NCBI RefSeq assembly: GCF_001514195.1
Contig: NZ_KQ948736.1
Span: 190,895 to 254,894, forward strand
Direction of reading: 5' to 3'
Length of the DNA stretch: 64,000 nt
Source of the DNA: Streptomyces griseorubiginosus
Lineage (GTDB): Bacteria; Actinomycetota; Actinomycetes; Streptomycetales; Streptomycetaceae
Shown: piece after piece, positions 1 to 64,000 of the stretch
How the letters are laid out: the number at the start of each line of letters is the position of its first letter
Numbering within the stretch: position 1 is the stretch's first letter
Position numbers and translations under genes: made by a program
Notes under the pieces: generated by a model
Seen by the model: the letters and a program-made list of their open reading frames with translations, nothing else
Told to the model about the DNA's origin: nothing
Database searches by the model: none

Positions 1-324
1 GAACAGGGACCGTCCCAGCCTGCGGAACTCCTCGGCACCCTGGCCGAGCACGGCCGGTGCCCACGCCCGGCCCACCGCGAGCGCCGCCAGCACCAGCAGT
101 TCGGTGCCGAACGCGAGAATGCCCCATTTCTCATGCCAGTTGGCCGCGTCCCGGGCCCCGAAGAACTCGCCGATCCCCGCCACCACGAAGGCGGTGGTCA
201 CCGTGTCGCTGGTGATCACGGTACGGCGGTAGCGCTGCTCCCAGTCGTTCGCCGACTGCCCTGTCGCCCTGTCCGTCAGCTCGTGCGCCGCCGGAAAGGG
301 TCTGGCTATCCCCCCATCCGGCAC
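1..324 (-). CDS. Exopolysaccharide polyprenyl glycosylphosphotransferase, N-terminal part only
   Basis: Only the first 108 codons are in the window; the gene runs off the left edge. The start is taken as GTG at 324, preceded 5-6 nt upstream by a G-rich Shine-Dalgarno stretch; an ATG further upstream is in another frame and stops quickly. The visible peptide has a variable N-terminus, then WEQRYRRTVITSD, a hydrophobic segment (TAFVVAGIGEFFGA) and a second one (GILAFGTELLVLAALAVG). This looks like the N-terminal membrane part of WbaP-type enzymes that transfer a sugar phosphate to undecaprenyl phosphate and start polysaccharide chains. The catalytic C-terminal domain is not visible, so the family assignment rests on resemblance of the N-terminal region. 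A second, short initiating transferase lies at 58724-59413. Confidence 0.6.
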   Translation of the reverse strand, partial: MPDGGIARPFPAAHELTDRATGQSANDWEQRYRRTVITSDTVTTAFVVAGIGEFFGARDAANWHEKWGILAFGTELLVLAALAVGRAWAPAVLGQGAEEFRRLGRSLF

Positions 325-723
325 GGAAGCCCCCCGGTCCCCAGTGGTACGACCTGATTGCCAGACATCGTTCCTACCCCCCTCCGGGAGGCCCCCGCCT
401 CCCGCACCGTTCCTCGCAGGCCCCCGCCCCACGCCGCGCTGTACTTCTCCCGGGGGGCGCACGACCCCCCGTATGACATGCCTAGGTCAACACTGAGTAA
501 AGAACTCACCCAGAAAGAAAGCTGACTTGCACGTTCCGCCAGACTTTTGAGTTGTTCCGGAACCCACTGAAACCTCGGATGCTCCCCGCACCCGAAGCCC
601 CCCTCGGGTTCCAAGAACCAACCACCCCGCGCCCGACGCCGAGACGTTTCTGCTCCGCGTCCGCAGCGTCAGACCAATAGATCACTATTTGTCGCCCCGT
701 GTCCCACCATGGGCAGCAAGGTC
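325..723 (-). promoter_or_regulatory. Long 5' leader of the sugar transferase gene
   Basis: About 390 nt without a credible gene lie between the promoter at 724-751 and the GTG start at 324. The stretch is less GC-rich than its neighbours around 480-560 and carries several short inverted repeats, for example GAGTTCTTTACTC near 495-510 on the minus strand. I cannot assign it to a known riboswitch class. Short open frames exist, but none has a ribosome binding site with convincing codon use. Confidence 0.4.
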
Positions 724-751
724 AATCTAGACCATCAAGACCCGTCTGCAA
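724..751 (-). promoter_or_regulatory. Sigma-70 type promoter upstream of the sugar transferase
   Basis: On the minus strand TTGCAG (746-751) is followed after 16 nt by TAGATT (724-729). Both hexamers are close to the HrdB consensus. The direction fits the sugar transferase starting at 324. Confidence 0.5.
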
Positions 752-1072
752 GGGGGCATGTGTGGAATATGTGCTTACGATTTGGAGATGAGTCAGTCGA
801 GTCGTCACCGCTGCACACGCTTCGGTCACCATTGCGACCCTCGTGACCTGCGAAGACGGCAGTCTCCGGTTGCAGGACGGTATCCCGCGGAGTGGCTTCC
901 GGGCCATGCGGCCGATCCGGACACCGCTCACCGAAGGCCGAAAACGACTCATACGCAACGAGCGTGCTGTCATCGGCGTTCGGAGCGCGATCGTCGAAGT
1001 TCACAAGCGGACGTCGAACCGACACTTCCTGACCGGAGCGCGGAACCCGCCCTCGCGCCCCTTGCGGGTCCG

Positions 1073-1099
1073 GGCGGCGCCCCCGCGCAGGGCGCCGCC
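1073..1099 (-). terminator. Hairpin downstream of the ABC transporter
   Basis: A perfect 10-bp inverted repeat, GGCGGCGCCC and GGGCGCCGCC, is separated by 7 nt. It lies about 35 nt beyond the stop codon of the ABC transporter. No U-tract follows, as is usual in Streptomyces. Confidence 0.55.
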
Positions 1100-1133
1100 G
1101 GTCAGCTGTCCTCCTTGCCCGCGCTCGCACCGT

Positions 1134-2948
1134 TCAGCGCAACTCGGCCTCCACCGGCCTGTCTTCGAGGAAGCCCCCCGACTGGTGGCGCCACAGCTTC
1201 GCGTACGGCCCGTCCAGGGAGAGCAGTTCCTGGTGACTGCCCTGCTCCACGATCCGCCCGCGGTCGAGGACGACGAGCTGGTCCATGCCCGCGACCGTGC
1301 TCAGCCTGTGGGCCACCACCAGGGCCGTCCGCCCCTCCATGAGCCGCCACAGCGCCTCCTGGACCAGGATCTCGCTCTCCGAGTCCAGCGCGCTGGTCGC
1401 CTCGTCGAGGAGCAGGATCGGCGCGTCCCGCAGGATCGCCCGGGCGAGGGCGACGCGCTGGCGCTGGCCGCCGGACAGTTTGACGCCCCGCTCCCCCACG
1501 AGCGTGTCGAAGCCGTCCGGCAGCGCGTCGGCGAACTCCGTGACGTGGGCCGCCTCGGCCGCCCGGCGGATCTCGGCCTCGGTGGCCTCCGGCCGGGCGA
1601 AGGCGATGTTGTCGCGCAGGGTGCGGTGGAACATGGCCGGATCCTGCGGGACGTAGGCCATCAGGGAGCGCAGGTCGGTCTGACGCAGCCGGCTGATGTC
1701 CTGGCCGCCGATCAGGATCCGGCCGCCCTCGATGTCCTGCATCCGCAGCAGCAGCCGGGTGAGCGTGGTCTTGCCGCCGCCGGAGCGTCCGACGAGGCCG
1801 ACCTTGGTCCCGCCGGGCACGACGAGATCGAGCCCCTCGAAGAGCCGCTCCGCTCCCGCGTGGCTGAAGTGCACCCCCTCGAAGCGGACGTCGGCCGCCC
1901 CGGGCACCAGCGGCTCGGGCGACGGCGGGTCGAGCACGGTCGGCGGGGTCATCAGCAGCTCGGTGAACTGCGCGGCCTCCGTCATCGAGCTCTCCAGCCG
2001 ACGGTAGATCTGGTTGAACTCGAACATGATCCGGGTGGCGTTGGAGTAGTAGGTGAAGGCGACCACCACCGCCTCCACGCCGTGCTCGCCCCCGCCCAGG
2101 GTCACCGCGAGCAGCAGACCCAGCGCGTTGGTCAGCACCGACATCGGGGCGACAAAGGTGTCGATGCGCAGGTTGCCGAAGTCCCACGACCTGAGCATGA
2201 GCCGTCGCGAGGTCGCGACCCGCGACCGGTGCTCGGCGGCCTCCCGCTCCTCGGCGCCGAACGCCCGGACGGTGTCCATGTTCATCAGGCTGTCGGCGAC
2301 GTGCCCGGAGACCCGGGCGACCGCCGCCTCGCGTTCGGCGACCAGTTCCTGGCGCCGCCGGATCAGGGGTGCCGCGACCAGCGCCGTCACCACGATCATC
2401 GTCAACAGCCCCACGACGAGCAGCGGTTCGTAGCGCCACAGCACCACCGAGCCGAACAGCAGCGGCACGACGCTGCCCACGACCTGGAAGCACAGGGTGT
2501 CAACGAAGGGCTCGAAGCGGGTGGCGAAGCTCAGGACGCGCTTGGTGAGCGACCCGGCGAAGTTGTCGTGGAAGAACGCGGCGTCCTTGGCGAACAGTTC
2601 GTCCATCCCGATGATGTACAGGTGCTCGATGCCCAGGGCGTCGAGACGGTTCATGCAGTGCAGGGCGACCCGCCACATCGCCTCGGCGATCAGCAGGACA
2701 CCGGCGAACCCCAGGACGTACGGCAGGGCCGTCGTGATGGTGAGTTCAGCGCCGCCGGCGATGTCTCCGGCCAGCTTGGCCACGACCAGCGGGGCGAGGT
2801 AGTTGAGGCCGATGTTGCCCAGTCCGAACATCAGCATGGCGGGAGCCGTCAGCCGGCGCAGGCGGGCCAACTCCCGTCCGTAGTAACGAAGTGCGAGGAG
2901 CACCGCGCCCCTGCGCGGTGCCATTTTCTCCAGCTCAGGCGTCTGCAT
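1134..2948 (-). CDS. ABC transporter, fused permease and ATPase (exporter type)
   Basis: A 604-residue half transporter with an N-terminal membrane domain of about six helices (roughly residues 30-330) and a C-terminal ATPase. The ATPase shows Walker A GRSGGGKTT, signature LSGGQRQRVALARA, Walker B ILLLDEATSALD and the switch histidine in VVAHRLSTV. All key residues are present, so it should function as a homodimeric or heterodimeric exporter in the plasma membrane; the substrate cannot be read. The ATG at 2948 (MQTPELEKM) was chosen because an AGGG-containing site lies just upstream and the longer frame up to 3074 covers the promoter region of the divergent gene. It stands alone and diverges from the GH59 gene. 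Confidence 0.85.
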   Translation of the reverse strand: MQTPELEKMAPRRGAVLLALRYYGRELARLRRLTAPAMLMFGLGNIGLNYLAPLVVAKLAGDIAGGAELTITTALPYVLGFAGVLLIAEAMWRVALHCMNRLDALGIEHLYIIGMDELFAKDAAFFHDNFAGSLTKRVLSFATRFEPFVDTLCFQVVGSVVPLLFGSVVLWRYEPLLVVGLLTMIVVTALVAAPLIRRRQELVAEREAAVARVSGHVADSLMNMDTVRAFGAEEREAAEHRSRVATSRRLMLRSWDFGNLRIDTFVAPMSVLTNALGLLLAVTLGGGEHGVEAVVVAFTYYSNATRIMFEFNQIYRRLESSMTEAAQFTELLMTPPTVLDPPSPEPLVPGAADVRFEGVHFSHAGAERLFEGLDLVVPGGTKVGLVGRSGGGKTTLTRLLLRMQDIEGGRILIGGQDISRLRQTDLRSLMAYVPQDPAMFHRTLRDNIAFARPEATEAEIRRAAEAAHVTEFADALPDGFDTLVGERGVKLSGGQRQRVALARAILRDAPILLLDEATSALDSESEILVQEALWRLMEGRTALVVAHRLSTVAGMDQLVVLDRGRIVEQGSHQELLSLDGPYAKLWRHQSGGFLEDRPVEAELR

Positions 2949-3079
2949 CCTAACCCTGTGTGTTTGGGAAGTGACGGTACGAGTTGGGAAGTGTCCCGTG
3001 GCAGCCGTCTCGCGGTCCACGCGTTTTACGCCGGGAAAGGGCCCGAGGGATTCGGCAACTCGCAAGTGACGCAAGGGGA

Positions 3080-3109
3080 TTGACCCAGAAAGCGCTTGCC
3101 ACCTACGGT
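3080..3109 (+). promoter_or_regulatory. Promoter of the GH59 gene with embedded LacI-type operator
   Basis: TTGACC (3080-3085) and TACGGT (3104-3109) are separated by 18 nt. The spacer contains AAGCGCTT (3090-3097), the CG-centred palindromic core bound by many LacI-family sugar repressors. The -10 box ends 8 nt before the ATG at 3117, so transcription probably starts at or next to the start codon, giving a leaderless mRNA. Confidence 0.6.
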
Positions 3110-3116
3110 CCCCCGA

Positions 3117-6080
3117 ATGGGTATGAAGCGAGGATTCGGCGGGGCGTCACTCGCCGCGGCGACCACCATGGCACTTGCGGCAGGGCTGACCGCGGCAGCA
3201 CCCGCGGCCCACTCCGCGGACGATCCCGTGCAGGTCGTGGTCGACGGGCACGACATACGCGCCGACAACGTCAACGGCCTCACCTACAAGGGCCTCGGCC
3301 TGCTCAGCTGCAACAGCACGAGCAATCTGCTGATGGACTACAAGGCCGAGCACCCGAAGCGGTACTGGCAGCTGGTCCGGGTGCTGTTCGGCGGGCGGAA
3401 CCCGCTGATCAACCATGTGAAGATCGAGATGGGCTCGGACACCAACACCTCGACCGGTTCCGACCCGGCGACCATGCGCACGGCGGACGAGCTCGCCGAC
3501 GCGTCCCGCTCCCCCGGCTTCCAGCTGGCCGCCGACGCCAGGACGGTGAACCCGGGCCTGAAGGTCTCGATCCTGCGCTGGGTCATGCCCCAGTGGGTCC
3601 AGACCGAGTGGAACAAGGGCACCGGCACCGACGAGATGTACAAGTGGTACAAGGAGACGATCCTCGACGCGTACGAGAAGTACGGGTACATGGTCGACTA
3701 CGTCGATCCGGACACCAACGAGACCACGAAGCCGGACGTCTCCTTCGTCAAGTGGTACAAGAACGCGCTGACGAACGACACCGACTTCGCCGACCCGCGC
3801 TACGGCTTGACGCCCCGTCAGCAGCAGGCTGCCGCGAAGGCGTACCACGGCATCAAGATCGTCGCCTCGGACGAGAACACCACGAAGAACATCGGCCCGG
3901 CGCTGCTCACGGACACCGAACTCTTCGGCGCGGTCGACGCGGTGGGCTACCACTACACCACCGAGGACCGGCTCGACGGCACGCCGGACAGCCCCACCTA
4001 CCGGCCGTACACGAAGCTCGCGACCGGTGAGAACACCTACGGGCAGGACAAGGAGGTCTGGTACAGCGAGGGCGTCGGCTCCTTCGGCTGGACGGACTTC
4101 CGGGTGCACAACACCGAGGGCCCGGGCGGCGCGAGCACCGGGATCGGCGGCGTGCAGAGCGCGCTGGACGTCGCCAACCGCTCGGTGAAGAGCTACGCCA
4201 ACTCCAAGCGGACCCACTACATCTTCCAGCCGGCGATCGGCGCCTTCTACGAGGGCGCCCAGTACAGCCACAAGGAGCTGGTCAGCGCCCGCGACCCGTG
4301 GTCGGGGAACATCCACTACGACGCCGCCCTGTACGTGATGCAGCACTTCACCCAGTTCGCGAGGACAGGGTGGGAGAACTCCACCAACACGGCCGGCATC
4401 TGGCGCACGGTGCCCGAGGCTAGCTACAGCGGCGTGAGCGGCACCGAGAACGTCGACGGTTCCAACGGCGCGCCCAGCTACCTGACGCTCGCCGACCCGA
4501 AGAAGCGGGACTTCTCGACGATCGCCGTCAACGACAGCGACCGGACGAGGACTTACCGCATCAAGGCCGAGAACATGGACCTGGGCGACGATCCGGCCAT
4601 GGAGGTCTGGGAGACCCGCGCGGCCGACCCCGGCCAGGCCTACGACGCCGACTTCAAGCACCTGGCCGCCCAGCTCCGCCCCGACGACGAGGGGTACTAC
4701 ACCTACACCGTGAAGCCGCGCTCGATCGTCACCTTCACCACGCTCGACCGCAGCCACGACAAGGCGACACGGCAACGTCTCCCGGAGTCCGGGGCCCGCA
4801 CCGTGCTCGACACCGACGCGACCGGCAAACGGCACGACACCCGCGACGGCGTGCTGTACGCCGACGACTTCGGGTACGAGGAGGAGGGCCCGGTCCGGGT
4901 CGGCTCGGACGACGGCCGGCGCACGGTGTCCCGGCCGTACCTCGCCTCCCGGGGCAACCAGCCGCGCTACCTGGTCGACCAGACGGGTGCGTGGGAGGTC
5001 GGGAAGGAAGCGGACGGCGACAACGTCCTGTACCAGTACCTGGACCAGTCCATGAAGGACACCGGCGCCTGGAACCGGAACACCCCCAACACCACGGTCG
5101 GTGACTTCCGTTGGGAGAACTACAGAGCATCGGTCGACGTCTCCTTCCCCGATCCGCAAGGCGGCCTCGCCACCTTGGGCGTACGGCAGCAGAAGGGCAT
5201 GGCGGCGACCGACGCCGCGTACGGCGTCGGGATCGGACCGGCCGGGAACTGGACCTTCTACCGCTACGGCACGGCGATCCGCACCGGGACGGTCGCCCCG
5301 GCCGACGGCTACCGCCTCGCCGTCGAGGCGAAGGGCGCGCGGGTCACCGTCTCCGTCGACGGCCGGGCCGTGGCCGAGTACCAGGACCCGACGCCGGTGA
5401 CCGGGGGCCGCGTCAAGCTGGGCTCCGACTTCCACAAGGTCGGCTTCGACAACCTGAAGGTGGAGAAGGTCGCCGGCTGGACGCCGTACGCCACCGCGCT
5501 GACCGACAACATGGACGGCTCGGTCGTCTACGACGGCACGTGGAGCCGGAACGCCTCCCTCGGGGACGCGATGAACTGGTACCGGTCGACATCGACCGGC
5601 GCCGGCGCCGGGGCGTCCGTGACCGTCCCGTTCACCGGCACGGGCCTCGACGTCATCGGCGGCAACGACGGCAGTGCCGTCCTCGACGTCACCGTGGACG
5701 GCCGGCCGCTCGCCCGGAGCGCGCGGACGGTCGCCACCGACAAGCGCCAGGCGACCTACCGGCTCAGGGGCCTGCCGGAGGGCCGGCACACGGCGACGCT
5801 CACCCTGCGGTCCGGGAAGATCGTCCTCGACGCCTTCACCGCGCTCTCCGGCGACGTGGACGGCCCGGTCGACACCACGCCGCTGCGCACCGCCCTGGAC
5901 GCGGTGGGGTCCCCGGACCGGTCCGACTGGACGGCGGACTCCTGGGCCGTGTTCAGCGCCACCCGCTCGGCGGCCAGGGCCGCCGTGGACGGGCAGCGGG
6001 GCCTCGACGTCATCGGCGTCGACCAGCTCGCGAGCCGGCTGACGGCGGCGCGGGACGGGCTGGTGCGGAAGGAAGCCTGA
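3117..6080 (+). CDS. Secreted glycoside hydrolase family 59 (galactocerebrosidase-like)
   Basis: A 987-residue exported enzyme. Residues 1-34 form a signal peptide (Arg/Lys, hydrophobic core, AHSA cleavage region). The catalytic barrel follows with GH59-like features: YKGLGLLSCNSTSNLLMDY near 57-75, HVKIEMGSD near 100-108 and VMPQWVQ near 156-162. By comparison with mammalian galactosylceramidase, E202 (in TNET) is the likely acid/base and E318 (in WYSEG) the likely nucleophile. Beyond about residue 650 come lamin-G/jelly-roll-like segments, a second beta-rich module near 805-920, and a helical FIVAR-like tail near 925-985. Expected activity is release of beta-galactose from extracellular glycans. 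A LacI-type operator lies in its promoter but no LacI gene is adjacent, so the regulator acts in trans. Start at ATG 3117; ATG 3123 is also possible. Confidence 0.8.
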   Translation: MGMKRGFGGASLAAATTMALAAGLTAAAPAAHSADDPVQVVVDGHDIRADNVNGLTYKGLGLLSCNSTSNLLMDYKAEHPKRYWQLVRVLFGGRNPLINHVKIEMGSDTNTSTGSDPATMRTADELADASRSPGFQLAADARTVNPGLKVSILRWVMPQWVQTEWNKGTGTDEMYKWYKETILDAYEKYGYMVDYVDPDTNETTKPDVSFVKWYKNALTNDTDFADPRYGLTPRQQQAAAKAYHGIKIVASDENTTKNIGPALLTDTELFGAVDAVGYHYTTEDRLDGTPDSPTYRPYTKLATGENTYGQDKEVWYSEGVGSFGWTDFRVHNTEGPGGASTGIGGVQSALDVANRSVKSYANSKRTHYIFQPAIGAFYEGAQYSHKELVSARDPWSGNIHYDAALYVMQHFTQFARTGWENSTNTAGIWRTVPEASYSGVSGTENVDGSNGAPSYLTLADPKKRDFSTIAVNDSDRTRTYRIKAENMDLGDDPAMEVWETRAADPGQAYDADFKHLAAQLRPDDEGYYTYTVKPRSIVTFTTLDRSHDKATRQRLPESGARTVLDTDATGKRHDTRDGVLYADDFGYEEEGPVRVGSDDGRRTVSRPYLASRGNQPRYLVDQTGAWEVGKEADGDNVLYQYLDQSMKDTGAWNRNTPNTTVGDFRWENYRASVDVSFPDPQGGLATLGVRQQKGMAATDAAYGVGIGPAGNWTFYRYGTAIRTGTVAPADGYRLAVEAKGARVTVSVDGRAVAEYQDPTPVTGGRVKLGSDFHKVGFDNLKVEKVAGWTPYATALTDNMDGSVVYDGTWSRNASLGDAMNWYRSTSTGAGAGASVTVPFTGTGLDVIGGNDGSAVLDVTVDGRPLARSARTVATDKRQATYRLRGLPEGRHTATLTLRSGKIVLDAFTALSGDVDGPVDTTPLRTALDAVGSPDRSDWTADSWAVFSATRSAARAAVDGQRGLDVIGVDQLASRLTAARDGLVRKEA

Positions 6081-6140
6081 CCGAGGCGGGAGCTCTGTGG
6101 AGGAGCGTCCTTCCCGGCCCCGAGCTCCCCCGCCCCCTCG
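6081..6140 (+). terminator. Probable terminator of the GH59 gene
   Basis: Directly after the stop codon CCGAGGCGGGAGCTC can pair imperfectly with the stretch at 6121-6140 (GAGCTC then CCCGCC and CTCGG). The rest of the gap up to 6251 shows only the ribosome binding site of the next gene. Confidence 0.45.
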
Positions 6141-6251
6141 GTCACCCTCGCGGGGTGAAGTCGTGCGGGCGGGGCCGGCCGGATCCTTGAAGGGCACAGC
6201 GTTCCGCGCCCGAGGACCAGTCGAGGGCCGTGACGAGGTCGGGAAGGGCGG

Positions 6252-8042
6252 ATGGACGGCCAGCAGTCGCAGGGACGGTCCACGACCACCGGTCACGACG
6301 GCCGGGGGCCGTGGGGACTGCTGCGAGCCGTGCCGGGGGTCCAGGCGCTCACGGGCTACCAGCGCGAGTGGCTGGCCAAGGACGTGGTGGCCGGGATCGC
6401 CCTCACCACCCTGCTCGTCCCGCAGGGCATGGCGTACGCGGAGCTCGCGGGGCTGCCGCCCATCACCGGCCTCTACACCACGATCCTGTGCCTCCTCGGC
6501 TACGCGGTGTGCGGCCCGTCCCGGATCCTGGTCCTCGGTCCCGACTCCTCGCTCGGCCCGATGATCGCCGCCACGGTGCTCCCCCTCGTCGCGTCGGACG
6601 GGGATCCGGAGCGGGCGGTCGCCCTGGCCTCGATGCTCGGGCTCATGGTGGCCGGCATCATGATCCTCGCCTCCGTGGCCCGCCTCGGTTTCATCGCGGA
6701 CCTCATCTCCAAGCCGACGATGATCGGCTACATGAACGGCCTGGCCCTGACCATCCTCATCGGCCAGCTGCCGAAGCTCCTCGGGTTCAAGGTCGACGCG
6801 GACAACCTGCTCGGTGAGTGCGCCGGACTGGTGCGGAAGCTGGCCGAGGGGGCGACGGTGCCCGCGGCGGCGGCCGTGGGCGTCTCGGGGCTGGTCCTGA
6901 TCCTGCTGCTCCAGCGGCTGCTGCCCAAGGTGCCCGCCGTGCTCGTGATGGTCGCCCTCGCGATCGCGGCGGCCTCGCTCCTCGACCTGGACGAGCACGG
7001 CGTGGGGCTGGTCGGCCGGCTGCCGGAGGGCTTCCCGCCGTTCACGCTCCCCCATGTACGGGCCGACGACCTGGTCCCGCTGTTCGGCGGCGCCCTCGGG
7101 ATCGCCGTGGTGTCACTGGCCGACACCATCTCCAACTCGTCGGCGTTCGCGGCCCGTACCGGCCAGGAGGTGCGCGGGAACCAGGAGATGGCGGCGGTCG
7201 GTGCGGCGAACCTGGCGGCCGGGCTCTTCCAGGGCTTCCCCGTCAGCGCGAGCGGCTCCCGTACGGCGGTCGCCGAGCGCACGGGCGCGAAGACCCAGCT
7301 CACCGGCGTGGTCGGCGCGGTCCTGATCGTGCTCATGCTGGTGCTGGTGCCGGGCCTGTTCCGCAACCTCCCGCAGCCCGCGCTGGCCGCCGTGGTCATC
7401 GCCGCGTCCCTGTCGCTGGCCGACATCCCGGGCGCCGTACGGCTGTGGCGGCAGCGCAGGACCGAATTCCTGCTGTGCGTCGCCGCGTTCGTCGGGGTCG
7501 CCCTGCTCGGGGTGCTGCCCGGTATCGCCATCGCGGTCGGCCTCTCGGTCCTCAACGTCTTCCGGCGGGCCTGGTGGCCGTACGACACCGTGCTCGGGCG
7601 GGTGCCGGGCCTGGAGGGGTACCACGACATCCGCTCCTACCCGGGCGCGGACAGGCTGCCGGGACTGGTCATCTACCGGTTCGACGCACCGCTGTTCTTC
7701 GCCAACGCCAAGAGCTTCCGCGACGAGGTGCGACGGCTGGCCGGGGCCGATCCCCGGCCGCGCTGGATCGTCGTCGCCGCGGAGCCCATGACGGACGTGG
7801 ACACCACCGCCGCGGACGTGCTGCACGAACTCGACACCGCGCTCAGCGTCCGGCACGTCCGGCTGGTCTTCGCCGAACTCAAGGACCCGGTACGGCGGAA
7901 GATCGAGCGCTACGGGCTCACCCGCACCATCGATCCCGACCGGTTCTTCCCCACCGTGGAGGCCGCCGTCACCGCCTTCAGCCGCAGCACCGGGGCCGAG
8001 TGGTCCGTCGGCCCCGACACCCGACCGCTCGACAGGAGGTGA
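6252..8042 (+). CDS. SulP family anion transporter with STAS domain
   Basis: A 596-residue membrane protein. The N-terminal SLC26/SulP signature appears as DVVAGIALTTLLVPQGMAYA near residues 38-57, followed by about 10-12 hydrophobic helices to about residue 440. A cytoplasmic STAS domain follows (VIYRFDAPLFFANAKSF near 475-490, then VAAEPMTDVDTTAADVL). Members carry sulfate, bicarbonate or other anions in exchange or with H+/Na+; the substrate is not readable. The ATG at 6252 has GGAAGGG 6 nt upstream. The next gene starts 5 nt after the stop, so the two are cotranscribed. Confidence 0.85.
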   Translation: MDGQQSQGRSTTTGHDGRGPWGLLRAVPGVQALTGYQREWLAKDVVAGIALTTLLVPQGMAYAELAGLPPITGLYTTILCLLGYAVCGPSRILVLGPDSSLGPMIAATVLPLVASDGDPERAVALASMLGLMVAGIMILASVARLGFIADLISKPTMIGYMNGLALTILIGQLPKLLGFKVDADNLLGECAGLVRKLAEGATVPAAAAVGVSGLVLILLLQRLLPKVPAVLVMVALAIAAASLLDLDEHGVGLVGRLPEGFPPFTLPHVRADDLVPLFGGALGIAVVSLADTISNSSAFAARTGQEVRGNQEMAAVGAANLAAGLFQGFPVSASGSRTAVAERTGAKTQLTGVVGAVLIVLMLVLVPGLFRNLPQPALAAVVIAASLSLADIPGAVRLWRQRRTEFLLCVAAFVGVALLGVLPGIAIAVGLSVLNVFRRAWWPYDTVLGRVPGLEGYHDIRSYPGADRLPGLVIYRFDAPLFFANAKSFRDEVRRLAGADPRPRWIVVAAEPMTDVDTTAADVLHELDTALSVRHVRLVFAELKDPVRRKIERYGLTRTIDPDRFFPTVEAAVTAFSRSTGAEWSVGPDTRPLDRR

Positions 8043-8047
8043 GGCGG

Positions 8048-8929
8048 ATGGGCAGCACCGACAGGGGAGCCGCCGCGGAGGCGGCACGGCTGGCCGTGGG
8101 GCTGGTCGATCTCGCCGTACGGGCCGTCGCGGGCACCGCCGAGGACGCGGCACGGGTACGGCGCCGGGGCGCGCCGGCCGTACCGGACGCGGCGTTCGGT
8201 CTCGCGTGGGAACTGCGACGCCGGTCGCGGGCGGTCGTGACGGGGGTCGGCGCCGTGGCCGTGCCCTGCACCCGTGCCGCGGTACGGGTCCTCGTGCCGT
8301 CGTTCGCGGCCGACGCCGTCGGCCGGCGGGTGGCGCGCTGGAGTGCCCTCGGCGCGGCGGAGCGGCTGCGGGCCCGTGCCGAGGCGGAACTGCGCGCCCG
8401 GGCGCTGGTCCGCGCGCTGTCCGCCGCCGTCCTCGACGAGATCGACGTCGACGCCGTGGCCGACCGCCTCGACGTCGACCGCGTCGCCTCCCGACTGGAC
8501 CTGGACGCGGTGCTGGCCCGCGTGGACCTGGACGCCGTACTGGCCCGTCTCGACCTCGACGCGGTGCTCGCGCGCGTCGACCTGGACGCCGTGCTGGCCC
8601 GCGTCGACCTCGACGGCGTGCTCGACCGGGTGGACCTCGATGCCCTGCTCGCCCGCGTCGACCCGGACCCCTTCCTCGCCCGCGTCGACCTCGTGGCGTA
8701 CGCCGAGTCGGTGCTCGACGAACTCGACCTCGGCCGGGTGGTCCGGGACACCGGCGGGAGCATCACCGCGGAGACGCTGGACGCGTTCCGTGAGCAGAAC
8801 GCCCGCGCCGACCGGCTGGTGCAGCGGCTCACGGACCGGCTGCTGCACCGGGCGGGCCCGTCCGGGGCGAACGGATCCGGCACGGGCGGGTTCACCGACG
8901 GGTCGGCCGCACCGGTGGAGACGCCGTGA
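8048..8929 (+). CDS. Protein with 9-residue LDAVLARVD repeats
   Basis: No named family recognised. The 293-residue protein has an Ala/Arg-rich N-terminal half without strong membrane segments. Residues about 132-223 then contain around nine tandem 9-residue units of the type LDAVLARVD, with an Asp at fixed positions, and a polar C-terminus ends it. The ATG lies 5 nt after the SulP stop, and its stop overlaps the start of the RDD gene (GTGA), so it belongs to the transporter operon. The regular Leu/Val/Asp spacing suggests an extended coiled or amphipathic helix, possibly at the membrane surface. Similar repeats occur in other actinobacterial proteins of unknown role next to RDD genes, as far as I recall. 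Confidence 0.75.
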   Translation: MGSTDRGAAAEAARLAVGLVDLAVRAVAGTAEDAARVRRRGAPAVPDAAFGLAWELRRRSRAVVTGVGAVAVPCTRAAVRVLVPSFAADAVGRRVARWSALGAAERLRARAEAELRARALVRALSAAVLDEIDVDAVADRLDVDRVASRLDLDAVLARVDLDAVLARLDLDAVLARVDLDAVLARVDLDGVLDRVDLDALLARVDPDPFLARVDLVAYAESVLDELDLGRVVRDTGGSITAETLDAFREQNARADRLVQRLTDRLLHRAGPSGANGSGTGGFTDGSAAPVETP

Positions 8930-9456
8930 CCGCCCCGGCCCGCACCCGTCGCCCCCAGGAAGTGCAGGGGCGTCCGGCGGGGTTGGTGTCGCGGACGGCG
9001 GCGGCCGCCGCGGACCTGCTCGTGGTGCTGGCGATCCTGCTGGCGGCCGAGGCCGGGTACGCCGCGGCCCACCGGCTGCTGGTGGGCCCGCCGTTCGCGT
9101 ACCCCGACCTCGGGCCCGGCGCCACCGCCGCCCTCGGCTGCACGGCCCTCGTCGTCTACCTCACCTGCGGATGGCTCTTCGGCGGGCGCACCGCCGGGGA
9201 CCAGTTGATGGGCCTGCGGGTGACGGACCGTTCGGGGCGGCGGCTCACCTGGGGCACGGCCCTGCTCCGGGCCCTGCTCTGTGTCGCGCTGCCCGTGGGG
9301 CTGTTGTGGATCCCGTTCAGCCGGCGCGGGGCCTCGCTCCAGGACGCGGTGACGGGCAGTGCCGTCGTGCACGACTGGTACGGCCGTACGCGCCACCGTC
9401 CGACGGGTTCACCTTCCGCGGGTGAGGCGCGGGACGCGCGCGGCCGTATGGGATGA
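8926..9456 (+). CDS. RDD family membrane protein
   Basis: A 176-residue protein with three to four hydrophobic segments. The first follows a short basic N-terminus (LVSRTAAAAADLLVVLAILLA, with the Arg and Asp pattern of RDD proteins), and there is the characteristic GRTAGDQLMGLRVTD block near residues 87-101. The function of RDD proteins is poorly defined; some are linked to ion or solute transport. The GTG start at 8926 overlaps the preceding stop by 4 nt, which means translational coupling in the SulP operon. Confidence 0.75.
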   Translation: MTAPARTRRPQEVQGRPAGLVSRTAAAAADLLVVLAILLAAEAGYAAAHRLLVGPPFAYPDLGPGATAALGCTALVVYLTCGWLFGGRTAGDQLMGLRVTDRSGRRLTWGTALLRALLCVALPVGLLWIPFSRRGASLQDAVTGSAVVHDWYGRTRHRPTGSPSAGEARDARGRMG

Positions 9457-9485
9457 ACCCGGGGCGGAGGAAGGGAGAGAAAGTC

Positions 9486-10031
9486 ATGGCGACACTCGGT
9501 CCGGTGCAGTTGCTGACCATCGAGTTCGGCCCCGACGCGGCGTTCGAGGGCCGTGTGCTCCAGGAACTGGCGGTCCTGGAGGGCAAGGGGCAGATACGGG
9601 TCCTGGACGTGCTGTTCCTCCAGAAGGAGATCGACGGCGACACGGTCGGCCTCAACTACGAGGCGGAGGGCATGGGTGAGACCGTCGAGGCGCTGCTCGG
9701 TCTGACGCCCCGCTTCCCGGACGCGACCCGCGGCGCACCGCAGTACGGCCCCGGCACCAGGGCCTACGGGTTCACGCCGCGCGATCTCCGGGCGCTCGCG
9801 GAGGAACTGCTGCCGGGTACGGCGGCGGCCTTCGTGCTGCTGGAGCACCTGTGGGCCAAGCCGCTGCGCGAGGCCATCCGGGACGCGGGCGGTCTGCCCG
9901 TCGCCGAGGGCTTCCTGACACCGCAGGCCCTGGCGCCGGTGGCGGCGGAGCTTCTGGCGACGACCCAGACCGTCGACGACCTGACGGCGGCTCAGCAGGC
10001 CTCCGGGCGACTGACCGCGAGGACGGGGTGA
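9486..10031 (+). CDS. DUF6325-like cytoplasmic protein
   Basis: A 181-residue soluble protein. The ATG at 9486 was chosen over the upstream ATG at 9453 because GGAGG and GGGAG sites lie in front of it and the product then begins MATLGPVQLLTIEFG, the usual start of this Streptomyces family. It shows alternating alpha and beta blocks (VLDVLFLQKEIDGD near 38-51, AAFVLLEHLWAKPLREAI near 106-123), reminiscent of small stress-associated proteins of the DUF1269 type. Function unknown. It follows the RDD gene in the same direction and ends before a strong bidirectional terminator. Confidence 0.65.
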   Translation: MATLGPVQLLTIEFGPDAAFEGRVLQELAVLEGKGQIRVLDVLFLQKEIDGDTVGLNYEAEGMGETVEALLGLTPRFPDATRGAPQYGPGTRAYGFTPRDLRALAEELLPGTAAAFVLLEHLWAKPLREAIRDAGGLPVAEGFLTPQALAPVAAELLATTQTVDDLTAAQQASGRLTARTG

Positions 10032-10060
10032 CGTAGTCGGGTGTGGATGACCCGCACCCG

Positions 10061-10099
10061 CATCTCCGGCCGGGAGGCAGACGCTCCCGGCCGGAGATG
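10061..10099. terminator. Bidirectional terminator between convergent genes
   Basis: A perfect 16-bp inverted repeat (10061-10076 with 10084-10099) has a 7-nt loop. It lies 29 nt after the DUF6325-like gene and 5 nt after the end of the convergent lipid kinase gene, so it can stop transcription from both sides. Confidence 0.85.
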
Positions 10100-10104
10100 T
10101 GCCG

Positions 10105-11436
10105 CTAACGCGAATCCCGCCCCGCAGCCCCGGCACCGCGTCCGCCCCGGGCCAGCCGTGCCACGCGCCGCCAGTCCGCCGGGGCCGCGAGCACCGGCCT
10201 GCCGGGGCGGTGGCGGGGCACGCGGACCCGGAGCGCTCCCGGCTCGGTGCGGCAGACCACGGGGGTCGGCAGCAGGACGTGTTCTCCGTCGATGCCGACC
10301 GCGATGTCGGAGGTGTCCGCGTCCACGACGACCTCGTCGACCCGCAGCCGCATGACGGACCCGGAGCGCTCGCCGCGCACCAGGCGGGCCGCCTGCGCGG
10401 TGTTCGCCACGCGCACGCCCAGCACTCCGAGCAGCCCCGAGTCGAGCCGCTCCCGGCGTCCGGGACGGGCCGCGTCGACCGCCCGCAGATAGGGGTTGTT
10501 GCTGACGAGCAGCGCCTGGAGTCCGCCGACCCACGTGGCGCCGGCCCGCATCCGCAGGCCCGGCGCGTCCTCGCCGGTGAGCAGTCCGGGAAGGGTCCGC
10601 AGGGTCGTGTGCAGCTTGGCGTCGCGGTAGGCGGGGTCGGCGACCACGGAGGCGTACGTCCCGAACGAGGCGTTGTTGACGAACACCCGGTCCGCGGCGA
10701 AGCCGAGGTCCACGGGCTGTTCCACGCCGTCGGTGAGGGCTTCGAGGGCTGCCGCCGGATCGTCCCGGTCGAGACCGAGATCGAGGGCGAAGTGGTTGCG
10801 GGTCCCGGCGGGAATCACCACGAAGGGCAGGTCGTGCCGGGCCGCGACCTCGGCGACCAGGGCCTGGGTGCCGTCGCCGCCGGCCACCGCCAGCAGGTCG
10901 GCTCCCTCGGCCACCGCCTGCCGGGCGAGTTGCACCACGTCCTGGTTCCCGTCGAGCAGCACGACGCGGGCGCCGGCCGACCGGGCCTTCTCCACCAGGC
11001 CGAAGCGTCCCACCTTGCCGCCGCCGGAGCGGGGGTTCATCACGACCCAGGGGTCGCGCGGTGCCGGTGCCCGCCGGGCCGGGGAGCGCGGGGGTGCGAG
11101 GGCCGTACGTGCCGAGGCGACGGCCAGCACCCACAGGACCAGGGACAGACAGGCCGGGCCCAGCATGCCCGACGCGGCGTACAGGGAGAGCACGGTGAGC
11201 GGCGCGGCCACCGACAGCACCAGCCCGAGCACGCGCAGCGCGCCGGTGTGGGCCAGCGTCCACCACACCCCTACGGCGGCGACCGCCAGTCCGGCGATGC
11301 CCACGAGAGCCCACAGCACACTGCGCAGTCCGGCCACCAGAAGCGGCACCAGGACGCTGCACAGCAGGGCGAGGAGGGCGAGGCGGGCCCGGAGGACGCT
11401 GCCGGTGCGTGCACCGTCGCGTTGCTGCCGTTCCAT
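10105..11436 (-). CDS. Diacylglycerol/lipid kinase family protein with N-terminal membrane domain
   Basis: A 443-residue protein. The first about 110 residues contain four hydrophobic helices. The C-terminal part is a DAGK catalytic domain, with the nucleotide-binding start WVVMNPRSGGGKVGRF near residues 127-142, the GGDGT signature (in AVAGGDGTQALVAEVA near 193-208) and the IPAGTRNHFALDLGL block. Such enzymes phosphorylate diacylglycerol or related lipids at the membrane. The membrane domain makes it longer than the roughly 300-residue soluble DgkB type. The ATG at 11436 was used. The neighbours on the same strand are small membrane proteins of a general stress-type cluster. Confidence 0.8.
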   Translation of the reverse strand: MERQQRDGARTGSVLRARLALLALLCSVLVPLLVAGLRSVLWALVGIAGLAVAAVGVWWTLAHTGALRVLGLVLSVAAPLTVLSLYAASGMLGPACLSLVLWVLAVASARTALAPPRSPARRAPAPRDPWVVMNPRSGGGKVGRFGLVEKARSAGARVVLLDGNQDVVQLARQAVAEGADLLAVAGGDGTQALVAEVAARHDLPFVVIPAGTRNHFALDLGLDRDDPAAALEALTDGVEQPVDLGFAADRVFVNNASFGTYASVVADPAYRDAKLHTTLRTLPGLLTGEDAPGLRMRAGATWVGGLQALLVSNNPYLRAVDAARPGRRERLDSGLLGVLGVRVANTAQAARLVRGERSGSVMRLRVDEVVVDADTSDIAVGIDGEHVLLPTPVVCRTEPGALRVRVPRHRPGRPVLAAPADWRRVARLARGGRGAGAAGRDSR

Positions 11437-11494
11437 GTCCTCGCCCTCCCTCCCGGCGCGGCCCTCACCCGGAGGCCACGCACTCGACGGGTCG

Positions 11495-11941
11495 TCACAT
11501 GTCGCGTCCGGGACGCTCGAAGGGCTCGAAGGAGTCGTCGCGCCGGACCGTGCACAGGGCCCAGATGATGAACCCGGACATCGCGATCATCACGATCGAC
11601 CAGGCCGGGTAGTACGGCAGGGAGAGGAAGTTGGCGATGATGATGAGTCCGGCGATGGCCACGCCGGCCACGCGCGCCCAGGTGGCCGCGCGGAAGAGGC
11701 CGAGGCTCACCAGCACGCCCACGACTCCCAGCGCGAGGTGGATCCAGCCCCAGCTGGTGAGGTCGAACTCGAAGACGTAGTTGCGCGTCGTGACGAAGAC
11801 GTCGTCCTCGGCGATGGCCATGATGCCCCGGAAGATGTCGAGCACTCCGGCGAGCATCAGCATGACGGCCGCGAAGACCGTCGTGCCGGCGGCCCAGCCC
11901 TGCTTGGCCGTGGTGCGGTGCGTGGTGTGTGTGGCGGTCAT
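11495..11941 (-). CDS. DUF7144 family small membrane protein
   Basis: A 148-residue protein with four hydrophobic segments. The order is typical for the family: GTTVFAAVMLMLAGVLDIFRGI first, a polar part with FVTTRNYVFEFDLTSWGWIHLALG, then two more helices and a charged C-terminus. Function unknown. The ATG at 11941 (MTATHTTHRT) was chosen because an AGGGG site lies close by; a longer frame to 11998 overlaps the stop of the upstream gene. The upstream SHOCT gene ends 31 nt before, so they are probably cotranscribed. Confidence 0.75.
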   Translation of the reverse strand: MTATHTTHRTTAKQGWAAGTTVFAAVMLMLAGVLDIFRGIMAIAEDDVFVTTRNYVFEFDLTSWGWIHLALGVVGVLVSLGLFRAATWARVAGVAIAGLIIIANFLSLPYYPAWSIVMIAMSGFIIWALCTVRRDDSFEPFERPGRDM

Positions 11942-11972
11942 CCTGACCCCTCGTTTCGATCGTTCGGTGTGC

Positions 11973-12440
11973 TCAGTGCCGGGAGCCGGCGCCGACACCG
12001 GTGGAGGCGGTCCCCGAACCGTGGCCGCTCAGGACGAGGCTCTTGGCCCGGGCGAACTCCTCGTCGGTGATGTCGCCCTTGGCCCGGATCTCCGACAGCT
12101 TGGCGAGTTCGTCGACACTGCTGGTTCCGCCGCCGCCCTTGGCGGTCTCGCGGATGTAGGAGTCGAAGGCCTGCTGCTGCGCCCGTGCCTGTGCGACTTC
12201 ACGGCGTCCCATGTTCTTGCCGCGGGCGATGATGTACACGAAGACGCCCAGGAAGGGCAGGACGATCGTGAACACCAGCCAGCCGGCCTTGGCCCAGCCG
12301 CTCATGGCGTCGTCGCGGAAGATGTCGACGACGATCCGGAAGAGCAGGACGAACCACATGATCCACAGGAAGAACCAGAGCATCGACCAGAAGACGCTCA
12401 GCAGCGGGTAGTCGTACGCGAGGTACGTGGACTCGCTCAT
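11973..12440 (-). CDS. SHOCT domain membrane protein
   Basis: A 155-residue protein. The N-terminal half has two membrane helices (FWSMLWFFLWIMWFVLLFRIV and AGWLVFTIVLPFLGVFVYII), resembling the phospholipase-D-nuclease N-terminal segment. A polar linker follows, then a short C-terminal SHOCT module (SSVDELAKLSEIRAKGDIT, DEEFARAKSLVL). SHOCT modules are thought to mediate oligomerisation. The ATG at 12440 has GGAGGAGAG just upstream. It starts 1 nt after the stop of the broken YihY gene, so the genes were once coupled. Confidence 0.8.
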   Translation of the reverse strand: MSESTYLAYDYPLLSVFWSMLWFFLWIMWFVLLFRIVVDIFRDDAMSGWAKAGWLVFTIVLPFLGVFVYIIARGKNMGRREVAQARAQQQAFDSYIRETAKGGGGTSSVDELAKLSEIRAKGDITDEEFARAKSLVLSGHGSGTASTGVGAGSRH

Positions 12441-12441
12441 G

Positions 12442-13415
12442 TCACTCTCCTCCGTCCGGGGCCTTGGCCCGGCCGCCTGTCTGTGCGTTCTCAGCGTGCC
12501 CACGGCAAGGAGCCGACGGCTTCACCCGGCGCGGGTGAGCGGGTGACCGGGCCAGGGCACGGTCCGGGGGGCGGAAGAGCGGGGCGGAGGCCTTCCGGTA
12601 CCAGGCGCCGGTGGCGACGACCTCCCCCGCGGCCAGGCCCGACACGGCGACGAGGAAGACGCCGATCAGCCAGGACAGGAAGGTGAAGACGGGGCCCAGC
12701 GGGCCGAACTCGGCGAGGCTGCGCTCCATCGCGGTGGGCAGCACCAGCCGGGCCACCCCGCTCAGCGCGACCGTGCCGGTCCCGGCGAGCATCGCGCCCG
12801 GCAGCAGGCTCTGCCAGCCGATCCGGCCGCCCAGGAAGAGGTGCTGGGACCACCACCACAGCAGCGTCGTCGACAGCAGGGACATCGTCAGACCGACGGC
12901 GGGACCGGCCCCGAACCCGTCGCGCACCGGCGCCTGGGTCAGCAGGAACACCAGCCACACCACCAGCCACAGGGGCCGGCGCCAGACCGCGGCCCGCAGC
13001 GGCGCCCGGGGCAGCCGCCGGCAGCGTTCGAACACGGCTTGCAGCGCCCGGCTGAACGCGGTGGCGGACGCCAGGGCGACGAGCACCCCCAGGACACCGA
13101 CGGAGTCCCGGGTCGGGCCGGTGGCCTCGTAGGTCCGGCGCACCTCGTCGAGCGTGTCGCCCCGCACTCCGAGCACCGAGCGCAGGGAGTCGGCCAGCAG
13201 GTCCTGCACGGCGGGAGGGGCGAACGCGGCCACCGTCATGAGCAGCGGGAGCGCGGCGAGGAAGGCCTGGCCGCCAGCCGCATGGCGCCCTCGACCACGT
13301 TGAGCGCCGACAGGCGGGGCAGGAACCGGACCAGTGCGCTGGACCGTACGCTCGCCACGACCCGTGCGGCGCGGGCCCCGCGTGCCGGGCGGACCGGATC
13401 GGCGTTCCTGGTCAT
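12442..13415 (-). pseudogene. YihY/BrkB family membrane protein, broken by a frameshift
   Basis: The reading frame from ATG 13415 gives MTRNADPVRPARG and continues as ALVRFLPRLSALNVVEG and AMRLAA, then runs into RPSSPRS and a stop. The neighbouring frame picks up at once with QAFLAALPLLMTVAAFAPP and continues through a full YihY/BrkB body with five or six hydrophobic segments to a stop at 12442. The join is near 13268-13278, where the expected RLAAQAF needs one more C (GCC CAG instead of GCCAG). A single-base deletion therefore splits the gene. It may be real inactivation or a sequencing error. The intact protein would have about 324 residues. Confidence 0.75.
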
Positions 13416-13480
13416 GGCTCACCCGGCGCCCTGGCTCACGCGGCCGCGTGCCCCGGTCGGTGGGGCGTGTCGGGTCCCGG

Positions 13481-14812
13481 TCAGTCGGGCGGGTCGGGCG
13501 CCGGTTGTGCTGCGGCGAGCACCGCGATGATCGCCGGCACCACCAGGACCAGCACCAGGACGAGGGCCACCGCGCCGACGGTGGGGTGGTTCCACAGGAC
13601 GAGAGCCAGGGCACCGGCCCCGATGACGATCCCGGTGGTCCACTTCTGGTGGGCGGCGAGCCAGTGCCCGGTGAGCCCGGTGGTCACCCCCGCGCGGCGC
13701 AGCGTGTTCCCGGCGCCCGCGGCCCCCCGCCCGGCGAGCGCGCGCACTCCGCGGGCGACCCGGCCGGGGCCGTAGAGGTAGGCGGTGAGGGCCGTGAGGA
13801 GGCAGACGACGAGCAGGGTGCGGGCGCTCGCGCGCAGGAAGCGGAGGAAGGTGTCGAAGATCGCCGCGGCGGCGTCGGGCGGCAGGGTCGTCGCGGGCAC
13901 GGAGTCCAGGTAGACACGCCGCAGCACGACGAGCGCGACCAGCACCACCACCGTCGTCACACCCACGCCGAGCGCGGTGATCATCACCATCACCCGGTGT
14001 GCGGGGGCGACCCACACGGCGAGGGCGGCGATGGCGAGCGTCAGGACGGGCAGCCAGGTGCCGACGACGTCCAGCAGGCGCATGCCGTCCTGGGCCTTGG
14101 CGAGCTGTTCGGTACGGAACAGTGTGACGGTGCGGTCGCTGTCCGGGATGGCGGCGGCCTTCTCGAAGCCGGCGTCGACGAGCCGCTGCCGCACCTGGTC
14201 GACCACGGCGCCGATGTCCAGCTGCACCGTGTCCCCCTCGGCCTGCACCGCGCCCTGGCGGTCGCCGGTGAGCATGTTCACCACGGTGGCGTGGGCCCGC
14301 CGGTTGGCGCCCTCCCAGGCCTGCCGGAAGAGCTCGCTGGTGACCGCGCGCGTCACGGTGCGTTCCACGACGGAGTGCACCGCGGAGCGCAGCGGGGCGG
14401 TGAGGGACTTCGAGCCCTCGACGACGCGCGGCGGGGCCCCGTTGTCCGACAGCGTCTTGGTGAGCGCGGCCGTGATGGCCTCCACGTCGACCTGGGCCAC
14501 CACCCGGTCGGTCAGCCGGTCGATCACGACGCCCTGCACGGCCGGGTCCGAGGCAAGCGGGGCGACGGTCTGCACGTACCGGTCGGTGTCGGCGACCTGG
14601 TCGTGCACCCAGGTCGCGACGAGGGCCAGCGGTGCGAGCAGGAGCGTGAGGACCAGGAGGACGGTGGCGCCCGCGTAGCGCGCTCGGCGGTGCCTCACCG
14701 TCGCGGCGCGGCGCAGTCGCTGGTACTCGGCGTGCTCGTCCGCGGTCAGGGCGTGGCCGGTGCCTCCGGATGCGTCGCCGCCCGGCGTGCCGGGGGTCGA
14801 GGCGGGGTTCAT
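13481..14812 (-). CDS. Integral membrane protein of unknown function
   Basis: A 443-residue protein. The charged N-terminus (with LTADEHAEYQRLRRAA) is followed by one helix (TVLLVLTLLLAPLALVATWV), a large extracellular region of about 190 residues (repeated DRL, VVA, ATVVNMLTG, LFRTEQLAKAQ blocks) and then a C-terminal group of four or five helices. This layout is seen in uncharacterised actinobacterial membrane proteins. The ATG at 14812 (MNPASTP) has GGAG upstream; an ATG at 14866 is also open but overlaps the HdeD-like gene. No enzymatic motif is visible. Confidence 0.7.
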   Translation of the reverse strand: MNPASTPGTPGGDASGGTGHALTADEHAEYQRLRRAATVRHRRARYAGATVLLVLTLLLAPLALVATWVHDQVADTDRYVQTVAPLASDPAVQGVVIDRLTDRVVAQVDVEAITAALTKTLSDNGAPPRVVEGSKSLTAPLRSAVHSVVERTVTRAVTSELFRQAWEGANRRAHATVVNMLTGDRQGAVQAEGDTVQLDIGAVVDQVRQRLVDAGFEKAAAIPDSDRTVTLFRTEQLAKAQDGMRLLDVVGTWLPVLTLAIAALAVWVAPAHRVMVMITALGVGVTTVVVLVALVVLRRVYLDSVPATTLPPDAAAAIFDTFLRFLRASARTLLVVCLLTALTAYLYGPGRVARGVRALAGRGAAGAGNTLRRAGVTTGLTGHWLAAHQKWTTGIVIGAGALALVLWNHPTVGAVALVLVLVLVVPAIIAVLAAAQPAPDPPD

Positions 14813-14846
14813 GGGGGCTCCCTCGTCGGAGCGGCCGGGCTCGTTC

Positions 14847-15521
14847 TCAGGCGTCCGCCGGTTCATGGCGGTCCGTGATGCCCGACCGGCGCAGTGCGGC
14901 CCGCCAGGCGAGGGCGAGGACCAGCTCGAACAGGCCGAGCAGCACGAGCCACAGTCCGAGCAGCCGGGTCAGCGCCCGCGCCGACTCGGTAGGCAGGGCC
15001 AGCACCACGATCCCGGCGACGATGCCGATCACGGCCGCGCCCAGCACGAAGGCGCGGTGCGGCAGGTCCTCGGCGGTGATCGCCGTGTAGAGGGTGAGGA
15101 TGCCGGTCACGAGCCAGACGACCCCGACGATGAGCGAGAGGGCGGCGATGGTCTGGAGCGGATTGCGCAGGCACAGCACGCCGGCGAGGACGTACAGCAC
15201 GGCCATGATCAGGCCGAGGAGCCGTTCGCCGGGGGCGTGCCAGGCGAAGACGGAGACGAACCGGAACGAGCCGGCGACCAGCAGGTACAGGCCGATCAGG
15301 ACGGCGAGGACGTGCAGGGTCTCGTCCGGCCACACCAGGACGAGGATGCCGGGCACGAGTGTGGCGATCGCGGATCCGAGGATCCAGGTCCAGGAACGGC
15401 CGAGCCGCTCCAGTACGTCCGCTCCGGCGGCCGTGCCTCCGGGGCTGCCGCCGTGGGTGCTGCCCCCGTAGGGGTCCTGGTCCGTCGCGGTGTGTGGTGC
15501 CGGGCCCCGCTGCGTGGTCAT
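14847..15521 (-). CDS. HdeD family (DUF308) membrane protein
   Basis: A 224-residue protein. After a polar N-terminus of about 45 residues come six short hydrophobic helices in the DUF308 pattern: SAIATLVPGILVLVWPDETL, then LIGLYLLVAGSFRFV, LLGLIMAVLYVLAGVL and a final WLVLLGLFELVLALAWR. HdeD proteins are associated with acid resistance in enterobacteria; the role in Streptomyces is unknown. The ATG at 15521 has GAGGAGAAG upstream. It is the first gene of a minus-strand group running down to 11495. Confidence 0.8.
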   Translation of the reverse strand: MTTQRGPAPHTATDQDPYGGSTHGGSPGGTAAGADVLERLGRSWTWILGSAIATLVPGILVLVWPDETLHVLAVLIGLYLLVAGSFRFVSVFAWHAPGERLLGLIMAVLYVLAGVLCLRNPLQTIAALSLIVGVVWLVTGILTLYTAITAEDLPHRAFVLGAAVIGIVAGIVVLALPTESARALTRLLGLWLVLLGLFELVLALAWRAALRRSGITDRHEPADA

Positions 15522-15860
15522 GGCTTCTCCTCGCCCGCTCGAACGGGTCGTCCCCCGCACCGCCGGAGCGGTGCGGGGCCCCTCACGCGGCCAGCGTCCC
15601 GCGTACCGCCGGTGCCCGGGTCACCCGTCGGGGGTGATCCGCGGTTGCGGCTGTGCGGGTGGGCTGGGAACGAGGTCGTACGCCGGCCCGGCGGCGGCCC
15701 GGACGAAGAGGGACGAGATGAGCGCTCCCCCGAGCGCCCGGACGGAGCACCGCCCGGCCGGGTCCGGCGGGCGGTGTGCGAGGCCGTCGCCCGCACCGTG
15801 CGGGTGCGCGGCCCACCGGTCGTGGTGCGGCCTCTCGTCTACGATCCAGGAGGTCCAGCC
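15522..15860. promoter_or_regulatory. Divergent intergenic region with hairpin
   Basis: This 339-nt gap separates the HdeD-like and DUF2252 genes. A perfect 11-bp stem (CCCCGCACCGC with its complement, 15553-15578) with a 4-nt loop lies 32 nt upstream of the HdeD-like start and would sit in its 5' leader. TACGAT at 15840-15845 could be a -10 box for DUF2252, but its spacing to the ATG is short and it has no clear -35. Confidence 0.4.
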
Positions 15861-17270
15861 ATGACCGTACCGAACTCCTCGACGGTCCTTCTGTCGCCCT
15901 CGGAACGGGCGGCGATCGGCAGGAACGCCCGCGCCCGCGTGCCCCGTTCGAGCCACGGCTTCTTCGAGGCGGACTCGGCGCGGTTCGACCCGATCGAGGT
16001 GATAGAGCGTCAGTCCGCCACGCGGGTGCCGGAGTTGGTGCCGATCCGCTACGGGCGGATGCTCGAGTCGCCCTTCCGTTTCTACCGTGGCGCGGCGGCC
16101 ATCATGGCGGCCGACCTGGGTGCCGCCCCCAACACGGGGCTGCGGGTGCAGTTGTGCGGGGACGCGCATCTGCTGAACTTCCGGCTGCTGGCCTCGCCGG
16201 AGCGTCATCTGGTCTTCGACATCAACGACTTCGACGAGACGCATCCCGGCCCCTTCGAATGGGACGTGAAGCGGCTGGCGGCCAGTTTCGCCATCGCGGC
16301 CCGCGCCAACGGCTTCTCCCTCAAGGAGCAGAACACCATCGTGCGGACGTGCGTCCGCTCCTACCGCCGGCGGATGCGCGACTTCGCGGGGATGCGCACC
16401 CTGGACATCTGGTACGCCCAGGACGACGTCGACCACCTGCGCGCGCTGCTGGCGTCCTCGATGGACAAGAAGGCCAGGCGCCGTACCGCGCGGGCCACCG
16501 AGCAGGCCCGTACCCGCACCCACCTGCAGGCCTTCGCGAAGCTCACGCGGAACACCCCCGAGGGCCGCCGGATCGCCGCCGACCCGCCGCTGATCACACC
16601 GCTGAGGGATCTGCTGGCCTACGCGGCGGACAACCAGCAGGAGAAGGAGCTCCAGACCGTTCTGGAGGAGTACGCGCGCACCCTGCCGTCCGAACGGCAG
16701 CACCTGTTGCACCACTTCCACCTGGTGGACATGGCCCGCAAGGTGGTCGGGGTGGGCAGTGTCGGCACCCGCTGCTGGATCCTGCTCCTGCTGGGCAGGA
16801 ACGACGACGACCCGCTGCTCCTCCAGGCCAAGGAGGCGCAGGAGTCGGTCCTGGCCGCGCAGACCGGCGCGGACCGCTTCGACAACCAGGGCCGGCGGGT
16901 CGTCGACGGCCAGCGTCTGATCCAGACGACCAGTGACATCTTCCTCGGCTGGACCCATGTGACGGGCATCGACGGGGTCGAACGCGACTTCTACGTACGG
17001 CAGTTGCGGGACTGGAAGGGCATCGCCCGGCCGGAGATTATGGACCCCGCGATGCTCGCCCTGTTCGCCCGGGTGTGCGGCGCCTCGCTGGCCCGAGCCC
17101 ACGCGCGCTCCGGCGACCCGATCGCCATCGCCGCCTACCTGGGCTCCGGCAACCGCTTCGACCAGGCCCTCACCGGCTACGCCCAGTCCTACGCCGACCA
17201 GAACGAACGGGACTTCGAAGCACTGGGCGCCGCGGTCCGCTCGGGCCGGGTACAGGCGGAGACGCTTTGA
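15861..17270 (+). CDS. DUF2252 family protein
   Basis: A 469-residue soluble protein. It has the kinase-like hallmarks of DUF2252: FYRGAAAIMAADL near residue 75, the LCGDAHLLNFRLLASPERH block near 98-116, FDINDFDETHPGPFEWDVKR near 119-138 and a downstream VGSVGTRCWILLLLG near 298-312. The family resembles aminoglycoside phosphotransferase folds, with GDAHLLNF matching the catalytic HGD-type loop, but no substrate is established. The ATG at 15861 has AGGAGGT 8 nt upstream. It stands alone. Confidence 0.8.
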   Translation: MTVPNSSTVLLSPSERAAIGRNARARVPRSSHGFFEADSARFDPIEVIERQSATRVPELVPIRYGRMLESPFRFYRGAAAIMAADLGAAPNTGLRVQLCGDAHLLNFRLLASPERHLVFDINDFDETHPGPFEWDVKRLAASFAIAARANGFSLKEQNTIVRTCVRSYRRRMRDFAGMRTLDIWYAQDDVDHLRALLASSMDKKARRRTARATEQARTRTHLQAFAKLTRNTPEGRRIAADPPLITPLRDLLAYAADNQQEKELQTVLEEYARTLPSERQHLLHHFHLVDMARKVVGVGSVGTRCWILLLLGRNDDDPLLLQAKEAQESVLAAQTGADRFDNQGRRVVDGQRLIQTTSDIFLGWTHVTGIDGVERDFYVRQLRDWKGIARPEIMDPAMLALFARVCGASLARAHARSGDPIAIAAYLGSGNRFDQALTGYAQSYADQNERDFEALGAAVRSGRVQAETL

Positions 17271-17977
17271 CCAGAGGGATCGACAGCCGGCGCGGCTGCT
17301 CTGCGGTGCTTGGGGCGGGGGACGGCTGTGTGTGCGGTGCTTGGGGGCGGGAGAACGGCTGTGCGTGTGGTGCCTGTGGGAGTCGGGAGACGGCTGTGTG
17401 TGCGAAGCCGTGTGGTCCGGGAACGGGCGCGGGAGGCTCGCGGGCGGTGGGCGAGCGCGATGGGTCGCGGGCCCCCGGGATGGCGTGAGGCAGTGGCCGA
17501 CGTGCGTTCGCGGGCCGGTGCGACTGAGGGGCACCGGATGCCGGCGAGGGGCCGTTCCGGCTGACCGGCGCCGTGCGCCCGCGGGGGGCCGGTACGGCTT
17601 CTGGCTCACGCACGTTGACGATCGGCCGGGGCTGCGGACTGGCCCCGCACCCTCGGGGGCCTATGCCGCGAACGGCCCCCGCGTGCTGACGGCGGGCCGT
17701 TCCGGCTGACCAGCCCCGGGCGCCCACGTGGGGCCGGTACAGCTGACGGCCCCCGCGCGATGACGGTCGGCCGGGGCCGCGGACTGGGTCCGTGTGCTGA
17801 CGGCGGGCCGTTCTGGCTGAAGGGCCCCGCACGTTGACGGTCGGCCGGGGCCGGCGGACTGGTCCCGCGTGCCGTCGGGGGGCCGGTGCCGTGGGCGGGC
17901 CCGTGCGCCAGCCGGCGGCCCCGGGGGGCGGGCCCGTGTGCCGGCCGGCGGCCACGGCGGCCCCGGGGACCGCGGTG
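17271..17977. repeat. Non-coding stretch with degenerate direct repeats
   Basis: About 700 nt without a credible gene. From 17551 a unit beginning GCCGTTCCGGCTGACC repeats at 17696 (offset 145 nt) and, shortened, at 17807 (offset 111 nt). Within it a block ending CGGCCGGGGC.GCGGACTGG occurs at 17613, 17758 and 17832. A second family, built around GGTGCTTGGGG and GACGGCTGTGTGTGCG, occupies about 17300-17405. Long open frames through here (for example on the minus strand to 17955) are Pro/Arg-rich translations of the repeats. Confidence 0.65.
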
Positions 17978-18175
17978 TCACTCCGGCATGCGTCGCATCT
18001 CCACCACGTGCAGCCCCAGGGACTGGCAGCGGGCCAGGAGGCCGAACAGGTGCGCCTCGTCGATGACCGAGCCGAACAGGACCGTCTGCCCGGACATGAC
18101 CACGCGTTCCAGCTCGGGAAAGGCTTCGGCCAGTGTGTCCGACATGTGTCCGTCGACTCGGATCTCGTAGCGCAT
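17978..18175 (-). CDS. Small conserved-looking protein of unknown function
   Basis: A 65-residue protein beginning MRYEIRVDGHMSDTLAEAFPELE and ending LHVVEMRRMPE. It is soluble, with an alternating beta-alpha pattern (VLFGSVIDEAHLFGLLARCQSLGLHVVE). The ATG at 18175 has GGGAG 9 nt upstream; the longer frame to 18259 has no such site and a low-complexity N-terminus. I recall very similar 60-70 residue proteins in other streptomycetes but no function. It lies downstream of the membrane protein and MFS genes on the same strand. Confidence 0.7.
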   Translation of the reverse strand: MRYEIRVDGHMSDTLAEAFPELERVVMSGQTVLFGSVIDEAHLFGLLARCQSLGLHVVEMRRMPE

Positions 18176-18300
18176 GGGCTGTACTCCCGCAGGCGGCCTG
18201 GCGGGCGGTCGGCGCCCTGTACTCCGATGGTCCATTCGAACGCCCCCTTCCTGCCTCACCCGGCGGAGGTGATCCGCCGACCGGCGCTCGGGCTACCTGG

Positions 18301-18819
18301 TCAGTGCTTCAGGAACACCTTGAACGAGATGATCAGCAGGCCGATCAACAGGTTGACGGAGGCCGTGCCGGCGACCAGGCGCCAGGACGCACCGGCACGA
18401 CGGGCCGCGGCCACCGACCAGCCCACCTGTCCGACCACGGCGACGGACAGCGCCAGCCACAGGGCACCCTGCACGTCCAGACCCAGCAGCGGACTGACCC
18501 CCACCGCCACCGCGGGCGGCACGGCGGCCTTGACGATCGGCCACTCCTCGCGGCAGGCCTCGAACACGACGTGCCGGTCGAGGGACTGCTGCGCCAGACG
18601 CGCCCCGAACAGCTGGGCGTGCACGTGCGCGATCCAGAACGCCACCCCGGTCAGCAGCAACAGCAGCACCAGTTCCAGCCGTGGGAACGAGCCGAGGGTG
18701 CCGGCTCCGATCACCACGGAGGCCGCCAGCATGGAGCCGTAGACGCCGCCGGAGTAGTCGGCGCGGGCCCGGATCCCGGTGCCGGGCCCGCGTACCGTCG
18801 TGGGGTCGGTCGTGGACAT
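18301..18819 (-). CDS. Integral membrane protein (paralogue of the one at 30851-31363)
   Basis: A 172-residue protein with four hydrophobic segments. The first carries GGVYGSMLAASVVIGAG near residues 24-40; a basic and acidic loop with FEACREEWPIVKAAVPPAVAV follows near 86-106. The protein at 30851-31363 shows the same pattern: GGVYGSVLACSMVAA, then EEWPLVAAVVPTVVL. Function unknown. It starts 16 nt after the end of the upstream MFS gene, so both are probably cotranscribed. Confidence 0.7.
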   Translation of the reverse strand: MSTTDPTTVRGPGTGIRARADYSGGVYGSMLAASVVIGAGTLGSFPRLELVLLLLLTGVAFWIAHVHAQLFGARLAQQSLDRHVVFEACREEWPIVKAAVPPAVAVGVSPLLGLDVQGALWLALSVAVVGQVGWSVAAARRAGASWRLVAGTASVNLLIGLLIISFKVFLKH

Positions 18820-18835
18820 GGATGCTCCTTGGGGG

Positions 18836-20464
18836 TCAGCGCGTCGGCCCGGCCGAGGGGGACGGCACGGGGGTGTCCGCCGTCTCGCGCCGGCCGCCGC
18901 GACCGGCCGGGAGGTTCGGGGTGACGAGGAAACTGGCCAGCGTGATGCCTCCGGTGGCGAGGATCGCCGCCTTGAGGCCGTCGAGCTGCGCGTCGGCGTA
19001 GGAGTCCGTGACGGCCTCGGCCTCGGCGGGCGGCAGTCCGGCGTTCGCCGCCGCCGAGCGCACCTGGTCGGTGGTGACGAAGGAGATGCCGGCCTCCAGG
19101 GCCACCCCGGTCTCGGCGCGGGTCTCCTCGGACAGCCGCGGATCGTCGGCGACCTGGGTGGTGAAGGCGTGCGCGAGGGCGCCGAGGAGGATCGACCCGA
19201 TCAGGGCCGTGCCCAGCGCGGAGCCCAGGTTCTGCGCCGTGAACTGGAGCCCGCCGACCTCGCTGCGTTCCTCCTCGCCCGCGGTGGACTGGACGACGTT
19301 GCCCAGCTGCGACGCGAGCAGCCCCGTGCCCACGCCCACCAGGGCCATGGCGCCGGCGAACTGCGCGTCGTCGATGACCGGGTCGATGGTGGCCAGCAGC
19401 CAGACGATGGCGACGGTCAGGGTGGCGAGGGCCAGCCGGATCATCCTGCGCGGTCCGACGGTGCGGCCCAGGGAGGAGGCGAGCAGGGAGGCCGCGAGCA
19501 TGGTGACGGAGACCGGCAGCAGCCGGAGCCCGGTCTCGAAGGCGTCGAAGCCCTGCACCACCTGGAGGTACAGCGGGATCACGAAGAAGAGGCCCAGCAG
19601 GATGAGGTTCTGGCTCAGCAGGGCCATCAGTCCCGAGCGCAGCGCGGGCCTGCCCAGCAGGTCCAGGTGGACGAGGGGGTCACTGCCCCGTTCGTCGCGC
19701 CGCCGCTCCCAGCGGACGAAGACGGCGAGGACGGCCGCTCCGGCTCCGACGACGAACAGCGTCGGGGAGAACCCGAGGACGGTGAAGGGCGGGTTGCGGG
19801 GCGAGACCCATCCCCAGGTGCTGCTCTGGAGGACCCCGAGCACCCCCAGGCCGAGCCCGGCGGCCGACAGCACGGCGCCGACCCCGTCGAGACGGGGGCG
19901 GGTCCCGGTGCGGGCCGGTTCGGCGATCATCTGGTGGCAGCACAGCATGGCGAGGACGACGACGACCTCCCCGGCGAAGACCAGCCGCCAGGTGAGATAC
20001 GTGGTCACCCAGCCGCCGAGGAGCGGTCCGACCGCGATCCCGGCACCGGCGAGGCCACCGATGACGCCGTAGGCGACGGCCCGGTCCGGTCCGCGGTAGG
20101 ACTCCGCGACGAGGGCCGCCATGGCCGGGAGCACCATCGCGGCGCCGAGTCCCTCGACGACCGACCAGCCCAGCGCGAGGACCCACACGGTGGGGGCGAG
20201 GGCGGTCAGCGCCGATCCCGCGCCGTACACGACCAGTCCGAGGAAGAAGAGCCGGCGGCGCCCCAGGATGTCGCCGAGCCGGCCGCCGATCAGCATGAAC
20301 GCGGCCATGACCAGCGCGTACAGGGTGATGACGGCCTGGATGGTGGTCACCTCGGTGTCGAAGTCCTCGACCAGCTGGCTGATCGAGACGTTCATGACCG
20401 AGGTGTCCAGGACCATGAGGAACTGGGCCGTGCCCAGGACGATCAGAGCGCGCCAACGCCGCAT
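18836..20464 (-). CDS. MFS transporter, DHA2 (14-helix drug exporter) type
   Basis: A 542-residue membrane protein. Motif C-like and DHA2 features are visible: FLMVLDTSVMNVSISQLVEDF near residues 15-35, GGRLGDILGRRRLF near 68-81 (motif A), and a WRLVFAGEVVVVL segment. About 14 hydrophobic helices follow, ending in a Gly/Ala-rich region and a polar tail. Expected role is proton-driven efflux of a toxic organic compound. The ATG at 20464 has GAGGTGG upstream; the 29-residue longer frame is Arg-rich and unlikely. It lies downstream of the LuxR regulator on the same strand with about 100 nt between them. Confidence 0.85.
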   Translation of the reverse strand: MRRWRALIVLGTAQFLMVLDTSVMNVSISQLVEDFDTEVTTIQAVITLYALVMAAFMLIGGRLGDILGRRRLFFLGLVVYGAGSALTALAPTVWVLALGWSVVEGLGAAMVLPAMAALVAESYRGPDRAVAYGVIGGLAGAGIAVGPLLGGWVTTYLTWRLVFAGEVVVVLAMLCCHQMIAEPARTGTRPRLDGVGAVLSAAGLGLGVLGVLQSSTWGWVSPRNPPFTVLGFSPTLFVVGAGAAVLAVFVRWERRRDERGSDPLVHLDLLGRPALRSGLMALLSQNLILLGLFFVIPLYLQVVQGFDAFETGLRLLPVSVTMLAASLLASSLGRTVGPRRMIRLALATLTVAIVWLLATIDPVIDDAQFAGAMALVGVGTGLLASQLGNVVQSTAGEEERSEVGGLQFTAQNLGSALGTALIGSILLGALAHAFTTQVADDPRLSEETRAETGVALEAGISFVTTDQVRSAAANAGLPPAEAEAVTDSYADAQLDGLKAAILATGGITLASFLVTPNLPAGRGGRRETADTPVPSPSAGPTR

Positions 20465-20569
20465 GGTGACCACCTCGCCGGATCGGTCAGCGGCTCGGTG
20501 AAGACGGCCGCTCCTCCCATGGCAGCGGACCGGGGTGCGCGGGCGCCTCACCCGTCACGGGGGACCTGC

Positions 20570-23275
20570 TCACAGGAGCCGCAGGTCCCGTGCTCGGCGT
20601 ACCGCCTCGCTGCGGCGGTTCACCGCCAGCTTGCGGTACAGGCTCTTGAGGTGGGTCTTGACGGTGTTCACCGACAGGTACAGGTCCGCGGCGATCTCCT
20701 GGGTCGACATCATCTGGGCCAGTCCGCGCAGGACGTCGTGTTCGCGTTCGCTCAGCTCCTGCACGACGACCGGCGCGGGGGGCGGTCCGGCAACGGCCGG
20801 TCGGGAACCGGCCGGTCCGGCGGTGGACGGGGGCGCGGCGGCGGGCACGAGCCATCCGGCGGCCAGCGGCCGCACGGGCGCCGCGGCCAGGTACGGCCTG
20901 ATCCAGCGTCCGGCGTCGATGAAGGGGCGGCGCAGCCGTTCGCGCCGGGCGCCGAGGAGTGCCTGGGCGACCAGTCGGCGGGCCGTCTCGGTGTCTCCCC
21001 GCTGCGCCGCGGCCTGCGCTCTCACCAGCGCTGCCCGGACGGTCACCGCGGGCCCGGGCCGGCTCTCGGCGGGCAGGCTGTCGAGGAGGTCCAGCGCGGC
21101 GTCCGTCTCGCCCGCGGCCAGTCTCAGCCGGGCGGCCTCCACCACCCACGCGGGGCGGTCGTCCGGCAGCTGCCGCAGCAGCTCGGCGGCGGTCCCGGTC
21201 CGTCCCTCGGCCAGATGGACGGCGGAGGCGACGACCCGTTCCAGGCCCTCCGCCCACGGGGAGGCGACGGCGGTGGAGACGGCCGGGGTCGCCGACGCCA
21301 CGGCCGCCCGGGTGTTGCCGCGGGCCAGCTGGAGCCGGGCCGCGGCGAGGGCCCGCCCGGCGGCCTGCACGGGGTCCTGGATCTCCAGGGCGAGTTCGTC
21401 GGCCTCGTCGATGAGGGACTGGGCGCGGCCCAGTTCGTTGCGGTCGACGGCCACGGCCGCCAGCACCAGCCGTTCGATGCCCGTGCCGGACGGCTGGGGG
21501 AGGCTGAACCGCTCCGTCTCGGTCATCGCCGCCAGGGCCTTGTGCTCGGCCCTGCCGGGCCATCCGTTCAGGTAGTCGATCAGTGCCAGGTGGCCCATCG
21601 ACTCCTCCCGGGGCAGCACCGTCTGGGCGCCGCCGGGGCATTCGGCGGCTTCGGTCAGCGCGGCCCGCGCGTCCTCGTAGCGTCCGGCCCACAGCCGGGT
21701 GGAGCCCAGGTGGGTCAGCAGCAGGGCGGGAAGCTCGGGGTGCTTGTCCAGGAGGTGCGCGGGGATCTCCGGCCGTACCTCGTCGGCGGTCTCGGCGGCC
21801 TGTTCGGCCCGTGCGGGAGAGCCGGTCAGTCGGGCGGCCACCGCCTCCAGGAGCGCCCAGCTCAGCTGGGCGGCCGCGGGGTCGCCCGCCTCGCCGGCCA
21901 GCCCTGCCTCGGCGTGGTGGAGGTGGGCCATGCCCCGGTCGAGGTCGCTCTGGGCCAGGTCGCGGGCGGCCCGGACGAGCTCGGGCGCGGGTCCCACGGC
22001 TTCGGGGCCCATGCGGGAGAACAGTTCGTTGAGCTCGTCGGAGCGCAGTCCGGTGAAGAACTGTCCTATCGCCAGGTCGTCGACGAGAGCACCGGCGGTG
22101 AAGTCCCAGTCGTCGGCCGCGGCGCCGTGCGCGAGTGCCTCCGGGAGGGTGCCGCGGCGGCGCAGCCACTGGGCCGCCGACCGGTGCAGATCGGCCTCCA
22201 GGCCGGGGCTGCGCACCCGCAGGTGGGTCTGGAGTATCTCCCCGAACAGGGGGTGCAGGCGGTACCACCCCTGTCCCAGCTGTTCGACGAAGGCGTTGTC
22301 GCGGTGCAGCTCGGCCAGGATGCGGCCGGCGTCGGTCCGGTGGGTCAGTCCGTTCACCAGGTCCGGGCAGAAGCGGTCGAGGACGCTGACGCGCAGCAGG
22401 AGGTCCTGTGTCTCCCGCGGCTGGCGTCTGAGCACCTCCGCCAGCAGGAAGTCGGCGACGGTGCTGCGGTCGGCCTCGAACTCCTTGAGGTAGGCCTGCG
22501 GGTCCGGGCTCTCCTGTGCCGCGAGGGCGCACAGCCGCAGACCGGCGGCCCAGCCGCGGGTGCGTTCCACCAGGGCGTGCACGGCGTCGCCGGGCAGGCT
22601 GAGTCCGTGCAGCTCCAGCAGTGCCGCCGCCTCCTCGGGCGTGAAGGCGAGTTCGGCGTCGCGGATCTCCGTCAGGGCTCCGGCCGCCCGGTGGCGGTGC
22701 AGGGAGAACATGGGCTCGTTGCGGGTGACGAGGACCAGGCGAAGACCGGAGCCGGCGTGCTGGAGCACGAACTCCAGTTGCTCCGCGATCCTGGACGCGC
22801 TCACCCGGTCGAACTCGTCGAGGACGACGAGCGGGGCCGGGTCGCGTCCGACCAGGTCCTCGGCGATCTCGGAGAGCACCTTGCGGCTCACCCGGCTCGG
22901 GTCAGCCGGGACGTGGACGCGGTCGGACAGGGGGGTGCCGGAGGCGTCCAGGGCCTGGAGGAAGTAGGCCCAGAACATGCCGGGTCGCTGTTCCTCGGCC
23001 TCGACGGTGAGCCAGGTGACCGGGCGGTCCAGGGTCGCGATCCAGTCGGCGACCAGGAGCGTCTTCCCCGCGCCCGCGGAGCCGTTGACCATGGTCAGCG
23101 GGGTCCGCAAAGCCTGGCCGAGGTGCCGGGTCAGCCGGCGGCGGGGAAGGAAGGTGGCCGGCCTCGACGGCACGGCGAACCGCGTGCGCAGAAAGGGATC
23201 GCCGAAGGGATCGACCCGGCCCTCGGCCGGCACCCCGATGGTCCTGTCGCCTGTAGCCACGGTGCTCACCACCAC
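20570..23275 (-). CDS. MalT-like LuxR family transcriptional regulator
   Basis: A 901-residue ATP-dependent regulator. An N-terminal STAND/NTPase domain has Walker A GSAGAGKT at residues 65-72 and Walker B LVVLDEFDRV near 148-157. A long helical TPR-like sensor region runs from about 330 to 800. The C-terminal LuxR helix-turn-helix reads LSEREHDVLRGLAQ, then STQEIAADLYLSVNTVKTHL, near 841-880. This is the architecture of MalT/AlkS activators. The start at GTG 23275 is uncertain because further GTG codons follow at 23272 and 23263 and no strong Shine-Dalgarno is visible. It probably controls the MFS gene immediately downstream on the same strand. Confidence 0.85.
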   Translation of the reverse strand: MVVSTVATGDRTIGVPAEGRVDPFGDPFLRTRFAVPSRPATFLPRRRLTRHLGQALRTPLTMVNGSAGAGKTLLVADWIATLDRPVTWLTVEAEEQRPGMFWAYFLQALDASGTPLSDRVHVPADPSRVSRKVLSEIAEDLVGRDPAPLVVLDEFDRVSASRIAEQLEFVLQHAGSGLRLVLVTRNEPMFSLHRHRAAGALTEIRDAELAFTPEEAAALLELHGLSLPGDAVHALVERTRGWAAGLRLCALAAQESPDPQAYLKEFEADRSTVADFLLAEVLRRQPRETQDLLLRVSVLDRFCPDLVNGLTHRTDAGRILAELHRDNAFVEQLGQGWYRLHPLFGEILQTHLRVRSPGLEADLHRSAAQWLRRRGTLPEALAHGAAADDWDFTAGALVDDLAIGQFFTGLRSDELNELFSRMGPEAVGPAPELVRAARDLAQSDLDRGMAHLHHAEAGLAGEAGDPAAAQLSWALLEAVAARLTGSPARAEQAAETADEVRPEIPAHLLDKHPELPALLLTHLGSTRLWAGRYEDARAALTEAAECPGGAQTVLPREESMGHLALIDYLNGWPGRAEHKALAAMTETERFSLPQPSGTGIERLVLAAVAVDRNELGRAQSLIDEADELALEIQDPVQAAGRALAAARLQLARGNTRAAVASATPAVSTAVASPWAEGLERVVASAVHLAEGRTGTAAELLRQLPDDRPAWVVEAARLRLAAGETDAALDLLDSLPAESRPGPAVTVRAALVRAQAAAQRGDTETARRLVAQALLGARRERLRRPFIDAGRWIRPYLAAAPVRPLAAGWLVPAAAPPSTAGPAGSRPAVAGPPPAPVVVQELSEREHDVLRGLAQMMSTQEIAADLYLSVNTVKTHLKSLYRKLAVNRRSEAVRRARDLRLL

Positions 23276-23514
23276 GCGTCGTCAGGTCCTGGGCAACGCT
23301 CCCCCTCGATCAGCTTCTCACTCTTCCTTCACACTCACCTGGCGCACAGGTCCCCACTGGTCCCACCGGAGGGCCGGGCGGCCCTACGAAGGGACCACAG
23401 GGCCTAGTCCCCCCTGCCTCATGTCCCCTCGACGATGAGCCCCCACCGTTCGCACATCTGGACGAGACAGAAGAAAGGGGGGCCCTGATGGTGGGTGGCG
23501 GTCCCGGAACGATC
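23276..23514. other. Gap without recognisable gene
   Basis: The region between the LuxR gene and the tRNA terminator shows no credible coding frame and no strong repeat. The minus-strand frame that enters from the tRNA is an artefact. Confidence 0.5.
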
Positions 23515-23550
23515 GAGGGCCGGTCTCGGAAATCTCCGAAACCGGCCCTC
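23515..23550 (-). terminator. Terminator downstream of tRNA-Pro
   Basis: GAGGGCCGGT (23515-23524) pairs exactly with ACCGGCCCTC (23541-23550), and TCGGA/TCCGA extend the stem inside with one interruption. It begins 19 nt beyond the tRNA 3' end on the minus strand. Confidence 0.7.
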
Positions 23551-23568
23551 ATCTGCGACTGTCTCCAG

Positions 23569-23642
<74 letters not shown>

Positions 23643-23723
23643 GCCGCGTCTCCCACGGGTCGTCCGTGTGATCGCGCGGGTAAACCCTACCTCACGCCTG
23701 CGGCCGGGCCGGCGGGCACCGCG

Positions 23724-25154
23724 TCAGCCCCGGGTGGCGACGGACTCCCGCACGTCGGGGGCCTCGGTGACGACCCGGCGGACGGCTGCCCGCCGTACCG
23801 GAACGAGCAGGGCGGCCAGCGCCGCCGCCAGGCACAGCACCGCCAGCAGGGCGAACCCGTGGGTGTAGCCGGACTCGTACGGCAGGCCCGAGGACTGGAG
23901 GTGACCGGTGACCAGGACGCTGGTGACGGCCGCGCCGATGGAGCCGCCGATGGTGCGGATGTTGGCGTTCATACCGGTCGCGGCGCCGGTCTGGTCGGCC
24001 GGGACGCTGCCCACGATCAGGTTGGCCATGGAGGCGAAGGCGAGTCCGATGCCGAGCCCGAACATGCCCGCGACCACGGCGATCTGCCACCGCTCGTCGT
24101 GCCACAGGGCGAGGAAGCCGCAGGCCACCGCACCCAGCGCGGCACCGGCCACCAGCAGGGACTTGGCGCCGACCACGGGCTCGAGCCGGCCGCTGAGCAC
24201 CCCGGAGAGGAACATCGCCACGAGCATGGGCAGCATGAGCAGTCCGGCCGCGGTGACGCTCGCCCCGAAGCCGTATCCGGCCGACGACGGCGTCTGCACG
24301 AAGCCCGGCAGGAAGGACCAGATCGAGTACATCCCGGCGCCGAAGAGGAGGGCCGCGGTGTTGGTGGTCCACACGGCCGGGAGCCGCATGACCCGCAGGT
24401 CGATCAGCGGGGTGCGGGAGCGGGCCTCGGAGTACAGCCACAGCGCGAACAGCACGACGGCCGCGGCGAACAGGCCGAGCACCCGGGCCGAACCCCAGCC
24501 CCACTTGCCCGCCTGGCTGAGCGGCAGCAGCAGCGCGACCAGCCACGCGGACAGCAGCACGGCACCGAGCCAGTTGACGTTCCCCTCGGCCCTGCGGGGC
24601 GACTCGGGCACATACCGTACGGCGATGAGGGTCGCGGCGATCACGATGGCGACCGGGATCCAGAACAGCCAGCGGTAGTCGAGCGCGGTCACGATGGGCC
24701 CGGCGGCGACCATGCCGACGCCACCGCCGGCGGCGATCACCGCGGACAGGTTGCTGATGGAGCCGCTGACCTCGGACGCGGCGAACTCGTCGCGGATGAT
24801 GCCGAAGGAGAGCGGGAACAGGGCGCCGCCGACGCCCTGGACGACCCGGGCGACGATCAGGACGCCGATGCCCGGGGCGAGCGCGGCGAGCAGACAGCCG
24901 ACGGCCACGGTCACCAGGACGGCGACCAGCGTGCGCTTCTTGCCGACCAGGTCGCCGACGCGGCCGAGGATCGGCGTGAAGATCGAGGCGGACAGCAGAT
25001 ACGCGGTCATCACCCAGGTCGCGGTGGACTGTGAGGTGTGCAGCGCGTGCTGGACGGTCGGCAGGGCCGGCGCGATCAGCGACTGGAGCATGGAGAACAC
25101 ACCTGCACCGGTCGCGAGGACCGCGAAGGTGAGACGGGTGGACTTGCGGGGCAT
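23724..25154 (-). CDS. MFS transporter controlled by the divergent TetR gene
   Basis: A 476-residue membrane protein of the drug:H+ antiporter group. Visible are SLIAPALPTVQHALH near residues 24-38, GRVGDLVGKKRTL near 63-75 (motif A) and VVQGVGGALFPLSFGIIRDEF near 105-125, with 13-14 hydrophobic helices in total. The ATG at 25154 (MPRKSTRLTF) was chosen; a longer frame to 25229 begins in the operator region. It diverges from a TetR gene, and three palindromic sites lie between them, so it is most likely an efflux pump induced by its substrate through TetR. Confidence 0.85.
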   Translation of the reverse strand: MPRKSTRLTFAVLATGAGVFSMLQSLIAPALPTVQHALHTSQSTATWVMTAYLLSASIFTPILGRVGDLVGKKRTLVAVLVTVAVGCLLAALAPGIGVLIVARVVQGVGGALFPLSFGIIRDEFAASEVSGSISNLSAVIAAGGGVGMVAAGPIVTALDYRWLFWIPVAIVIAATLIAVRYVPESPRRAEGNVNWLGAVLLSAWLVALLLPLSQAGKWGWGSARVLGLFAAAVVLFALWLYSEARSRTPLIDLRVMRLPAVWTTNTAALLFGAGMYSIWSFLPGFVQTPSSAGYGFGASVTAAGLLMLPMLVAMFLSGVLSGRLEPVVGAKSLLVAGAALGAVACGFLALWHDERWQIAVVAGMFGLGIGLAFASMANLIVGSVPADQTGAATGMNANIRTIGGSIGAAVTSVLVTGHLQSSGLPYESGYTHGFALLAVLCLAAALAALLVPVRRAAVRRVVTEAPDVRESVATRG

Positions 25155-25242
25155 GGAGAGCCTCTCCGAACGAACGGGGTGCGGCCGGAGCCTCTGGGGA
25201 AGCGGTCGCGGAAAGGACGATGGGAGCACCTCGACTGCTAAA

Positions 25243-25310
25243 GTGGAGGTACGCCTCCACTCTAGCGGAGGCGCACCTCCGCTTCAACCCGTTCCGGAGG
25301 TCGACCTCCG
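25243..25310. promoter_or_regulatory. Three palindromic TetR operators in the divergent promoter
   Basis: Three palindromes share a GGAGG-N4-CCTCC core: GTGGAGGTACGCCTCCAC (25243-25260), a 20-bp site with AGCGGAGG and CCTCCGCT arms (25264-25283) and CGGAGGTCGACCTCCG (25295-25310). Their centres are 22 and 29 bp apart. They fill the space between the MFS and TetR genes. Confidence 0.8.
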
Positions 25311-25331
25311 TTTCAGCCTCGGGAGGCAGCC

Positions 25332-25925
25332 GTGACCGCCCCGTCGTCGTTCCCCGTCAGCGAGATCGTCGCGTCCCGCCGGCCCCACCGGAAGGACGCC
25401 GCCCGCAACTACGACGCCCTGCTGGCCGCCGCGCGCGAGGCGTTCGCCGAGCACGGGGCGGAGGCGTCCCTGGAGGACATCGCGCGGCGCGCGGGCGTGG
25501 GCATCGGCACGCTCTACCGCAACTTCCCCACCCGCCGGCACCTGTTCGAGACCGTCTACGCGGACGACGTGAACACGCTCGTCGAGGTGGCACAGCAGCT
25601 CGCCGACGAGGAGCCCTGGCAGGCGCTCACCGCCTGGCTCGACCGGTTCGCCGGCTACATGGTGACCAAGCGGGCGGTGCGCGAGGCGCTCAACGACGAG
25701 TCGGAGATCTTCGCCGCGTGCCGGGACTCCATGTACGCGGCGGGGGGTCCGCTGCTGGAGCGCGCCCAGGAGGCCGGGCAGGCACGGCGGGACATGGACT
25801 TCGTGGACCTGCTGCGGATGGTCGCCGGGATCACGGCGACGACCTTCGACGACGACGCCCAGCGCGACCGGGTGCTGGCGATCGCGCTGGACGGAGTGCG
25901 GGTGCGGGGTGCGGCGGACGCCTGA
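25332..25925 (+). CDS. TetR family transcriptional regulator
   Basis: A 197-residue repressor. The N-terminal TetR helix-turn-helix spans about residues 23-68: YDALLAAAREAFAEHGAEA, then LEDIARRAGVGIGTLYRNF, then PTRRHLFETVY. The C-terminal all-helical ligand domain (SBP-like TetR_C pattern) is typical in length. GTG at 25332 is preceded by GGGAGG 5 nt upstream. It probably binds the three palindromes just upstream and represses itself and the divergent MFS exporter. Confidence 0.85.
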   Translation: MTAPSSFPVSEIVASRRPHRKDAARNYDALLAAAREAFAEHGAEASLEDIARRAGVGIGTLYRNFPTRRHLFETVYADDVNTLVEVAQQLADEEPWQALTAWLDRFAGYMVTKRAVREALNDESEIFAACRDSMYAAGGPLLERAQEAGQARRDMDFVDLLRMVAGITATTFDDDAQRDRVLAIALDGVRVRGAADA

Positions 25926-25950
25926 GAACCCGGGTGCGTGGCCGCCGCGT

Positions 25951-25997
25951 GCGGGTGCGGGTCGTGGGGGGCCGGGCGCGCAGTTCCCCGCGCCCCT
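25951..25997. repeat. Common Streptomyces intergenic terminator-like repeat
   Basis: The sequence containing CGCAGTTCCCCGCGCCCCT, with GCGGGTGCGGGTCGTGG before it, matches the short element that recurs between genes in many Streptomyces chromosomes. It lies between the convergent TetR and dioxygenase genes, where termination is expected. Confidence 0.6.
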
Positions 25998-26033
25998 GGG
26001 TGGGTGCACCGGGCCCCGGTGCCACCGCGCGGG

Positions 26034-26984
26034 TCAGCCGACTGGCGGTGTTCCGTGCGTGTGGAACGACTCGATGGTCTTCAGCCCCCAGGCCTGTCCC
26101 TTCCTCCGCTCCTCCTCGGTCCAGGTGATCAGCGGCCAGTCGGGGGCGAGGACCAGCCGGGTGAGCGGGTTGCACAGTTCGATCCGGTTGCCGCCGGGCT
26201 CGTAGACGTAGAGGAAGAACGTCTGCTGGATGGCGTGCTTGTGCGGACCCGTCTCGATGAACACCCCGGTGTCGATGGCGAGATCGGCCGCCCGCAGCAC
26301 GTCCTCACGGGTGTCGGTGGCGAAGGCGATGTGGTGCAGCCGGCCCGTGCTGCCGGTCCGGTCCTCGGTGTAGACGACGTCGTACGACTTGTCGGTGAAG
26401 GTCAGCCAACGGGCCGCGATCCGGCCGGAGTCGAGCCGGATCTGTTCGGTGGGCCGGGCTCCGAGCACCCGCTGCTGGAACTCGGCGTTGGCGAGCACGT
26501 CGGCGGCGAGGAAGTTGACGTGGTCCAACCGCCGTACACCGACCCCCCTGTTGGGCTTGGCCTGGGGCTGGTTCTTCAGGGCGGGCCGGAGGTCCTCCGG
26601 GGCCCGGTAGTGCTCGCTCTCCCAGTAGAGGGCGTGCTCGTGGCCGTCCGGGTCGGTGGTGACGTAGAGCTTGCCCAGGCCCGGTTCGTCCTCGACCCAC
26701 CGTCCGGTGCCGCCCGCCTCCTCGACCGCCCTGACCCGGCGGTGCAGTGCCTCCTCGCTGGAGGTGCGCAGGGCGAGCCGGCCGAGGCCGGGGCGGGCGC
26801 GGGCGGTGAGGACCAGGCTGTGGTGCTCGTAGTCGTCGAAGGTCCGCAGGAAGACGCTGTCGCCGTTCTGACCGCACACGGTGAGGCCGAGGAAGTCGGT
26901 GAAGAAGGCGACACCGGCGTCGAGTTCGGGGGTGAAGAGCTGGGCGTGCCCTATGTGGGCGATGTCGCCGAGCGGCGGGGTCAT
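26034..26984 (-). CDS. VOC-type (class I) extradiol ring-cleavage dioxygenase
   Basis: A 316-residue protein with two vicinal-oxygen-chelate domains, as in catechol 2,3-dioxygenases. Likely Fe(II) ligands in the second domain are H155 (LDHVNF), H217 or H218 (RLHHIAF) and E269 (GNRIELCNP). The reaction would be meta-cleavage of a dihydroxy or trihydroxy aromatic. It is the last gene of an operon whose other enzymes process 4-oxalomesaconate, the direct product of 4,5-cleavage of gallate; its start overlaps the stop of the tautomerase gene by 4 nt. Known gallate dioxygenases (GalA, DesB) are LigAB-type, so a VOC enzyme in this position is unusual. Substrate is inferred, not proven. Confidence 0.8.
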   Translation of the reverse strand: MTPPLGDIAHIGHAQLFTPELDAGVAFFTDFLGLTVCGQNGDSVFLRTFDDYEHHSLVLTARARPGLGRLALRTSSEEALHRRVRAVEEAGGTGRWVEDEPGLGKLYVTTDPDGHEHALYWESEHYRAPEDLRPALKNQPQAKPNRGVGVRRLDHVNFLAADVLANAEFQQRVLGARPTEQIRLDSGRIAARWLTFTDKSYDVVYTEDRTGSTGRLHHIAFATDTREDVLRAADLAIDTGVFIETGPHKHAIQQTFFLYVYEPGGNRIELCNPLTRLVLAPDWPLITWTEEERRKGQAWGLKTIESFHTHGTPPVG

Positions 26985-28066
26985 CGATGCCCTCCTGCGG
27001 GTCGGTCGGCGGGCCGGGGGAAGACGGTGCCGTCGAAGATCTTGCGGGCGGTGCGCACCACGGCGGTACGGCCTGCGGTGGGCAGCCCGTCGTGGCCGGT
27101 CCGCACGCTGCTCTCGATGTCCAGGAATCCGGTGGGGTGTTCGATACGGACGCGGTCGCCCCGCGGGTCGAGTACCGCGAGGTCCGCGCCCACGGCCCCC
27201 TCGATCAGCAGTCCGGCGGCGACGCTCGCCGCGCCCAGGACACCGATGGAGGTGTGGCAGCGCACGGGGATGAAGGTGCGGGTGGTGACCGCGCCCCCGG
27301 CGCGGGGCGGGGCGAGCAGCGTGACCTTCGGGACGGTGGCGCCGGACACGTCACCCAGGCCCATGAGGCGCCCGGCCCCAAGACGGACGGAGCGCAGCCG
27401 GCCGGCGAGCGCGACATCCTCCTCCAGGTCCTGTGGCCGCTCGTAGCCGGTGACCCCGAGCGAGGCGGCCGCGACGAGGACCGTCGGCATGCCGTTGTCC
27501 ACGCAGGTCACCTCGACACCGTCGACGACGTCGACCGCGCTGCCGGTGGGGAGCAGACGCCCGGCGCCCGGCGCGAACTCGATCACCACGGCCGCGGCCG
27601 TCCCCGGCACGCCCGAGATCCCTGTGTCCCCCGCGTAGTCGACACGGCCACCGGGCGTGGGGAAGGTCGCCGTTGCGTGGTCGCCGGTGTTGACCATACG
27701 GATCCGGACAGAGGTCTCCCGCTCCCCCGCGGGAACGAGTCCGCGCTCGACGGCGAACGGGCCGACACCGGCGAGGATGTTCCCGCAGTTCTGACGATCA
27801 CTCACCTCGGCCCGTCCCACGACGACTTGGAGGAACAGGTAGTCCACGTCGGCGCTCGGATCCGTGGACGCGGAGATCACGGCGACCTTGCTGGTGAGCG
27901 GGTGGGCACCGCCGAGTCCGTCGATCTGCCGCTCGTCCGGACCGCCCATGATCCGCAGCAACAGCGCGTCCCGCAGAACGGGTTCGGCAGGGAGGTCACC
28001 GGCGAGGAAGTAGGCGCCCTTGGAGGTGCCGCCCCGCATCAGCAGACAGGGCACCCCGTCGGTCAC
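26981..28066 (-). CDS. galD: 4-oxalomesaconate tautomerase (PrpF/GalD family)
   Basis: A 361-residue protein of the PrpF fold. The N-terminus has the diagnostic LLMRGGTSKGAYFLAGDLP (residues about 8-26); NCGNILAGVGPFAVERGLV follows near 97-115, and a CHTSIGVLGAASVA block appears near 273-286. GalD converts the keto and enol forms of 4-oxalomesaconate so that the hydratase can act. The GTG start at 28066 overlaps the aldolase stop by 4 nt, and the downstream dioxygenase overlaps by 4 nt. Family members also isomerise aconitate or methylaconitate; the neighbouring aldolase and hydratase favour the oxalomesaconate role. Confidence 0.75.
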   Translation of the reverse strand: MTDGVPCLLMRGGTSKGAYFLAGDLPAEPVLRDALLLRIMGGPDERQIDGLGGAHPLTSKVAVISASTDPSADVDYLFLQVVVGRAEVSDRQNCGNILAGVGPFAVERGLVPAGERETSVRIRMVNTGDHATATFPTPGGRVDYAGDTGISGVPGTAAAVVIEFAPGAGRLLPTGSAVDVVDGVEVTCVDNGMPTVLVAAASLGVTGYERPQDLEEDVALAGRLRSVRLGAGRLMGLGDVSGATVPKVTLLAPPRAGGAVTTRTFIPVRCHTSIGVLGAASVAAGLLIEGAVGADLAVLDPRGDRVRIEHPTGFLDIESSVRTGHDGLPTAGRTAVVRTARKIFDGTVFPRPADRPAGGHR

Positions 28067-28767
28067 GGCCGCTCCCCCGTGAACTCCTCGTAGGCCCGGT
28101 ACTCGACGCCGAGCTCTTTCAGCGTCTCACGCAACCCGTAACGGTCCAGGCCCAGTTGACCGTCGAGGAAGGCGGCGCGGGTGGCGGCCTCCTTGGCCTC
28201 GCGCGCCTCGGCCCGCTCGGCCGTCTCCCGGGCACGTTCGCGCGGGACGACCACGACACCGTCGTCGTCGGCGAGGATCACGTCGCCGGGGTGGATCACC
28301 TGCCCGTCGACGGCGATCGGCACGTTGACCGAGCCGCCGGTGGCCTTGACCGTGCCCTGCGCGGAGACGGCCCGGGACCAGGCGGCGAAGCCCATCTCGC
28401 GCAGTGCCTGGGTGTCACGGATGCCGGTGTTCATGACGACCCCGCGCACCCCGCGCCGCTGGAGGGCGGTGGCGAACAGCTCGCCGAACAGGCCGTCCGT
28501 GCACGGGGAGGTGGTGGTGACGACCAGGAGATCGCCCTCGCCGCACTGCTCGACGGCCGCGTGGATCATGAGGTTGTCGCCGGGCCAGCTCAGGACGGTG
28601 ACGGCGGTGCCCGCGACCCGCACGCCCTGCTGGACGGGGCGAACGAGCGGCCCCAGCAGGCCCGTTCGGCCCATGGCCTCGCTGACGGTGGCCACCCCGT
28701 ACCGCGCGAGCGCCTCGACGTCCTTCAGGTTCGCCTTCGGTGGGCCGGTGACGATCACGCCGCTCAT
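28063..28767 (-). CDS. galC: 4-carboxy-4-hydroxy-2-oxoadipate aldolase / oxaloacetate decarboxylase
   Basis: A 234-residue RraA-fold enzyme. It shows YGVATVSEAMGRTGLLGP near residues 20-37, GDNLMIHAAVEQCGEGDLLVV near 62-82, and the metal and substrate site GVVMNTGIRDTQALREMGF near 110-128, where the Arg-x-Asp pair is typical. The HMG/CHA aldolase of class II splits 4-carboxy-4-hydroxy-2-oxoadipate into pyruvate and oxaloacetate. The ATG at 28767 overlaps the hydratase stop as ATGA. The C-terminal 30 residues are longer than in plain RraA proteins, as expected for aldolases. Confidence 0.8.
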   Translation of the reverse strand: MSGVIVTGPPKANLKDVEALARYGVATVSEAMGRTGLLGPLVRPVQQGVRVAGTAVTVLSWPGDNLMIHAAVEQCGEGDLLVVTTTSPCTDGLFGELFATALQRRGVRGVVMNTGIRDTQALREMGFAAWSRAVSAQGTVKATGGSVNVPIAVDGQVIHPGDVILADDDGVVVVPRERARETAERAEAREAKEAATRAAFLDGQLGLDRYGLRETLKELGVEYRAYEEFTGERP

Positions 28768-29510
28768 GCCAGCTCCTTCGCGATCTGGGGGTAGAGGCGC
28801 ATGTACGCCTCGGCCATGGTCTTGTGGGTCAGGCCCAGGTTCGGGCCCGCGTTGCGCCTGAGCTGGACGCCCCGGCGTACGGCGAGGTCGGTGTAGTAGT
28901 CCCAGAGGTGCTGCTGGGCGCCGAGGCACTCCATGGCCTCGCGCTTGGTCTCCCAGACCTCGGTGATGTCGAGGAGGACCTCGGGCTTGAAGCCGCTCAT
29001 CTCGGGCTGGTGGGGCTCGAAGCAGAACACCGGCGGGGCGCCGATGATCTCGCCCTCGCCCGGGTAGCCGATGGCCTGGGCGAGGATCCGGGCCTCCAGG
29101 GCCATGCGGTGGGCGGCCGGATGGTCGCCGTTGTACGGGTCCTGCGCCGGGTGGGTGAGCACGACGTCGGGCTGGACGGCCCGGTAGACCTCGACGAGCC
29201 GGTCGGTCAGCTCGGCGGTGGCGACCAGCGGGTAGTCCCCGGCGTCGAAGAAGCGGATCTCCGCCCCGAGCGTGGCGGCGGCGCGCTCGGCCTCGTCGCG
29301 CCGCAGCGCCTTGATCTCCTCCAGGGTGCGGCCCTCGCGCCAGGCCTTCGCGGACTCACCGCGCTCGCCGAAGGTCAGACAGGCGAGGGTGACCTTCTCG
29401 CCCCGGGAGGCGGCCAGCGCGACGGCACCTCCGGCGCGCCACACGAAGTCCCCGGCGTGCGCGGTGATCACCAGTGTCGAACGTGGAGCGGGCGCGCCTG
29501 ACTGTGTCAT
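28764..29510 (-). CDS. galB: 4-oxalomesaconate hydratase, PIG-L family (GalB type)
   Basis: A 248-residue PIG-L/LmbE-fold protein. The zinc motif appears as TAHAGDFVWRAGG (H18 and D21) with a third ligand in the HPAQDPYNGDHPAAH region near residues 130-145. The FVWRAGG context matches GalB of pseudomonads rather than sugar deacetylases. GalB hydrates 4-oxalomesaconate to 4-carboxy-4-hydroxy-2-oxoadipate. The gene is 48 nt downstream of the GntR regulator and overlaps the aldolase start by 4 nt. A general deacetylase function is the alternative, but the operon makes it unlikely. Confidence 0.75.
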   Translation of the reverse strand: MTQSGAPAPRSTLVITAHAGDFVWRAGGAVALAASRGEKVTLACLTFGERGESAKAWREGRTLEEIKALRRDEAERAAATLGAEIRFFDAGDYPLVATAELTDRLVEVYRAVQPDVVLTHPAQDPYNGDHPAAHRMALEARILAQAIGYPGEGEIIGAPPVFCFEPHQPEMSGFKPEVLLDITEVWETKREAMECLGAQQHLWDYYTDLAVRRGVQLRRNAGPNLGLTHKTMAEAYMRLYPQIAKELA

Positions 29511-29558
29511 CGCTTGGATCTCCTTGAAATCGACAGGTGCGTGCCCGCCCCGCGCGGC

Positions 29559-30209
29559 TCAGTCGCGCAGTGCCTCGATCACGCTGGTGAGGTGGGCGCG
29601 GGTGGCCTGCTCGGCCGCCTGCGGGTCCCTGGCCCTGATCGCCTCGATCATCGCCAGATGCTCGTTCAGGGAGTGCTGGGGGCGGCCCGGCCGTAGCGCC
29701 AACTGGAAGCGGTGCCGGACCAGTTGGGCGTTCAGTCGCTCCAGCAGATCCTCGGCGGTCCGCTGTCCGGAGAACTCCCGCACCTTGGTGTGCAGTTGTC
29801 GGTTGAGCTCGGAGTAGGTCATCGGCTCGCCGTCGGCCACGGCCCTGGACATCGCCGTGCCCAGTTCGGTCAGCTCGGCGAGCTGCCCGTCAGTGGCCAG
29901 GGTCGCCGCCTTGGCCGCGCACAGCCCTTCGAGGACCATGCGGCACTCGGTGATGGCGACCGCCTCCTCCACGCTCACCACCCGCACCCGGGAACCCCGG
30001 TTGCGGATCCGCTCGACGAGGCCCTGGGCCTCCAGGTCGATGAGCGCGGCCCGGATGCTGGCCCGTGTCACCCCGAACTGCTCGGCGAGCTCGTTCTCCA
30101 CCAGCCGCTGCGCCGGCGCCATCTCGCCCCGCGCGATCGCCTGCCGAAGCTGCGCGAGCGCATACCGCTTGGCCTGCTCCCCGGTACCAGGACGGACTTC
30201 GTCAGCCAT
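29559..30209 (-). CDS. GntR family regulator (FCD type) heading the aromatic operon
   Basis: A 216-residue protein. The N-terminal winged helix spans about residues 12-75 (YALAQLRQAIARGEMAPAQ, ENELAEQFGVTRASIRAAL, LVERIRNRGSRV). The C-terminal FCD ligand domain has the usual helix set with HTKVREFSG and NEHLAMIEAI, where His residues bind a metal or carboxylate. ATG 30209 was chosen; the frame extends to 30359 but crosses the promoter. It is the first gene of the operon and probably represses itself and the four enzymes through the palindrome at 30261-30272. Confidence 0.85.
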   Translation of the reverse strand: MADEVRPGTGEQAKRYALAQLRQAIARGEMAPAQRLVENELAEQFGVTRASIRAALIDLEAQGLVERIRNRGSRVRVVSVEEAVAITECRMVLEGLCAAKAATLATDGQLAELTELGTAMSRAVADGEPMTYSELNRQLHTKVREFSGQRTAEDLLERLNAQLVRHRFQLALRPGRPQHSLNEHLAMIEAIRARDPQAAEQATRAHLTSVIEALRD

Positions 30210-30238
30210 CGTCGCCCTCTCTGAGTGCGTGCCCGCCG

Positions 30239-30272
30239 AACGTAGATCCAGCCGAAGAGGATTGTCAACAAT
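30239..30272 (-). promoter_or_regulatory. Promoter of the GntR operon with operator over the -35 box
   Basis: On the minus strand TTGACA (30263-30268) and TACGTT (30239-30244) are 18 nt apart. The perfect palindrome ATTGTCAACAAT (30261-30272) covers the -35 box and fits the TNGTNNNACNA consensus of FadR-type GntR regulators. Confidence 0.7.
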
Positions 30273-30309
30273 TCTGTCCGCCATATTGCGGCCACTACGG
30301 GCATCCCGC

Positions 30310-30795
30310 TCAGCACGGCCACGGTTCGGCGAGCAGCACGACCCGGTCCGCCGTGACATCGAAGCCCAGCACCGGGTGCGCCGAATCCGACTCCGGGGCC
30401 ATCAGTACCGGCTTTCCCAACCGCCGCCCGACGGCGCGCAGCAGCCGGCAGAGCGCGTCGACGCCCGTCTGCCCCTGCAACTCCCGCAGATCCACGTCGA
30501 AGTCGATCGCCTCGACCTCGTACATCCGGAAGATCACGAGAAAGCCGGGCTCCGGCCACACCCGCAGCTCGGCACCCGTCTCGGTCCCGCGCGACGCCAG
30601 GTCCCCGGCTCGCGGCAGCCGTCCGGGGGCACCGCCCTCCGAGTACGCGTACGCCCACCCGCGCGATCGCACCAGATCGAGCACCGCCTGCCAGTCCGCC
30701 ACCGAGGTGTCCGGCACCCGCACATCCGGCAGCGCCCCCATCAGATCGGGGTCGAAGAAGTTCCTGACGTCGTCCCACAACAGGTCTGGCATCAC
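30310..30795 (-). CDS. Hypothetical protein, 161 residues
   Basis: Not recognised. It is a soluble, acidic protein. The start is GTG 30795 or ATG 30792 with only a weak upstream GGGG site. Blocks such as MPDLLWDDVRNFFDPDLMG at the N-terminus and GFLVIFRMYEVEAIDFDVDL near the middle suggest a mixed alpha/beta fold. The codon usage and length fit a real Streptomyces gene. It lies upstream of the GntR promoter on the same strand and downstream of the membrane protein gene, with 55 nt between them. Confidence 0.6.
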   Translation of the reverse strand: MMPDLLWDDVRNFFDPDLMGALPDVRVPDTSVADWQAVLDLVRSRGWAYAYSEGGAPGRLPRAGDLASRGTETGAELRVWPEPGFLVIFRMYEVEAIDFDVDLRELQGQTGVDALCRLLRAVGRRLGKPVLMAPESDSAHPVLGFDVTADRVVLLAEPWPC

Positions 30796-30850
30796 GCCAT
30801 GCTGCCCCCGCGACCGGCTCGGCCGCAGCCCTGAATCGCCCGCGCCTCCC

Positions 30851-31363
30851 CTACTTGATCACCGCGTTCGCCACCACGACCACCACCCCCAGCATCGCGT
30901 CCACCGCTCCGATCGTGACCGCGGTGAGCCAACGGCGGTGGGACCAGCGGGCCGTGACGAGGCCGAGGGTGAACAGGAGGGTGATGTTGAGGGCGAAGGC
31001 GGCGTACTCGACGCCGTTGGCCGGCCACCAGCCCCAGCCCGCGCCGGCCAGCAGGACGACCGTCGGCACGACCGCCGCGACCAGAGGCCATTCCTCGGCC
31101 AGCGTGCGCAGGGCGTCCCCGCGCCGGTGCGGGGTGCGCTCGGCGATGTAGTGGGCGTAGCCGGGCGCGAGGGCCGAGGCGAGGGCCGTGACCAGCAGCC
31201 ACGCGGCGTCGTAGCGGCGGCTGTCCCGGGACGTGTGCCCGTACTGGGTGAGCGCGGCGACCATGGAGCAGGCCAGCACCGAGCCGTAGACCCCGCCGAA
31301 CAGGACCGCCTCGCGGGTGTCGTGCCGGCGTGCCGGAGCCGCGGCAGCCTGGGTGTCCGCCAT
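30851..31363 (-). CDS. Integral membrane protein (paralogue of the one at 18301-18819)
   Basis: A 170-residue protein with four hydrophobic segments: FGGVYGSVLACSMVAALTQYG near residue 22, then AAWLLVTALASALAPGYAHYI, LVAAVVPTVVLLAGAGWGWW and a C-terminal TIGAVDAMLGVVVVVANAVI. It shares the GGVYGS start and the EEWPxVxAxVP block with the protein at 18301-18819. ATG 31363 has GGAGGG upstream. Function unknown. Confidence 0.7.
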   Translation of the reverse strand: MADTQAAAAPARRHDTREAVLFGGVYGSVLACSMVAALTQYGHTSRDSRRYDAAWLLVTALASALAPGYAHYIAERTPHRRGDALRTLAEEWPLVAAVVPTVVLLAGAGWGWWPANGVEYAAFALNITLLFTLGLVTARWSHRRWLTAVTIGAVDAMLGVVVVVANAVIK

Positions 31364-31486
31364 GCCCTCCACGATCACCCGGGCCGCCACACCCCGCCAG
31401 TCCGCGACGAAGTGTCCTCCCACCTGCGCCGACACTCCACACACTGTCGACGGACCGGCCGCGGACGATCTCGCTAGGGTCGCCCC

Positions 31487-31831
31487 ATGGACCACAGTTT
31501 CGTACTCCACGTCCCCGACGCCGAGCTCGAGTCCGAGCCCCTCGCGCGGGAGCAGATCGTCTCCGGGACGCCCGAGGTGACCGGCAAGGTGATCTGGGAG
31601 TCGCCGGACGGACGCCAGATCCGGGGCATCTGGCAGATCACCCCCGGAGTCGTCACCGACACGGAGGCGGACGAGCTGTTCGTCGTCGTCAGCGGCTCGG
31701 CGACCATCGAGGTCGAGGACGGCCCGACGCTGAGGGTGGGGCCCGGCGACATGGCCGTCCTGCGCGAGGGCGACCGCACGACCTGGACGGTCCACGAGAC
31801 CCTGCGGAAGGCGTACGCGATCAACCTCTGA
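31487..31831 (+). CDS. Small cupin-domain protein
   Basis: A 114-residue single cupin barrel. The second cupin motif is visible (GPTLRVGPGDMAVLREGDRTTWTVHE near residues 83-107); the first is degenerate (ITPGVVTDTEADELFVVVSGSATIEVED near 52-79), without the usual HxH metal pair, so it may not bind a metal in the common way. The profile resembles DUF861-like cupins. TAGGGT at 31475-31480 lies 7 nt before the ATG, which suggests a leaderless transcript, though AGGG could also serve as a ribosome site. It is convergent with the LacI gene. Confidence 0.75.
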   Translation: MDHSFVLHVPDAELESEPLAREQIVSGTPEVTGKVIWESPDGRQIRGIWQITPGVVTDTEADELFVVVSGSATIEVEDGPTLRVGPGDMAVLREGDRTTWTVHETLRKAYAINL

Positions 31832-31857
31832 CCGGCCCCAGGATCACGGTCCCAGGA

Positions 31858-32871
31858 TCAAGAAACGTGGACGTCCGGCGGCCCCGTCGTCGTCCCCCGC
31901 ACCTCCAGCACCGGCACCGCGAGTTCCGTACGGCCCGCTCCCCCGCGCCCCTCGAACCGGTCGAGCAGACACCGCGCGGCACGGCGGCCGACCTCGTGCC
32001 CCGCGTTGTCGACCGTGGTGAGCCAGACGTGCCGCAGCCGGGCGATGCTGGTGTTGTCGTAGCCGACGACGGACAGGTCGCGCGGCACGTGCAGGCCCAG
32101 TTCCTCGGCGGCCGACACCGCGCCGATCGCGGCGATGTCGTTCACGGCGAAGACGGCCGTCGGCCGGTCCGCGCGGCTCAGCAGCCGGACCGTCGTACGG
32201 TAGCCGCCCTCCTCGGTCATGTCGCTCGGTTCGACGACGGCCCCCTCGGCGAGCCCGTGAGCCCGCATGGTCGCCTCGAAACTCTCCCGGCGCAGCTCGC
32301 CCACCGCCCCGTACCCCGCGATGTGCGCGATGCGCCGGTGCCCGAGGCCGATCAGGTGCTCGGTGACCAGGCGGGCGCCCCGCACGTCGTCGTTGGCGAC
32401 GACGTCCACCCCGGGCAGCCGCGGCTCGCGCGCGCCCGCGACCACCACGGGCAGGCGTTCGGCGACCGCCCCGAGCGCGGTGGCCTCCGGCAGTGTGCCG
32501 ACCACGACGAGTCCGTCGACGCCGAGGTCCAGGAAGGACCCGGCCGGGTCCTGTCCCGTACGGCGGTTGAGGCGGGCGTCGGCCAGGAGCATCCGCAGGC
32601 CGTTGTCGTGGAGGAGGGAGTTCATGCCGTCGAGCAGTTCGACGAACCAGGGGTTGCGCAGGTCGTGGAGGAGGACGCCGACCGTGCGGGTGCGCTGCTC
32701 GCTGAGGCTGCGGGCGGCGGCGTTGGGGCGGTAGCCGAGCTCGCGCACGGCCCGCAGCACGGCTTCCCGCTTCTCCGGGCGGACCTGGTCCGAGCCCCGC
32801 AGCACGAGCGAGACCAGCGACTTCGACACCCCGGCCCGTTCGGCCACATCGCGGATCGTCGGCGGTCTCAT
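31858..32871 (-). CDS. LacI family transcriptional regulator
   Basis: A 337-residue repressor. The N-terminal helix-turn-helix is complete: TIRDVAERAGVSKSLVSLVL near residues 5-24, hinge region NAAARSLSEQRT near 50-61. A periplasmic-binding-protein-like sugar domain follows (VGVLLHDLRNPWFVELLDG near 64-82, AVFAVNDIAAIGAV near 239-252, VVGYDN near 270). The ATG at 32871 is at the expected family start. It diverges from a Gfo/Idh/MocA dehydrogenase, and two matching near-palindromic sites flank the intergenic region, one overlapping its own promoter area. Confidence 0.85.
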   Translation of the reverse strand: MRPPTIRDVAERAGVSKSLVSLVLRGSDQVRPEKREAVLRAVRELGYRPNAAARSLSEQRTRTVGVLLHDLRNPWFVELLDGMNSLLHDNGLRMLLADARLNRRTGQDPAGSFLDLGVDGLVVVGTLPEATALGAVAERLPVVVAGAREPRLPGVDVVANDDVRGARLVTEHLIGLGHRRIAHIAGYGAVGELRRESFEATMRAHGLAEGAVVEPSDMTEEGGYRTTVRLLSRADRPTAVFAVNDIAAIGAVSAAEELGLHVPRDLSVVGYDNTSIARLRHVWLTTVDNAGHEVGRRAARCLLDRFEGRGGAGRTELAVPVLEVRGTTTGPPDVHVS

Positions 32872-32875
32872 GGGG

Positions 32876-32990
32876 TGGACCGTTCCATGAGGTCTGGCGG
32901 CTTGTCAAAGGCTCGGCTGCGGGCGAGGAAGGCTTGACATGGGCAGAAGACGGCACTCAAGGTGACCTGGACACGCACTGGAACGGTCCA
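32876..32990. promoter_or_regulatory. Divergent promoter with two matching operator sites
   Basis: TGGACCGTTCCA (32876-32887) and its exact reverse complement TGGAACGGTCCA (32979-32990) lie 103 bp apart. Each is a near-perfect CG-centred palindrome of the LacI type. A TTGACA on the plus strand (32934-32939) and one on the minus strand (about 32900-32906) are candidate -35 boxes. Confidence 0.7.
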
Positions 32991-33014
32991 AAACAGGTCG
33001 CAGAGGGGTTCCCC

Positions 33015-34163
33015 ATGGTCGATACGCTCGGTGTCGCCGTCGTCGGATTCGGCTGGATGGGACGGGTGCACACCCAGGCATACGCCCGTGTGCGGCACCA
33101 CTACCCCCGGCTCCCGCTGGTCCCCGAGCTGGTGGCGGTCGCCGAGGAGGTGCCGGGGCGGGCCGAGGAGGCCGCCGCGCAGTTCGGGTTCGCCTCCGCG
33201 ACCCGGGACTGGCGGGAGGTCGCCGCGGATCCACGCGTCCAGGCGGTGAGCGTCACCGCGCCCAACTTCCTGCACCGCGAGATCGGTGTCGCGATGGCCG
33301 AGGCGGGCAAGCACCTGTGGATCGAGAAGCCGGTGGGCCTGACCGTGGAGGACGCCCGCGCGGTGGCGGACGCGGCCGCGGCGGCGGGCGTGCGCAGCGC
33401 GGTCGGCTTCAACTACCGCAACGCGCCCGCCGTGGAGGCCGCTCGCGAGCTGATCGTCGGCGGCGAGCTCGGCACGATCACCCATGTCCGCATCCGGCTG
33501 TTCAGCGACTACGCGGCCCACCCGCAGGGCGCCCTGACCTGGCGCTACGAGCGTGAGCGCGGCGGCAGCGGAGTCCTCGGCGACCTCGCCTCGCACGGCG
33601 CCGACCTGGCCCGCTTCCTGCTCGGCGACATCGCGTCCCTCACGGCCGACACCGCGGTCTTCCTCCCCGAGCGCGCCCGCCCGACCGGCGCCACCGCCGG
33701 GCACACCCTCGCCACCGGGGAACTGGGGCCGGTGGAGAACGAGGACTACGTCAACTGCCTGCTGCGCTTCGCCTCCGGCGCCCGGGGGGTCCTGGAGGCC
33801 TGCCGGGTCTCGGTCGGCGAGCAGAACAACTACGGCTTCGAGGTGCACGGCACCCGGGGCGCGCTGTTCTGGGACTTCCGCCGCATGGGCGAGCTGAGGG
33901 TCGGCCACGGCACCGGCTACCAGGACCAGGCGGTCTCCACGGTCTACGTCGGCCCGGGCGACGGCGAGTTCGGGGCCTTCCAGCCGGGCGCCGCCAACGC
34001 CATGGGCTACGACGACCTCAAGGTCGTGGAGGCGTACCGCTTCCTGCGTTCGGTCGCCGAGGGCACGCCGTACGGGGCCACGCTGACGGACGCCGTGCAC
34101 AGCGCGGCCGTACTGGACGCGATGGCGCGGTCCGCGGAGAGCGGTGCATGGGTGGAGCTGTGA
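33015..34163 (+). CDS. Gfo/Idh/MocA family oxidoreductase
   Basis: A 382-residue NAD(P)-dependent dehydrogenase. The Rossmann start reads VAVVGFGWMGRVHTQAY (residues about 7-23), and the family EKP motif appears as LWIEKPVGLTVEDA near 103-116. The C-terminal substrate domain contains SHGADLARFLLG. The enzyme probably oxidises a hydroxyl of a sugar or cyclitol. ATG 33015 is preceded by GAGGGG. It diverges from a LacI regulator that probably controls it. Substrate cannot be assigned from sequence alone. Confidence 0.85.
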   Translation: MVDTLGVAVVGFGWMGRVHTQAYARVRHHYPRLPLVPELVAVAEEVPGRAEEAAAQFGFASATRDWREVAADPRVQAVSVTAPNFLHREIGVAMAEAGKHLWIEKPVGLTVEDARAVADAAAAAGVRSAVGFNYRNAPAVEAARELIVGGELGTITHVRIRLFSDYAAHPQGALTWRYERERGGSGVLGDLASHGADLARFLLGDIASLTADTAVFLPERARPTGATAGHTLATGELGPVENEDYVNCLLRFASGARGVLEACRVSVGEQNNYGFEVHGTRGALFWDFRRMGELRVGHGTGYQDQAVSTVYVGPGDGEFGAFQPGAANAMGYDDLKVVEAYRFLRSVAEGTPYGATLTDAVHSAAVLDAMARSAESGAWVEL

Positions 34164-34172
34164 AAGGCCGCT

Positions 34173-35192
34173 TCAGTACGGCATGTTGTAGGGCGTGACC
34201 ACCTGGATCGCCGACGGTGTCGTGGGACCGGCCGGTGGCAGCGCCCCGTGTGCGCGCATCACGATGTGGCAGGCCTCCCGCATGTCCTGGCGCAGGTCGT
34301 GGTGGAGCACGGCGGACAGGCGGTGTTCGCGCAGCAGGCGGTCGTTGTCGTGGTCGAGGTCGTGGGCCACGAAGACCGCGCACTCCCGGCCCAGGTCCTC
34401 GAAGGCCTTCAGGGTGGCGATGTTGCCGCCGCCGATCGAGTAGACCGCGCGGATGTCCGGGTCGCGTTCCAGGGCCGCCCGGACGAGCTCGTACTGGGTG
34501 GCGTCCAGGCCCTGGCCCTCGGCGATCTCGACGATCGCGCGGTCCGGATGCCGGGCGCGCATGGCGCTGCGGAAGCCCATCTCGCGTTCCTCCTCGTTGC
34601 GGAAGAACCCGCTGCTGAGGCTGGTGAGGACGTTTCCGGGCCGGTCGCCCAGCCACTGGCCGGTCAGGTAGGCGGCGGTCGCCCCGGCGGCGCGGTTGTC
34701 GATGCCGACGTAGGCGAGCCGGGCCGTGGAGGGCAGGTCGGTGACCAGGGTGACCACGGGGATGCCGGCCTCGGCGAGCCGACCGACGGCGGCCGTGACC
34801 TCGGGGACGTCAGGGGCCTTCAGGATCACGCCCTGGGAGCCGCGCCGGGCGATCCGGTCGAGGATCCTCGTCAGTTCCGTCACCGGGCCCGTCTCGCGGA
34901 AGTGGAAGCGGGAGCGCAGGACGGCGGGGTGCAGCGCGGGCAGCTCGGCCTCCAGGGCGGCGCGGACGGCGGTGGAGAAGCGCTCCGGCGTCTGCATCAC
35001 GATGTCGACCATGAAGGTGCGGCCCACCAGGCGGACCTGGGTGCGCTGCCGGTCCAGGTCGGTGATCGCCTGATGGACCTCGCGGACGGTGTTCTCCCTG
35101 ACCCCGCCCCTGCCGTTCAGGACCCGGTCGACGGTGGCCTCGCTGAGCCCCGCCTGTCGTGCGATCTCCCGAATGGGGAACGGGTGTCCCAC
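34173..35192 (-). CDS. LacI family transcriptional regulator
   Basis: A 339-residue protein. The helix-turn-helix is PIREIARQAGLSEATVDRVL near residues 6-25, followed by NGRGGVRENTVREVHQAI. The ligand domain is of the ribose/galactose-binding type (VDIVMQTPERF, GVILKAPDVPEVTAAVGRL, LAYVGIDNRAAGATAAYL). GTG 35192 is chosen because AAGGAG lies 7 nt upstream; an ATG at 35252 is open but would add an unusual 20-residue basic extension and overlap the palindrome. It diverges from the PhyH gene and converges with the MocA gene at 34163. Confidence 0.8.
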   Translation of the reverse strand: MGHPFPIREIARQAGLSEATVDRVLNGRGGVRENTVREVHQAITDLDRQRTQVRLVGRTFMVDIVMQTPERFSTAVRAALEAELPALHPAVLRSRFHFRETGPVTELTRILDRIARRGSQGVILKAPDVPEVTAAVGRLAEAGIPVVTLVTDLPSTARLAYVGIDNRAAGATAAYLTGQWLGDRPGNVLTSLSSGFFRNEEEREMGFRSAMRARHPDRAIVEIAEGQGLDATQYELVRAALERDPDIRAVYSIGGGNIATLKAFEDLGRECAVFVAHDLDHDNDRLLREHRLSAVLHHDLRQDMREACHIVMRAHGALPPAGPTTPSAIQVVTPYNMPY

Positions 35193-35245
35193 GCGTCTGC
35201 TCCTTGAGGGGTTTTTGATGGCCGCCTGCCGGTTGTTCGACGGCT

Positions 35246-35257
35246 TTGTCATGACAA
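35246..35257. promoter_or_regulatory. Palindromic operator between LacI and PhyH genes
   Basis: TTGTCATGACAA is a perfect 12-bp palindrome in the 107-nt divergent region. TGACAG (35261-35266) next to it repeats half of the site. Confidence 0.6.
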
Positions 35258-35299
35258 GAATGACAGCGCTGAGTCGCCCCTGTCACCGAGAGGACGCCG

Positions 35300-36466
35300 A
35301 TGTCCTTCACCGCCGTACACCGCCGTGCCTGGCTGTCCGAGCAGGACTGCGACCTGGACTCCTTCCGCGTGCTCGTCGAGCGGACGGCCGATCCCGCCGA
35401 CTACCCGCACGCCTGTGCCGTGGATCGGAACGTGCTGCTGTACGACGCCGAGCGCGTCCGCGGCGCGAAGGACCGCCGTGACGTGCAGGAGGAGCTGGTG
35501 CGGGCCCTGACCGACGGGCCCGGGGTGGTGGTCTTCCAGGGGGCCTTCCCCGATCCGGCGGTCGTGGACCGGTTCACCGAGGTGTTCGACTCGCTGATCC
35601 GCGAGCAGTACGCGGCGGGCGCCACCGCGGGCGACCACTTCGCGAAGCCCGGCGCCAACGAGCGGGTGTGGAACGCGCTGGAGAAGGCGGCCCTCTACGA
35701 CCCGGCGGCCTTCGCCGACTACTACGCCAACCCCGTCCTCGCCCTGGTGTCCGAGGCCTGGCTGGGCCCCGGCTACCAGGTCACCTCGCAGGTCAACGTC
35801 GTCAACCCGGGCGGTCTCGCGCAGACCGTGCACCGCGACTACCACCTCGGTTTCCTGTCCGACGAGGTCGCGGCCGCCTATCCGGCGCACGTGCACCGCC
35901 TCTCCCCCGTGCTCACGCTCCAGGGCGCGGTCGCGCACTGCGACATGCCGGTCGAGTCGGGGCCGACGCTGTACCTGCCGTTCTCGCAGGCCTACGAGCC
36001 CGGGTATCTGGCGTGGCGGCGGCCGGAGTTCCAGGCGTACTTCAAGGAGCACCACGTCCAGCTGCCGCTCGCCAAGGGCGACGCCGCCTTCTTCAACCCG
36101 GCGCTGTTCCACGCGGCCGGCACCAACCGCACCACGGACGTACGGCGGATGGCGAACCTGCTCCAGATCTCCTCGGCGTTCGGGCGGGCCATGGAGAGCG
36201 TGGACCGGGAGGCGGTGTCCAACGCGGTCTACCCGGCGCTGCTGCGGCGCAAGGCGGAGGGCGCCGACGCGCAGTGGCTGGAGAACGTGATCGCCGCGAG
36301 CGCCGAGGGCTACCCCTTCCCGACCAACCTCGACAGCGATCCCCCGGTCGACGGACTCGCCCCGCCCTCGCAGGCGGACCTCGTGCGGCGGGCGCTCGCC
36401 GAGGACTGGAACGCGCGGGTCCTCAGGGACGCGTTGCGGGCAGGCGCCGAGCGGCGCACCAGCTGA
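35300..36466 (+). CDS. Phytanoyl-CoA dioxygenase (PhyH) family protein
   Basis: A 388-residue Fe(II)/2-oxoglutarate-dependent oxygenase. The metal triad is visible as H178 and D180 (in TVHRDYH) and H271 (in LFHAAGTNRT); R277 would bind the 2-oxoglutarate carboxylate. The length is above the usual 280-300 residues because of an N-terminal extension. It starts at ATG 35300 with GAGAGGA upstream and is the first gene of a plus-strand run with an SDR and a MocA dehydrogenase. In this context it may hydroxylate a sugar, cyclitol or derived metabolite; the substrate is unknown. Confidence 0.8.
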   Translation: MSFTAVHRRAWLSEQDCDLDSFRVLVERTADPADYPHACAVDRNVLLYDAERVRGAKDRRDVQEELVRALTDGPGVVVFQGAFPDPAVVDRFTEVFDSLIREQYAAGATAGDHFAKPGANERVWNALEKAALYDPAAFADYYANPVLALVSEAWLGPGYQVTSQVNVVNPGGLAQTVHRDYHLGFLSDEVAAAYPAHVHRLSPVLTLQGAVAHCDMPVESGPTLYLPFSQAYEPGYLAWRRPEFQAYFKEHHVQLPLAKGDAAFFNPALFHAAGTNRTTDVRRMANLLQISSAFGRAMESVDREAVSNAVYPALLRRKAEGADAQWLENVIAASAEGYPFPTNLDSDPPVDGLAPPSQADLVRRALAEDWNARVLRDALRAGAERRTS

Positions 36467-36498
36467 AGGCGCACGAGCTGAAAGGGACGAGCACATCC

Positions 36499-37275
36499 AT
36501 GGGACTTCTCGACGACAAGGTCGTCCTCGTCAACGGCGGCAGCCAGGGCGTCGGGGCCGCGATCGCCCGGGCCGCCGTCCGTGAGGGGGCGGTCGTGGCC
36601 GTCAGCGGGCGCCGGCCGGAGCCCGGTGAGGCGCTGGTCGCGGAGCTGGAGGCGGCCGGCGGCAAGGCGCTCTTCGTGCGCGCGGACCTCGCCGACGCCG
36701 AGCAGGCCAAGGCCTGCGTCACCCGGGTCGTGGAGGCGTACGGCCGGGTCGACTGCCTGGTGAACTCCGCCGGGCTCACCTCCCGGGGCACCCTCCTCGA
36801 CACCACGCCCGAGCTGTTCGACCAGCACATCGCGATCAACCTGAAGGCGCCGTTCTTCGCCATGCAGGCGGCCGTCGCGGACATGGTCGGCCGGGGCGCG
36901 CCCGGCACGGTCGTCAACATCATCACCTCCTCGGCGCACGGCGGGCAGCCCTTCCTCGCCCCTTACGTGGCGGCGAAGGCCGGGCTGATCGGCCTGACCC
37001 GCAACGCGGCGCACGCCCACCGCTGGGACCGGGTCCGGATCAACGGCCTGAACATCGGCTGGACGGCGACCGAGGGCGAGGACGCCACCCAGAAAACCTT
37101 CCACGGCGCCGGCGACGACTGGCGCGAGGAGGCCGCGGCCCGGCTCCCGATGGGCAAGCTGGGCCAGCCCGACGAGATCGCGGACTTCGTGGTCCTCCTG
37201 CTGTCCGACCGGTCGGGCGTGGTGACCGGATCGGTGATCGACTGGGACCAGAACGTCCTGGGCGGCCTCGACTGA
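36499..37275 (+). CDS. Short-chain dehydrogenase/reductase (SDR)
   Basis: A 258-residue classical SDR. Cofactor motif NGGSQGVG at residues 12-19, NSAG at 89-92, catalytic S144/S145, Y156 and K160 (in APYVAAKAG). The C-terminus IDWDQNVLGG is typical. The acidic or Arg residue after strand two (SGRRP) favours NADP(H). ATG 36499 has a weak GGGAC site upstream. It lies 32 nt after the PhyH gene, so the two are probably cotranscribed, and the MocA gene follows after 91 nt. Confidence 0.85.
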   Translation: MGLLDDKVVLVNGGSQGVGAAIARAAVREGAVVAVSGRRPEPGEALVAELEAAGGKALFVRADLADAEQAKACVTRVVEAYGRVDCLVNSAGLTSRGTLLDTTPELFDQHIAINLKAPFFAMQAAVADMVGRGAPGTVVNIITSSAHGGQPFLAPYVAAKAGLIGLTRNAAHAHRWDRVRINGLNIGWTATEGEDATQKTFHGAGDDWREEAAARLPMGKLGQPDEIADFVVLLLSDRSGVVTGSVIDWDQNVLGGLD

Positions 37276-37366
37276 CCCCACCCTCCCCACCCGCGCAAGA
37301 CCTCGTGAGACTCCCCGCTCACCGAACACACCGCTCACCGGAAAACCCTCAAGGAGCTGCACCCCC

Positions 37367-38371
37367 ATGCGTATCGGAATCCTCGGCCTCGGCCGCATCG
37401 GCGCCTTCCACGCCGAGACCCTCTCCGGACTCGACGCCGTCGAGTCCCTCGTCCTCACGGACCCGTTCGCCGAGGCCGCCAAGTCCGCCGCGGAGCGCTT
37501 CGGCGGCGAGGTCGTGGACTCACCCGAGGCCCTGCTGGCCGCCGGCGTGGACGGCATCGTGGTGGCCGCCGCGACCGACGCCCACCCCGGGCTGATCCTG
37601 GCCGGCGTCGAGGCCGGCATCCCCGTCTTCTGCGAGAAGCCGGTCGCCAAGCACATGAGCGAGGGCGTCGAGGTCCTCAGGGCCGTCGAGGGCAGCGAGG
37701 TGCCGATCCAGATCGGCTACAACCGCCGCTTCGACACCGGTTTCGTCAACGCGCGGGCCGCCGTGCAGAGCGGTGAGCTGGGCAAGCTGCACACCGTGCG
37801 CTCGACCACCCTGGACCCGGCCCCGCCGCCGGCCGCGTACGTGGCCGCCTCCGGGGGCATCTTCCGGGACTGCTCGGTGCACGACTTCGACATCATCCGC
37901 TGGGTGACCGGCCGGGAGGTCGTCGAGGTGTACGCCGTCGGCGGCAACCGGGGCGCCGAGTACATCAAGGAGGCGGGCGACGCCGACACCACCGGCGCGA
38001 TCCTCACCCTGGACGACGGCACCATCGCGGTGGTCTCCAACTCCCGCCACAACGCCCGGGGTTACGACGTCCGCATGGAGATCCACGGCTTCCAGGACTC
38101 CATCGCGGTGGGCCTGGAGGACAAGCTGCCGCTGCGCTCGGTCGAGCCCGGTGTGACCTTCCCGGCGGGCACCCCGCACGACTTCTTCATGGACCGCTTC
38201 ACGGCCGCCTACCGGGCCGAACTCACCGCGTTCACCGAGGTCGTGGCCGGTACCCGGCCCTCGCCGTGCACCATCGCGGACGCCCTGGAGGCGGGCTGGA
38301 TCGCCGAGGCGTGCACCCTGTCCCTGCACGAGCACCGTCCGGTGACCATCGCCGAGGTCCGCTCCGCCTGA
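37367..38371 (+). CDS. Inositol 2-dehydrogenase-like Gfo/Idh/MocA oxidoreductase
   Basis: A 334-residue dehydrogenase. Rossmann start MRIGILGLGRIGAFHAETL, EKP motif as FCEKPVAKHMSEG near residues 86-98, and an IolG-like block with GYNRRFDTGF near 117-126 and DCSVHDFDIIRWVTG near 168-182, which holds the Asp and His of the active site. These features are close to myo-inositol 2-dehydrogenase. AAGGAG lies 8 nt upstream of ATG 37367. A strong terminator follows directly. Confidence 0.85.
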   Translation: MRIGILGLGRIGAFHAETLSGLDAVESLVLTDPFAEAAKSAAERFGGEVVDSPEALLAAGVDGIVVAAATDAHPGLILAGVEAGIPVFCEKPVAKHMSEGVEVLRAVEGSEVPIQIGYNRRFDTGFVNARAAVQSGELGKLHTVRSTTLDPAPPPAAYVAASGGIFRDCSVHDFDIIRWVTGREVVEVYAVGGNRGAEYIKEAGDADTTGAILTLDDGTIAVVSNSRHNARGYDVRMEIHGFQDSIAVGLEDKLPLRSVEPGVTFPAGTPHDFFMDRFTAAYRAELTAFTEVVAGTRPSPCTIADALEAGWIAEACTLSLHEHRPVTIAEVRSA

Positions 38372-38379
38372 GGCCACCG

Positions 38380-38411
38380 CCGTGTCCCGGGCGCCCGTGC
38401 CCGGGACACGG
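38380..38411 (+). terminator. Terminator after the inositol-dehydrogenase-like gene
   Basis: A perfect 13-bp inverted repeat (38380-38392 with 38399-38411) and a 6-nt loop begin 8 nt after the stop codon. It separates the PhyH-SDR-MocA genes from the FAD oxidoreductase gene. TTTACG and TACGAC with 17 nt between them around 38440-38470 may serve as a new weak promoter. Confidence 0.8.
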
Positions 38412-38511
38412 TCCGGTGCTCGACGCGCCCGCGACGCCGGTTTACGGTCACGTGATCTCTCCGTACGACCATGAGAGCTCGCCACGTCCGACCGAACCAG
38501 GAGTCACGAGC

Positions 38512-39837
38512 ATGCAGGAGTTACCCGGCACCGCAGCCCCCCGGACCGTGGCCGTCGTCGGCGCCGGACCGGGCGGCCTGGCCGTCGCCCGCGAACTGGA
38601 GCGGGCCGGGCACCGGGTGACCGTCCTGGAGGAGCGGGAATCGGTGGGCGGGAAGTGCCAGAGCGTGCACGCCGACGGCCGCGCCTACGACCTCGGCGGC
38701 CACATCTGCACCAACAGGTACGAACGGATCGCCGAGTTGCTGACCGAACTGGACGTGGAGACGGAGCGCACCAGCCGCTACCGCGTCCTCGACGCCCCCG
38801 GAGGAGCCGCGGCCCGGCAGCCGATGGCGTTCCTGCGCGACGGCTCCCTGCACCGCTACCGGGAGCTGCGCGAACGGGAGTTCCCGCGCATAGCCGAACC
38901 CGGGCTCGCCCACTCCGCCCGCGCCCTGGCCGCGCCCGTCTCCGAGTGGCTCGCCGAGCACGGCCTGGAGTCGATGGCGGACTCCTTCGCCACCGGGTGG
39001 ACGGCCGCCGGGTACGGCCACCTCGACGACGGCGTACCCGCGCTGTACTTCGTCAAGTACGCGGAGATGACCGGCCTGTTGGACCCCGGACCCGAACTCC
39101 TGGGCCACAGGGGCGACTTCACGGTGGTGGGCGGGTTCGCCACGCTGTGGCGCCGGGTCGCTGAGGAGCTGAAGGACGTGCGGTGCGGGGTGCGCGTGAC
39201 CTCGGTCGAGCGGCGCCCCGACGGGGTGCGGGTGCACACCGACTCGGGGCCCCTCGACGCGGACGACGTGGTGCTGGCCGTGCCGCCGGACCGGATCCTG
39301 CCGGTCCTGGACGCCCGCGACGAGGAGCGCGACCTGGCCGCGCGGATCCGCTCCCACGCCTACCACACCACTCTCGCCGACGCGTCCGGGCTGCCCGAGG
39401 ACGCCTTCTACTTTCTCGCCGCCCACACGGCGAGCCGTGAGACGGCCGGCCACTGTGTGTCGTACCACCACCGCTACCCGGGCAGCGAGGTGCGGACCTT
39501 CTACTCCTACGGCCGCCCCGAGGAGGTCACCGCGCTGCTGCGGGAGGACGTCGAGGCGCTCGGCGGGCAGCTCGGCGAGGTGCACCTGGTGCGCGGCTGG
39601 GCGTTCATGCCGCACTTCGGATCCGGCGATCTCCGGGACGGCGCGCTGGACCGCCTCGACGCGCTCCAGGGCCGTGACCGCACCTACTGGGTCGGCGGAC
39701 TGCCCGCCTTCGAACTCGTCGAGTGCGTGGTGGCCCACGCCCAGGACCTCGCACGCCGTCGTTTCCCGCCCGCTCAGGGCACACCGACCCGGCGGGAGGA
39801 ACGTCCCGCCATCAGCCAGGAGGAACCGAGGACATGA
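38512..39837 (+). CDS. FAD-dependent oxidoreductase (amine oxidase / phytoene desaturase-like)
   Basis: A 441-residue flavoprotein. The dinucleotide-binding motif is VAVVGAGPGGLAVARELERAGH near residues 13-34, followed by the second acidic strand and GGKCQSV near 46-52, then LGGHICTN near 62-69. The C-terminus WVGGLPAFELVECVV carries the second FAD contact. The fold is that of amine oxidase-like NAD(P)-binding flavoproteins that oxidise CH-NH or CH-CH bonds. AGGAG precedes ATG 38512 by 7 nt, and its stop overlaps the next start as ATGA. The substrate is not evident. Confidence 0.8.
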   Translation: MQELPGTAAPRTVAVVGAGPGGLAVARELERAGHRVTVLEERESVGGKCQSVHADGRAYDLGGHICTNRYERIAELLTELDVETERTSRYRVLDAPGGAAARQPMAFLRDGSLHRYRELREREFPRIAEPGLAHSARALAAPVSEWLAEHGLESMADSFATGWTAAGYGHLDDGVPALYFVKYAEMTGLLDPGPELLGHRGDFTVVGGFATLWRRVAEELKDVRCGVRVTSVERRPDGVRVHTDSGPLDADDVVLAVPPDRILPVLDARDEERDLAARIRSHAYHTTLADASGLPEDAFYFLAAHTASRETAGHCVSYHHRYPGSEVRTFYSYGRPEEVTALLREDVEALGGQLGEVHLVRGWAFMPHFGSGDLRDGALDRLDALQGRDRTYWVGGLPAFELVECVVAHAQDLARRRFPPAQGTPTRREERPAISQEEPRT

Positions 39838-40838
39838 GTGAACCGCTGCGCATCGGAGTGCTGGGAGCGGCGCGGATCAGCGAGTCGTCGCTGATCGGTC
39901 CGGCCCGGGCGACCGGTCACCGGGTCGTCGCGGTGGCCGCGCGCGACCGGTCCCGTGCCGAGGCCTGGGCGGCCGAGCACGGTGTGGAGCGGGTGGCGGG
40001 GTCGTACGCCGAGCTGATCGCGGACCCTGAGGTGGAGGTCGTCTACAACCCGCTGGCCAACGGGCTGCACGGGCCGTGGAACCTCGCCGCACTCGCGGCC
40101 GGCAAGCACGTCCTGAGCGAGAAGCCGTCGGCGAGCAACGCGGAGGAGGCCGCCGAGGTGCGGGAGGCGGCCGCGAAGGCCGGGACGGTCTTCATGGAGG
40201 CCTTCCACTACCTCTTCCACCCGGTCACCCGGCGCCTCCACGAGATCCTCGCGAGCGGGGAGATCGGCGAGCTGCGGCACGTCGAGGCCCTGGTCGCGAT
40301 CCCGGCACCGCCCGACACCGACCCGCGCTGGTCGCTGCCCCTGGCCGGGGGCGCGGTCATGGACCTCGGCTGCTACAGCCTGCACGCGCTGCGGATGCTG
40401 GCCCCGTGGGCGGGTGGCGCACCGCGGCTGGTGTCCGCGCGGGGCGGGGAGCGGGCCCAGGCGCCCGGGGTCGACGAGTGGCTCGACGCCGAGCTGGCCT
40501 TCCCCGGCGGGGCGACCGGGTCGGCGCGCTGTCACATGGCGTACGACCGGCTGGAGATGAGCTGCCGGGTCACCGGGTCCCTGGGCGAGGTGCTCGCGCC
40601 GAACTTCGTGCTGCCGCACCTCGACGACCGGCTCGTGGTGCGCACGGCGGACGGTGAACGCACCGAGCGGCTCGGCACCCGGTCGTCGTACACCTACCAG
40701 CTGGAGGCGTTCGCGGACCGGGTGCGCGGGGGCGCGGCGCTGCCGCTGGACGCGGAGGACGCGGTGGCGACGATGACCCTCGTCGACGCCGCCTACCGGG
40801 CGGCCGGGTTCGAGCCGCGGCCGCGCATGTCCTCCTAG
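39834..40838 (+). CDS. Gfo/Idh/MocA family oxidoreductase
   Basis: A 334-residue dehydrogenase, more diverged from IolG than the one at 37367. It resembles the trans-1,2-dihydrobenzenediol / 1,5-anhydrofructose dehydrogenase branch, with LRIGVLGAARISESSLIGPA at the start, HVLSEKPSASNAEEA near residues 91-105, and AFHYLFHPVTRRL and VMDLGCYSLHALRML downstream. Its start overlaps the stop of the flavoprotein gene by 4 nt. Its TAG stop shares a CTAG with the stop of the convergent TPR gene. Confidence 0.85.
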   Translation: MSEPLRIGVLGAARISESSLIGPARATGHRVVAVAARDRSRAEAWAAEHGVERVAGSYAELIADPEVEVVYNPLANGLHGPWNLAALAAGKHVLSEKPSASNAEEAAEVREAAAKAGTVFMEAFHYLFHPVTRRLHEILASGEIGELRHVEALVAIPAPPDTDPRWSLPLAGGAVMDLGCYSLHALRMLAPWAGGAPRLVSARGGERAQAPGVDEWLDAELAFPGGATGSARCHMAYDRLEMSCRVTGSLGEVLAPNFVLPHLDDRLVVRTADGERTERLGTRSSYTYQLEAFADRVRGGAALPLDAEDAVATMTLVDAAYRAAGFEPRPRMSS

Positions 40839-41839
40839 GCGTCGCGCAGTTCCGCCAGTTCGCGCCGGGCGATCGACTCCTTGTCGGTCTGGCCCAGTTC
40901 ACCGAGCACGTCGGCGAGGCAGTCCAGCGCCGAGGTCAACTCGCCCGCGCCGTGCGGCTTGCGGGCCTCGGCGACCGCCGCCTGGGCGCAGGCGCGGGCC
41001 TCGGCCGGGTCGCCGGTGGCGGTGTGGCAGCGGGCGAGGTCGACCAGGAGCCGTACCCGCAGCGGCAGCACGGTCTCGGGAACGGTCCACGCGAGGGGTC
41101 CGCGCAGCGCCTCCCGGGCCTCCGGGCCGACGCCGAGCGCGTCCTCGTGGCGCCCCGACGCCCGCAGCACACCGACGAGTTCGGCGAGCACCTGGGGCCG
41201 CACCCGTTCGACGTGTGCCAGCTCCCGGAGCGACATGGCGGCCAGGAGCGCGGCGCACTCCTCGTAGACGGCCACGGACTCCTCGCGGCGGCCGGTCGCG
41301 GCGAGCAGCATCCCGTACGTCCGCAGCGCACCCGGCAGACTGCCGAGCGCCCGGTCCCTGCGGTCGGGGGCGGGCAGGCGCCGGTAGGCCGCCACGCTCG
41401 CCCGCGCCACCGGCACGGCGTCCTCGACCCGCCCCAGCCCTGCGAGCGCCTGCGCCCGCACGTCCCCGAGGAAGGCACCCACCGCCGCCGACACCACGCC
41501 CGATACGCCGACGCCGCCCGCCGTGTCGACTTGCGGGGCCTGTACCGCGGTCGCCTCGTCCGCGGCGCCGCAGGCCTCCTCGAAGCGGCCGGAGAGCAGC
41601 AACGCGTGGGCGCGGAGGGAAAGGGCGCGGCTCAGGCCCTCCGTGTCGGCCGTCGCGCGGTAGGCCGCGACCGCCTCCTCGGCCCAGGCCAGCCGCCGCG
41701 CGGGCGAGGGCGGTGGCAGTCCCGCCCAGGACGGTGTGGCGCAGTACGACAGCGCCGCCCCGAGCAGCGGTCCGCCCTTCTCCGGCGCCCACTTGGCCGC
41801 CGCACGCGGCAACGGCAGCAGTATCCGCAGGACTCCCAT
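40835..41839 (-). CDS. Tetratricopeptide-repeat protein of unknown function
   Basis: A 334-residue soluble, helical protein. From about residue 50 it shows repeated pairs of helices of TPR type (AEEAVAAYRATADTEGLSRAL, GDVRAQALAGLGRVEDAV, LAELVGVLRASGRHEDAL, CHTATGDPAEARACAQAA), with a short unstructured start. ATG 41839 has a weak GAGGGGG site; a longer frame to 41962 is Arg/Pro-rich. It lies between convergent metabolic genes and probably acts in protein-protein contacts. Confidence 0.7.
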   Translation of the reverse strand: MGVLRILLPLPRAAAKWAPEKGGPLLGAALSYCATPSWAGLPPPSPARRLAWAEEAVAAYRATADTEGLSRALSLRAHALLLSGRFEEACGAADEATAVQAPQVDTAGGVGVSGVVSAAVGAFLGDVRAQALAGLGRVEDAVPVARASVAAYRRLPAPDRRDRALGSLPGALRTYGMLLAATGRREESVAVYEECAALLAAMSLRELAHVERVRPQVLAELVGVLRASGRHEDALGVGPEAREALRGPLAWTVPETVLPLRVRLLVDLARCHTATGDPAEARACAQAAVAEARKPHGAGELTSALDCLADVLGELGQTDKESIARRELAELRDA

Positions 41840-41971
41840 GCACACCCCCTCGCCGCCCCGCCGAGGACAGCCGCGCCATGGTGGCACAGGGCGTCCCGAA
41901 GATGCCGCGATTCGAGGAGTGCTTAGCGAGCACGAGGGAACTTCGCCGAACTCCCCCTGCACGGCGGCCGG

Positions 41972-42997
41972 TCAGCCGTACAGCGCGGGCCGCTCCACGA
42001 GTTCGACCGGCACCCGGCCGCCGTCGTTCAGCGAGCGCACGCCGGCCTCGCACACCGCGGCCGCCGCGTAGCCGTCCCACACGCTGGGCCCGGTGACCTC
42101 GCCGCGGCGGGTGGCGTCGACCCAGGCCTGGACCTCACGGTCGTAGGCGTCGGCGAAGCGTTCGACGAAGTCCTGGGCGATGGTGCCGCCCCAGCGGCCC
42201 GCCATGGAGGTGACCATGGCGTGGCCGTCGCCGATGCGGGCGGTGCCGCGTTCGCAGACCACCTCGGCCTGGACCTGGTAGCCGAAGCCGCAGTTGACGA
42301 AGATCTCGACGTCGCTGAGGGCGCCGCCCTCGGTCTCCAGGACGACGAACTGCGGGTCCTGGAGACCGTCCGGGGCGTTCGCCGACGGGGTCGGTCGCAG
42401 TACCGTCACCGCGGTGATCTCCTGCCCGAGCAGCCAGCGGGTCACGTCCGTCTCGTGCGCCACGGAGTCGCTGATCAGCATGGAGCTGGTGAAGAAGGGC
42501 GGGCTGGCAGCGTTGCGGTGCCGGTTGTGCAGCATGAGCGGCCGTCCCAACTGGCCTGTGTCCAGGCAGGACTTGAGCTTCACGTACTCGGCGTCGAAGC
42601 GTCGCATGAAGCCCACCTGGACGCGCCGGTGACCGAGTGCCTGCTCGGCCTGAAGGACGCGCAGGGCGGAGGCCGCGTCGGGGGTGAGCGGCTTCTCGCA
42701 CAGCACCGGCAGGTCGTGCTCCAGGGCCAGCAGCAGCGCCGACTCGTGGGCGGGCCCGGAGGAGGCGATGAGGACGGCGTCCACGTCGGACGCGGCCATC
42801 GCGGAGGCCATGTCGGTGTGGGCCGTACAGCCGTCCACGCGGGCGGCGACCTGCTTGGCGCGGTCCGCGTCGAGGTCCACGACGGCGCTCACCCGGGCCC
42901 CACTGGTTACCTCGTGGACACGTCGGACATGGTCGGCGCCCATCTTGCCGGTGCCGATGACGGCGACACCGAGGGTGCCTCGCTCGGTCATGGTCAT
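41972..42997 (-). CDS. Gfo/Idh/MocA family oxidoreductase (inositol dehydrogenase-like)
   Basis: A 341-residue dehydrogenase. Rossmann start [22 protein letters not shown] motif as [16 protein letters not shown] near residues 93-108, [16 protein letters not shown] near 127-142 and [14 protein letters not shown] near 176-189. The last two are shared with inositol dehydrogenases. Start ATG 42997 has GAGAGGG 1-7 nt upstream; ATG 42991 is an alternative. It is the last gene of the operon for the sugar importer and the IolE-like enzyme. Confidence 0.85.
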
Positions 42998-43002
42998 CCC
43001 TC

Positions 43003-43905
43003 TCAGGCGCCGCAGGACCTCAGGAACTTGCGGGTGCGCACCGCGATCGGCAGCGGCCTGTCCGGCTCGCACGGGTACATGTCCTGTTCGACGATCGCGA
43101 ACAGTTCCACCCCGAGCTTCTGCGCAGCGACCAGTACGGGCTCCAACTCCGGTACTCCGGAGGGCGGTTCGCACATCACGCCGCGTTGGACGGCCGGGCC
43201 GAACGGGACCCCGTCGCGCACGACGTCCGCGAGGATCGCCGGGTCGACCTGTTTGAGGTGCAGATAGCCGATGCGTTCGCCGTACGTCTCGATCAGCTTG
43301 ACGCTGTCGCCGCCGCAGTAGGCGTAATGCCCGGTGTCCAGGCAGAGGTTGACGAGTTCGGAGTCCGTCGAGTCCAGGAAGTGCTCGACGTGGTCCTCGG
43401 TGTCGAGGTGGGTGTCGGCGTGCGGGTGGACGACGAGGTCGAGCCCGTAGGTCTCCTTGACCTCGTGGCCGAGACGTTCCATGCCCTTGGTGAGGTGGGC
43501 CCACTGCTCGTGGGTCAGCTCGGGCGGCTCCAGGATCTCGGCGGTCCTGTCGTCCCGCCAGAAGGACGGGATGACGACGAGGTGCCGCGCTCCCACGGCC
43601 CGGGTGAGCGCGGCGACCTGGCTGACGTGCGCCCAGGTGGACTCCCAGACCGAGGGGCCGTGGTGCAGGCCCGTGAAGACCGTACCCGCCGAGACCTTCA
43701 GGTCACGCCTGGCGATCTCGTCGGTCAGCCGTGCCGGATCGGTCGGCAGATAGCCGTACGGCCCCAGCTCGATCCAGGAGTAGCCCGCCTCGGCGACCTC
43801 GTCCAGGAAGCGTTCCCACGGCACCTGCGCCGGATCGTCGGCGAACCAGACGCCCCAGGAGTCCGGGGCCGAACCGACGCGGATGCGGTCGAGCGGGGCC
43901 GCCAC
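43003..43905 (-). CDS. TIM-barrel isomerase/dehydratase, IolE-like
   Basis: A 300-residue xylose-isomerase-like barrel. Features of the 2-keto-myo-inositol dehydratase branch are visible: [14 protein letters not shown] near residues 12-25, [12 protein letters not shown] near 43-54, metal ligands E46, D218 ([10 protein letters not shown]) and H220 in the barrel, and [13 protein letters not shown] near the C-terminus with the last Glu. IolE removes water from 2-keto-myo-inositol. The GTG start lies 1 nt after the ATPase stop. A general sugar-phosphate epimerase is the alternative. Confidence 0.75.
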
Positions 43906-43906
43906 C

Positions 43907-44818
43907 TCAGGACTTCCCCTCGCCGCCGGCCGCCACGGTGAGGTCTCCCTCTTCCGGGAGGGCTTCGGTGTCGACGCCTCGCACCTGGGACAACTCGTGC
44001 TTGAGCGCGGCGAGTTCGGCGCCGCCCGCCATGTGGTTGGTGAGTTCCTCCAGGGTGATCTGCTCCCGGGAGGCGGAGAGTTCCATGGTGCCCAGGCGCA
44101 GCACGCTGAAGTGGTCGCCGACCATGTAGGCGTGGTGCGGGTTGTGGGTGATGAAGATGACGCCGAGTCCGCGGTCGCGGGCGGCGGCCACGTACTTGAG
44201 GACGACGCCGGACTGCTTGACGCCGAGGGCGGCGGTGGGCTCGTCCAGGATGAGGACGCGGGCGCCGAAGTAGACGGCACGGGCGATGGCCACGCACTGG
44301 CGCTGGCCGCCGGACAGGGTGCCGATGGGCTGTTCGAGGTCGTCGAGGACGATGCCCATGTTCCGCAGTTCCTCGTCCGCGGTCTTCTTCATCCTCTCGA
44401 TGTCGAGGCGACGGACCGGCCAGGGGCCCTTGGTCATCTCGGAGCCGAGGAAGAAGTTGCGCCAGACCGGCATCAGGGGGACGACGGCGAGGTCCTGGTA
44501 GACGGTGGCGATGCCCTTGTCGAGTGCCTCGCGCGGGGTGGTGAAGTGGACCGGGGCGTTGTCGACGAGGAACTCGCCCTCGGTGTGCTGGTGCAGCCCG
44601 GAGATGATCTTGATGAGGGTGGACTTGCCGGCGCCGTTGTCGCCGAGCACGCAGGTCACCTGGCTGGGGTGCACCTTCAGGCTGACGCCGTGCAGGGCGC
44701 GGATGTTGCCGTAGGACTTGCCCGCGTTGCGCAGTTCGACGATCGCCCCGTCCCCCGCGGCGGTGTCGGGGGGGTCGGCGAGGATCGCGCCGTGCGTGCC
44801 GGTCTCTTCAGTGGTCAT
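43907..44818 (-). CDS. ABC sugar transporter ATPase, single-domain type
   Basis: A 303-residue ATPase of the CUT2 family. Walker [10 protein letters not shown] near residues 59-67, signature [14 protein letters not shown], Walker [12 protein letters not shown] and switch FITHNPHHA. RbsA/MglA proteins of this family are usually about 500 residues with two ATPase domains; here only one is present, so a homodimer must form. It is translated between the permease and IolE-like genes with spacings of 7 and 1 nt. Confidence 0.85.
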
Positions 44819-44825
44819 GGGTGGG

Positions 44826-45905
44826 TCACCTCCGGGTCGCCGTGCGGCTGACCCACAGATTGATCAGGACGGCGCCGAGCAGCATCACGCCGAGGAAGGC
44901 CTTGAACCAGTCCGGGTTCCAGTTGGCGTAGACGATGCCCTGCTGGACCATGCCGAACATGAACGCCCCGAACACCGGCCCGATCGCCGAGCCCGCGCCG
45001 CCGGTCAGCAGGCATCCGCCGATCACCGCGGCCGAGATGTAGATGAGCTCCTGGCCCACGCCCTCGCCGGACTGCACGGTGTTGAAGGAGAACAGGTTGT
45101 GCATCCCGACGAACCAGGCGGCGAAGCCGACCAGCATGAACAGGCTGATCTTGGTGAAGTTCACCGGCACGCCGACCGCGCGGGCGGAGTCCTTGTTGCC
45201 GCCGACCGCGAAGATCCAGTTGCCGTACTTGGTGCGCAGCAGCACCCAGGTCGCGAGCGCGGCGAAGACGAGCCAGTAGATGATGGTGATCTTGATCTGG
45301 ACTCCGCCCACTTCGAAGGAGTTGGCGAAGACCTTCTTGGCCTGGTCGAAGCCGTCCATGTCGCTGATGTCGTCGGTGGCCACGTTCCCGGTGACCAGCT
45401 TGGTCACCGCGAGGTTGACGCCCTGGAGGATCAGGAACGTGCCCAGGGTGATCAGGAAGCTCGGCAGCCCGGTCCTGACGACCAGCCAGCCGTTGAGGAA
45501 CCCGATCCCCAGCGCCACCAGCAGCGCCACGAAGACGCCCACCCACACGTTCAGGGTGAGCTGGAAGGCGAACATGCTCGCGGTCAGCGCCGAGGTGATC
45601 ACCGCGACACCCGAGGACAGGTCGAACTCCCCGCCGATCATCAGCAGGGCGACCGGCAGCGCCATGATCCCGATCGTGGACGACTGGTAGAGGATGTTCG
45701 CCATCGCGCTGCCCTCGCGCACCGGCGGAGCGGCGATCAGGAAGAACACCCACACCGCCACCGCACCCAGGAACACCCCTACCTCGGGGCGCGCCAACAG
45801 CCGCAGGGCGAGCGGTCGTTCCGCGGTCCGGCCGTCCTTCACCTGGCCGGGGCCGGGGGCCGGCGGTGTGGTCACCGCCGGCTCGGCGTGCTGGGTCATA
45901 CCCAT
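44826..45905 (-). CDS. ABC sugar transporter permease (CUT2 type)
   Basis: A 359-residue membrane protein with about nine to ten helices after a 40-residue polar N-terminus. It has the family's [21 protein letters not shown] near residues 85-105 and [24 protein letters not shown] near 140-165, with [16 protein letters not shown] (the EAA-like loop) near 245-260. Its ATG overlaps the stop of the binding-protein gene by 1 nt (TGATG). Together with the binding protein and ATPase it forms an importer for a ribose- or inositol-like substrate. Confidence 0.85.
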
Positions 45906-46924
45906 CACCTGGTGCCCTTCGCGGCGAACTTCGCCACGGCGTCGACGTTCGACTTGTCCACGAAGGCCGGGCCGGTGAGCACCGGCTGCTCGCCGCCGCC
46001 CATGTAGTTGCCGTTGTTCTTGTACAGCCACAGCGAGTCGATCGCCAGGTAGCCCTGGAGGTAGGGCTGCTGGTCGACGGCGAAGGCGATGGTGCCCTTG
46101 CTGATGGCGGTCGTCAGGTCCTTGTTGAGGTCGAAGGTGGCGACCTTCGCCTTGCTGCCCGCGTCGGACCCCGCCTGCGACGCGGTCAGCGCGATGGGCG
46201 CGCCGAGGGCCACGACGTAGTCGATGGACTTGTCCTGGCTGAGCTTGGCGGTGATGGTCGACTTCACCGACGGCATGTCGGCGCCGTTGACGTTCAGCGT
46301 CTGGAACTTGCCGGTGAAGGTCTTCTTCACGCCGTCGCAGCGCTGGGTGAGGCCGATGTTGCCCTGCTCCTGGATGACACAGACGGCGCTCTTGGCGCCC
46401 TCCTGGTTCAGCCGCTTGCCGAGCGCCTCACCGGCGACCGTCTCGTCCTGGCCGAAGAACTCCATCAGGCCGAGCTTCTGCCACTCGCTGACACCGGAGT
46501 TGAGGCCGACGACGGGTATGCCGGCCGCCTTCGCCTTGGCGACGACGTCCTTGAGGGCGTCGGGCTTGGCGAGGGTGACCGCGATGCCGTCGACCTTCTG
46601 GTCGATGGCGTTCTGCACCAGGTTGGCCTGGCCGCCCGCGCTCGGGTCGGCCGAGTAGACCAGCTTGACGTTGTCCTTGTTCGCGGCGGCCTGGGCGCCC
46701 TTGCGGACGATGTCCCAGAAGGTGTCGCCCGGCGACTGGTGGGTGACCAGGGCGATGGTCATCCGGGGCGTGGTGGCCTTGCCCGCGGAGGCGCCGTCCG
46801 CGCTCTCCTCGGACTTCTTGCCGCCCGAGCTGCTGGAGCAGCCGGCGAGCGTCAGGGCCGCGGCCGCGGCGAGGGCCACGACGGGGGCGAATCTCCGCGA
46901 GCGGGAGAGAGAAGAGCGGTCCAT
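45905..46924 (-). CDS. Sugar-binding lipoprotein of the ABC importer
   Basis: A 339-residue periplasmic-binding-protein type I. Residues 1-28 are a lipoprotein signal (RSRRFAPVVALAAAAALTLAGC, Cys lipidated). The mature part starts SSSSGGKKSE and shows the ribose-binding pattern: IALVTHQSPGDTFWDIVRKGA near 57-77, VDGIAVTLAKPDAL near 112-125 and VVGLNSGVSEW near 138-148. ATG 46924 has AAGGAAAG directly upstream. It is the first gene of the minus-strand importer operon and is transcribed from the promoter at 47012-47041. Confidence 0.85.
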   Translation of the reverse strand: MDRSSLSRSRRFAPVVALAAAAALTLAGCSSSSGGKKSEESADGASAGKATTPRMTIALVTHQSPGDTFWDIVRKGAQAAANKDNVKLVYSADPSAGGQANLVQNAIDQKVDGIAVTLAKPDALKDVVAKAKAAGIPVVGLNSGVSEWQKLGLMEFFGQDETVAGEALGKRLNQEGAKSAVCVIQEQGNIGLTQRCDGVKKTFTGKFQTLNVNGADMPSVKSTITAKLSQDKSIDYVVALGAPIALTASQAGSDAGSKAKVATFDLNKDLTTAISKGTIAFAVDQQPYLQGYLAIDSLWLYKNNGNYMGGGEQPVLTGPAFVDKSNVDAVAKFAAKGTR

Positions 46925-47011
46925 CTTTCCTTGCACCTCACTGTGCGACGGGGAGTACGTCGGGAAAGGGGGTGGGATCTGTGAAAACGCGCCAACTTGT
47001 GTTGGGACGGG

Positions 47012-47123
47012 ATCCAACTCCCCTGGCGCTGCCGCTGTCAATACTTTGTTAAGACATCATTTCACGAACAGGTCCGAATGTAAGTACAAACTATTGACAG
47101 GCTCGCCCTTCGAGTCCTACACC
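47012..47123. promoter_or_regulatory. Symmetric divergent promoters of the importer and iolC-iolD operons
   Basis: On the plus strand TTGACA (47094-47099) is followed after 18 nt by TACACC (47118-47123). On the minus strand TTGACA (47036-47041) is followed after 18 nt by TTGGAT (47012-47017). Each -35 box lies in a copy of a 16-bp sequence, AACAAAGTATTGACAG on the minus strand and TACAAACTATTGACAG on the plus strand (14 of 16 identical). The copies therefore form an inverted repeat that is a likely operator for the GntR protein at 50112. Confidence 0.7.
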
Positions 47124-47183
47124 TGGGGATGCAACGGGCCCGGAGGGCCTCGCATCCCCAGTCCGGACCGAGGAGCGTCGCGC

Positions 47184-48110
47184 ATGGTCGAGCCAGTGCA
47201 GCAGTTCGACGTGATCAGTATGGGCCGTATCGGAGTTGATCTCCACCCGCACCGACCGGGGGTGCCAGGGCCCCGGCACGGGTCCTCCGGGCGGTTCCTC
47301 GGGGGTCCGGCCGCGGATGTCGCGGTCACCGCCGCCCGGCTGGGCTGGTCCACCGCCGTCATCACCCGTACCGGAGCCGATTCCTTCGGCGCGTATCTCC
47401 ACCAGACCCTCACCGAGTCCGGCGTCGACAACCGCTGGGTGACCCGGACGGCGGCCTCCGCAACGCCGGTCGCCGGCGCTCCCGACCTGGAGATACACAC
47501 GGACGAGCTCGACTACTTCGCCATCCGCGCGGCCCGGATCTTCTGGATCACCGGGACCGGTCTGAGCGCGGAGCCGAGCCGGTCGGCCACGCTCGCCGCC
47601 CTCAAGTGCCGGGACCGGGCGGGCACCACGGTCCTGGAGCTGGACTGGCGGCCCGCGCCGGGCGACGACCCGGCCCGGACGGACCCTGCCGAACCCCGGC
47701 CCCGCTACACCCGGGCCCCGCGGCAGGCCTACGCCGAGGCCCGGCCCCACCACGCCGAAGCCCTGCGGCACGCGTACGCCGAGGCCCTGCGGCACGCGAC
47801 CGTCGCGGTCGGCGACCTCGACGCGTGCGAGATCGCCACCGGAGTGCGCGCACCCCACGCCTGCGCCGAGGCGCTGCTCGCGGCGGGCGTGGAGCTGGCC
47901 GTGGTGAAGCGGGGCCCGCAGGGCGTCCTCGCCGTGCACCGCGACGGCACCACCGCCGACGTGCCGTCCGCCCCCGTGGCGGCCGTCGACGGCGCGGGCG
48001 ACGGGTTCGGCGGCGCGCTGTGCCACGGCCTGCTCTCCGGCTGGGAGCTGGAGCGGACCGTCCGCCACGCCCTCACGGCCGGCACCCCTCTCGACGGCGC
48101 CCTGCGGTGA
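47184..48110 (+). CDS. iolC: PfkB family kinase, degenerate IolC-like protein
   Basis: A 308-residue ribokinase-fold protein clearly related to 5-dehydro-2-deoxygluconokinase: SMGRIGVDLHP at the start, AVITRTGADSFGAYLHQTL near residues 65-85, FWITGTGLSAEPSRSATLAAL near 130-150, and GAGDGFGGALCHGLLSGWELERT with the catalytic GAGD near 272-294. Compared with family members it lacks a segment of about 20 residues between TPVA and GAPDLEIH that normally reads as an aromatic, substrate-contacting strand. It carries an extra stretch with a repeated AEALRHA, and it ends early without the ANAAGAIVASR region. It may be inactive or changed in function. ATG 47184 has GAGGAGC upstream. Confidence 0.75.
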   Translation: MVEPVQQFDVISMGRIGVDLHPHRPGVPGPRHGSSGRFLGGPAADVAVTAARLGWSTAVITRTGADSFGAYLHQTLTESGVDNRWVTRTAASATPVAGAPDLEIHTDELDYFAIRAARIFWITGTGLSAEPSRSATLAALKCRDRAGTTVLELDWRPAPGDDPARTDPAEPRPRYTRAPRQAYAEARPHHAEALRHAYAEALRHATVAVGDLDACEIATGVRAPHACAEALLAAGVELAVVKRGPQGVLAVHRDGTTADVPSAPVAAVDGAGDGFGGALCHGLLSGWELERTVRHALTAGTPLDGALR

Positions 48111-48168
48111 CCGGCCCGTCTCCCGCTGTCCTACCTGCCCCTCTCGACACGGCACCGGAGAAGTCCTG

Positions 48169-50043
48169 ATGAGCACCACCACCCGCCTGACCGTCGCCCA
48201 AGCCCTGGTGCGGTTCCTGTCCGTCCAGTACACGGAGCGGGACGGCGTACGGCACCGGCTGGTCGCCGGGACCTGGGGCATCTTCGGCCACGGGAACGTG
48301 GCGGGGATCGGACAGGCCCTCCTGGAGGCCGGCGAGGACGCCATGCCGTTCCACCAGGGCCGCAACGAGCAGGCCATGGTCCACGCGGCGGTCGGCCACG
48401 CCCGCCAGCTGAACCGGCTGTCGGCCCAGGCGGTCACCACCTCGATCGGCCCGGGCGCCACCAACCTGGTCACCGGCGCGGCCCTGGCCACCATCAACCG
48501 CCTCCCGGTCCTGCTGCTGCCCGGCGACTACTTCGCCGCCCGCCCCGCCGACCCGCTGCTCCAGCAGCTGGAGCACCCCACCGAGGCGGACGTGTCGGTG
48601 AACGACACCCTGCGCCCGGTCTCCCGGTACTTCGACCGGATCCACCGCCCCGAGGCCCTGATCCCGTCCGCCCTCCAGGCCATGCGCGTCCTGTCGGACC
48701 CGGCCGAGACCGGCGCGGTCACCCTCGCCCTCCCCCAGGACGTCCAGGCGGAGGCCCACGACTGGCCCGAGGAGTTCTTCGCCGAGCGGGTGTGGCGGGT
48801 ACGGCGCCCCGCGCCCGACCCGGTGGAACTGGCGGAGGCGGTCCGCGTGATCCGCGCGGCGGCCCGTCCGGTGATCGTGGCGGGCGGCGGCGTCCACCAC
48901 AGCGAGGCCGAGCAGGCCCTGAAGGCCCTCGTGGACGCCACCGGCATCCCCGTCACGTCCACCCAGGCGGGCAAGGGATCGCTGCGCCACGACCACCCCG
49001 CGGACCTGGGCGGCATCGGCCACACCGGCACCGCCGTCGCCGACGACCTCGCCCGCACCGCGGACCTGGTCATCGGCGTCGGCACCCGCTACTCCGACTT
49101 CACCACCGCCTCCGGCACCCTCTTCCAGAACCCGGACGTGCGCTTCCTCAACCTCAACATCACCGCCTTCGACGCCCACAAGCTGGCCGCGCGGACGGTC
49201 GTGTGCGATGCGCGGGCGGGCCTGGAAGCGCTGACCTCGGCCCTTGCGGGCCACCGCGTGGCCGCGGCCTATGAGGCCGAGTACGGCACCGGCAAGGAGC
49301 GCTGGGAGCGGGTCGTGGCGCGGGCCTACGAGGCCGCCGACGAGCACGCCGTCCCCACCCAGACCCAGCTGCTCGGCGCGCTGGACGCGGTCGTCGGCGA
49401 CGAGGACGTTGTGATCAACGCGGCCGGCTCGCTCCCCGGCGACCTGCACAAGCTGTGGCGGGCCCGCAGCCCGCGCCAGTACCACCTGGAGTACGGCTAC
49501 TCCTGCATGGGCTACGAGATCCCGGCGGCGATCGGCGTCCAGCAGGCCACCCCCGACACCCCCGTGTGGGCGCTGGTCGGCGACGGCACCTACCTGATGA
49601 TGCCGACCGAGCTGGTCACCGCCGTCCAGGAGGGCCTGCCGATCAACCTGGTGCTCATCCAGAACCACGGGTACGCCTCCATCGGCGGCCTCTCCGAGAC
49701 GGTGGGCGGTGAGCGCTTCGGCACGGCCTACCGCTACCGGGCCGCCGACGGCACCTTCAGCGGGGCCCCGCTCCCGGTCGACCTGGCCGCCAACGCGGCG
49801 AGCCTGGGCATGGACGTGCTGCGCGCCAAGACCGTGCGGGAGCTGCGCGAGGCCCTGGCCGCGGCCCGCGCCTCGGACCGCCCGACCTGCGTCTACGTCG
49901 AGACGGAGACCGCGAACCCGGCCGCTCCCCCGGCCGAGGCCTGGTGGGACGTGCCGGTGGCCCAGACGGCGTCGCGCGAGGCCGCGGTCGCGGCGCGGAC
50001 GGAGTACGACCGCCAGACGGCCGCCCGCCGCACCCACCTCTGA
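48169..50043 (+). CDS. iolD: 3D-(3,5/4)-trihydroxycyclohexane-1,2-dione acylhydrolase
   Basis: A 624-residue ThDP-dependent enzyme that opens the cyclitol ring in inositol catabolism. The N-terminal pyrimidine domain carries the catalytic Glu region (GIFGHGNVAGIGQALLEAG near residues 37-55, HQGRNEQAMVHAA near 62-74 and TSIGPGATNLVTGA near 91-104). The central domain has VIVAGGGVHHSEAE. The C-terminal pyrophosphate domain has the ThDP motif GDGTYLMMPTELVTAVQEGLPIN, then LVLIQNHGYASIGGL. Length and motifs are complete. It starts 58 nt after iolC and is followed by a GntR gene. Confidence 0.9.
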   Translation: MSTTTRLTVAQALVRFLSVQYTERDGVRHRLVAGTWGIFGHGNVAGIGQALLEAGEDAMPFHQGRNEQAMVHAAVGHARQLNRLSAQAVTTSIGPGATNLVTGAALATINRLPVLLLPGDYFAARPADPLLQQLEHPTEADVSVNDTLRPVSRYFDRIHRPEALIPSALQAMRVLSDPAETGAVTLALPQDVQAEAHDWPEEFFAERVWRVRRPAPDPVELAEAVRVIRAAARPVIVAGGGVHHSEAEQALKALVDATGIPVTSTQAGKGSLRHDHPADLGGIGHTGTAVADDLARTADLVIGVGTRYSDFTTASGTLFQNPDVRFLNLNITAFDAHKLAARTVVCDARAGLEALTSALAGHRVAAAYEAEYGTGKERWERVVARAYEAADEHAVPTQTQLLGALDAVVGDEDVVINAAGSLPGDLHKLWRARSPRQYHLEYGYSCMGYEIPAAIGVQQATPDTPVWALVGDGTYLMMPTELVTAVQEGLPINLVLIQNHGYASIGGLSETVGGERFGTAYRYRAADGTFSGAPLPVDLAANAASLGMDVLRAKTVRELREALAAARASDRPTCVYVETETANPAAPPAEAWWDVPVAQTASREAAVAARTEYDRQTAARRTHL

Positions 50044-50111
50044 CCCGCCCCCCGACCCGCCGGACCCACCTCTGCCCCCCCCGCCCCCGACCCGCTGAGG
50101 GAGGTACCTCC

Positions 50112-50897
50112 ATGGCGAAGCCCGGTGCCATGTCCCGTGCCGCGACCGCGCCCGCGCTCGACTCGCTGGACTTCGCCCTGGACCGGGGCAGTCCGGTGCC
50201 CCTGTACTACCAGCTCGCCCGGCAGCTGGAGGAGGCGATCGAGCACGGCGTGCTCGCCCCGGGAAACCTCCTGGGCAACGAGATCGACCTCTCGATCCGC
50301 CTCGGTCTGTCCCGCCCGACCGTCCGCCAGGCCATCCAGACCCTGGTGGAGAAGGGCCTGCTGGTCCGGCGGCGCGGGGTGGGCACCCAGGTGGTGCACA
50401 GCCAGGTCAAGCGCCCCCTGGAGCTGAGCAGCCTCTACGACGACCTGGAGGCGGCCGGCCAGGGTCCGGCGACCCGGGTGGTCCGCAACGAGACGGTGCC
50501 GGCGTCCGCCGACGTGGCCGCCGCGCTGTCCGTACCGGAGGGCGCCGAGGTCATGCTCCTGGAACGGCTGCGCCTGACCCACGGCCAGCCGGTCGCGCTG
50601 CTGTGCAACTACCTCCCCGCCGGACTGCTCGCCCTGGACAGCGACCGCCTCGAGTCCACCGGCCTCTACCGCATGCTCCGCACCGCCGGCATCACCCTGC
50701 ACAGCGCCCGCCAGACCATCGGCGCCCGCCGCGCCACCGCGGAGGAGGCCGCCCGGCTCGACGAACAGGAGGGCACCGCGGTCCTGACCATGCAGCGCAC
50801 GGCCTTCGACGACACCGGCCGCCCGGTCGAGTACGGCACCCACATCTACCGGGCCTCGCGGTACGCCTTCGACTTCCAGCTGCTGGTCAGGCCCTGA
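50112..50897 (+). CDS. GntR family regulator (HutC/UTRA type)
   Basis: A 261-residue protein. The winged helix spans about residues 27-92 (PLYYQLARQLEEAIEHGVL, NEIDLSIRLGLSRPTVRQAI, LVRRRGVGTQVV). A UTRA ligand domain follows (PLELSSLYDDLEAAGQGPAT, EVMLLERLRLTHGQPVALLCNYLP, GRPVEYGTHIYRASRYAFDF). GAGGGAGG precedes ATG 50112. It is the third gene of the iolC-iolD operon and is the likely regulator of the divergent inositol operons. Its end overlaps the convergent GH15 gene by 11 nt. Confidence 0.85.
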   Translation: MAKPGAMSRAATAPALDSLDFALDRGSPVPLYYQLARQLEEAIEHGVLAPGNLLGNEIDLSIRLGLSRPTVRQAIQTLVEKGLLVRRRGVGTQVVHSQVKRPLELSSLYDDLEAAGQGPATRVVRNETVPASADVAAALSVPEGAEVMLLERLRLTHGQPVALLCNYLPAGLLALDSDRLESTGLYRMLRTAGITLHSARQTIGARRATAEEAARLDEQEGTAVLTMQRTAFDDTGRPVEYGTHIYRASRYAFDFQLLVRP

Positions 50898-52734
50898 GCG
50901 CCGGAGTCAGCGCGAACGCCGTCTCGACGAGGGCGATGTGGCTGGACGCCTGGGGGGTGTTGCCGAGGTGCCGTCCGGCGTCCGGGTCCCACTGCTCCGC
51001 CAGCAGTCCGACGTCGTTGCGTACGTCCAGGACCCGTTCGAACAGCTCCCGGGCGCGCGCCGGCTGCCCGGTGGCGGCGAGGGCCTCGGCGTACCAGAGG
51101 GAGCACGCGACGAAGGTGCCCTCGGTGCCGCCCAGACCGTCGAGTTCCTGCCCGCCGTCGCCGGTGCGGCCCTGGCCGTAGCGGCGCAGGAACCCGCCGT
51201 GCTCCAGACGGCGCATAGCGCGCACCGTGCCGAGTACGCGCGGGTCGGTGACGGGCAGGAAGCCTAGACGGGGGATCAGCAGGGCCGAGGCGTCCAGCGC
51301 CGGCGAGCCGTAGGACTGCACGAAGGACCGCTGCCCGGGGTCCCAGCCCTCCCGGCAGACCTCGCGGTGGATCTCGTCGCGCAGTGACCGCCATCGGGCC
51401 GAGGAGCCGGTCCGGCCCAGCGCCTCCCCCATCCGCAGGGCGCGGTCGGCGGCCACCCACGCCATGACCCTGGAGTGCACGAACCGCCTGCCGGGGCCGG
51501 GCACCTGCCACAGTCCGTGGTCCGGTTCGCGCCAGTGGAGTCGGAGGTGGTCCATGAACGCCTCGACGAGGGTCCACACATGGGCGGGGATCGGGATGCC
51601 CGCGCGCAGGGCCAGCCAGAGCGTGTCCAGGACCTCGCCGTAGACGTCGAGTTGGAACTGGTGTGCCGTGGAGTTCCCGAACCGGACCGGCCGAGAGCCG
51701 GCGTAACCGGGCAGCCAGGGGGCCTCCGTCTCCGGCAGCAGCCGCTGGCCGCCGACGCCGTAGACGGTCTGGAGATCGCCGGGGTCGCCCGCGATGGCCC
51801 GCACCAGCCAGTCCAGCCAGGCCCGGGCCTCGTCGCGGTATCCGCTGCGCAGGAGGCAGGACAGGGCGAGGGTCGAGTCGCGCAGCCAGCAGAACCGGTG
51901 GTCCCAGTTGCGCTCGCCTCCGATGCTGCCGGGCAGTGAGGTGGTGGCGGCCGCGACGATGCCGCCGGTGGGAGCGTAGGTGAGGGCCTTGAGGGTGACG
52001 AGGGAACGCACCACCGCGTCCCGCCACGGCCCCTGGTACCGGCAGCGGGCGGTCCAGCGGTGCCAGTGGTCGACGGTCTCCTTGAGCACGGTCTCCACGG
52101 GCAGGGGCAGCGGCGCGGGCGGCTCGGGCCGGTGCGAGGGGGCCCAGACCAGCGTCAGCGTGAGCCGGTGTCCCGCGGTCAGGGTCACGTCCCAGTCGAC
52201 CGTGTCCGCGCCCGTTACGACCCGGACGGGGCCGTCGGCGCCCAGCCAGACCGCGTCCGGCCCGGCGACCGCGACGGTGCAGGGGCCGAGGTCCCGCACC
52301 CACGGCACGACCCGCCCCTGGTGGAACCGCAGCCGCAGCGCGCTGCGCACGGTCACGGTGCCCGAAAGCCCCTCGACCACCCGCACGAGGCTGGGCAGCC
52401 GGGTACGGGGCGGCATGAAGTCGGTGACGCGGACGGTGCCGGCCGGTGTCTCCCACAGGGAGTCCAGGACCAGCGTGCCCGGCCGGTACGCACGGCTGGT
52501 GCAGCGGCCGCCGCTCGTCGGCGCGAGACGCCAGAACCCGTTGTCCTCGGTGCCCAGCAGTGCGGCGAGACAGGCCGGGGAGTCGAAGCGGGGCAGGCAG
52601 AGCCAGTCGACGGAACCGTCCCGGCCGACCATGGCGGCGGTCTCCTGGTCGCCGACGAGGGCGTAGTCCTCGATGGGCGCGCTCATGGGCGTGATCATCG
52701 GGGTGTTCACGGGTGTGTGCATGGGTGCGTTCAT
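50887..52734 (-). CDS. Glycoside hydrolase family 15 protein (glucoamylase/trehalase-like)
   Basis: A 615-residue cytoplasmic enzyme without a signal peptide. An N-terminal beta-rich domain (EDYALVGDQETAAMVGRDGSV, then DWLCLPRFDSPACLAALLG) is followed by the (alpha/alpha)6 barrel with RNWDHRFCWLRDSTLAL near residues 311-327 and a Glu-rich loop near GGTEGTFVACSLWYAEAL, which holds a catalytic Glu. Bacterial GH15 members hydrolyse alpha-1,4-glucans or trehalose. The first ATG at 52734 overlaps the upstream stop as ATGA, but several Met codons follow in a repetitive start (M..P motifs), and MSAPIEDYALVGD at 52686 matches the usual family start. It lies at the edge of the polysaccharide locus. 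Confidence 0.8.
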   Translation of the reverse strand: MNAPMHTPVNTPMITPMSAPIEDYALVGDQETAAMVGRDGSVDWLCLPRFDSPACLAALLGTEDNGFWRLAPTSGGRCTSRAYRPGTLVLDSLWETPAGTVRVTDFMPPRTRLPSLVRVVEGLSGTVTVRSALRLRFHQGRVVPWVRDLGPCTVAVAGPDAVWLGADGPVRVVTGADTVDWDVTLTAGHRLTLTLVWAPSHRPEPPAPLPLPVETVLKETVDHWHRWTARCRYQGPWRDAVVRSLVTLKALTYAPTGGIVAAATTSLPGSIGGERNWDHRFCWLRDSTLALSCLLRSGYRDEARAWLDWLVRAIAGDPGDLQTVYGVGGQRLLPETEAPWLPGYAGSRPVRFGNSTAHQFQLDVYGEVLDTLWLALRAGIPIPAHVWTLVEAFMDHLRLHWREPDHGLWQVPGPGRRFVHSRVMAWVAADRALRMGEALGRTGSSARWRSLRDEIHREVCREGWDPGQRSFVQSYGSPALDASALLIPRLGFLPVTDPRVLGTVRAMRRLEHGGFLRRYGQGRTGDGGQELDGLGGTEGTFVACSLWYAEALAATGQPARARELFERVLDVRNDVGLLAEQWDPDAGRHLGNTPQASSHIALVETAFALTPALRA

Positions 52735-53750
52735 GACCGGAGGTACACCCCCGCCCTGCCCTCGTCGCGTTCGGCCAGGTGCAGCAGCGGCTCCCACCAG
52801 GACCGGTGGGTGCGGTACCAGTCCACGGTCTCCGCGAGACCGGCGGCCAGGTCCCGGCGCGGGTCGAAGCCGAGTTCGTCCCGGATCTTCCTGGCGTCGA
52901 CCGCGTAGCGCCGGTCGTGGACCGTCTGGTCGGTGACGATGCCGACCCGGCTCCAGTCGGCGTCGCACGCGTGCAGCAGCAGGGCGGTCACGTCCCGTAC
53001 GGACCGTTCGTTACCGGCGCCGATGTTGTAGACCTCGCCGGGGCGGCCGCGGGTGCGGACGAGTTCGATGCCCCGGACGTGGTCGTCGACGTGGATCCAG
53101 TCGCGGACGTCGTGTCCGCCGCCGTGCAGGAGGACCGGCCGCCCCTCCAGCAGCAGGCAGATGAAGCGGGGCACGAGCCGGTCGGGGAACTGCCGGGGGC
53201 CGTAGGTGGTGCAGCCCCGGGCGACCCGGACGTCGAGGCCGTGGGTGCGGTGCCAGGCCAGCGCGATCAGGTCCGAGGCGGCCTTGGTGGCGGCGCGGGG
53301 CGAGTTGGGCCGCAGCGGGTCGGTCTCCGGCCAGGATCCGGCGCGGATCGAGCCGTACACCTCGTCGGAGGAGATGTGCACGAACCGCTTCGGCCCGTGT
53401 CGCAGGGCCGCGTCGACGAGGGTCTGGGTGCCGAGCACATTGGTGCGCACGCAGGCCTCGGCCCCGTGGCCCGGTCGGTCGACGCGGGTCTCGGCGGCGA
53501 AGTGCACGACCTGGTCGTGTGCCGTGAGCAGTTCGTCGACGAGTTCCTGGTCGCAGATGTCGCCCCGGACGAAGGCGAAGTGGTCCGTACGGCGCAGGTC
53601 GTCGAGGCCGGCCGGGCGGCCGGCGTGCGTGAGCGCGTCGAGGACGGTCACCGTGACGTCGGCGGGACCGTCGGGGCCGAGCAGCGCGCGGACGTAGTGC
53701 GAGCCGACGAACCCGGCTCCACCCGTGACCAGGATGCGGGTGCGCGTCAT
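52731..53750 (-). CDS. dTDP-glucose 4,6-dehydratase-like protein lacking the catalytic Tyr
   Basis: A 339-residue extended SDR. NAD motif TGGAGFVGSHYVRAL at residues 9-23, HFAAETRVDR near 83-92, SSDEVYGS at 127-134 (Asp129-Glu130 kept) and RGCTTYGPRQFPDRLVPRFI downstream. In RmlB enzymes the YSASK motif follows PNSP; here residues 151-156 are PRAATK, so Arg152 replaces the catalytic Tyr while Lys156 stays. It is therefore uncertain that it performs the 4,6-dehydration. It overlaps a 41-residue frame upstream and the GH15 gene downstream by 4 nt each. Confidence 0.75.
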   Translation of the reverse strand: MTRTRILVTGGAGFVGSHYVRALLGPDGPADVTVTVLDALTHAGRPAGLDDLRRTDHFAFVRGDICDQELVDELLTAHDQVVHFAAETRVDRPGHGAEACVRTNVLGTQTLVDAALRHGPKRFVHISSDEVYGSIRAGSWPETDPLRPNSPRAATKAASDLIALAWHRTHGLDVRVARGCTTYGPRQFPDRLVPRFICLLLEGRPVLLHGGGHDVRDWIHVDDHVRGIELVRTRGRPGEVYNIGAGNERSVRDVTALLLHACDADWSRVGIVTDQTVHDRRYAVDARKIRDELGFDPRRDLAAGLAETVDWYRTHRSWWEPLLHLAERDEGRAGVYLRS

Positions 53751-53872
53751 GACGGGACCGGCGCCCTGCGGTGAGGGCGGCAGACCGGCGGGGGCGCCGC
53801 GGGTGTGGAGGGTCGGGCCCCGCCGCGGACGCCGTGCGGGCGCGGGTGCATGGCCGCGGTGGGCTCTGTCAT
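53747..53872 (-). CDS. Possible small protein, 41 residues, coupled on both sides
   Basis: An open frame MTEPTAAMHPRPHGV... of 41 residues fills the gap between the UDP-glucose dehydrogenase and the dehydratase-like gene. Its ATG overlaps the upstream TGA (ATGA), and its TGA overlaps the downstream ATG in the same way. The product is Pro/Arg/His-rich and has no recognisable fold. It may be a real small protein, or a leader that keeps ribosomes moving between the two genes. Confidence 0.4.
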   Translation of the reverse strand: MTEPTAAMHPRPHGVRGGARPSTPAAPPPVCRPHRRAPVPS

Positions 53873-55209
53873 GGTGCTCCGCCTTGTCGTCGCACGGCGT
53901 GCCGGGGCCGACCCGGGGCGTGCAGGGTCCATCCCGCCGCGCGCCAGGCCGCCGCGTCGAGGGTGTGGCGGGCGTCGACGATCGCCGGGGTGCGCACCAC
54001 CTGGGCCAGCTCGGCGGGGTCGAGGTCCCGGTACTGGGGCCAGTCGGTCAGGTGCAGCACCAGATCCGCCTGGTCGCACGTCTTGGTCACGTCCGGTGCG
54101 AACAGCAGGGCCGGACGCACGGCGCGCGCGTTGTCGGCCGCCTCGGGGTCGTGGACGCGCACGTGCGCTCCCCGCCGTCGTACGGCTTCGGCGACGGCGA
54201 GCGCGGGCGAGTCCCGGACGTCGTCGCTGCCGGGTTTGAAGGCGGCGCCCAGGACGCCGATCCGGCGGCCCGTGAAGGACCCGCCGACCAGGTGCGCGGC
54301 GAGTTCGACGGTCCGCAGCCGCTGCCGGGAGTTGATCGCGTCGATCTGGCGGAGGAAGGCCACCGACTCCCCGAGGCCCAGGTCCTCCACCCCGGCCGCG
54401 AAGGCCCGGATGTCCTTGGGCAGGCAGCTGCCGCCGAACCCCAGCCCGGGGACGAGGCAGCCCGGCCCGATGCGGGGGTCGGCGCCCATGGCCCGCGCCA
54501 GGGTCAGGACGTCGGCGCCGGTGGCGTCACAGATCTCCGCCATGGCGTTGATGAAGGAGACCTTGGTGGCGAGGAAGGAGTTGGAGGCGAGTTTGACCAG
54601 TTCGGCGGTGGCGGGATCAGTGGCGACGAAGGGCGTGCCGAGCCGCGTCAGGGGCGCGTAGACCTCCCGCAGCCGCGCTTCCGCCCACGCGGCCCCGACG
54701 CCCGCCACGATGCGCAGGGGCCGCGTGGCGTCCTGGACCGCACAGCCCTCGCGCAGGAACTCCGGGTTCCAGGCGAGGTCGGCGGCGGTGCCGAGCCGTC
54801 CGGCCAGACGCTGAGTCGTACCCACCGGCACGGTGGACCTGCCGACGACGAGGACCCGTTCGTCCCGCTCCTCGGGCAGGTGTGCGGTCAGCTCGTCCAC
54901 GGCCGCTTCGACGAACCGCAGGTCCGCGGCGCCGGAACCGGGCAGGGGCGGTGTTCCGACGCAGACGAAGTGGGTGGCGGCGAACCGGGCGGCCTCGGCC
55001 GTCGAGGTGGTGAAGCGCAGCCGTCCGCTGTCCACGGCACGTTTGAGCAGCCCGCCCAGACCGGGCTCGAAGAACGGCGGCCGGCCCGCGGTGAGCGCCG
55101 CGATCCGCTCGGGGTCGACGTCCGCACCGAGGACCTGGTGACCGAGGTCCGCCATGCAGGCGGCGTGGACGGCTCCCACGTATCCGGTGCCGATGACGGT
55201 GAGGCGCAT
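53869..55209 (-). CDS. ugd: UDP-glucose/GDP-mannose dehydrogenase
   Basis: A 446-residue enzyme that oxidises UDP-glucose to UDP-glucuronate with two NAD+. Rossmann start MRLTVIGTGYVGAVHAACMA, acidic D30 in GADVDPERIAAL, STVPVGTTQRLAG near residues 125-137, EFLREGCAVQDATRP near 150-164, catalytic Cys262 in GFGGSCLPKDIRAFA and K214-K216 region LASNSFLATKVSFINAMAEIC. The motif set is complete. It starts at ATG 55209, 45 nt downstream of the glycosyltransferase gene. It supplies a uronic acid donor for the polysaccharide locus. Confidence 0.9.
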   Translation of the reverse strand: MRLTVIGTGYVGAVHAACMADLGHQVLGADVDPERIAALTAGRPPFFEPGLGGLLKRAVDSGRLRFTTSTAEAARFAATHFVCVGTPPLPGSGAADLRFVEAAVDELTAHLPEERDERVLVVGRSTVPVGTTQRLAGRLGTAADLAWNPEFLREGCAVQDATRPLRIVAGVGAAWAEARLREVYAPLTRLGTPFVATDPATAELVKLASNSFLATKVSFINAMAEICDATGADVLTLARAMGADPRIGPGCLVPGLGFGGSCLPKDIRAFAAGVEDLGLGESVAFLRQIDAINSRQRLRTVELAAHLVGGSFTGRRIGVLGAAFKPGSDDVRDSPALAVAEAVRRRGAHVRVHDPEAADNARAVRPALLFAPDVTKTCDQADLVLHLTDWPQYRDLDPAELAQVVRTPAIVDARHTLDAAAWRAAGWTLHAPGRPRHAVRRQGGAP

Positions 55210-55254
55210 GTCGATCTCCCGGGGGCGGGGGTGGGCCGTGCGGGGGCGGCCGAG

Positions 55255-56523
55255 TCAGTGGGCGGGGGCCGGAGCGGGCGGCGGGAGGCCGAGCAGCTCG
55301 CGATAGCAGGCGTCGACGGCGGCGCACATGGCCTGCGGGGTGAAGCCCCGGCGGGCCCGGCGCCGGCCCTGACGGCCCATGTCGGCCGCCTGGTGCGGAT
55401 GGTCGAGCAGCCAGCGGACGGCCCGCGCGGCCCCGTCCGGGTCGGCCGGCGGGACGAGCAGCCCGGTGGCGCCGTGTTCCACGAGGTCGGGTACGCCGTT
55501 GACTGCTGTGGCGACGACCGGGCGGGCCGTGGCGAGGGCCTCGGTGAGCGCCCGGCCGAGTCCCTCGTACAGGGACGTGATCACGAAGACGTCCAGCCCG
55601 GCCACCAGCCAGGCGGCGTCCGTCCGGTGCCCGGTGAGCGTGAGGTCGACGCCCAGTTCCGCGGCGAGCCGTCGCACGTCCCCCTCCAGTGGTCCCTCGC
55701 CGATCATCACGAAGGCGGTGTCCGGACGCTCGGCGCGCAGTGCGGCGGCCATCCGGACGAAGTCGAGGGGGGCCTTCTGGTGGTCGAGCCGGCCGACGGT
55801 GCCGACGAGGGCGGTGGTGCGCGGCGTCCCGAGCACGCGGCGGGCGAGCGGGTCGAACCGTTCGGGGATGTGGGCCAGGTCGACCGCCGACGGGACGACC
55901 CGGACGGCGCCCGGTGGGGCGAGGCGCTCCTCGACGACCTGCTCGGCCAGGCGGGGCGCGACGGCGAGGAAGCGGTGGGTGAAGCGCCGGGTGACCCGCT
56001 CCAGGCGGCGGTAGACGAGTCGCCGGCCGCGGGACTGGTAGGGGTGGAAGCTGACGCCGTGGAAGGTGTGCACGACCACCGGTGTGCGGCACAGCCGGGC
56101 GGCCACGCGCCCGAGGAATCCGCCCTTGGCGGAGTGGGTGTGCACGATGGTGAACCGCTCGCGCCTGATCAGCCGCGTCAGCCGCCACAGCACCGCCAGG
56201 TCCGCCGGGGTCAGCGTGTGCCGGAACCCGGGTATCTCGACCGTGCGCAGGCCGGCGGCCCGGGCCCGGGCCCAGAGGGGACCGCCGGGGACTCCGGCGA
56301 TCCAGACCTCGTAGCGGGCGGGGTCCATGCCCTGGGCCGACAGCAGGGTGTTGCCGCCGGCGCCGGCCTCCAGGCGGGTGATGACATGGAGGACCTTGAC
56401 GCGGGGCAGCGACGGCGACGGCGGCAGCTCCGCCGCCGACGCGACCCGCGGGGGTGTGCCCGGCCAGTCGGCGTCGCCGACCGGACGTCCCGAACCGGGG
56501 ACCAGTGTCCCGTGCCGCATCAT
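55255..56523 (-). CDS. Glycosyltransferase family 4
   Basis: A 422-residue GT-B enzyme. Residues about 34-56 contain VKVLHVITRLEAGAGGNTL, the usual N-terminal glycine-rich start after a short extension; HTHSAKGGFLGRVAARL lies near 120-136. The C-terminal donor domain has VGTVGRLDHQKAPLDFVRM and the E-x7-E region ITSLYEGLGRALTEALATARPVVA near 330-353. ATG 56523 is used (a second ATG is adjacent at 56520) with GGTGG upstream. A conserved 24-bp element lies 33 nt in front of the start. Expected role is chain extension in the polysaccharide locus. Confidence 0.85.
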   Translation of the reverse strand: MMRHGTLVPGSGRPVGDADWPGTPPRVASAAELPPSPSLPRVKVLHVITRLEAGAGGNTLLSAQGMDPARYEVWIAGVPGGPLWARARAAGLRTVEIPGFRHTLTPADLAVLWRLTRLIRRERFTIVHTHSAKGGFLGRVAARLCRTPVVVHTFHGVSFHPYQSRGRRLVYRRLERVTRRFTHRFLAVAPRLAEQVVEERLAPPGAVRVVPSAVDLAHIPERFDPLARRVLGTPRTTALVGTVGRLDHQKAPLDFVRMAAALRAERPDTAFVMIGEGPLEGDVRRLAAELGVDLTLTGHRTDAAWLVAGLDVFVITSLYEGLGRALTEALATARPVVATAVNGVPDLVEHGATGLLVPPADPDGAARAVRWLLDHPHQAADMGRQGRRRARRGFTPQAMCAAVDACYRELLGLPPPAPAPAH

Positions 56524-56555
56524 CCACCACCGCTCGTCCACCACGACCATAAACC

Positions 56556-56579
56556 GTATATTTACGGCGTATACGTACA
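56556..56579 (-). promoter_or_regulatory. Conserved 24-bp AT-rich element, copy 1
   Basis: On the plus strand it reads GTATATTTACGG, one variable base (C), GTATACGTACA. The second copy at 61645-61668 differs only at this base. Both lie exactly 33 nt before the start codon of a minus-strand glycosyltransferase gene. It may be a promoter element or an operator. Confidence 0.65.
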
Positions 56580-56683
56580 TCTTCTCCCGGCAGGCGATCC
56601 GGGTCAATCCGGGCGAGGATGTCTCATGGCGAGCCCGGCGCAGGAACCGGCCGTCGGTGATCCCCGGGGTCCGAGGAGCGCGC

Positions 56684-57781
56684 ATGGTCCTGGCCGAACT
56701 GGACGACATCAGGCCGCTGTTGGCATGCCCGCGCTGCGGTTCCGGGCTGGAGGCGGACCCGACCGGAGCGGGAGCCGGTGCCGGAGCGGGGGCGGGTTCC
56801 GGAGTGGGAACGGGTGCCGGGGCCGGTGTCGGTACCGGCGTGGGAGCCGGTGTCGGTACCGGTGTGGGAGCCGGTGTCGGTACCGGCGTGGGAGCCGGTG
56901 CCGGTGCGCTGCGGTGCGCCGCGCCGGACTGCGCGTACCACGCCTCCCCGGCGTTTCCCGACGTGGCGGGAGCGCCCGTGCTCGTCGACTTCGAGCACAG
57001 CGTGGTGCGCCGGGAGGCCGTCGCCGCCCTCGCGTCCCCCGCGCACGTGCACCGGGGGGCCGATGCGCTGCCCACCCCGCTGCGGCGGATCGCCAGGCCG
57101 CCCAACCGGGTCGCGGCCGTCAACATCGACCTGCTGCTGCGCGCCCTGCCGGGCCCGGCGCCGACGCTGCTCGTCGTGGGCGGGGCGACGGTCGGGAACG
57201 GGGTGGAGGCGGTCTACCGGGACACCCGCGTGCGGGTGATCGGGTTCGACATCGTCACCAGCCCGGCCACCCAGTTCGTCGCCGACGCCCACCGCATCCC
57301 GCTGCGCACGTCCAGTGTCGACGCGGTGCTGGTGCAGGCCGTGCTGGAGCATGTGCTGGACCCAGCGCAGGTGGTCGCCGAGATCCACCGGGTGCTGCGG
57401 GACGACGGGCTGGTCTATGCCGAGACCCCGTTCCTGCAACAGGTCCACGCGGGCGCCCACGACTTCACGCGCTTCACCCCGAGCGGCCACCGCTATCTGT
57501 TCCGGCGGTTCGAGGAACTCGCCGCGGGCCCCGTCGCCGGCCCCGGCACCCAGATGCTGTGGAGCGTGGACCACCTGGTGCGGGGTCTGACCCGCAGCGC
57601 CGTCGCGGGCCGCGCGACTCGGGCGGCGCTCTTCTGGCTGCGCGGCCTCGACCACCTCGTCCCGCCCGACTTCGCCCAGGACGACGCGTCGGCCGTCTAC
57701 TTCCTGGGGCGTCGGCGGGACCGGGAGATGACGGAGGCGGAGATCATCGCCTACTACCGGGGGGCGCAGGGGTCGTCGTGA
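56684..57781 (+). CDS. SAM-dependent methyltransferase with interrupted zinc ribbon
   Basis: A 365-residue protein. Residues 15-18 (CPRC) and 78-83 (CAAPDC) look like the two halves of a zinc ribbon, but about 50 residues made only of Gly, Ala, Val, Thr and Ser separate them. The methyltransferase domain follows: LLVVGGATVGNGVEAV near 160-175 (modified motif I), IGFDIV (acidic strand), VDAVLVQAVLEHVLDPAQVVAEI near 215-237 and LRDDGLVYAETPFLQQVH. It resembles class I methyltransferases of glycan clusters. ATG 56684 has GAGGAG upstream. Its end overlaps the convergent epimerase gene by 38 nt. Confidence 0.75.
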   Translation: MVLAELDDIRPLLACPRCGSGLEADPTGAGAGAGAGAGSGVGTGAGAGVGTGVGAGVGTGVGAGVGTGVGAGAGALRCAAPDCAYHASPAFPDVAGAPVLVDFEHSVVRREAVAALASPAHVHRGADALPTPLRRIARPPNRVAAVNIDLLLRALPGPAPTLLVVGGATVGNGVEAVYRDTRVRVIGFDIVTSPATQFVADAHRIPLRTSSVDAVLVQAVLEHVLDPAQVVAEIHRVLRDDGLVYAETPFLQQVHAGAHDFTRFTPSGHRYLFRRFEELAAGPVAGPGTQMLWSVDHLVRGLTRSAVAGRATRAALFWLRGLDHLVPPDFAQDDASAVYFLGRRRDREMTEAEIIAYYRGAQGSS

Positions 57782-58723
57782 CGGGGGACGTGGCCCCGGG
57801 CGACGACTCGGCGCGCAGCATCGCCGCGAGCCCGGCCCGCAGGCCCGTGGCCGGGCGGTAGGCGAAGGCGTCGTGGGCCAGGGTGATGTCGGCGGCGGTG
57901 CGGCGGGCGTCCCCGGGACGGGCGGGGCCCGGTACGACCCGCACCGGCGCGTTCAAGTCGCCCAGCAGGTCGATGACCTGACGCATCGTCACCTCGCTGC
58001 CGCCGCCGAGGTTGGCGACGCCGGACCAGGAGGAGAGCGCGGCCGCCCGCATCGCGGCGACCACGTCCTGGACGTAGGTGAAGTCACGGCTCTGGCCGCC
58101 GTCGCCGTACAGCGGGAAGGGACGGTCGGCACGCGCGGCCGCGACCAGGCGGGCGAAGGCCATGTCGGGCCGCTGTCCGGGGCCGTAGACGCTGAAGAGC
58201 CGCAGCGAGGCGGCCGGGACGCCGAAGACGGTGCGGTAGGTCTCGCACAGCTGCTCCGCGGCGAGCTTGGTGACGCCGTACGGGGACACCGGCCGGGGGC
58301 GCACGGTCTCCGGCGTCGGGTAGGCCTCGGCGTCGCCGTACACGGACGAGCTGGACGCGAAGACCAGGCGCCGCAGTCCGGTGTCCCGGGCCGCTTCCAG
58401 GACCCGCTGGGTGACCAGGACGTTGCGTTCCAGGTAGACGGCGAACTCCGGCCCCCAGGAGCCGCGGACACCGGGCTGGCCGGCGAGGTGGTAGACGGCG
58501 TCGGCGGGTGCGAACAGCTGCCGCAGGGGCAGGTCGAGCAGGTCGCCGCGGTGGAAGCGGAAGCCCTTCCGGCGCAGCAGCCGGTCGAGGTTGTGCCGTT
58601 TGCGGGCGGGGTCGTAGAAATCGGTGAGGGCGTCGACCCCGACGACCTCGTCCCCTTGGGACAGCAGGTGAGCGCTCAGGTGGGAGCCGATGAACCCGGC
58701 CGCGCCGGTCACCACGGCCCGCA

Positions 58724-58724
<1 letters not shown>
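57744..58724 (-). CDS. NAD-dependent nucleotide-sugar epimerase
   Basis: A 326-residue extended SDR. NAD motif TGAAGFIGSHLSAHL at residues 6-20, YHLAGQPGVRGSWGPEF near 80-96, catalytic S-S-S in VFASSSSVYGDAEA near 119-132 and Y-x3-K in SPYGVTKLAAEQL near 144-156. The DALTDFYDPARKRHNLDRL block is typical of UDP-glucuronate / UDP-N-acetylglucosamine 4-epimerases. Together with UDP-glucose dehydrogenase it could produce UDP-galacturonate. Its ATG overlaps the upstream TGA by 1 nt (TGATG). Confidence 0.8.
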
Positions 58725-59399
<675 letters not shown>

Positions 59400-59413
<14 letters not shown>

Positions 59414-60551
59414 GGGACGGACCGCCTCTTTTCCTGGTCGTGCCGCTTTTGCCGGCCGGGCCGCTCTTGCTCGTCGTGCCGCTTTTGCCGGCCGGGCCGC
59501 TCTTGCTCGTCGTGCCGCTTTTGCCGGTCGTGCCGCCCGGCGCCGGGCCGGTCTCGCGCGGGTCGGGGATCGCCGGTGCCGACGGGTCGCGGCGGCGGCC
59601 GGTGCGGAGCCAGTGCAGGTACCGCCGGTAGACGGCCACGGTGGTCCGCAGGTCCGCCCACCGGCCGTGCGCGGCGGCGGCCGTCAGCCGCGCGGCCGGC
59701 TCCAGGGACAGGGTCAGTGCCGTGAGCAGCCGTGCCCGGGACCTGGGCCAGTGCAGACAGGCGTAGGTGGTGCGGCTGCACAGCATCAAGTAGTGGCGCC
59801 ATGGCCCGAGTTGGGAGGAGCTGACGTTCTCCGCGTGGTGCACACGGGCCTGCCGGAGGAAGTAGGAGGGCCAGCCGGCCTCGCGGGCCCGCAGGGCCAG
59901 GTCGACGTCCTCCAGGTAGAGGAAGTACCGCTCGTCGAAGCCGTTCAGCTCGGTGTACAAGGGGCGGCGCACCAGGAAGAAGGCTCCGATCACCTGGTCC
60001 ACCGGTCCCGAGCGGGTCAGCTCCCGCGGTCCGAGGTGGTGCGGCGGGAACAGGGCGGGGGCCAGCCGGTCCAGGCCGGTCATCTTCCCGACCCAGATGC
60101 GCAGGCTGGGAAAGCGCGAGCAGGAGATCCGCGGACGGCCCAGCTCGTCCACCATGAGCGCGCCGAAGATCCCGAAGCCGTCCGCGTCCGGCGTCCCGAG
60201 GAACCGGCCGACGGCCCGGAGGGTGTCGGGGTACAACTGCGCGTCCGGGTTGAGGAAGAGCACGAAGTCGCCGCTCCCCCGGCCCGCACCCTGGTTGCAG
60301 GCGGCGGCGAACCCGCGGTTGCGCGCGTTGCGCACCACGTCGAGCGGAACGCCGGCGACGGTGTCGCCGGTGGCGAGGTGGTGCAGGGAGTCGTCCGTGG
60401 AGGCGTTGTCGACGACGACGATCCTCGTCACCCTCAGCAGCGACGTGTCGGTCGCGGCGATCGACCGCAGGCAGTCGGCCAGGCAGCGGCCCGTGTTCCA
60501 GTTGACGATCACGATGTCGACGGTCGGCACCGGCCGGTCCGCGCCGGTCAC
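59400..60551 (-). CDS. Glycosyltransferase family 2 with repetitive C-terminal tail
   Basis: A 383-residue GT-A enzyme of the rhamnosyltransferase type. VDIVIVNWNTGRCLADCLRSI near residues 11-31, VVVDNASTDDS near 45-55, then the metal-binding region in FVLFLNPDAQLYPDTLRAVG near 94-113 (DA instead of the usual DxD) and YFLYLEDVDLALRAREAGW near 208-226. Residues about 345-383 are an unusual Gly/Ser/Thr/Lys tail made of a 12-residue repeat (encoded by 36-bp units at 59440-59529). GTG 60551 overlaps the upstream stop by 4 nt. Confidence 0.85.
59440..59529. repeat. 36-bp tandem repeat at the 3' end of the GT2 gene
   Basis: Two identical 36-bp units (59440-59475, 59476-59511) begin GTGCCGCTTTTGCCGG on the plus strand and are followed by half a unit. 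They encode the lysine-rich tail of the glycosyltransferase. Confidence 0.85.
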
Positions 60552-61612
60552 GGGGTCACCGTCCCGAGTTCCAGGGCGGCGGCCCAGCGGGGCAGCCACG
60601 CGTCGTACGAGTACCTGCGCCCGGTGATCTCCCGCGCGGTCCGACCGAGCCCCGCCCGGACGGTCGCGGACGCGTCGATCAGCCCGAGGATCGCGGCGGT
60701 CCACTCGTCCGGGCCGCGGGGCGCGGGCATGCCGAACTCGGACAGCAGCTCGGTGTTGACGCCGAGCGGGGTCGCCACGGCGGGCAGCCCGGCTGCGGCG
60801 TACTGGAGGAGTTTGTAGCCGCACTTGCCGAGGCTGTAGGCGGTGGGCGCCAGCGGCATCAGCCCGATGTCCATCGCGGACAGGGCCTCCCGCTGGCTGT
60901 CCGGGCTCCAGGCGATCCGGTCGATGAGGTGTTCCAGGTCGCCGAGAGAGGGCGTGGTGGTGCCGACGACCGTGACCCGGGCCCCGGTCCGCCGGTGCAC
61001 CTCCCGGAGCGCCCCGGAGATCAGCAGGAGACACGCCTCGTTGTGCGGTGAGCCGATCCAGCCGAGCCGCGGCGGGTCGTGCAGCGTGTACGACCTCTTG
61101 GGCACGTAGTCCGCCAGGGCCACACAGCTCGGTATCACCACGACGTCGCGGTGACGTTCGCAGGCCCAGTCGGCCAGCACGGCGTTGCCCGCGATGACCC
61201 GGTCCGCGTGCTCCACGGCCACCTGGGCCTTGGCCGCCTTGGGAGCGAGTCTGCGGACGAGACCCCCCTCGCCCCGGTCCCACTGCAGGGCGTCGTCGAA
61301 GTCGTAGACGGCGAACTCCGCGCTCCTCAGGAGCCGCCGCTCCCACCAGCCGCGGCTCAGCGGGGAGGCCTCACGGTGCAGCAGCAGACGCCGGGGTCCG
61401 GCGCGTACGACGTCCGCGAGCCGCAGCTCCGCCCGGGCCAGGGACACCGGGTGCCGCAGAAGGCGGGACGGGGCGGCGTCGGACAGCGAGAGATAGCTGC
61501 CGACGGCGAAGTCCGTGCCGATGCGGTCGAGCCACTCGAAGACACGGACCCGCGAACTTCCGGCACCCCGGCCGTAAGGGGTGATCGCGAAGCAGTCCGA
61601 GCCGTGATCCAC
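60548..61612 (-). CDS. Glycosyltransferase, group 1 type
   Basis: A 354-residue GT-B-like protein. The start is FAITPYGRGAGSSRVRVFEWL near residues 8-28 and VYDFDDALQWDRGEGGLVRRL lies near 100-120. The donor domain has LGWIGSPHNEACLLL near 187-201 and the terminal part GLMPLAPTAYSLGKCGYKLLQYAAAGLPAVATPLG near 260-294, which corresponds to the nucleotide-sugar site. GTG 61612 has AGGAT upstream. It is the first gene of the coupled minus-strand run to 57744, and the second copy of the 24-bp element lies 33 nt upstream. Confidence 0.85.
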   Translation of the reverse strand: MDHGSDCFAITPYGRGAGSSRVRVFEWLDRIGTDFAVGSYLSLSDAAPSRLLRHPVSLARAELRLADVVRAGPRRLLLHREASPLSRGWWERRLLRSAEFAVYDFDDALQWDRGEGGLVRRLAPKAAKAQVAVEHADRVIAGNAVLADWACERHRDVVVIPSCVALADYVPKRSYTLHDPPRLGWIGSPHNEACLLLISGALREVHRRTGARVTVVGTTTPSLGDLEHLIDRIAWSPDSQREALSAMDIGLMPLAPTAYSLGKCGYKLLQYAAAGLPAVATPLGVNTELLSEFGMPAPRGPDEWTAAILGLIDASATVRAGLGRTAREITGRRYSYDAWLPRWAAALELGTVTP

Positions 61613-61644
61613 AGATCCTCACCCCGACATGGTGGGTCGAGTCT

Positions 61645-61668
61645 GTATATTTACGGTGTATACGTACA
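61645..61668 (-). promoter_or_regulatory. Conserved 24-bp AT-rich element, copy 2
   Basis: Plus strand GTATATTTACGG, variable base T, GTATACGTACA; 23 of 24 bases match copy 1 at 56556-56579. It is located 33 nt in front of GTG 61612, the same distance as copy 1 from its gene. Confidence 0.65.
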
Positions 61669-61717
61669 CCCTAACCACGGGACGGAAGGGGAGACAACCG
61701 CGACAACCGCTCCCCTT

Positions 61718-62791
61718 CTAGGAGATCTGCGTGGCGACGTTGGTGAACGTGTTGCCCGAGGTGTCCCCGAGGGCGGAGAAGTAGTTCAGGATCGCCGGGG
61801 AGAGATTGGTGAACCGGTTGTCCGTGATGTCGGGCCTGATGCCGTAGTTCAGCTCGACTCCGGCACCCCCGGCGTCATGGATGTCGTTCGCCGTGACGGA
61901 GACGGTGCTCGTGTTCAGCGTTCCGCTGCTGTTGCCGATGATCAGGCAGCCGGCGCTCAGCCCGGCCCCGCTGATGTCGTTGTTCCGGAACACGATGTTC
62001 GTGCCAACGCAGTCGAACAGGGCCGCCAGGATTCCGTACCGGGAGCCGGTGCCCGAAAGGGCCGCTCGTGTGATCGTGTTGTACTCGACCAGGATGTCGG
62101 AGATCACGTCGGTGACGGCGTTCCGCTCGATGTCGATCGCGCCCGGCATGTCGGGGCGGGCCATGTCGGTGAACGTGTTGTGGTGGATGTGCACGTTCGT
62201 TCCCGAGGTGACGCTGACGCCGTTGCGGTTGCTGTTGGTCCCGGTGAACGTGCAGTCGCGGACCTCGATGGTGTGCCCGGTGTTTCCGGCGGAGCCGACG
62301 TTGATGTACACGCCGTCGCCGATGATGTTGTAGAACTCGCAGTTCATGACCAGGACATCGCTGATATCGCCGTGCACCCTGATCTGGTGGCGGTGCTGGT
62401 TCCAGACGCCGTTCTGGTTCTGCACGTTCCCGTCGAACTTCAGGCCGTCGACGGTGACACCGTTTCCGCCCACGCGCAGGATGCCGTCGTCGCTGCTGTC
62501 CGTGGTGGTCGCGTTCGCGGTCCTGAGGACCGCGCCGTTGCCCTCGACATAACACCCGGCAGGGATCAGCAGGTCATCGACGAGGTACGTCCGGCCGGCC
62601 GGGAAACGCAGCCGCTTGCCGGCGGCAGCGTTCGCGGCGAGCTGGGGCGTCGCGTAGTCGGTGACGAGGACGACGTCGGTGTTGGTCGCGCCCTTGGCGG
62701 GGCGCGGCGGCTTCGCCGCGAGCAACGGCAGGGCCATCAGTCCCAGCATCGATCTGCGGGACAGCGATCCCGACCCGGAAAAGACGCCCAC
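61718..62791 (-). CDS. Exported right-handed beta-helix repeat protein
   Basis: A 357-residue protein. GTG 62791 is preceded by AGGAGG, and the product starts with a Tat-type signal (SLSRRSMLGLMALPLLAA near residues 9-26). The rest has repeated short beta coils with Asn/Asp turns (ILRVGGNGVTVDGLKFDGN, NVHIHHNTFTDMARPDMPGAIDI, NIVFRNNDISGAG, PDITDNRFTNL), the pattern of pectate-lyase-like beta-helices. No catalytic residues can be assigned. Located among glycosyltransferases, it may bind, cut or modify the polysaccharide outside the cell. Confidence 0.8.
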   Translation of the reverse strand: MGVFSGSGSLSRRSMLGLMALPLLAAKPPRPAKGATNTDVVLVTDYATPQLAANAAAGKRLRFPAGRTYLVDDLLIPAGCYVEGNGAVLRTANATTTDSSDDGILRVGGNGVTVDGLKFDGNVQNQNGVWNQHRHQIRVHGDISDVLVMNCEFYNIIGDGVYINVGSAGNTGHTIEVRDCTFTGTNSNRNGVSVTSGTNVHIHHNTFTDMARPDMPGAIDIERNAVTDVISDILVEYNTITRAALSGTGSRYGILAALFDCVGTNIVFRNNDISGAGLSAGCLIIGNSSGTLNTSTVSVTANDIHDAGGAGVELNYGIRPDITDNRFTNLSPAILNYFSALGDTSGNTFTNVATQIS

Positions 62792-63032
62792 GGGCAAACC
62801 TCCTGAACAGCATGCGGTCGGACGGGTCCCGGAGCATATGTCGACAAACCGATTACCGGAACTCGCGGAATTCGCAGAACTCGGCACGAAAGCGCACATC
62901 CGCTTGAATCCCCGCACACAGACGGCGGATTGGCTTCACGTGTGGCATCGACCACAGGCCCGGCCACCGTATGAGGATCATGCAATTCTACGCATACAGG
63001 ACAGTTGGTTCATACCGCCATAGAATCGAACG
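62792..63032. promoter_or_regulatory. Divergent region between the beta-helix and terminal glycosyltransferase genes
   Basis: A TAGAAT box lies on each strand: minus at 62985-62990 and plus at 63021-63026. The plus box ends 6 nt before GTG 63033, consistent with a leaderless transcript. Clear -35 hexamers are not visible. The region is less GC-rich than the surrounding genes. Confidence 0.45.
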
Positions 63033-64000
63033 GTGGACGACTCCCCCGTACCACTGCCGGGCGCGGCGTTCTACACGGTCGCCGACCGGCGGTTCTTCCC
63101 CGGGCTGGTGGCGCTGCTCAACTCCCTGCGGTTGACGGGCCACGAGGAGCCCCTGGTCGTCGTCGACATCGGCCTGTCGCCCCAGCAGCGGGAAATGCTC
63201 GCGGACCACGTCCTCCTCGTGGAGCCGCCCTCGCCCGACATGCCGGCCGTGTTCGTCGCCCCCTACGGTCCCCTGCGTCGCCCCGCGGAGGTCGCGGTCC
63301 TCATCGATGCGGACATCATCGTCACCCGGCCGCTGACGGAGCTCACCGAGGCCGCCCGGCAGGGCCGGATCGTGGCCTTCGTCGACTGCCTGCCCAACAG
63401 CCACCGCTTCCACCCCGAGTGGCAGACCACCCTCGGGCTCGGCCCCCTGCGGCGCCGGCGCTATCTGAACGCCGGTTTCCTCGCCTACCCGCATGCCCTG
63501 ACCGAACGGCTCCTGCCGCCGTGGACCGAGGGGCAGCGGACCATCGGCGTCGCGCACAGCAGATACGGCAGCGCGACCCTGGACGACCCCTTCTACTTCG
63601 CCGACCAGGACGTGCTGAACGCGGTGCTCGCGGCCCGCTTCGAGGACGACGAGCTCCTCGTCCTCGACCACCGGCTGGCTCCCCACCCGCCCTTCCCGGG
63701 CCTCGATCTGGTCGACCGAGACCGCCTGACGTGCCGGTACGGCGACGGAGCCGAACCCTTCCTCCTCCATCACGTGCTGGCCAAACCGTGGCTCAGGGCG
63801 ACTCGGGACACCGTCTACTCCACGCTCATGACCCGGCTGCTCCTGGCGCCCGACGTCGCCCTGCGGCTGGACCCGCCGGCCCTGCCGCTGCGGCTGCGCG
63901 AGGGGCGGGCCGCCGCTCTCGACCGGCGCAGGGCCGACGCGGTGACCCTCGTCCACGACCACGGCCGGCACCAGCTCGGACGGTTCGGCATCAGGACCCG
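63033..64000 (+). CDS. Glycosyltransferase (GT8-like), C-terminus beyond the window
   Basis: The first 322 codons are visible and the gene runs off the right edge. GTG 63033 opens the frame without a Shine-Dalgarno, in line with the leaderless promoter. AAFYTVADRRFFPGLVALLNSL near residues 10-31 and VAVLIDADIIVTRPLTEL near 84-101 show a nucleotide-sugar fold with a D-x-D (DAD) metal site; NAGFLAYPH near 145-153 and FYFADQDVLNAVL near 185-197 are typical for family 8-like transferases. It would add a sugar in the same polysaccharide locus. Confidence 0.75.
   Translation, partial: MDDSPVPLPGAAFYTVADRRFFPGLVALLNSLRLTGHEEPLVVVDIGLSPQQREMLADHVLLVEPPSPDMPAVFVAPYGPLRRPAEVAVLIDADIIVTRPLTELTEAARQGRIVAFVDCLPNSHRFHPEWQTTLGLGPLRRRRYLNAGFLAYPHALTERLLPPWTEGQRTIGVAHSRYGSATLDDPFYFADQDVLNAVLAARFEDDELLVLDHRLAPHPPFPGLDLVDRDRLTCRYGDGAEPFLLHHVLAKPWLRATRDTVYSTLMTRLLLAPDVALRLDPPALPLRLREGRAAALDRRRADAVTLVHDHGRHQLGRFGIRT

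Follow-up and report, generated by a model that had tools for sequence, protein, structure and literature searches.

We analysed a stretch of DNA of 64,000 nt (the window) and found on its minus strand, at positions 26034-30209, an operon that, judging from its sequence and from comparison with other genomes, is most likely a complete module for gallate degradation, in which a gallate dioxygenase of the VOC type would replace the LigAB-type GalA. Tannins and lignin contain gallate as one of their building blocks. Coordinates and gene calls match the sequence, and the genes are arranged in the following order:

29559..30209, minus strand: GntR/FCD-family transcriptional regulator, 216 aa (Pfam FCD 92.7 bits and GntR 59.6 bits, both over the cut-off)
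28764..29510, minus strand: GalB-like PIG-L family protein, 248 aa (PF02585, 89.1 bits, cut-off 28.2)
28063..28767, minus strand: GalC-like 4-carboxy-4-hydroxy-2-oxoadipate aldolase, 234 aa (NF006731, 323.6 bits, cut-off 179)
26981..28066, minus strand: GalD 4-oxalomesaconate tautomerase, 361 aa, GTG start (NF033377, 483.6 bits, cut-off 440)
26034..26984, minus strand: two-domain VOC extradiol dioxygenase, 316 aa, a predicted type I gallate dioxygenase (PF00903, TIGR03211 and a metal triad)

A preliminary description of this DNA had recognized GalB-, GalC- and GalD-like enzymes in the operon, and family searches agree with it for GalC and GalD, which score over curated cut-offs; GalB is a putative assignment by its PIG-L family and by 57.6% identity to a Pantoea protein annotated as galB, its NCBIfam matches including no GalB model. 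The GalB-like protein is predicted to be the hydratase that yields 4-carboxy-4-hydroxy-2-oxoadipate. Against TIGR02798 (LigK/PcmE), GalC reaches 286.5 bits, below the cut-off of 304.5. The 4-nt overlaps that had been described between the enzyme genes are found at the three junctions among the four genes: ATGA at 28767-28764 (GalB/GalC), GTGA at 28066-28063 (GalC/GalD) and ATGA at 26984-26981 (GalD/VOC). Between the GntR gene and GalB lie 48 nt, and the GntR product is probably the regulator of the operon. A scan for promoters and terminators was uninformative: it gave nothing promoter-like and a single terminator-like site, against 0.9 in shuffled sequences. Neither LigC nor LigI is present in the operon by gene calls, Pfam or NCBIfam, and the earlier statement that a dehydrogenase of the protocatechuate branch is missing is correct for the operon. 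Positions 32934-34160 encode a Gfo/Idh/MocA protein, in a separate gene group on the opposite strand; among NCBIfam models it matches levoglucosan dehydrogenase best (298 bits, below the cut-off of 650). It was rejected as a LigC candidate because it has no PF19858 domain, which is present in the LigC of a control locus (L101).

In the pathway we propose, H155, H218 and E269 of the VOC protein would hold Fe(II) (or Mn(II)), to which gallate would bind, and the enzyme would open the ring by extradiol cleavage of the proximal (2,3) type. The cleavage would take place next to the carbon bearing the third hydroxyl, and this carbon would therefore end as a carboxylate instead of an aldehyde, so that 4-oxalomesaconate would be produced directly. 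GalD would tautomerise 4-oxalomesaconate, GalB would hydrate it, and GalC would split the product into pyruvate and oxaloacetate. LigC and LigI would not be required, and the GntR protein would control the gene set. The predicted reaction and the downstream GalD, GalB and GalC are the same as in the GalA/DesB pathway of Pseudomonas putida KT2440 and Sphingobium SYK-6, as presented in excerpts of PMC12314914. In that pathway, however, GalA is of the LigB/LigA type (excerpts of PMC12314914; AromaDeg), whereas the ring-cleaving gene of the operon is a VOC gene. The known bacterial gallate dioxygenases in the excerpts of these two sources are LigAB-type, as the preliminary description had said, and the VOC enzyme would be a non-orthologous replacement of GalA/DesB. 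Among the literature matches listed, in which subscription literature is thinly covered, none concerns a VOC gallate dioxygenase. PraA of Paenibacillus is a protocatechuate 2,3-dioxygenase, according to excerpts of PMC7814577. The protocatechuate 4,5-cleavage pathway (LigAB, C, I, J, U, K) meets the proposed route at 4-oxalomesaconate and has a tautomerase and an aldolase in common with it.

The ring-cleaving gene of the operon matches VOC-type families only, and Pfam and NCBIfam give no LigB catalytic domain. The VOC protein matches PF00903 (73.9 bits) in two stretches, which represent its two VOC domains, and reaches 315 bits against TIGR03211 catechol 2,3-dioxygenase, slightly below the cut-off of 320.2. 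Its fold is similar to those of 3lm4 (Z 41.0, rmsd 2.0 over 311 residues), the near-identical AphC structure 7q2a from Rhodococcus (Z 40.4), XylE (1mpy, Z 37.8) and HPCD from Brevibacterium fuscum (Z about 32). The metal triad and N157, W193, H250 and Y259 are in common between the VOC protein and 3lm4. Compared to AphC, however, the protein is 39-40% identical, has Tyr201 in place of a His and is located in a different operon context. HPCD has the same type I fold and accepts a carboxylated catechol, but the identity to it is 28%. Tyr201 aligns with HPCD His200, the acid/base His that type I extradiol enzymes have in the second sphere. R243 and R293, the carboxylate-binding arginines of HPCD, are not conserved and align with T245 and G296 in the VOC protein, which counts against gallate as the substrate.

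The 2-His-1-carboxylate triad is intact in all 100 distinct proteins compared from Streptomyces and the actinobacterial family f8, and all 100 have Tyr201; the 16 more distant homologues examined all have a His at this position. In a tree of 34 rows, rooted for drawing only, the Tyr201 proteins do not form one clade (3 changes), so the tree gives no evidence that Tyr201 arose only once. The 13-row set that holds the window protein (Streptomyces, Nonomuraea and f8) is supported at 99/97. The closest solved relative by sequence is PDB 9wgj (E 1e-107), which has the KSYD motif with the Tyr in common with the VOC protein. Its label, ‘catechol 1,2-dioxygenase’, counts against the gallate reading; the name is unsuited to a VOC enzyme. 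A literature search found no paper describing 9wgj, and the entry is absent among the structure matches listed.

The gene set is conserved in Streptomyces. In the best 80 of 570 VOC matches, nearly all Streptomyces by title, the VOC gene is adjoined by GalD in 79, GntR in 79, GalC in 78 and GalB in 76; one locus (L031) ends at a contig end and was scored as a miss throughout, and in another (L076) GalD is truncated. This linkage is not due to chance. In a sample of 396 genomes from the phylum of the window, 8 have a VOC protein of at least 57% identity, and all 8 are among the 9 genomes with an over-cut-off tautomerase (Fisher p 6e-16, with the 57% line set post hoc and phylogeny ignored). Six further genomes in this sample have a VOC protein at about 54% identity and no strong tautomerase. 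An MFS gene follows the VOC gene in at least 63 of the 80 loci, and the one MFS protein tested is nearest to aromatic acid/H+ symporters, below their cut-off.

In f8, all 36 tautomerase loci were sorted: 16 carry LigJ and LigI, 15 carry VOC, and 5 carry neither, the last group counting against the gallate reading. No VOC gene was seen within the 4-kb stretch at the 16 LigJ/LigI loci. Unlike the protocatechuate 4,5-cleavage pathway, none of the 15 VOC loci has LigA, B, C, I or J within 18-20 kb, whereas all five were detected in control loci L101 and L165 in the same comparison. GalB is present in 14 of the 15 (L160 being without it). LigM-like (vanillate/3-O-methylgallate) O-demethylases are found beside 9 of the 15, in 14 copies. 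Four copies were tested; two are over the LigM cut-off (897 and 882 vs 580) and two below, and the best PDB match of one copy is LigM. The absence of a LigM-like gene from the other 6 counts against gallate. One of the VOC loci (L147) also carries FolD, PobA and PcaH, and protocatechuate therefore has a separate route there.

Outside these groups, the Agrobacterium plasmid locus L199 encodes GalB, VOC, GalC (LigK) and GalD (tautomerase), followed by a tannase (PF07519, 438 bits), and in Pantoea L198 a gene annotated as an aromatic acid/H+ symporter lies beside VOC. GalBCD with VOC is a recurring module in Actinomycetota, Alpha- and Gammaproteobacteria, not one odd operon. Several loci count against the gallate reading. 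The Tyr201 relative in Roseomonas (L196) has a context with LigB and LigI, those in Pantoea (L202) and Chimaeribacter (L203) have no pathway genes within 7 kb, and the L180 protein has a His at position 201 despite GalB/GalC-like neighbours. In favour of that reading, VOC has a relative of LigJ close by at L207 and L201, and GalB and LigI were not found within the 15-kb stretch. The suggestion in the preliminary description that the operon encodes a gallate dioxygenase of an unrelated fold gains support from the LigM-like neighbours, the Agrobacterium tannase, PcaH at L147 and in the window genome, and the alternative LigJ/LigI module in f8. We put slightly below even the chance of a broader proposal, that these proteins form a widespread, separate family of VOC-fold gallate dioxygenases in the three groups, derived from catechol 2,3-dioxygenases and marked by a second-sphere His-to-Tyr swap that would allow a pyrogallol-type ring to be cleaved with a carboxylate as the product.

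The VOC enzyme might instead cleave protocatechuate (4,5), with the semialdehyde oxidised to 4-oxalomesaconate in a second step by a dehydrogenase encoded elsewhere or by a partner of the DUF1932, aldehyde dehydrogenase or Gfo/Idh/MocA type. Candidate partners exist. The locus of the Tyr201 relative in Thermus oshimai (L197) lacks GalD but carries VOC, GalB, GalC and PobA together with an aldehyde dehydrogenase, which also counts against gallate. An aldehyde dehydrogenase is encoded in Roseibium L200 as well, genes of the DUF1932 type are repeatedly seen close to the operons, and in 37 of 81 loci the operon has within reach a Gfo/Idh/MocA gene resembling that at 32934-34160, LigC being a member of that broad family. 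However, the window gene is not of the LigC subtype and belongs to the other gene group, LigC and LigI are missing from every f8 VOC locus, and protocatechuate is already served by PcaH in the window genome (349.7 bits) and at L147. We consider protocatechuate an improbable substrate.

It is also quite improbable that the VOC protein is a 3-O-methylgallate dioxygenase, with a candidate esterase hydrolysing the methyl-ester product to 4-oxalomesaconate. Such a route, with MgaAB and MgaC, is described in excerpts of PMC12314914 for Pseudomonas sp. NGC7, in which the GalBCD steps come after 3-O-methylgallate ring cleavage. The LigM-like demethylases beside the f8 VOC loci are consistent with it, as is an alpha/beta-hydrolase-like gene (named by eye) on the opposite strand near the operon in 16 of 80 loci. 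However, an esterase gene is absent from the operon and from most of the 80 neighbourhoods, LigM (by family name) turns 3-O-methylgallate into gallate, which would make such a dioxygenase unnecessary, and the tannase in Agrobacterium releases gallate, not a gallate methyl ether. Chance co-transcription of the oxalomesaconate genes with the gene of an ordinary catechol/alkylcatechol 2,3-dioxygenase would explain the near-cut-off TIGR03211 score, the nearest folds (AphC and XylE) and the database label, but is very improbable given that the operon has no catechol meta-pathway genes, that the GalBCD linkage is conserved across Actinomycetota, Alpha- and Gammaproteobacteria, and that dmpG-type meta-pathway genes instead adjoin the His-type homologues of T. 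thermophilus HB8 and Rhodococcus PD04.

The preferred reading, a VOC-type gallate dioxygenase, was also compared with the rest of the window genome, in which no GalA-like protein was found. LigA had no match there either; the controls of the same search were likewise unmatched, so this result is weak alone. The view that VOC is the sole ring-cleaving enzyme stands for the operon but not for the genome, where PcaH is encoded along with two proteins of the LigB family: by resemblance, a DODA-like protein (L144) and a protein in a homoprotocatechuate-type cluster (L145). Two results in this genome count against gallate: nothing exceeds a 30% match to LigM/DesA, and the MFS gene has no match.

If the gallate reading is correct, it supplies the ring-opening step that was missing in bacteria with galBCD and no galA, provides a case of two unrelated folds recruited for one reaction, and reveals a natural variant at a second-sphere residue that has been much studied in extradiol dioxygenases. 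Because these proteins go by the names ‘catechol 2,3-dioxygenase’ or ‘VOC family protein’ in database records, the catabolism of gallate and syringate may be overlooked in Streptomyces, Nonomuraea, Agrobacterium, Rhizobium, Pantoea and others. Other bacteria from soil and plants have the gene set too, and there the usual label of the enzyme is catechol dioxygenase. In lignin and tannin engineering, the VOC enzyme could serve as an alternative to GalA.

A few Streptomyces operons are without an intact GalB. At L076 (G692), a deletion has left GalB mostly missing, GalC wholly missing and GalD without its start, and LigJ was not found. In two genomes without GalB, G690 (L067) and G691 (L070, counted with G246 as one genome), LigJ adjoins a LigI-like gene (LigI named by eye). 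Replacement of the lost GalB by LigJ was considered and rejected: in a comparison set of 40 of loci L001-L079 with GalB in the operon, 14 of the 40 genomes also have LigJ, and two of two does not reach significance (p 0.14).

The operon is encoded on the minus strand of the window:

30209-29559, minus strand, GntR/FCD regulator
29510-28764, minus strand, PIG-L protein (GalB-like hydratase)
28767-28063, minus strand, aldolase (GalC), above the curated cut-off for 4-carboxy-4-hydroxy-2-oxoadipate aldolase
28066-26981, minus strand, PrpF-type tautomerase (GalD), above the curated cut-off for 4-oxalomesaconate tautomerase
26984-26034, minus strand, VOC protein, a two-domain extradiol dioxygenase

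The 4-oxalomesaconate operon proposed in the preliminary description is borne out. GalC and GalD score above curated cut-offs, the sequence reads a 4-nt overlap at each of the three enzyme-gene junctions, and the set is kept beside VOC in 76-79 of 80 loci (GalD and GntR 79/80 each, GalC 78/80, GalB 76/80). These are the best 80 of 570 VOC loci, Streptomyces by title save one ‘Actinobacteria bacterium’; L031, cut by a contig end, is scored as a miss in these counts. Only GalB is missing from L067 and L070, which retain VOC, GalC and GalD, and their genomes carry LigJ adjoining a LigI-like gene away from the operon. In L076, a deletion fuses a 39-residue GalB start to GalD minus its first 50 residues, and GalC is gone. 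An MFS gene directly follows VOC in at least 63 of the 80 loci by a rough gene finder, a lower bound since the same gene finder recovered VOC itself in just 71. The one MFS protein tested has the aromatic acid/H+ symporters as its top family (TIGR00895, 293.7 bits, below the cut-off of 418.55). This gene is not in the window, and no match to it was found in the 9.87-Mb window genome. Upstream of the GntR gene, a minus-strand ORF of 161 residues (30310-30795) has no Pfam or NCBIfam match.

Tautomerases above the cut-off were found in 9 of 396 genomes of the phylum. VOC adjoins the tautomerase in eight of them, seven Streptomyces (window genome counted) and G316 of the actinobacterial family f8; the ninth, G349, has a complete protocatechuate 4,5-cleavage set. 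Within f8, a strong match to the tautomerase was obtained in 36 of 299 genomes, above the cut-off in 32, and all 36 loci were inspected. Sixteen have LigJ and LigI, with VOC absent within the 4 kb inspected; LigA, LigB and LigC were looked for in one of these (L165) and are all present. VOC is present in 15 others, where LigA, B, C, I and J are all absent within 18-20 kb and GalB is found in all except L160. L164 has GalB, GalC and GalD without the others. The loci L146, L148, L149 and L151 combine the tautomerase with ABC transporters and GalB-like genes (also GalC-like genes in L146 and L149), with neither VOC nor a Lig gene, and their products possibly import and metabolize a tricarboxylate akin to 4-oxalomesaconate. 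The absence of LigC and LigI at the VOC loci fits a substrate that is cleaved straight to 4-oxalomesaconate, i.e. gallate.

Neighboring enzymes point to the same substrate. LigM-like tetrahydrofolate-dependent O-demethylases occur at nine of the 15 f8 VOC loci (L102, L147, L150, L155, L156, L158, L160, L162 and L163; 14 copies) and are missing from the other six. Four copies were scored: two are far above the LigM cut-off, and two match both LigM and DesA below either cut-off. The top match of one copy in the structure database is LigM (E 3e-217). L147 additionally has FolD, PobA and PcaH; protocatechuate could there pass to PcaHG, and the VOC operon would handle syringate-derived gallate. On an Agrobacterium plasmid (L199), the gene order is GalB, VOC, LigK, tautomerase and tannase. 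The tannase is supportive of gallate rather than proof, as its family, PF07519, takes in feruloyl esterases too. A Pantoea locus (L198) brings VOC together with GalBCD, a LysR gene and an aromatic acid/H+ symporter.

Less probably, the VOC protein could cleave 3-O-methylgallate; 16 of 80 loci have an α/β-hydrolase-like gene in the vicinity of the operon, although outside it. Cleavage of protocatechuate would be in line with a Gfo/Idh/MocA gene near the operon in 37 of 81 loci, but this gene is also outside the operon and is not of the LigC subtype. The earlier claim of a gallate dioxygenase from an unrelated fold is supported at the level of sequence by the LigM-like neighbors, the tannase and the absence of LigC and LigI, and we consider it quite likely that the VOC protein is such an enzyme. 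A known pathway would then rely for its key step on an enzyme that belongs to a different known superfamily and has an unusual change in its active site. A 2025 article lists DesB and GalA, both LigAB-type, as gallic acid dioxygenases (PMC12314914), and AromaDeg (2014) assigns gallate dioxygenases to the LigB superfamily (PMC4250580). Aspergillus niger reportedly still grew on gallate after deletion of all 17 ring-cleavage candidates (PMC10512348), so this fungus takes a different route. No VOC-fold gallate dioxygenase is reported among the literature matches listed, which mostly exclude subscription literature, where an earlier description is possible.

An AlphaFold2 model of the VOC protein (15-row alignment, mean pLDDT 80.2, pTM 0.83) is closest to the alkylcatechol 2,3-dioxygenase AphC (Z 41.0 to 3lm4 and 40.4 to the near-identical 7q2a), followed by XylE (37.8) and homoprotocatechuate 2,3-dioxygenase (HPCD; about 32). 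Among 100 distinct Streptomyces and f8 proteins from 119 loci, the metal ligands His155, His218 and Glu269 and the second-sphere residues Asn157, Trp193, His250 and Tyr259 are invariant. In HPCD, His200 is the acid/base group, and Arg243 and Arg293 hold the carboxylate; structures of its His200 variants N, Q, E and C have been solved, as judged from PDB titles. His200 aligns with Tyr201 of the VOC protein, which is Tyr in all 100 proteins. The solved structure PDB 9wgj also has Tyr at this position, whereas 3lm4 has His. The 9wgj entry is titled ‘catechol 1,2-dioxygenase’; its sequence is that of a Tyr-type VOC extradiol enzyme, and the name looks wrong. His is found at 201 in all 16 loci of ≤50% identity examined (L179-L194, the best match of each, drawn from the 396-genome sample; L185, with an insertion in the first alignment, after realignment). 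L180 is an exception in having His yet GalB- and GalC-like neighbors. Tyr201 requires three changes on the VOC tree.

In a catechol with a substituent at C3, catechol 2,3-dioxygenases open the ring between that carbon and C2, which bears a hydroxyl. Gallate could place two adjacent hydroxyls on the iron, with its third hydroxyl at the site of the alkylcatechol 3-alkyl group. The same proximal cleavage would generate a carboxylate at the third-hydroxyl carbon and yield 4-oxalomesaconate in its enol form. Such a reaction would require no new chemistry; the enzyme need only tolerate the ring carboxylate and a pyrogallol. One bacterial catechol 2,3-dioxygenase, BLC23O, lacks this tolerance, being inactive on pyrogallol and protocatechuate (PMC8671467). 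Tyr201 may contribute to such tolerance.

The module also occurs on plasmids, where 82 records matched and 23 loci were picked for diversity (L195-L217). Tyr occupies position 201 in 19 of them, as part of a K-[STG]-Y-D motif. GalB, GalC and GalD all lie within 7 kb of VOC in 12 of the 19. The set is partial in four (L197, L201, L207 and L215), L196 has LigB and LigI as neighbors, and L202 and L203 have no gene of the set nearby. None of GalB, GalC and GalD was found near the four His-type loci (Embleya, Thermus thermophilus HB8, Rhodococcus PD04 and Deinococcus). VOC has a LigJ relative close by in L207 and L201, where GalB and LigI were not found in the 15-kb stretch; the hydratase may have been exchanged while VOC is kept. 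L197, on Thermus oshimai plasmid pTHEOS01, has a Tyr-type VOC, GntR, PIG-L, LigK, PobA and an aldehyde dehydrogenase, with the tautomerase absent in 15 kb, and may be a protocatechuate variant. L173-L178, from another actinobacterial family (f18), have a VOC of ~54% identity, also with Tyr at 201, GalB/GalC-like neighbors (42-46%) and no strong GalD, suggesting a possible sister pathway. A DUF1932/6-phosphogluconate-dehydrogenase-like gene accompanies several VOC-GalBCD operons:

L152 (f8), 8575-9372
L160 (f8), 6357-7124
L163 (f8), 14115-14894
L198 (Pantoea), 549-1424

In L152 it sits between GalC and GalD, and five more f8 loci have a similar-sized gap. The window operon shows no such gene.

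Two proteins of the LigB family are encoded in the window genome: L144 (263 aa), which resembles 4,5-DOPA dioxygenase, and L145 (311 aa), whose neighbors, named by eye, are aldehyde-dehydrogenase-like and fumarylacetoacetate-hydrolase-like genes, as in homoprotocatechuate clusters. LigA gave no match in this genome, in a search whose positive controls were also silent. Protocatechuate has its own route there, because a protocatechuate 3,4-dioxygenase β subunit is present above the cut-off; a weaker match immediately downstream is plausibly PcaG. The search for LigM/DesA relatives in the genome gave nothing better than a 30% match. VanAB of Streptomyces NL15-2K is reported to convert syringate to 3-O-methylgallate and gallate (PMC9867520), and by analogy a VanAB-type enzyme could be the gallate source. 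A second, more distant PrpF/tautomerase-like gene is located at G000:C4:934639-935706 (L100) in the window genome, with 242.9 bits against a cut-off of 440.
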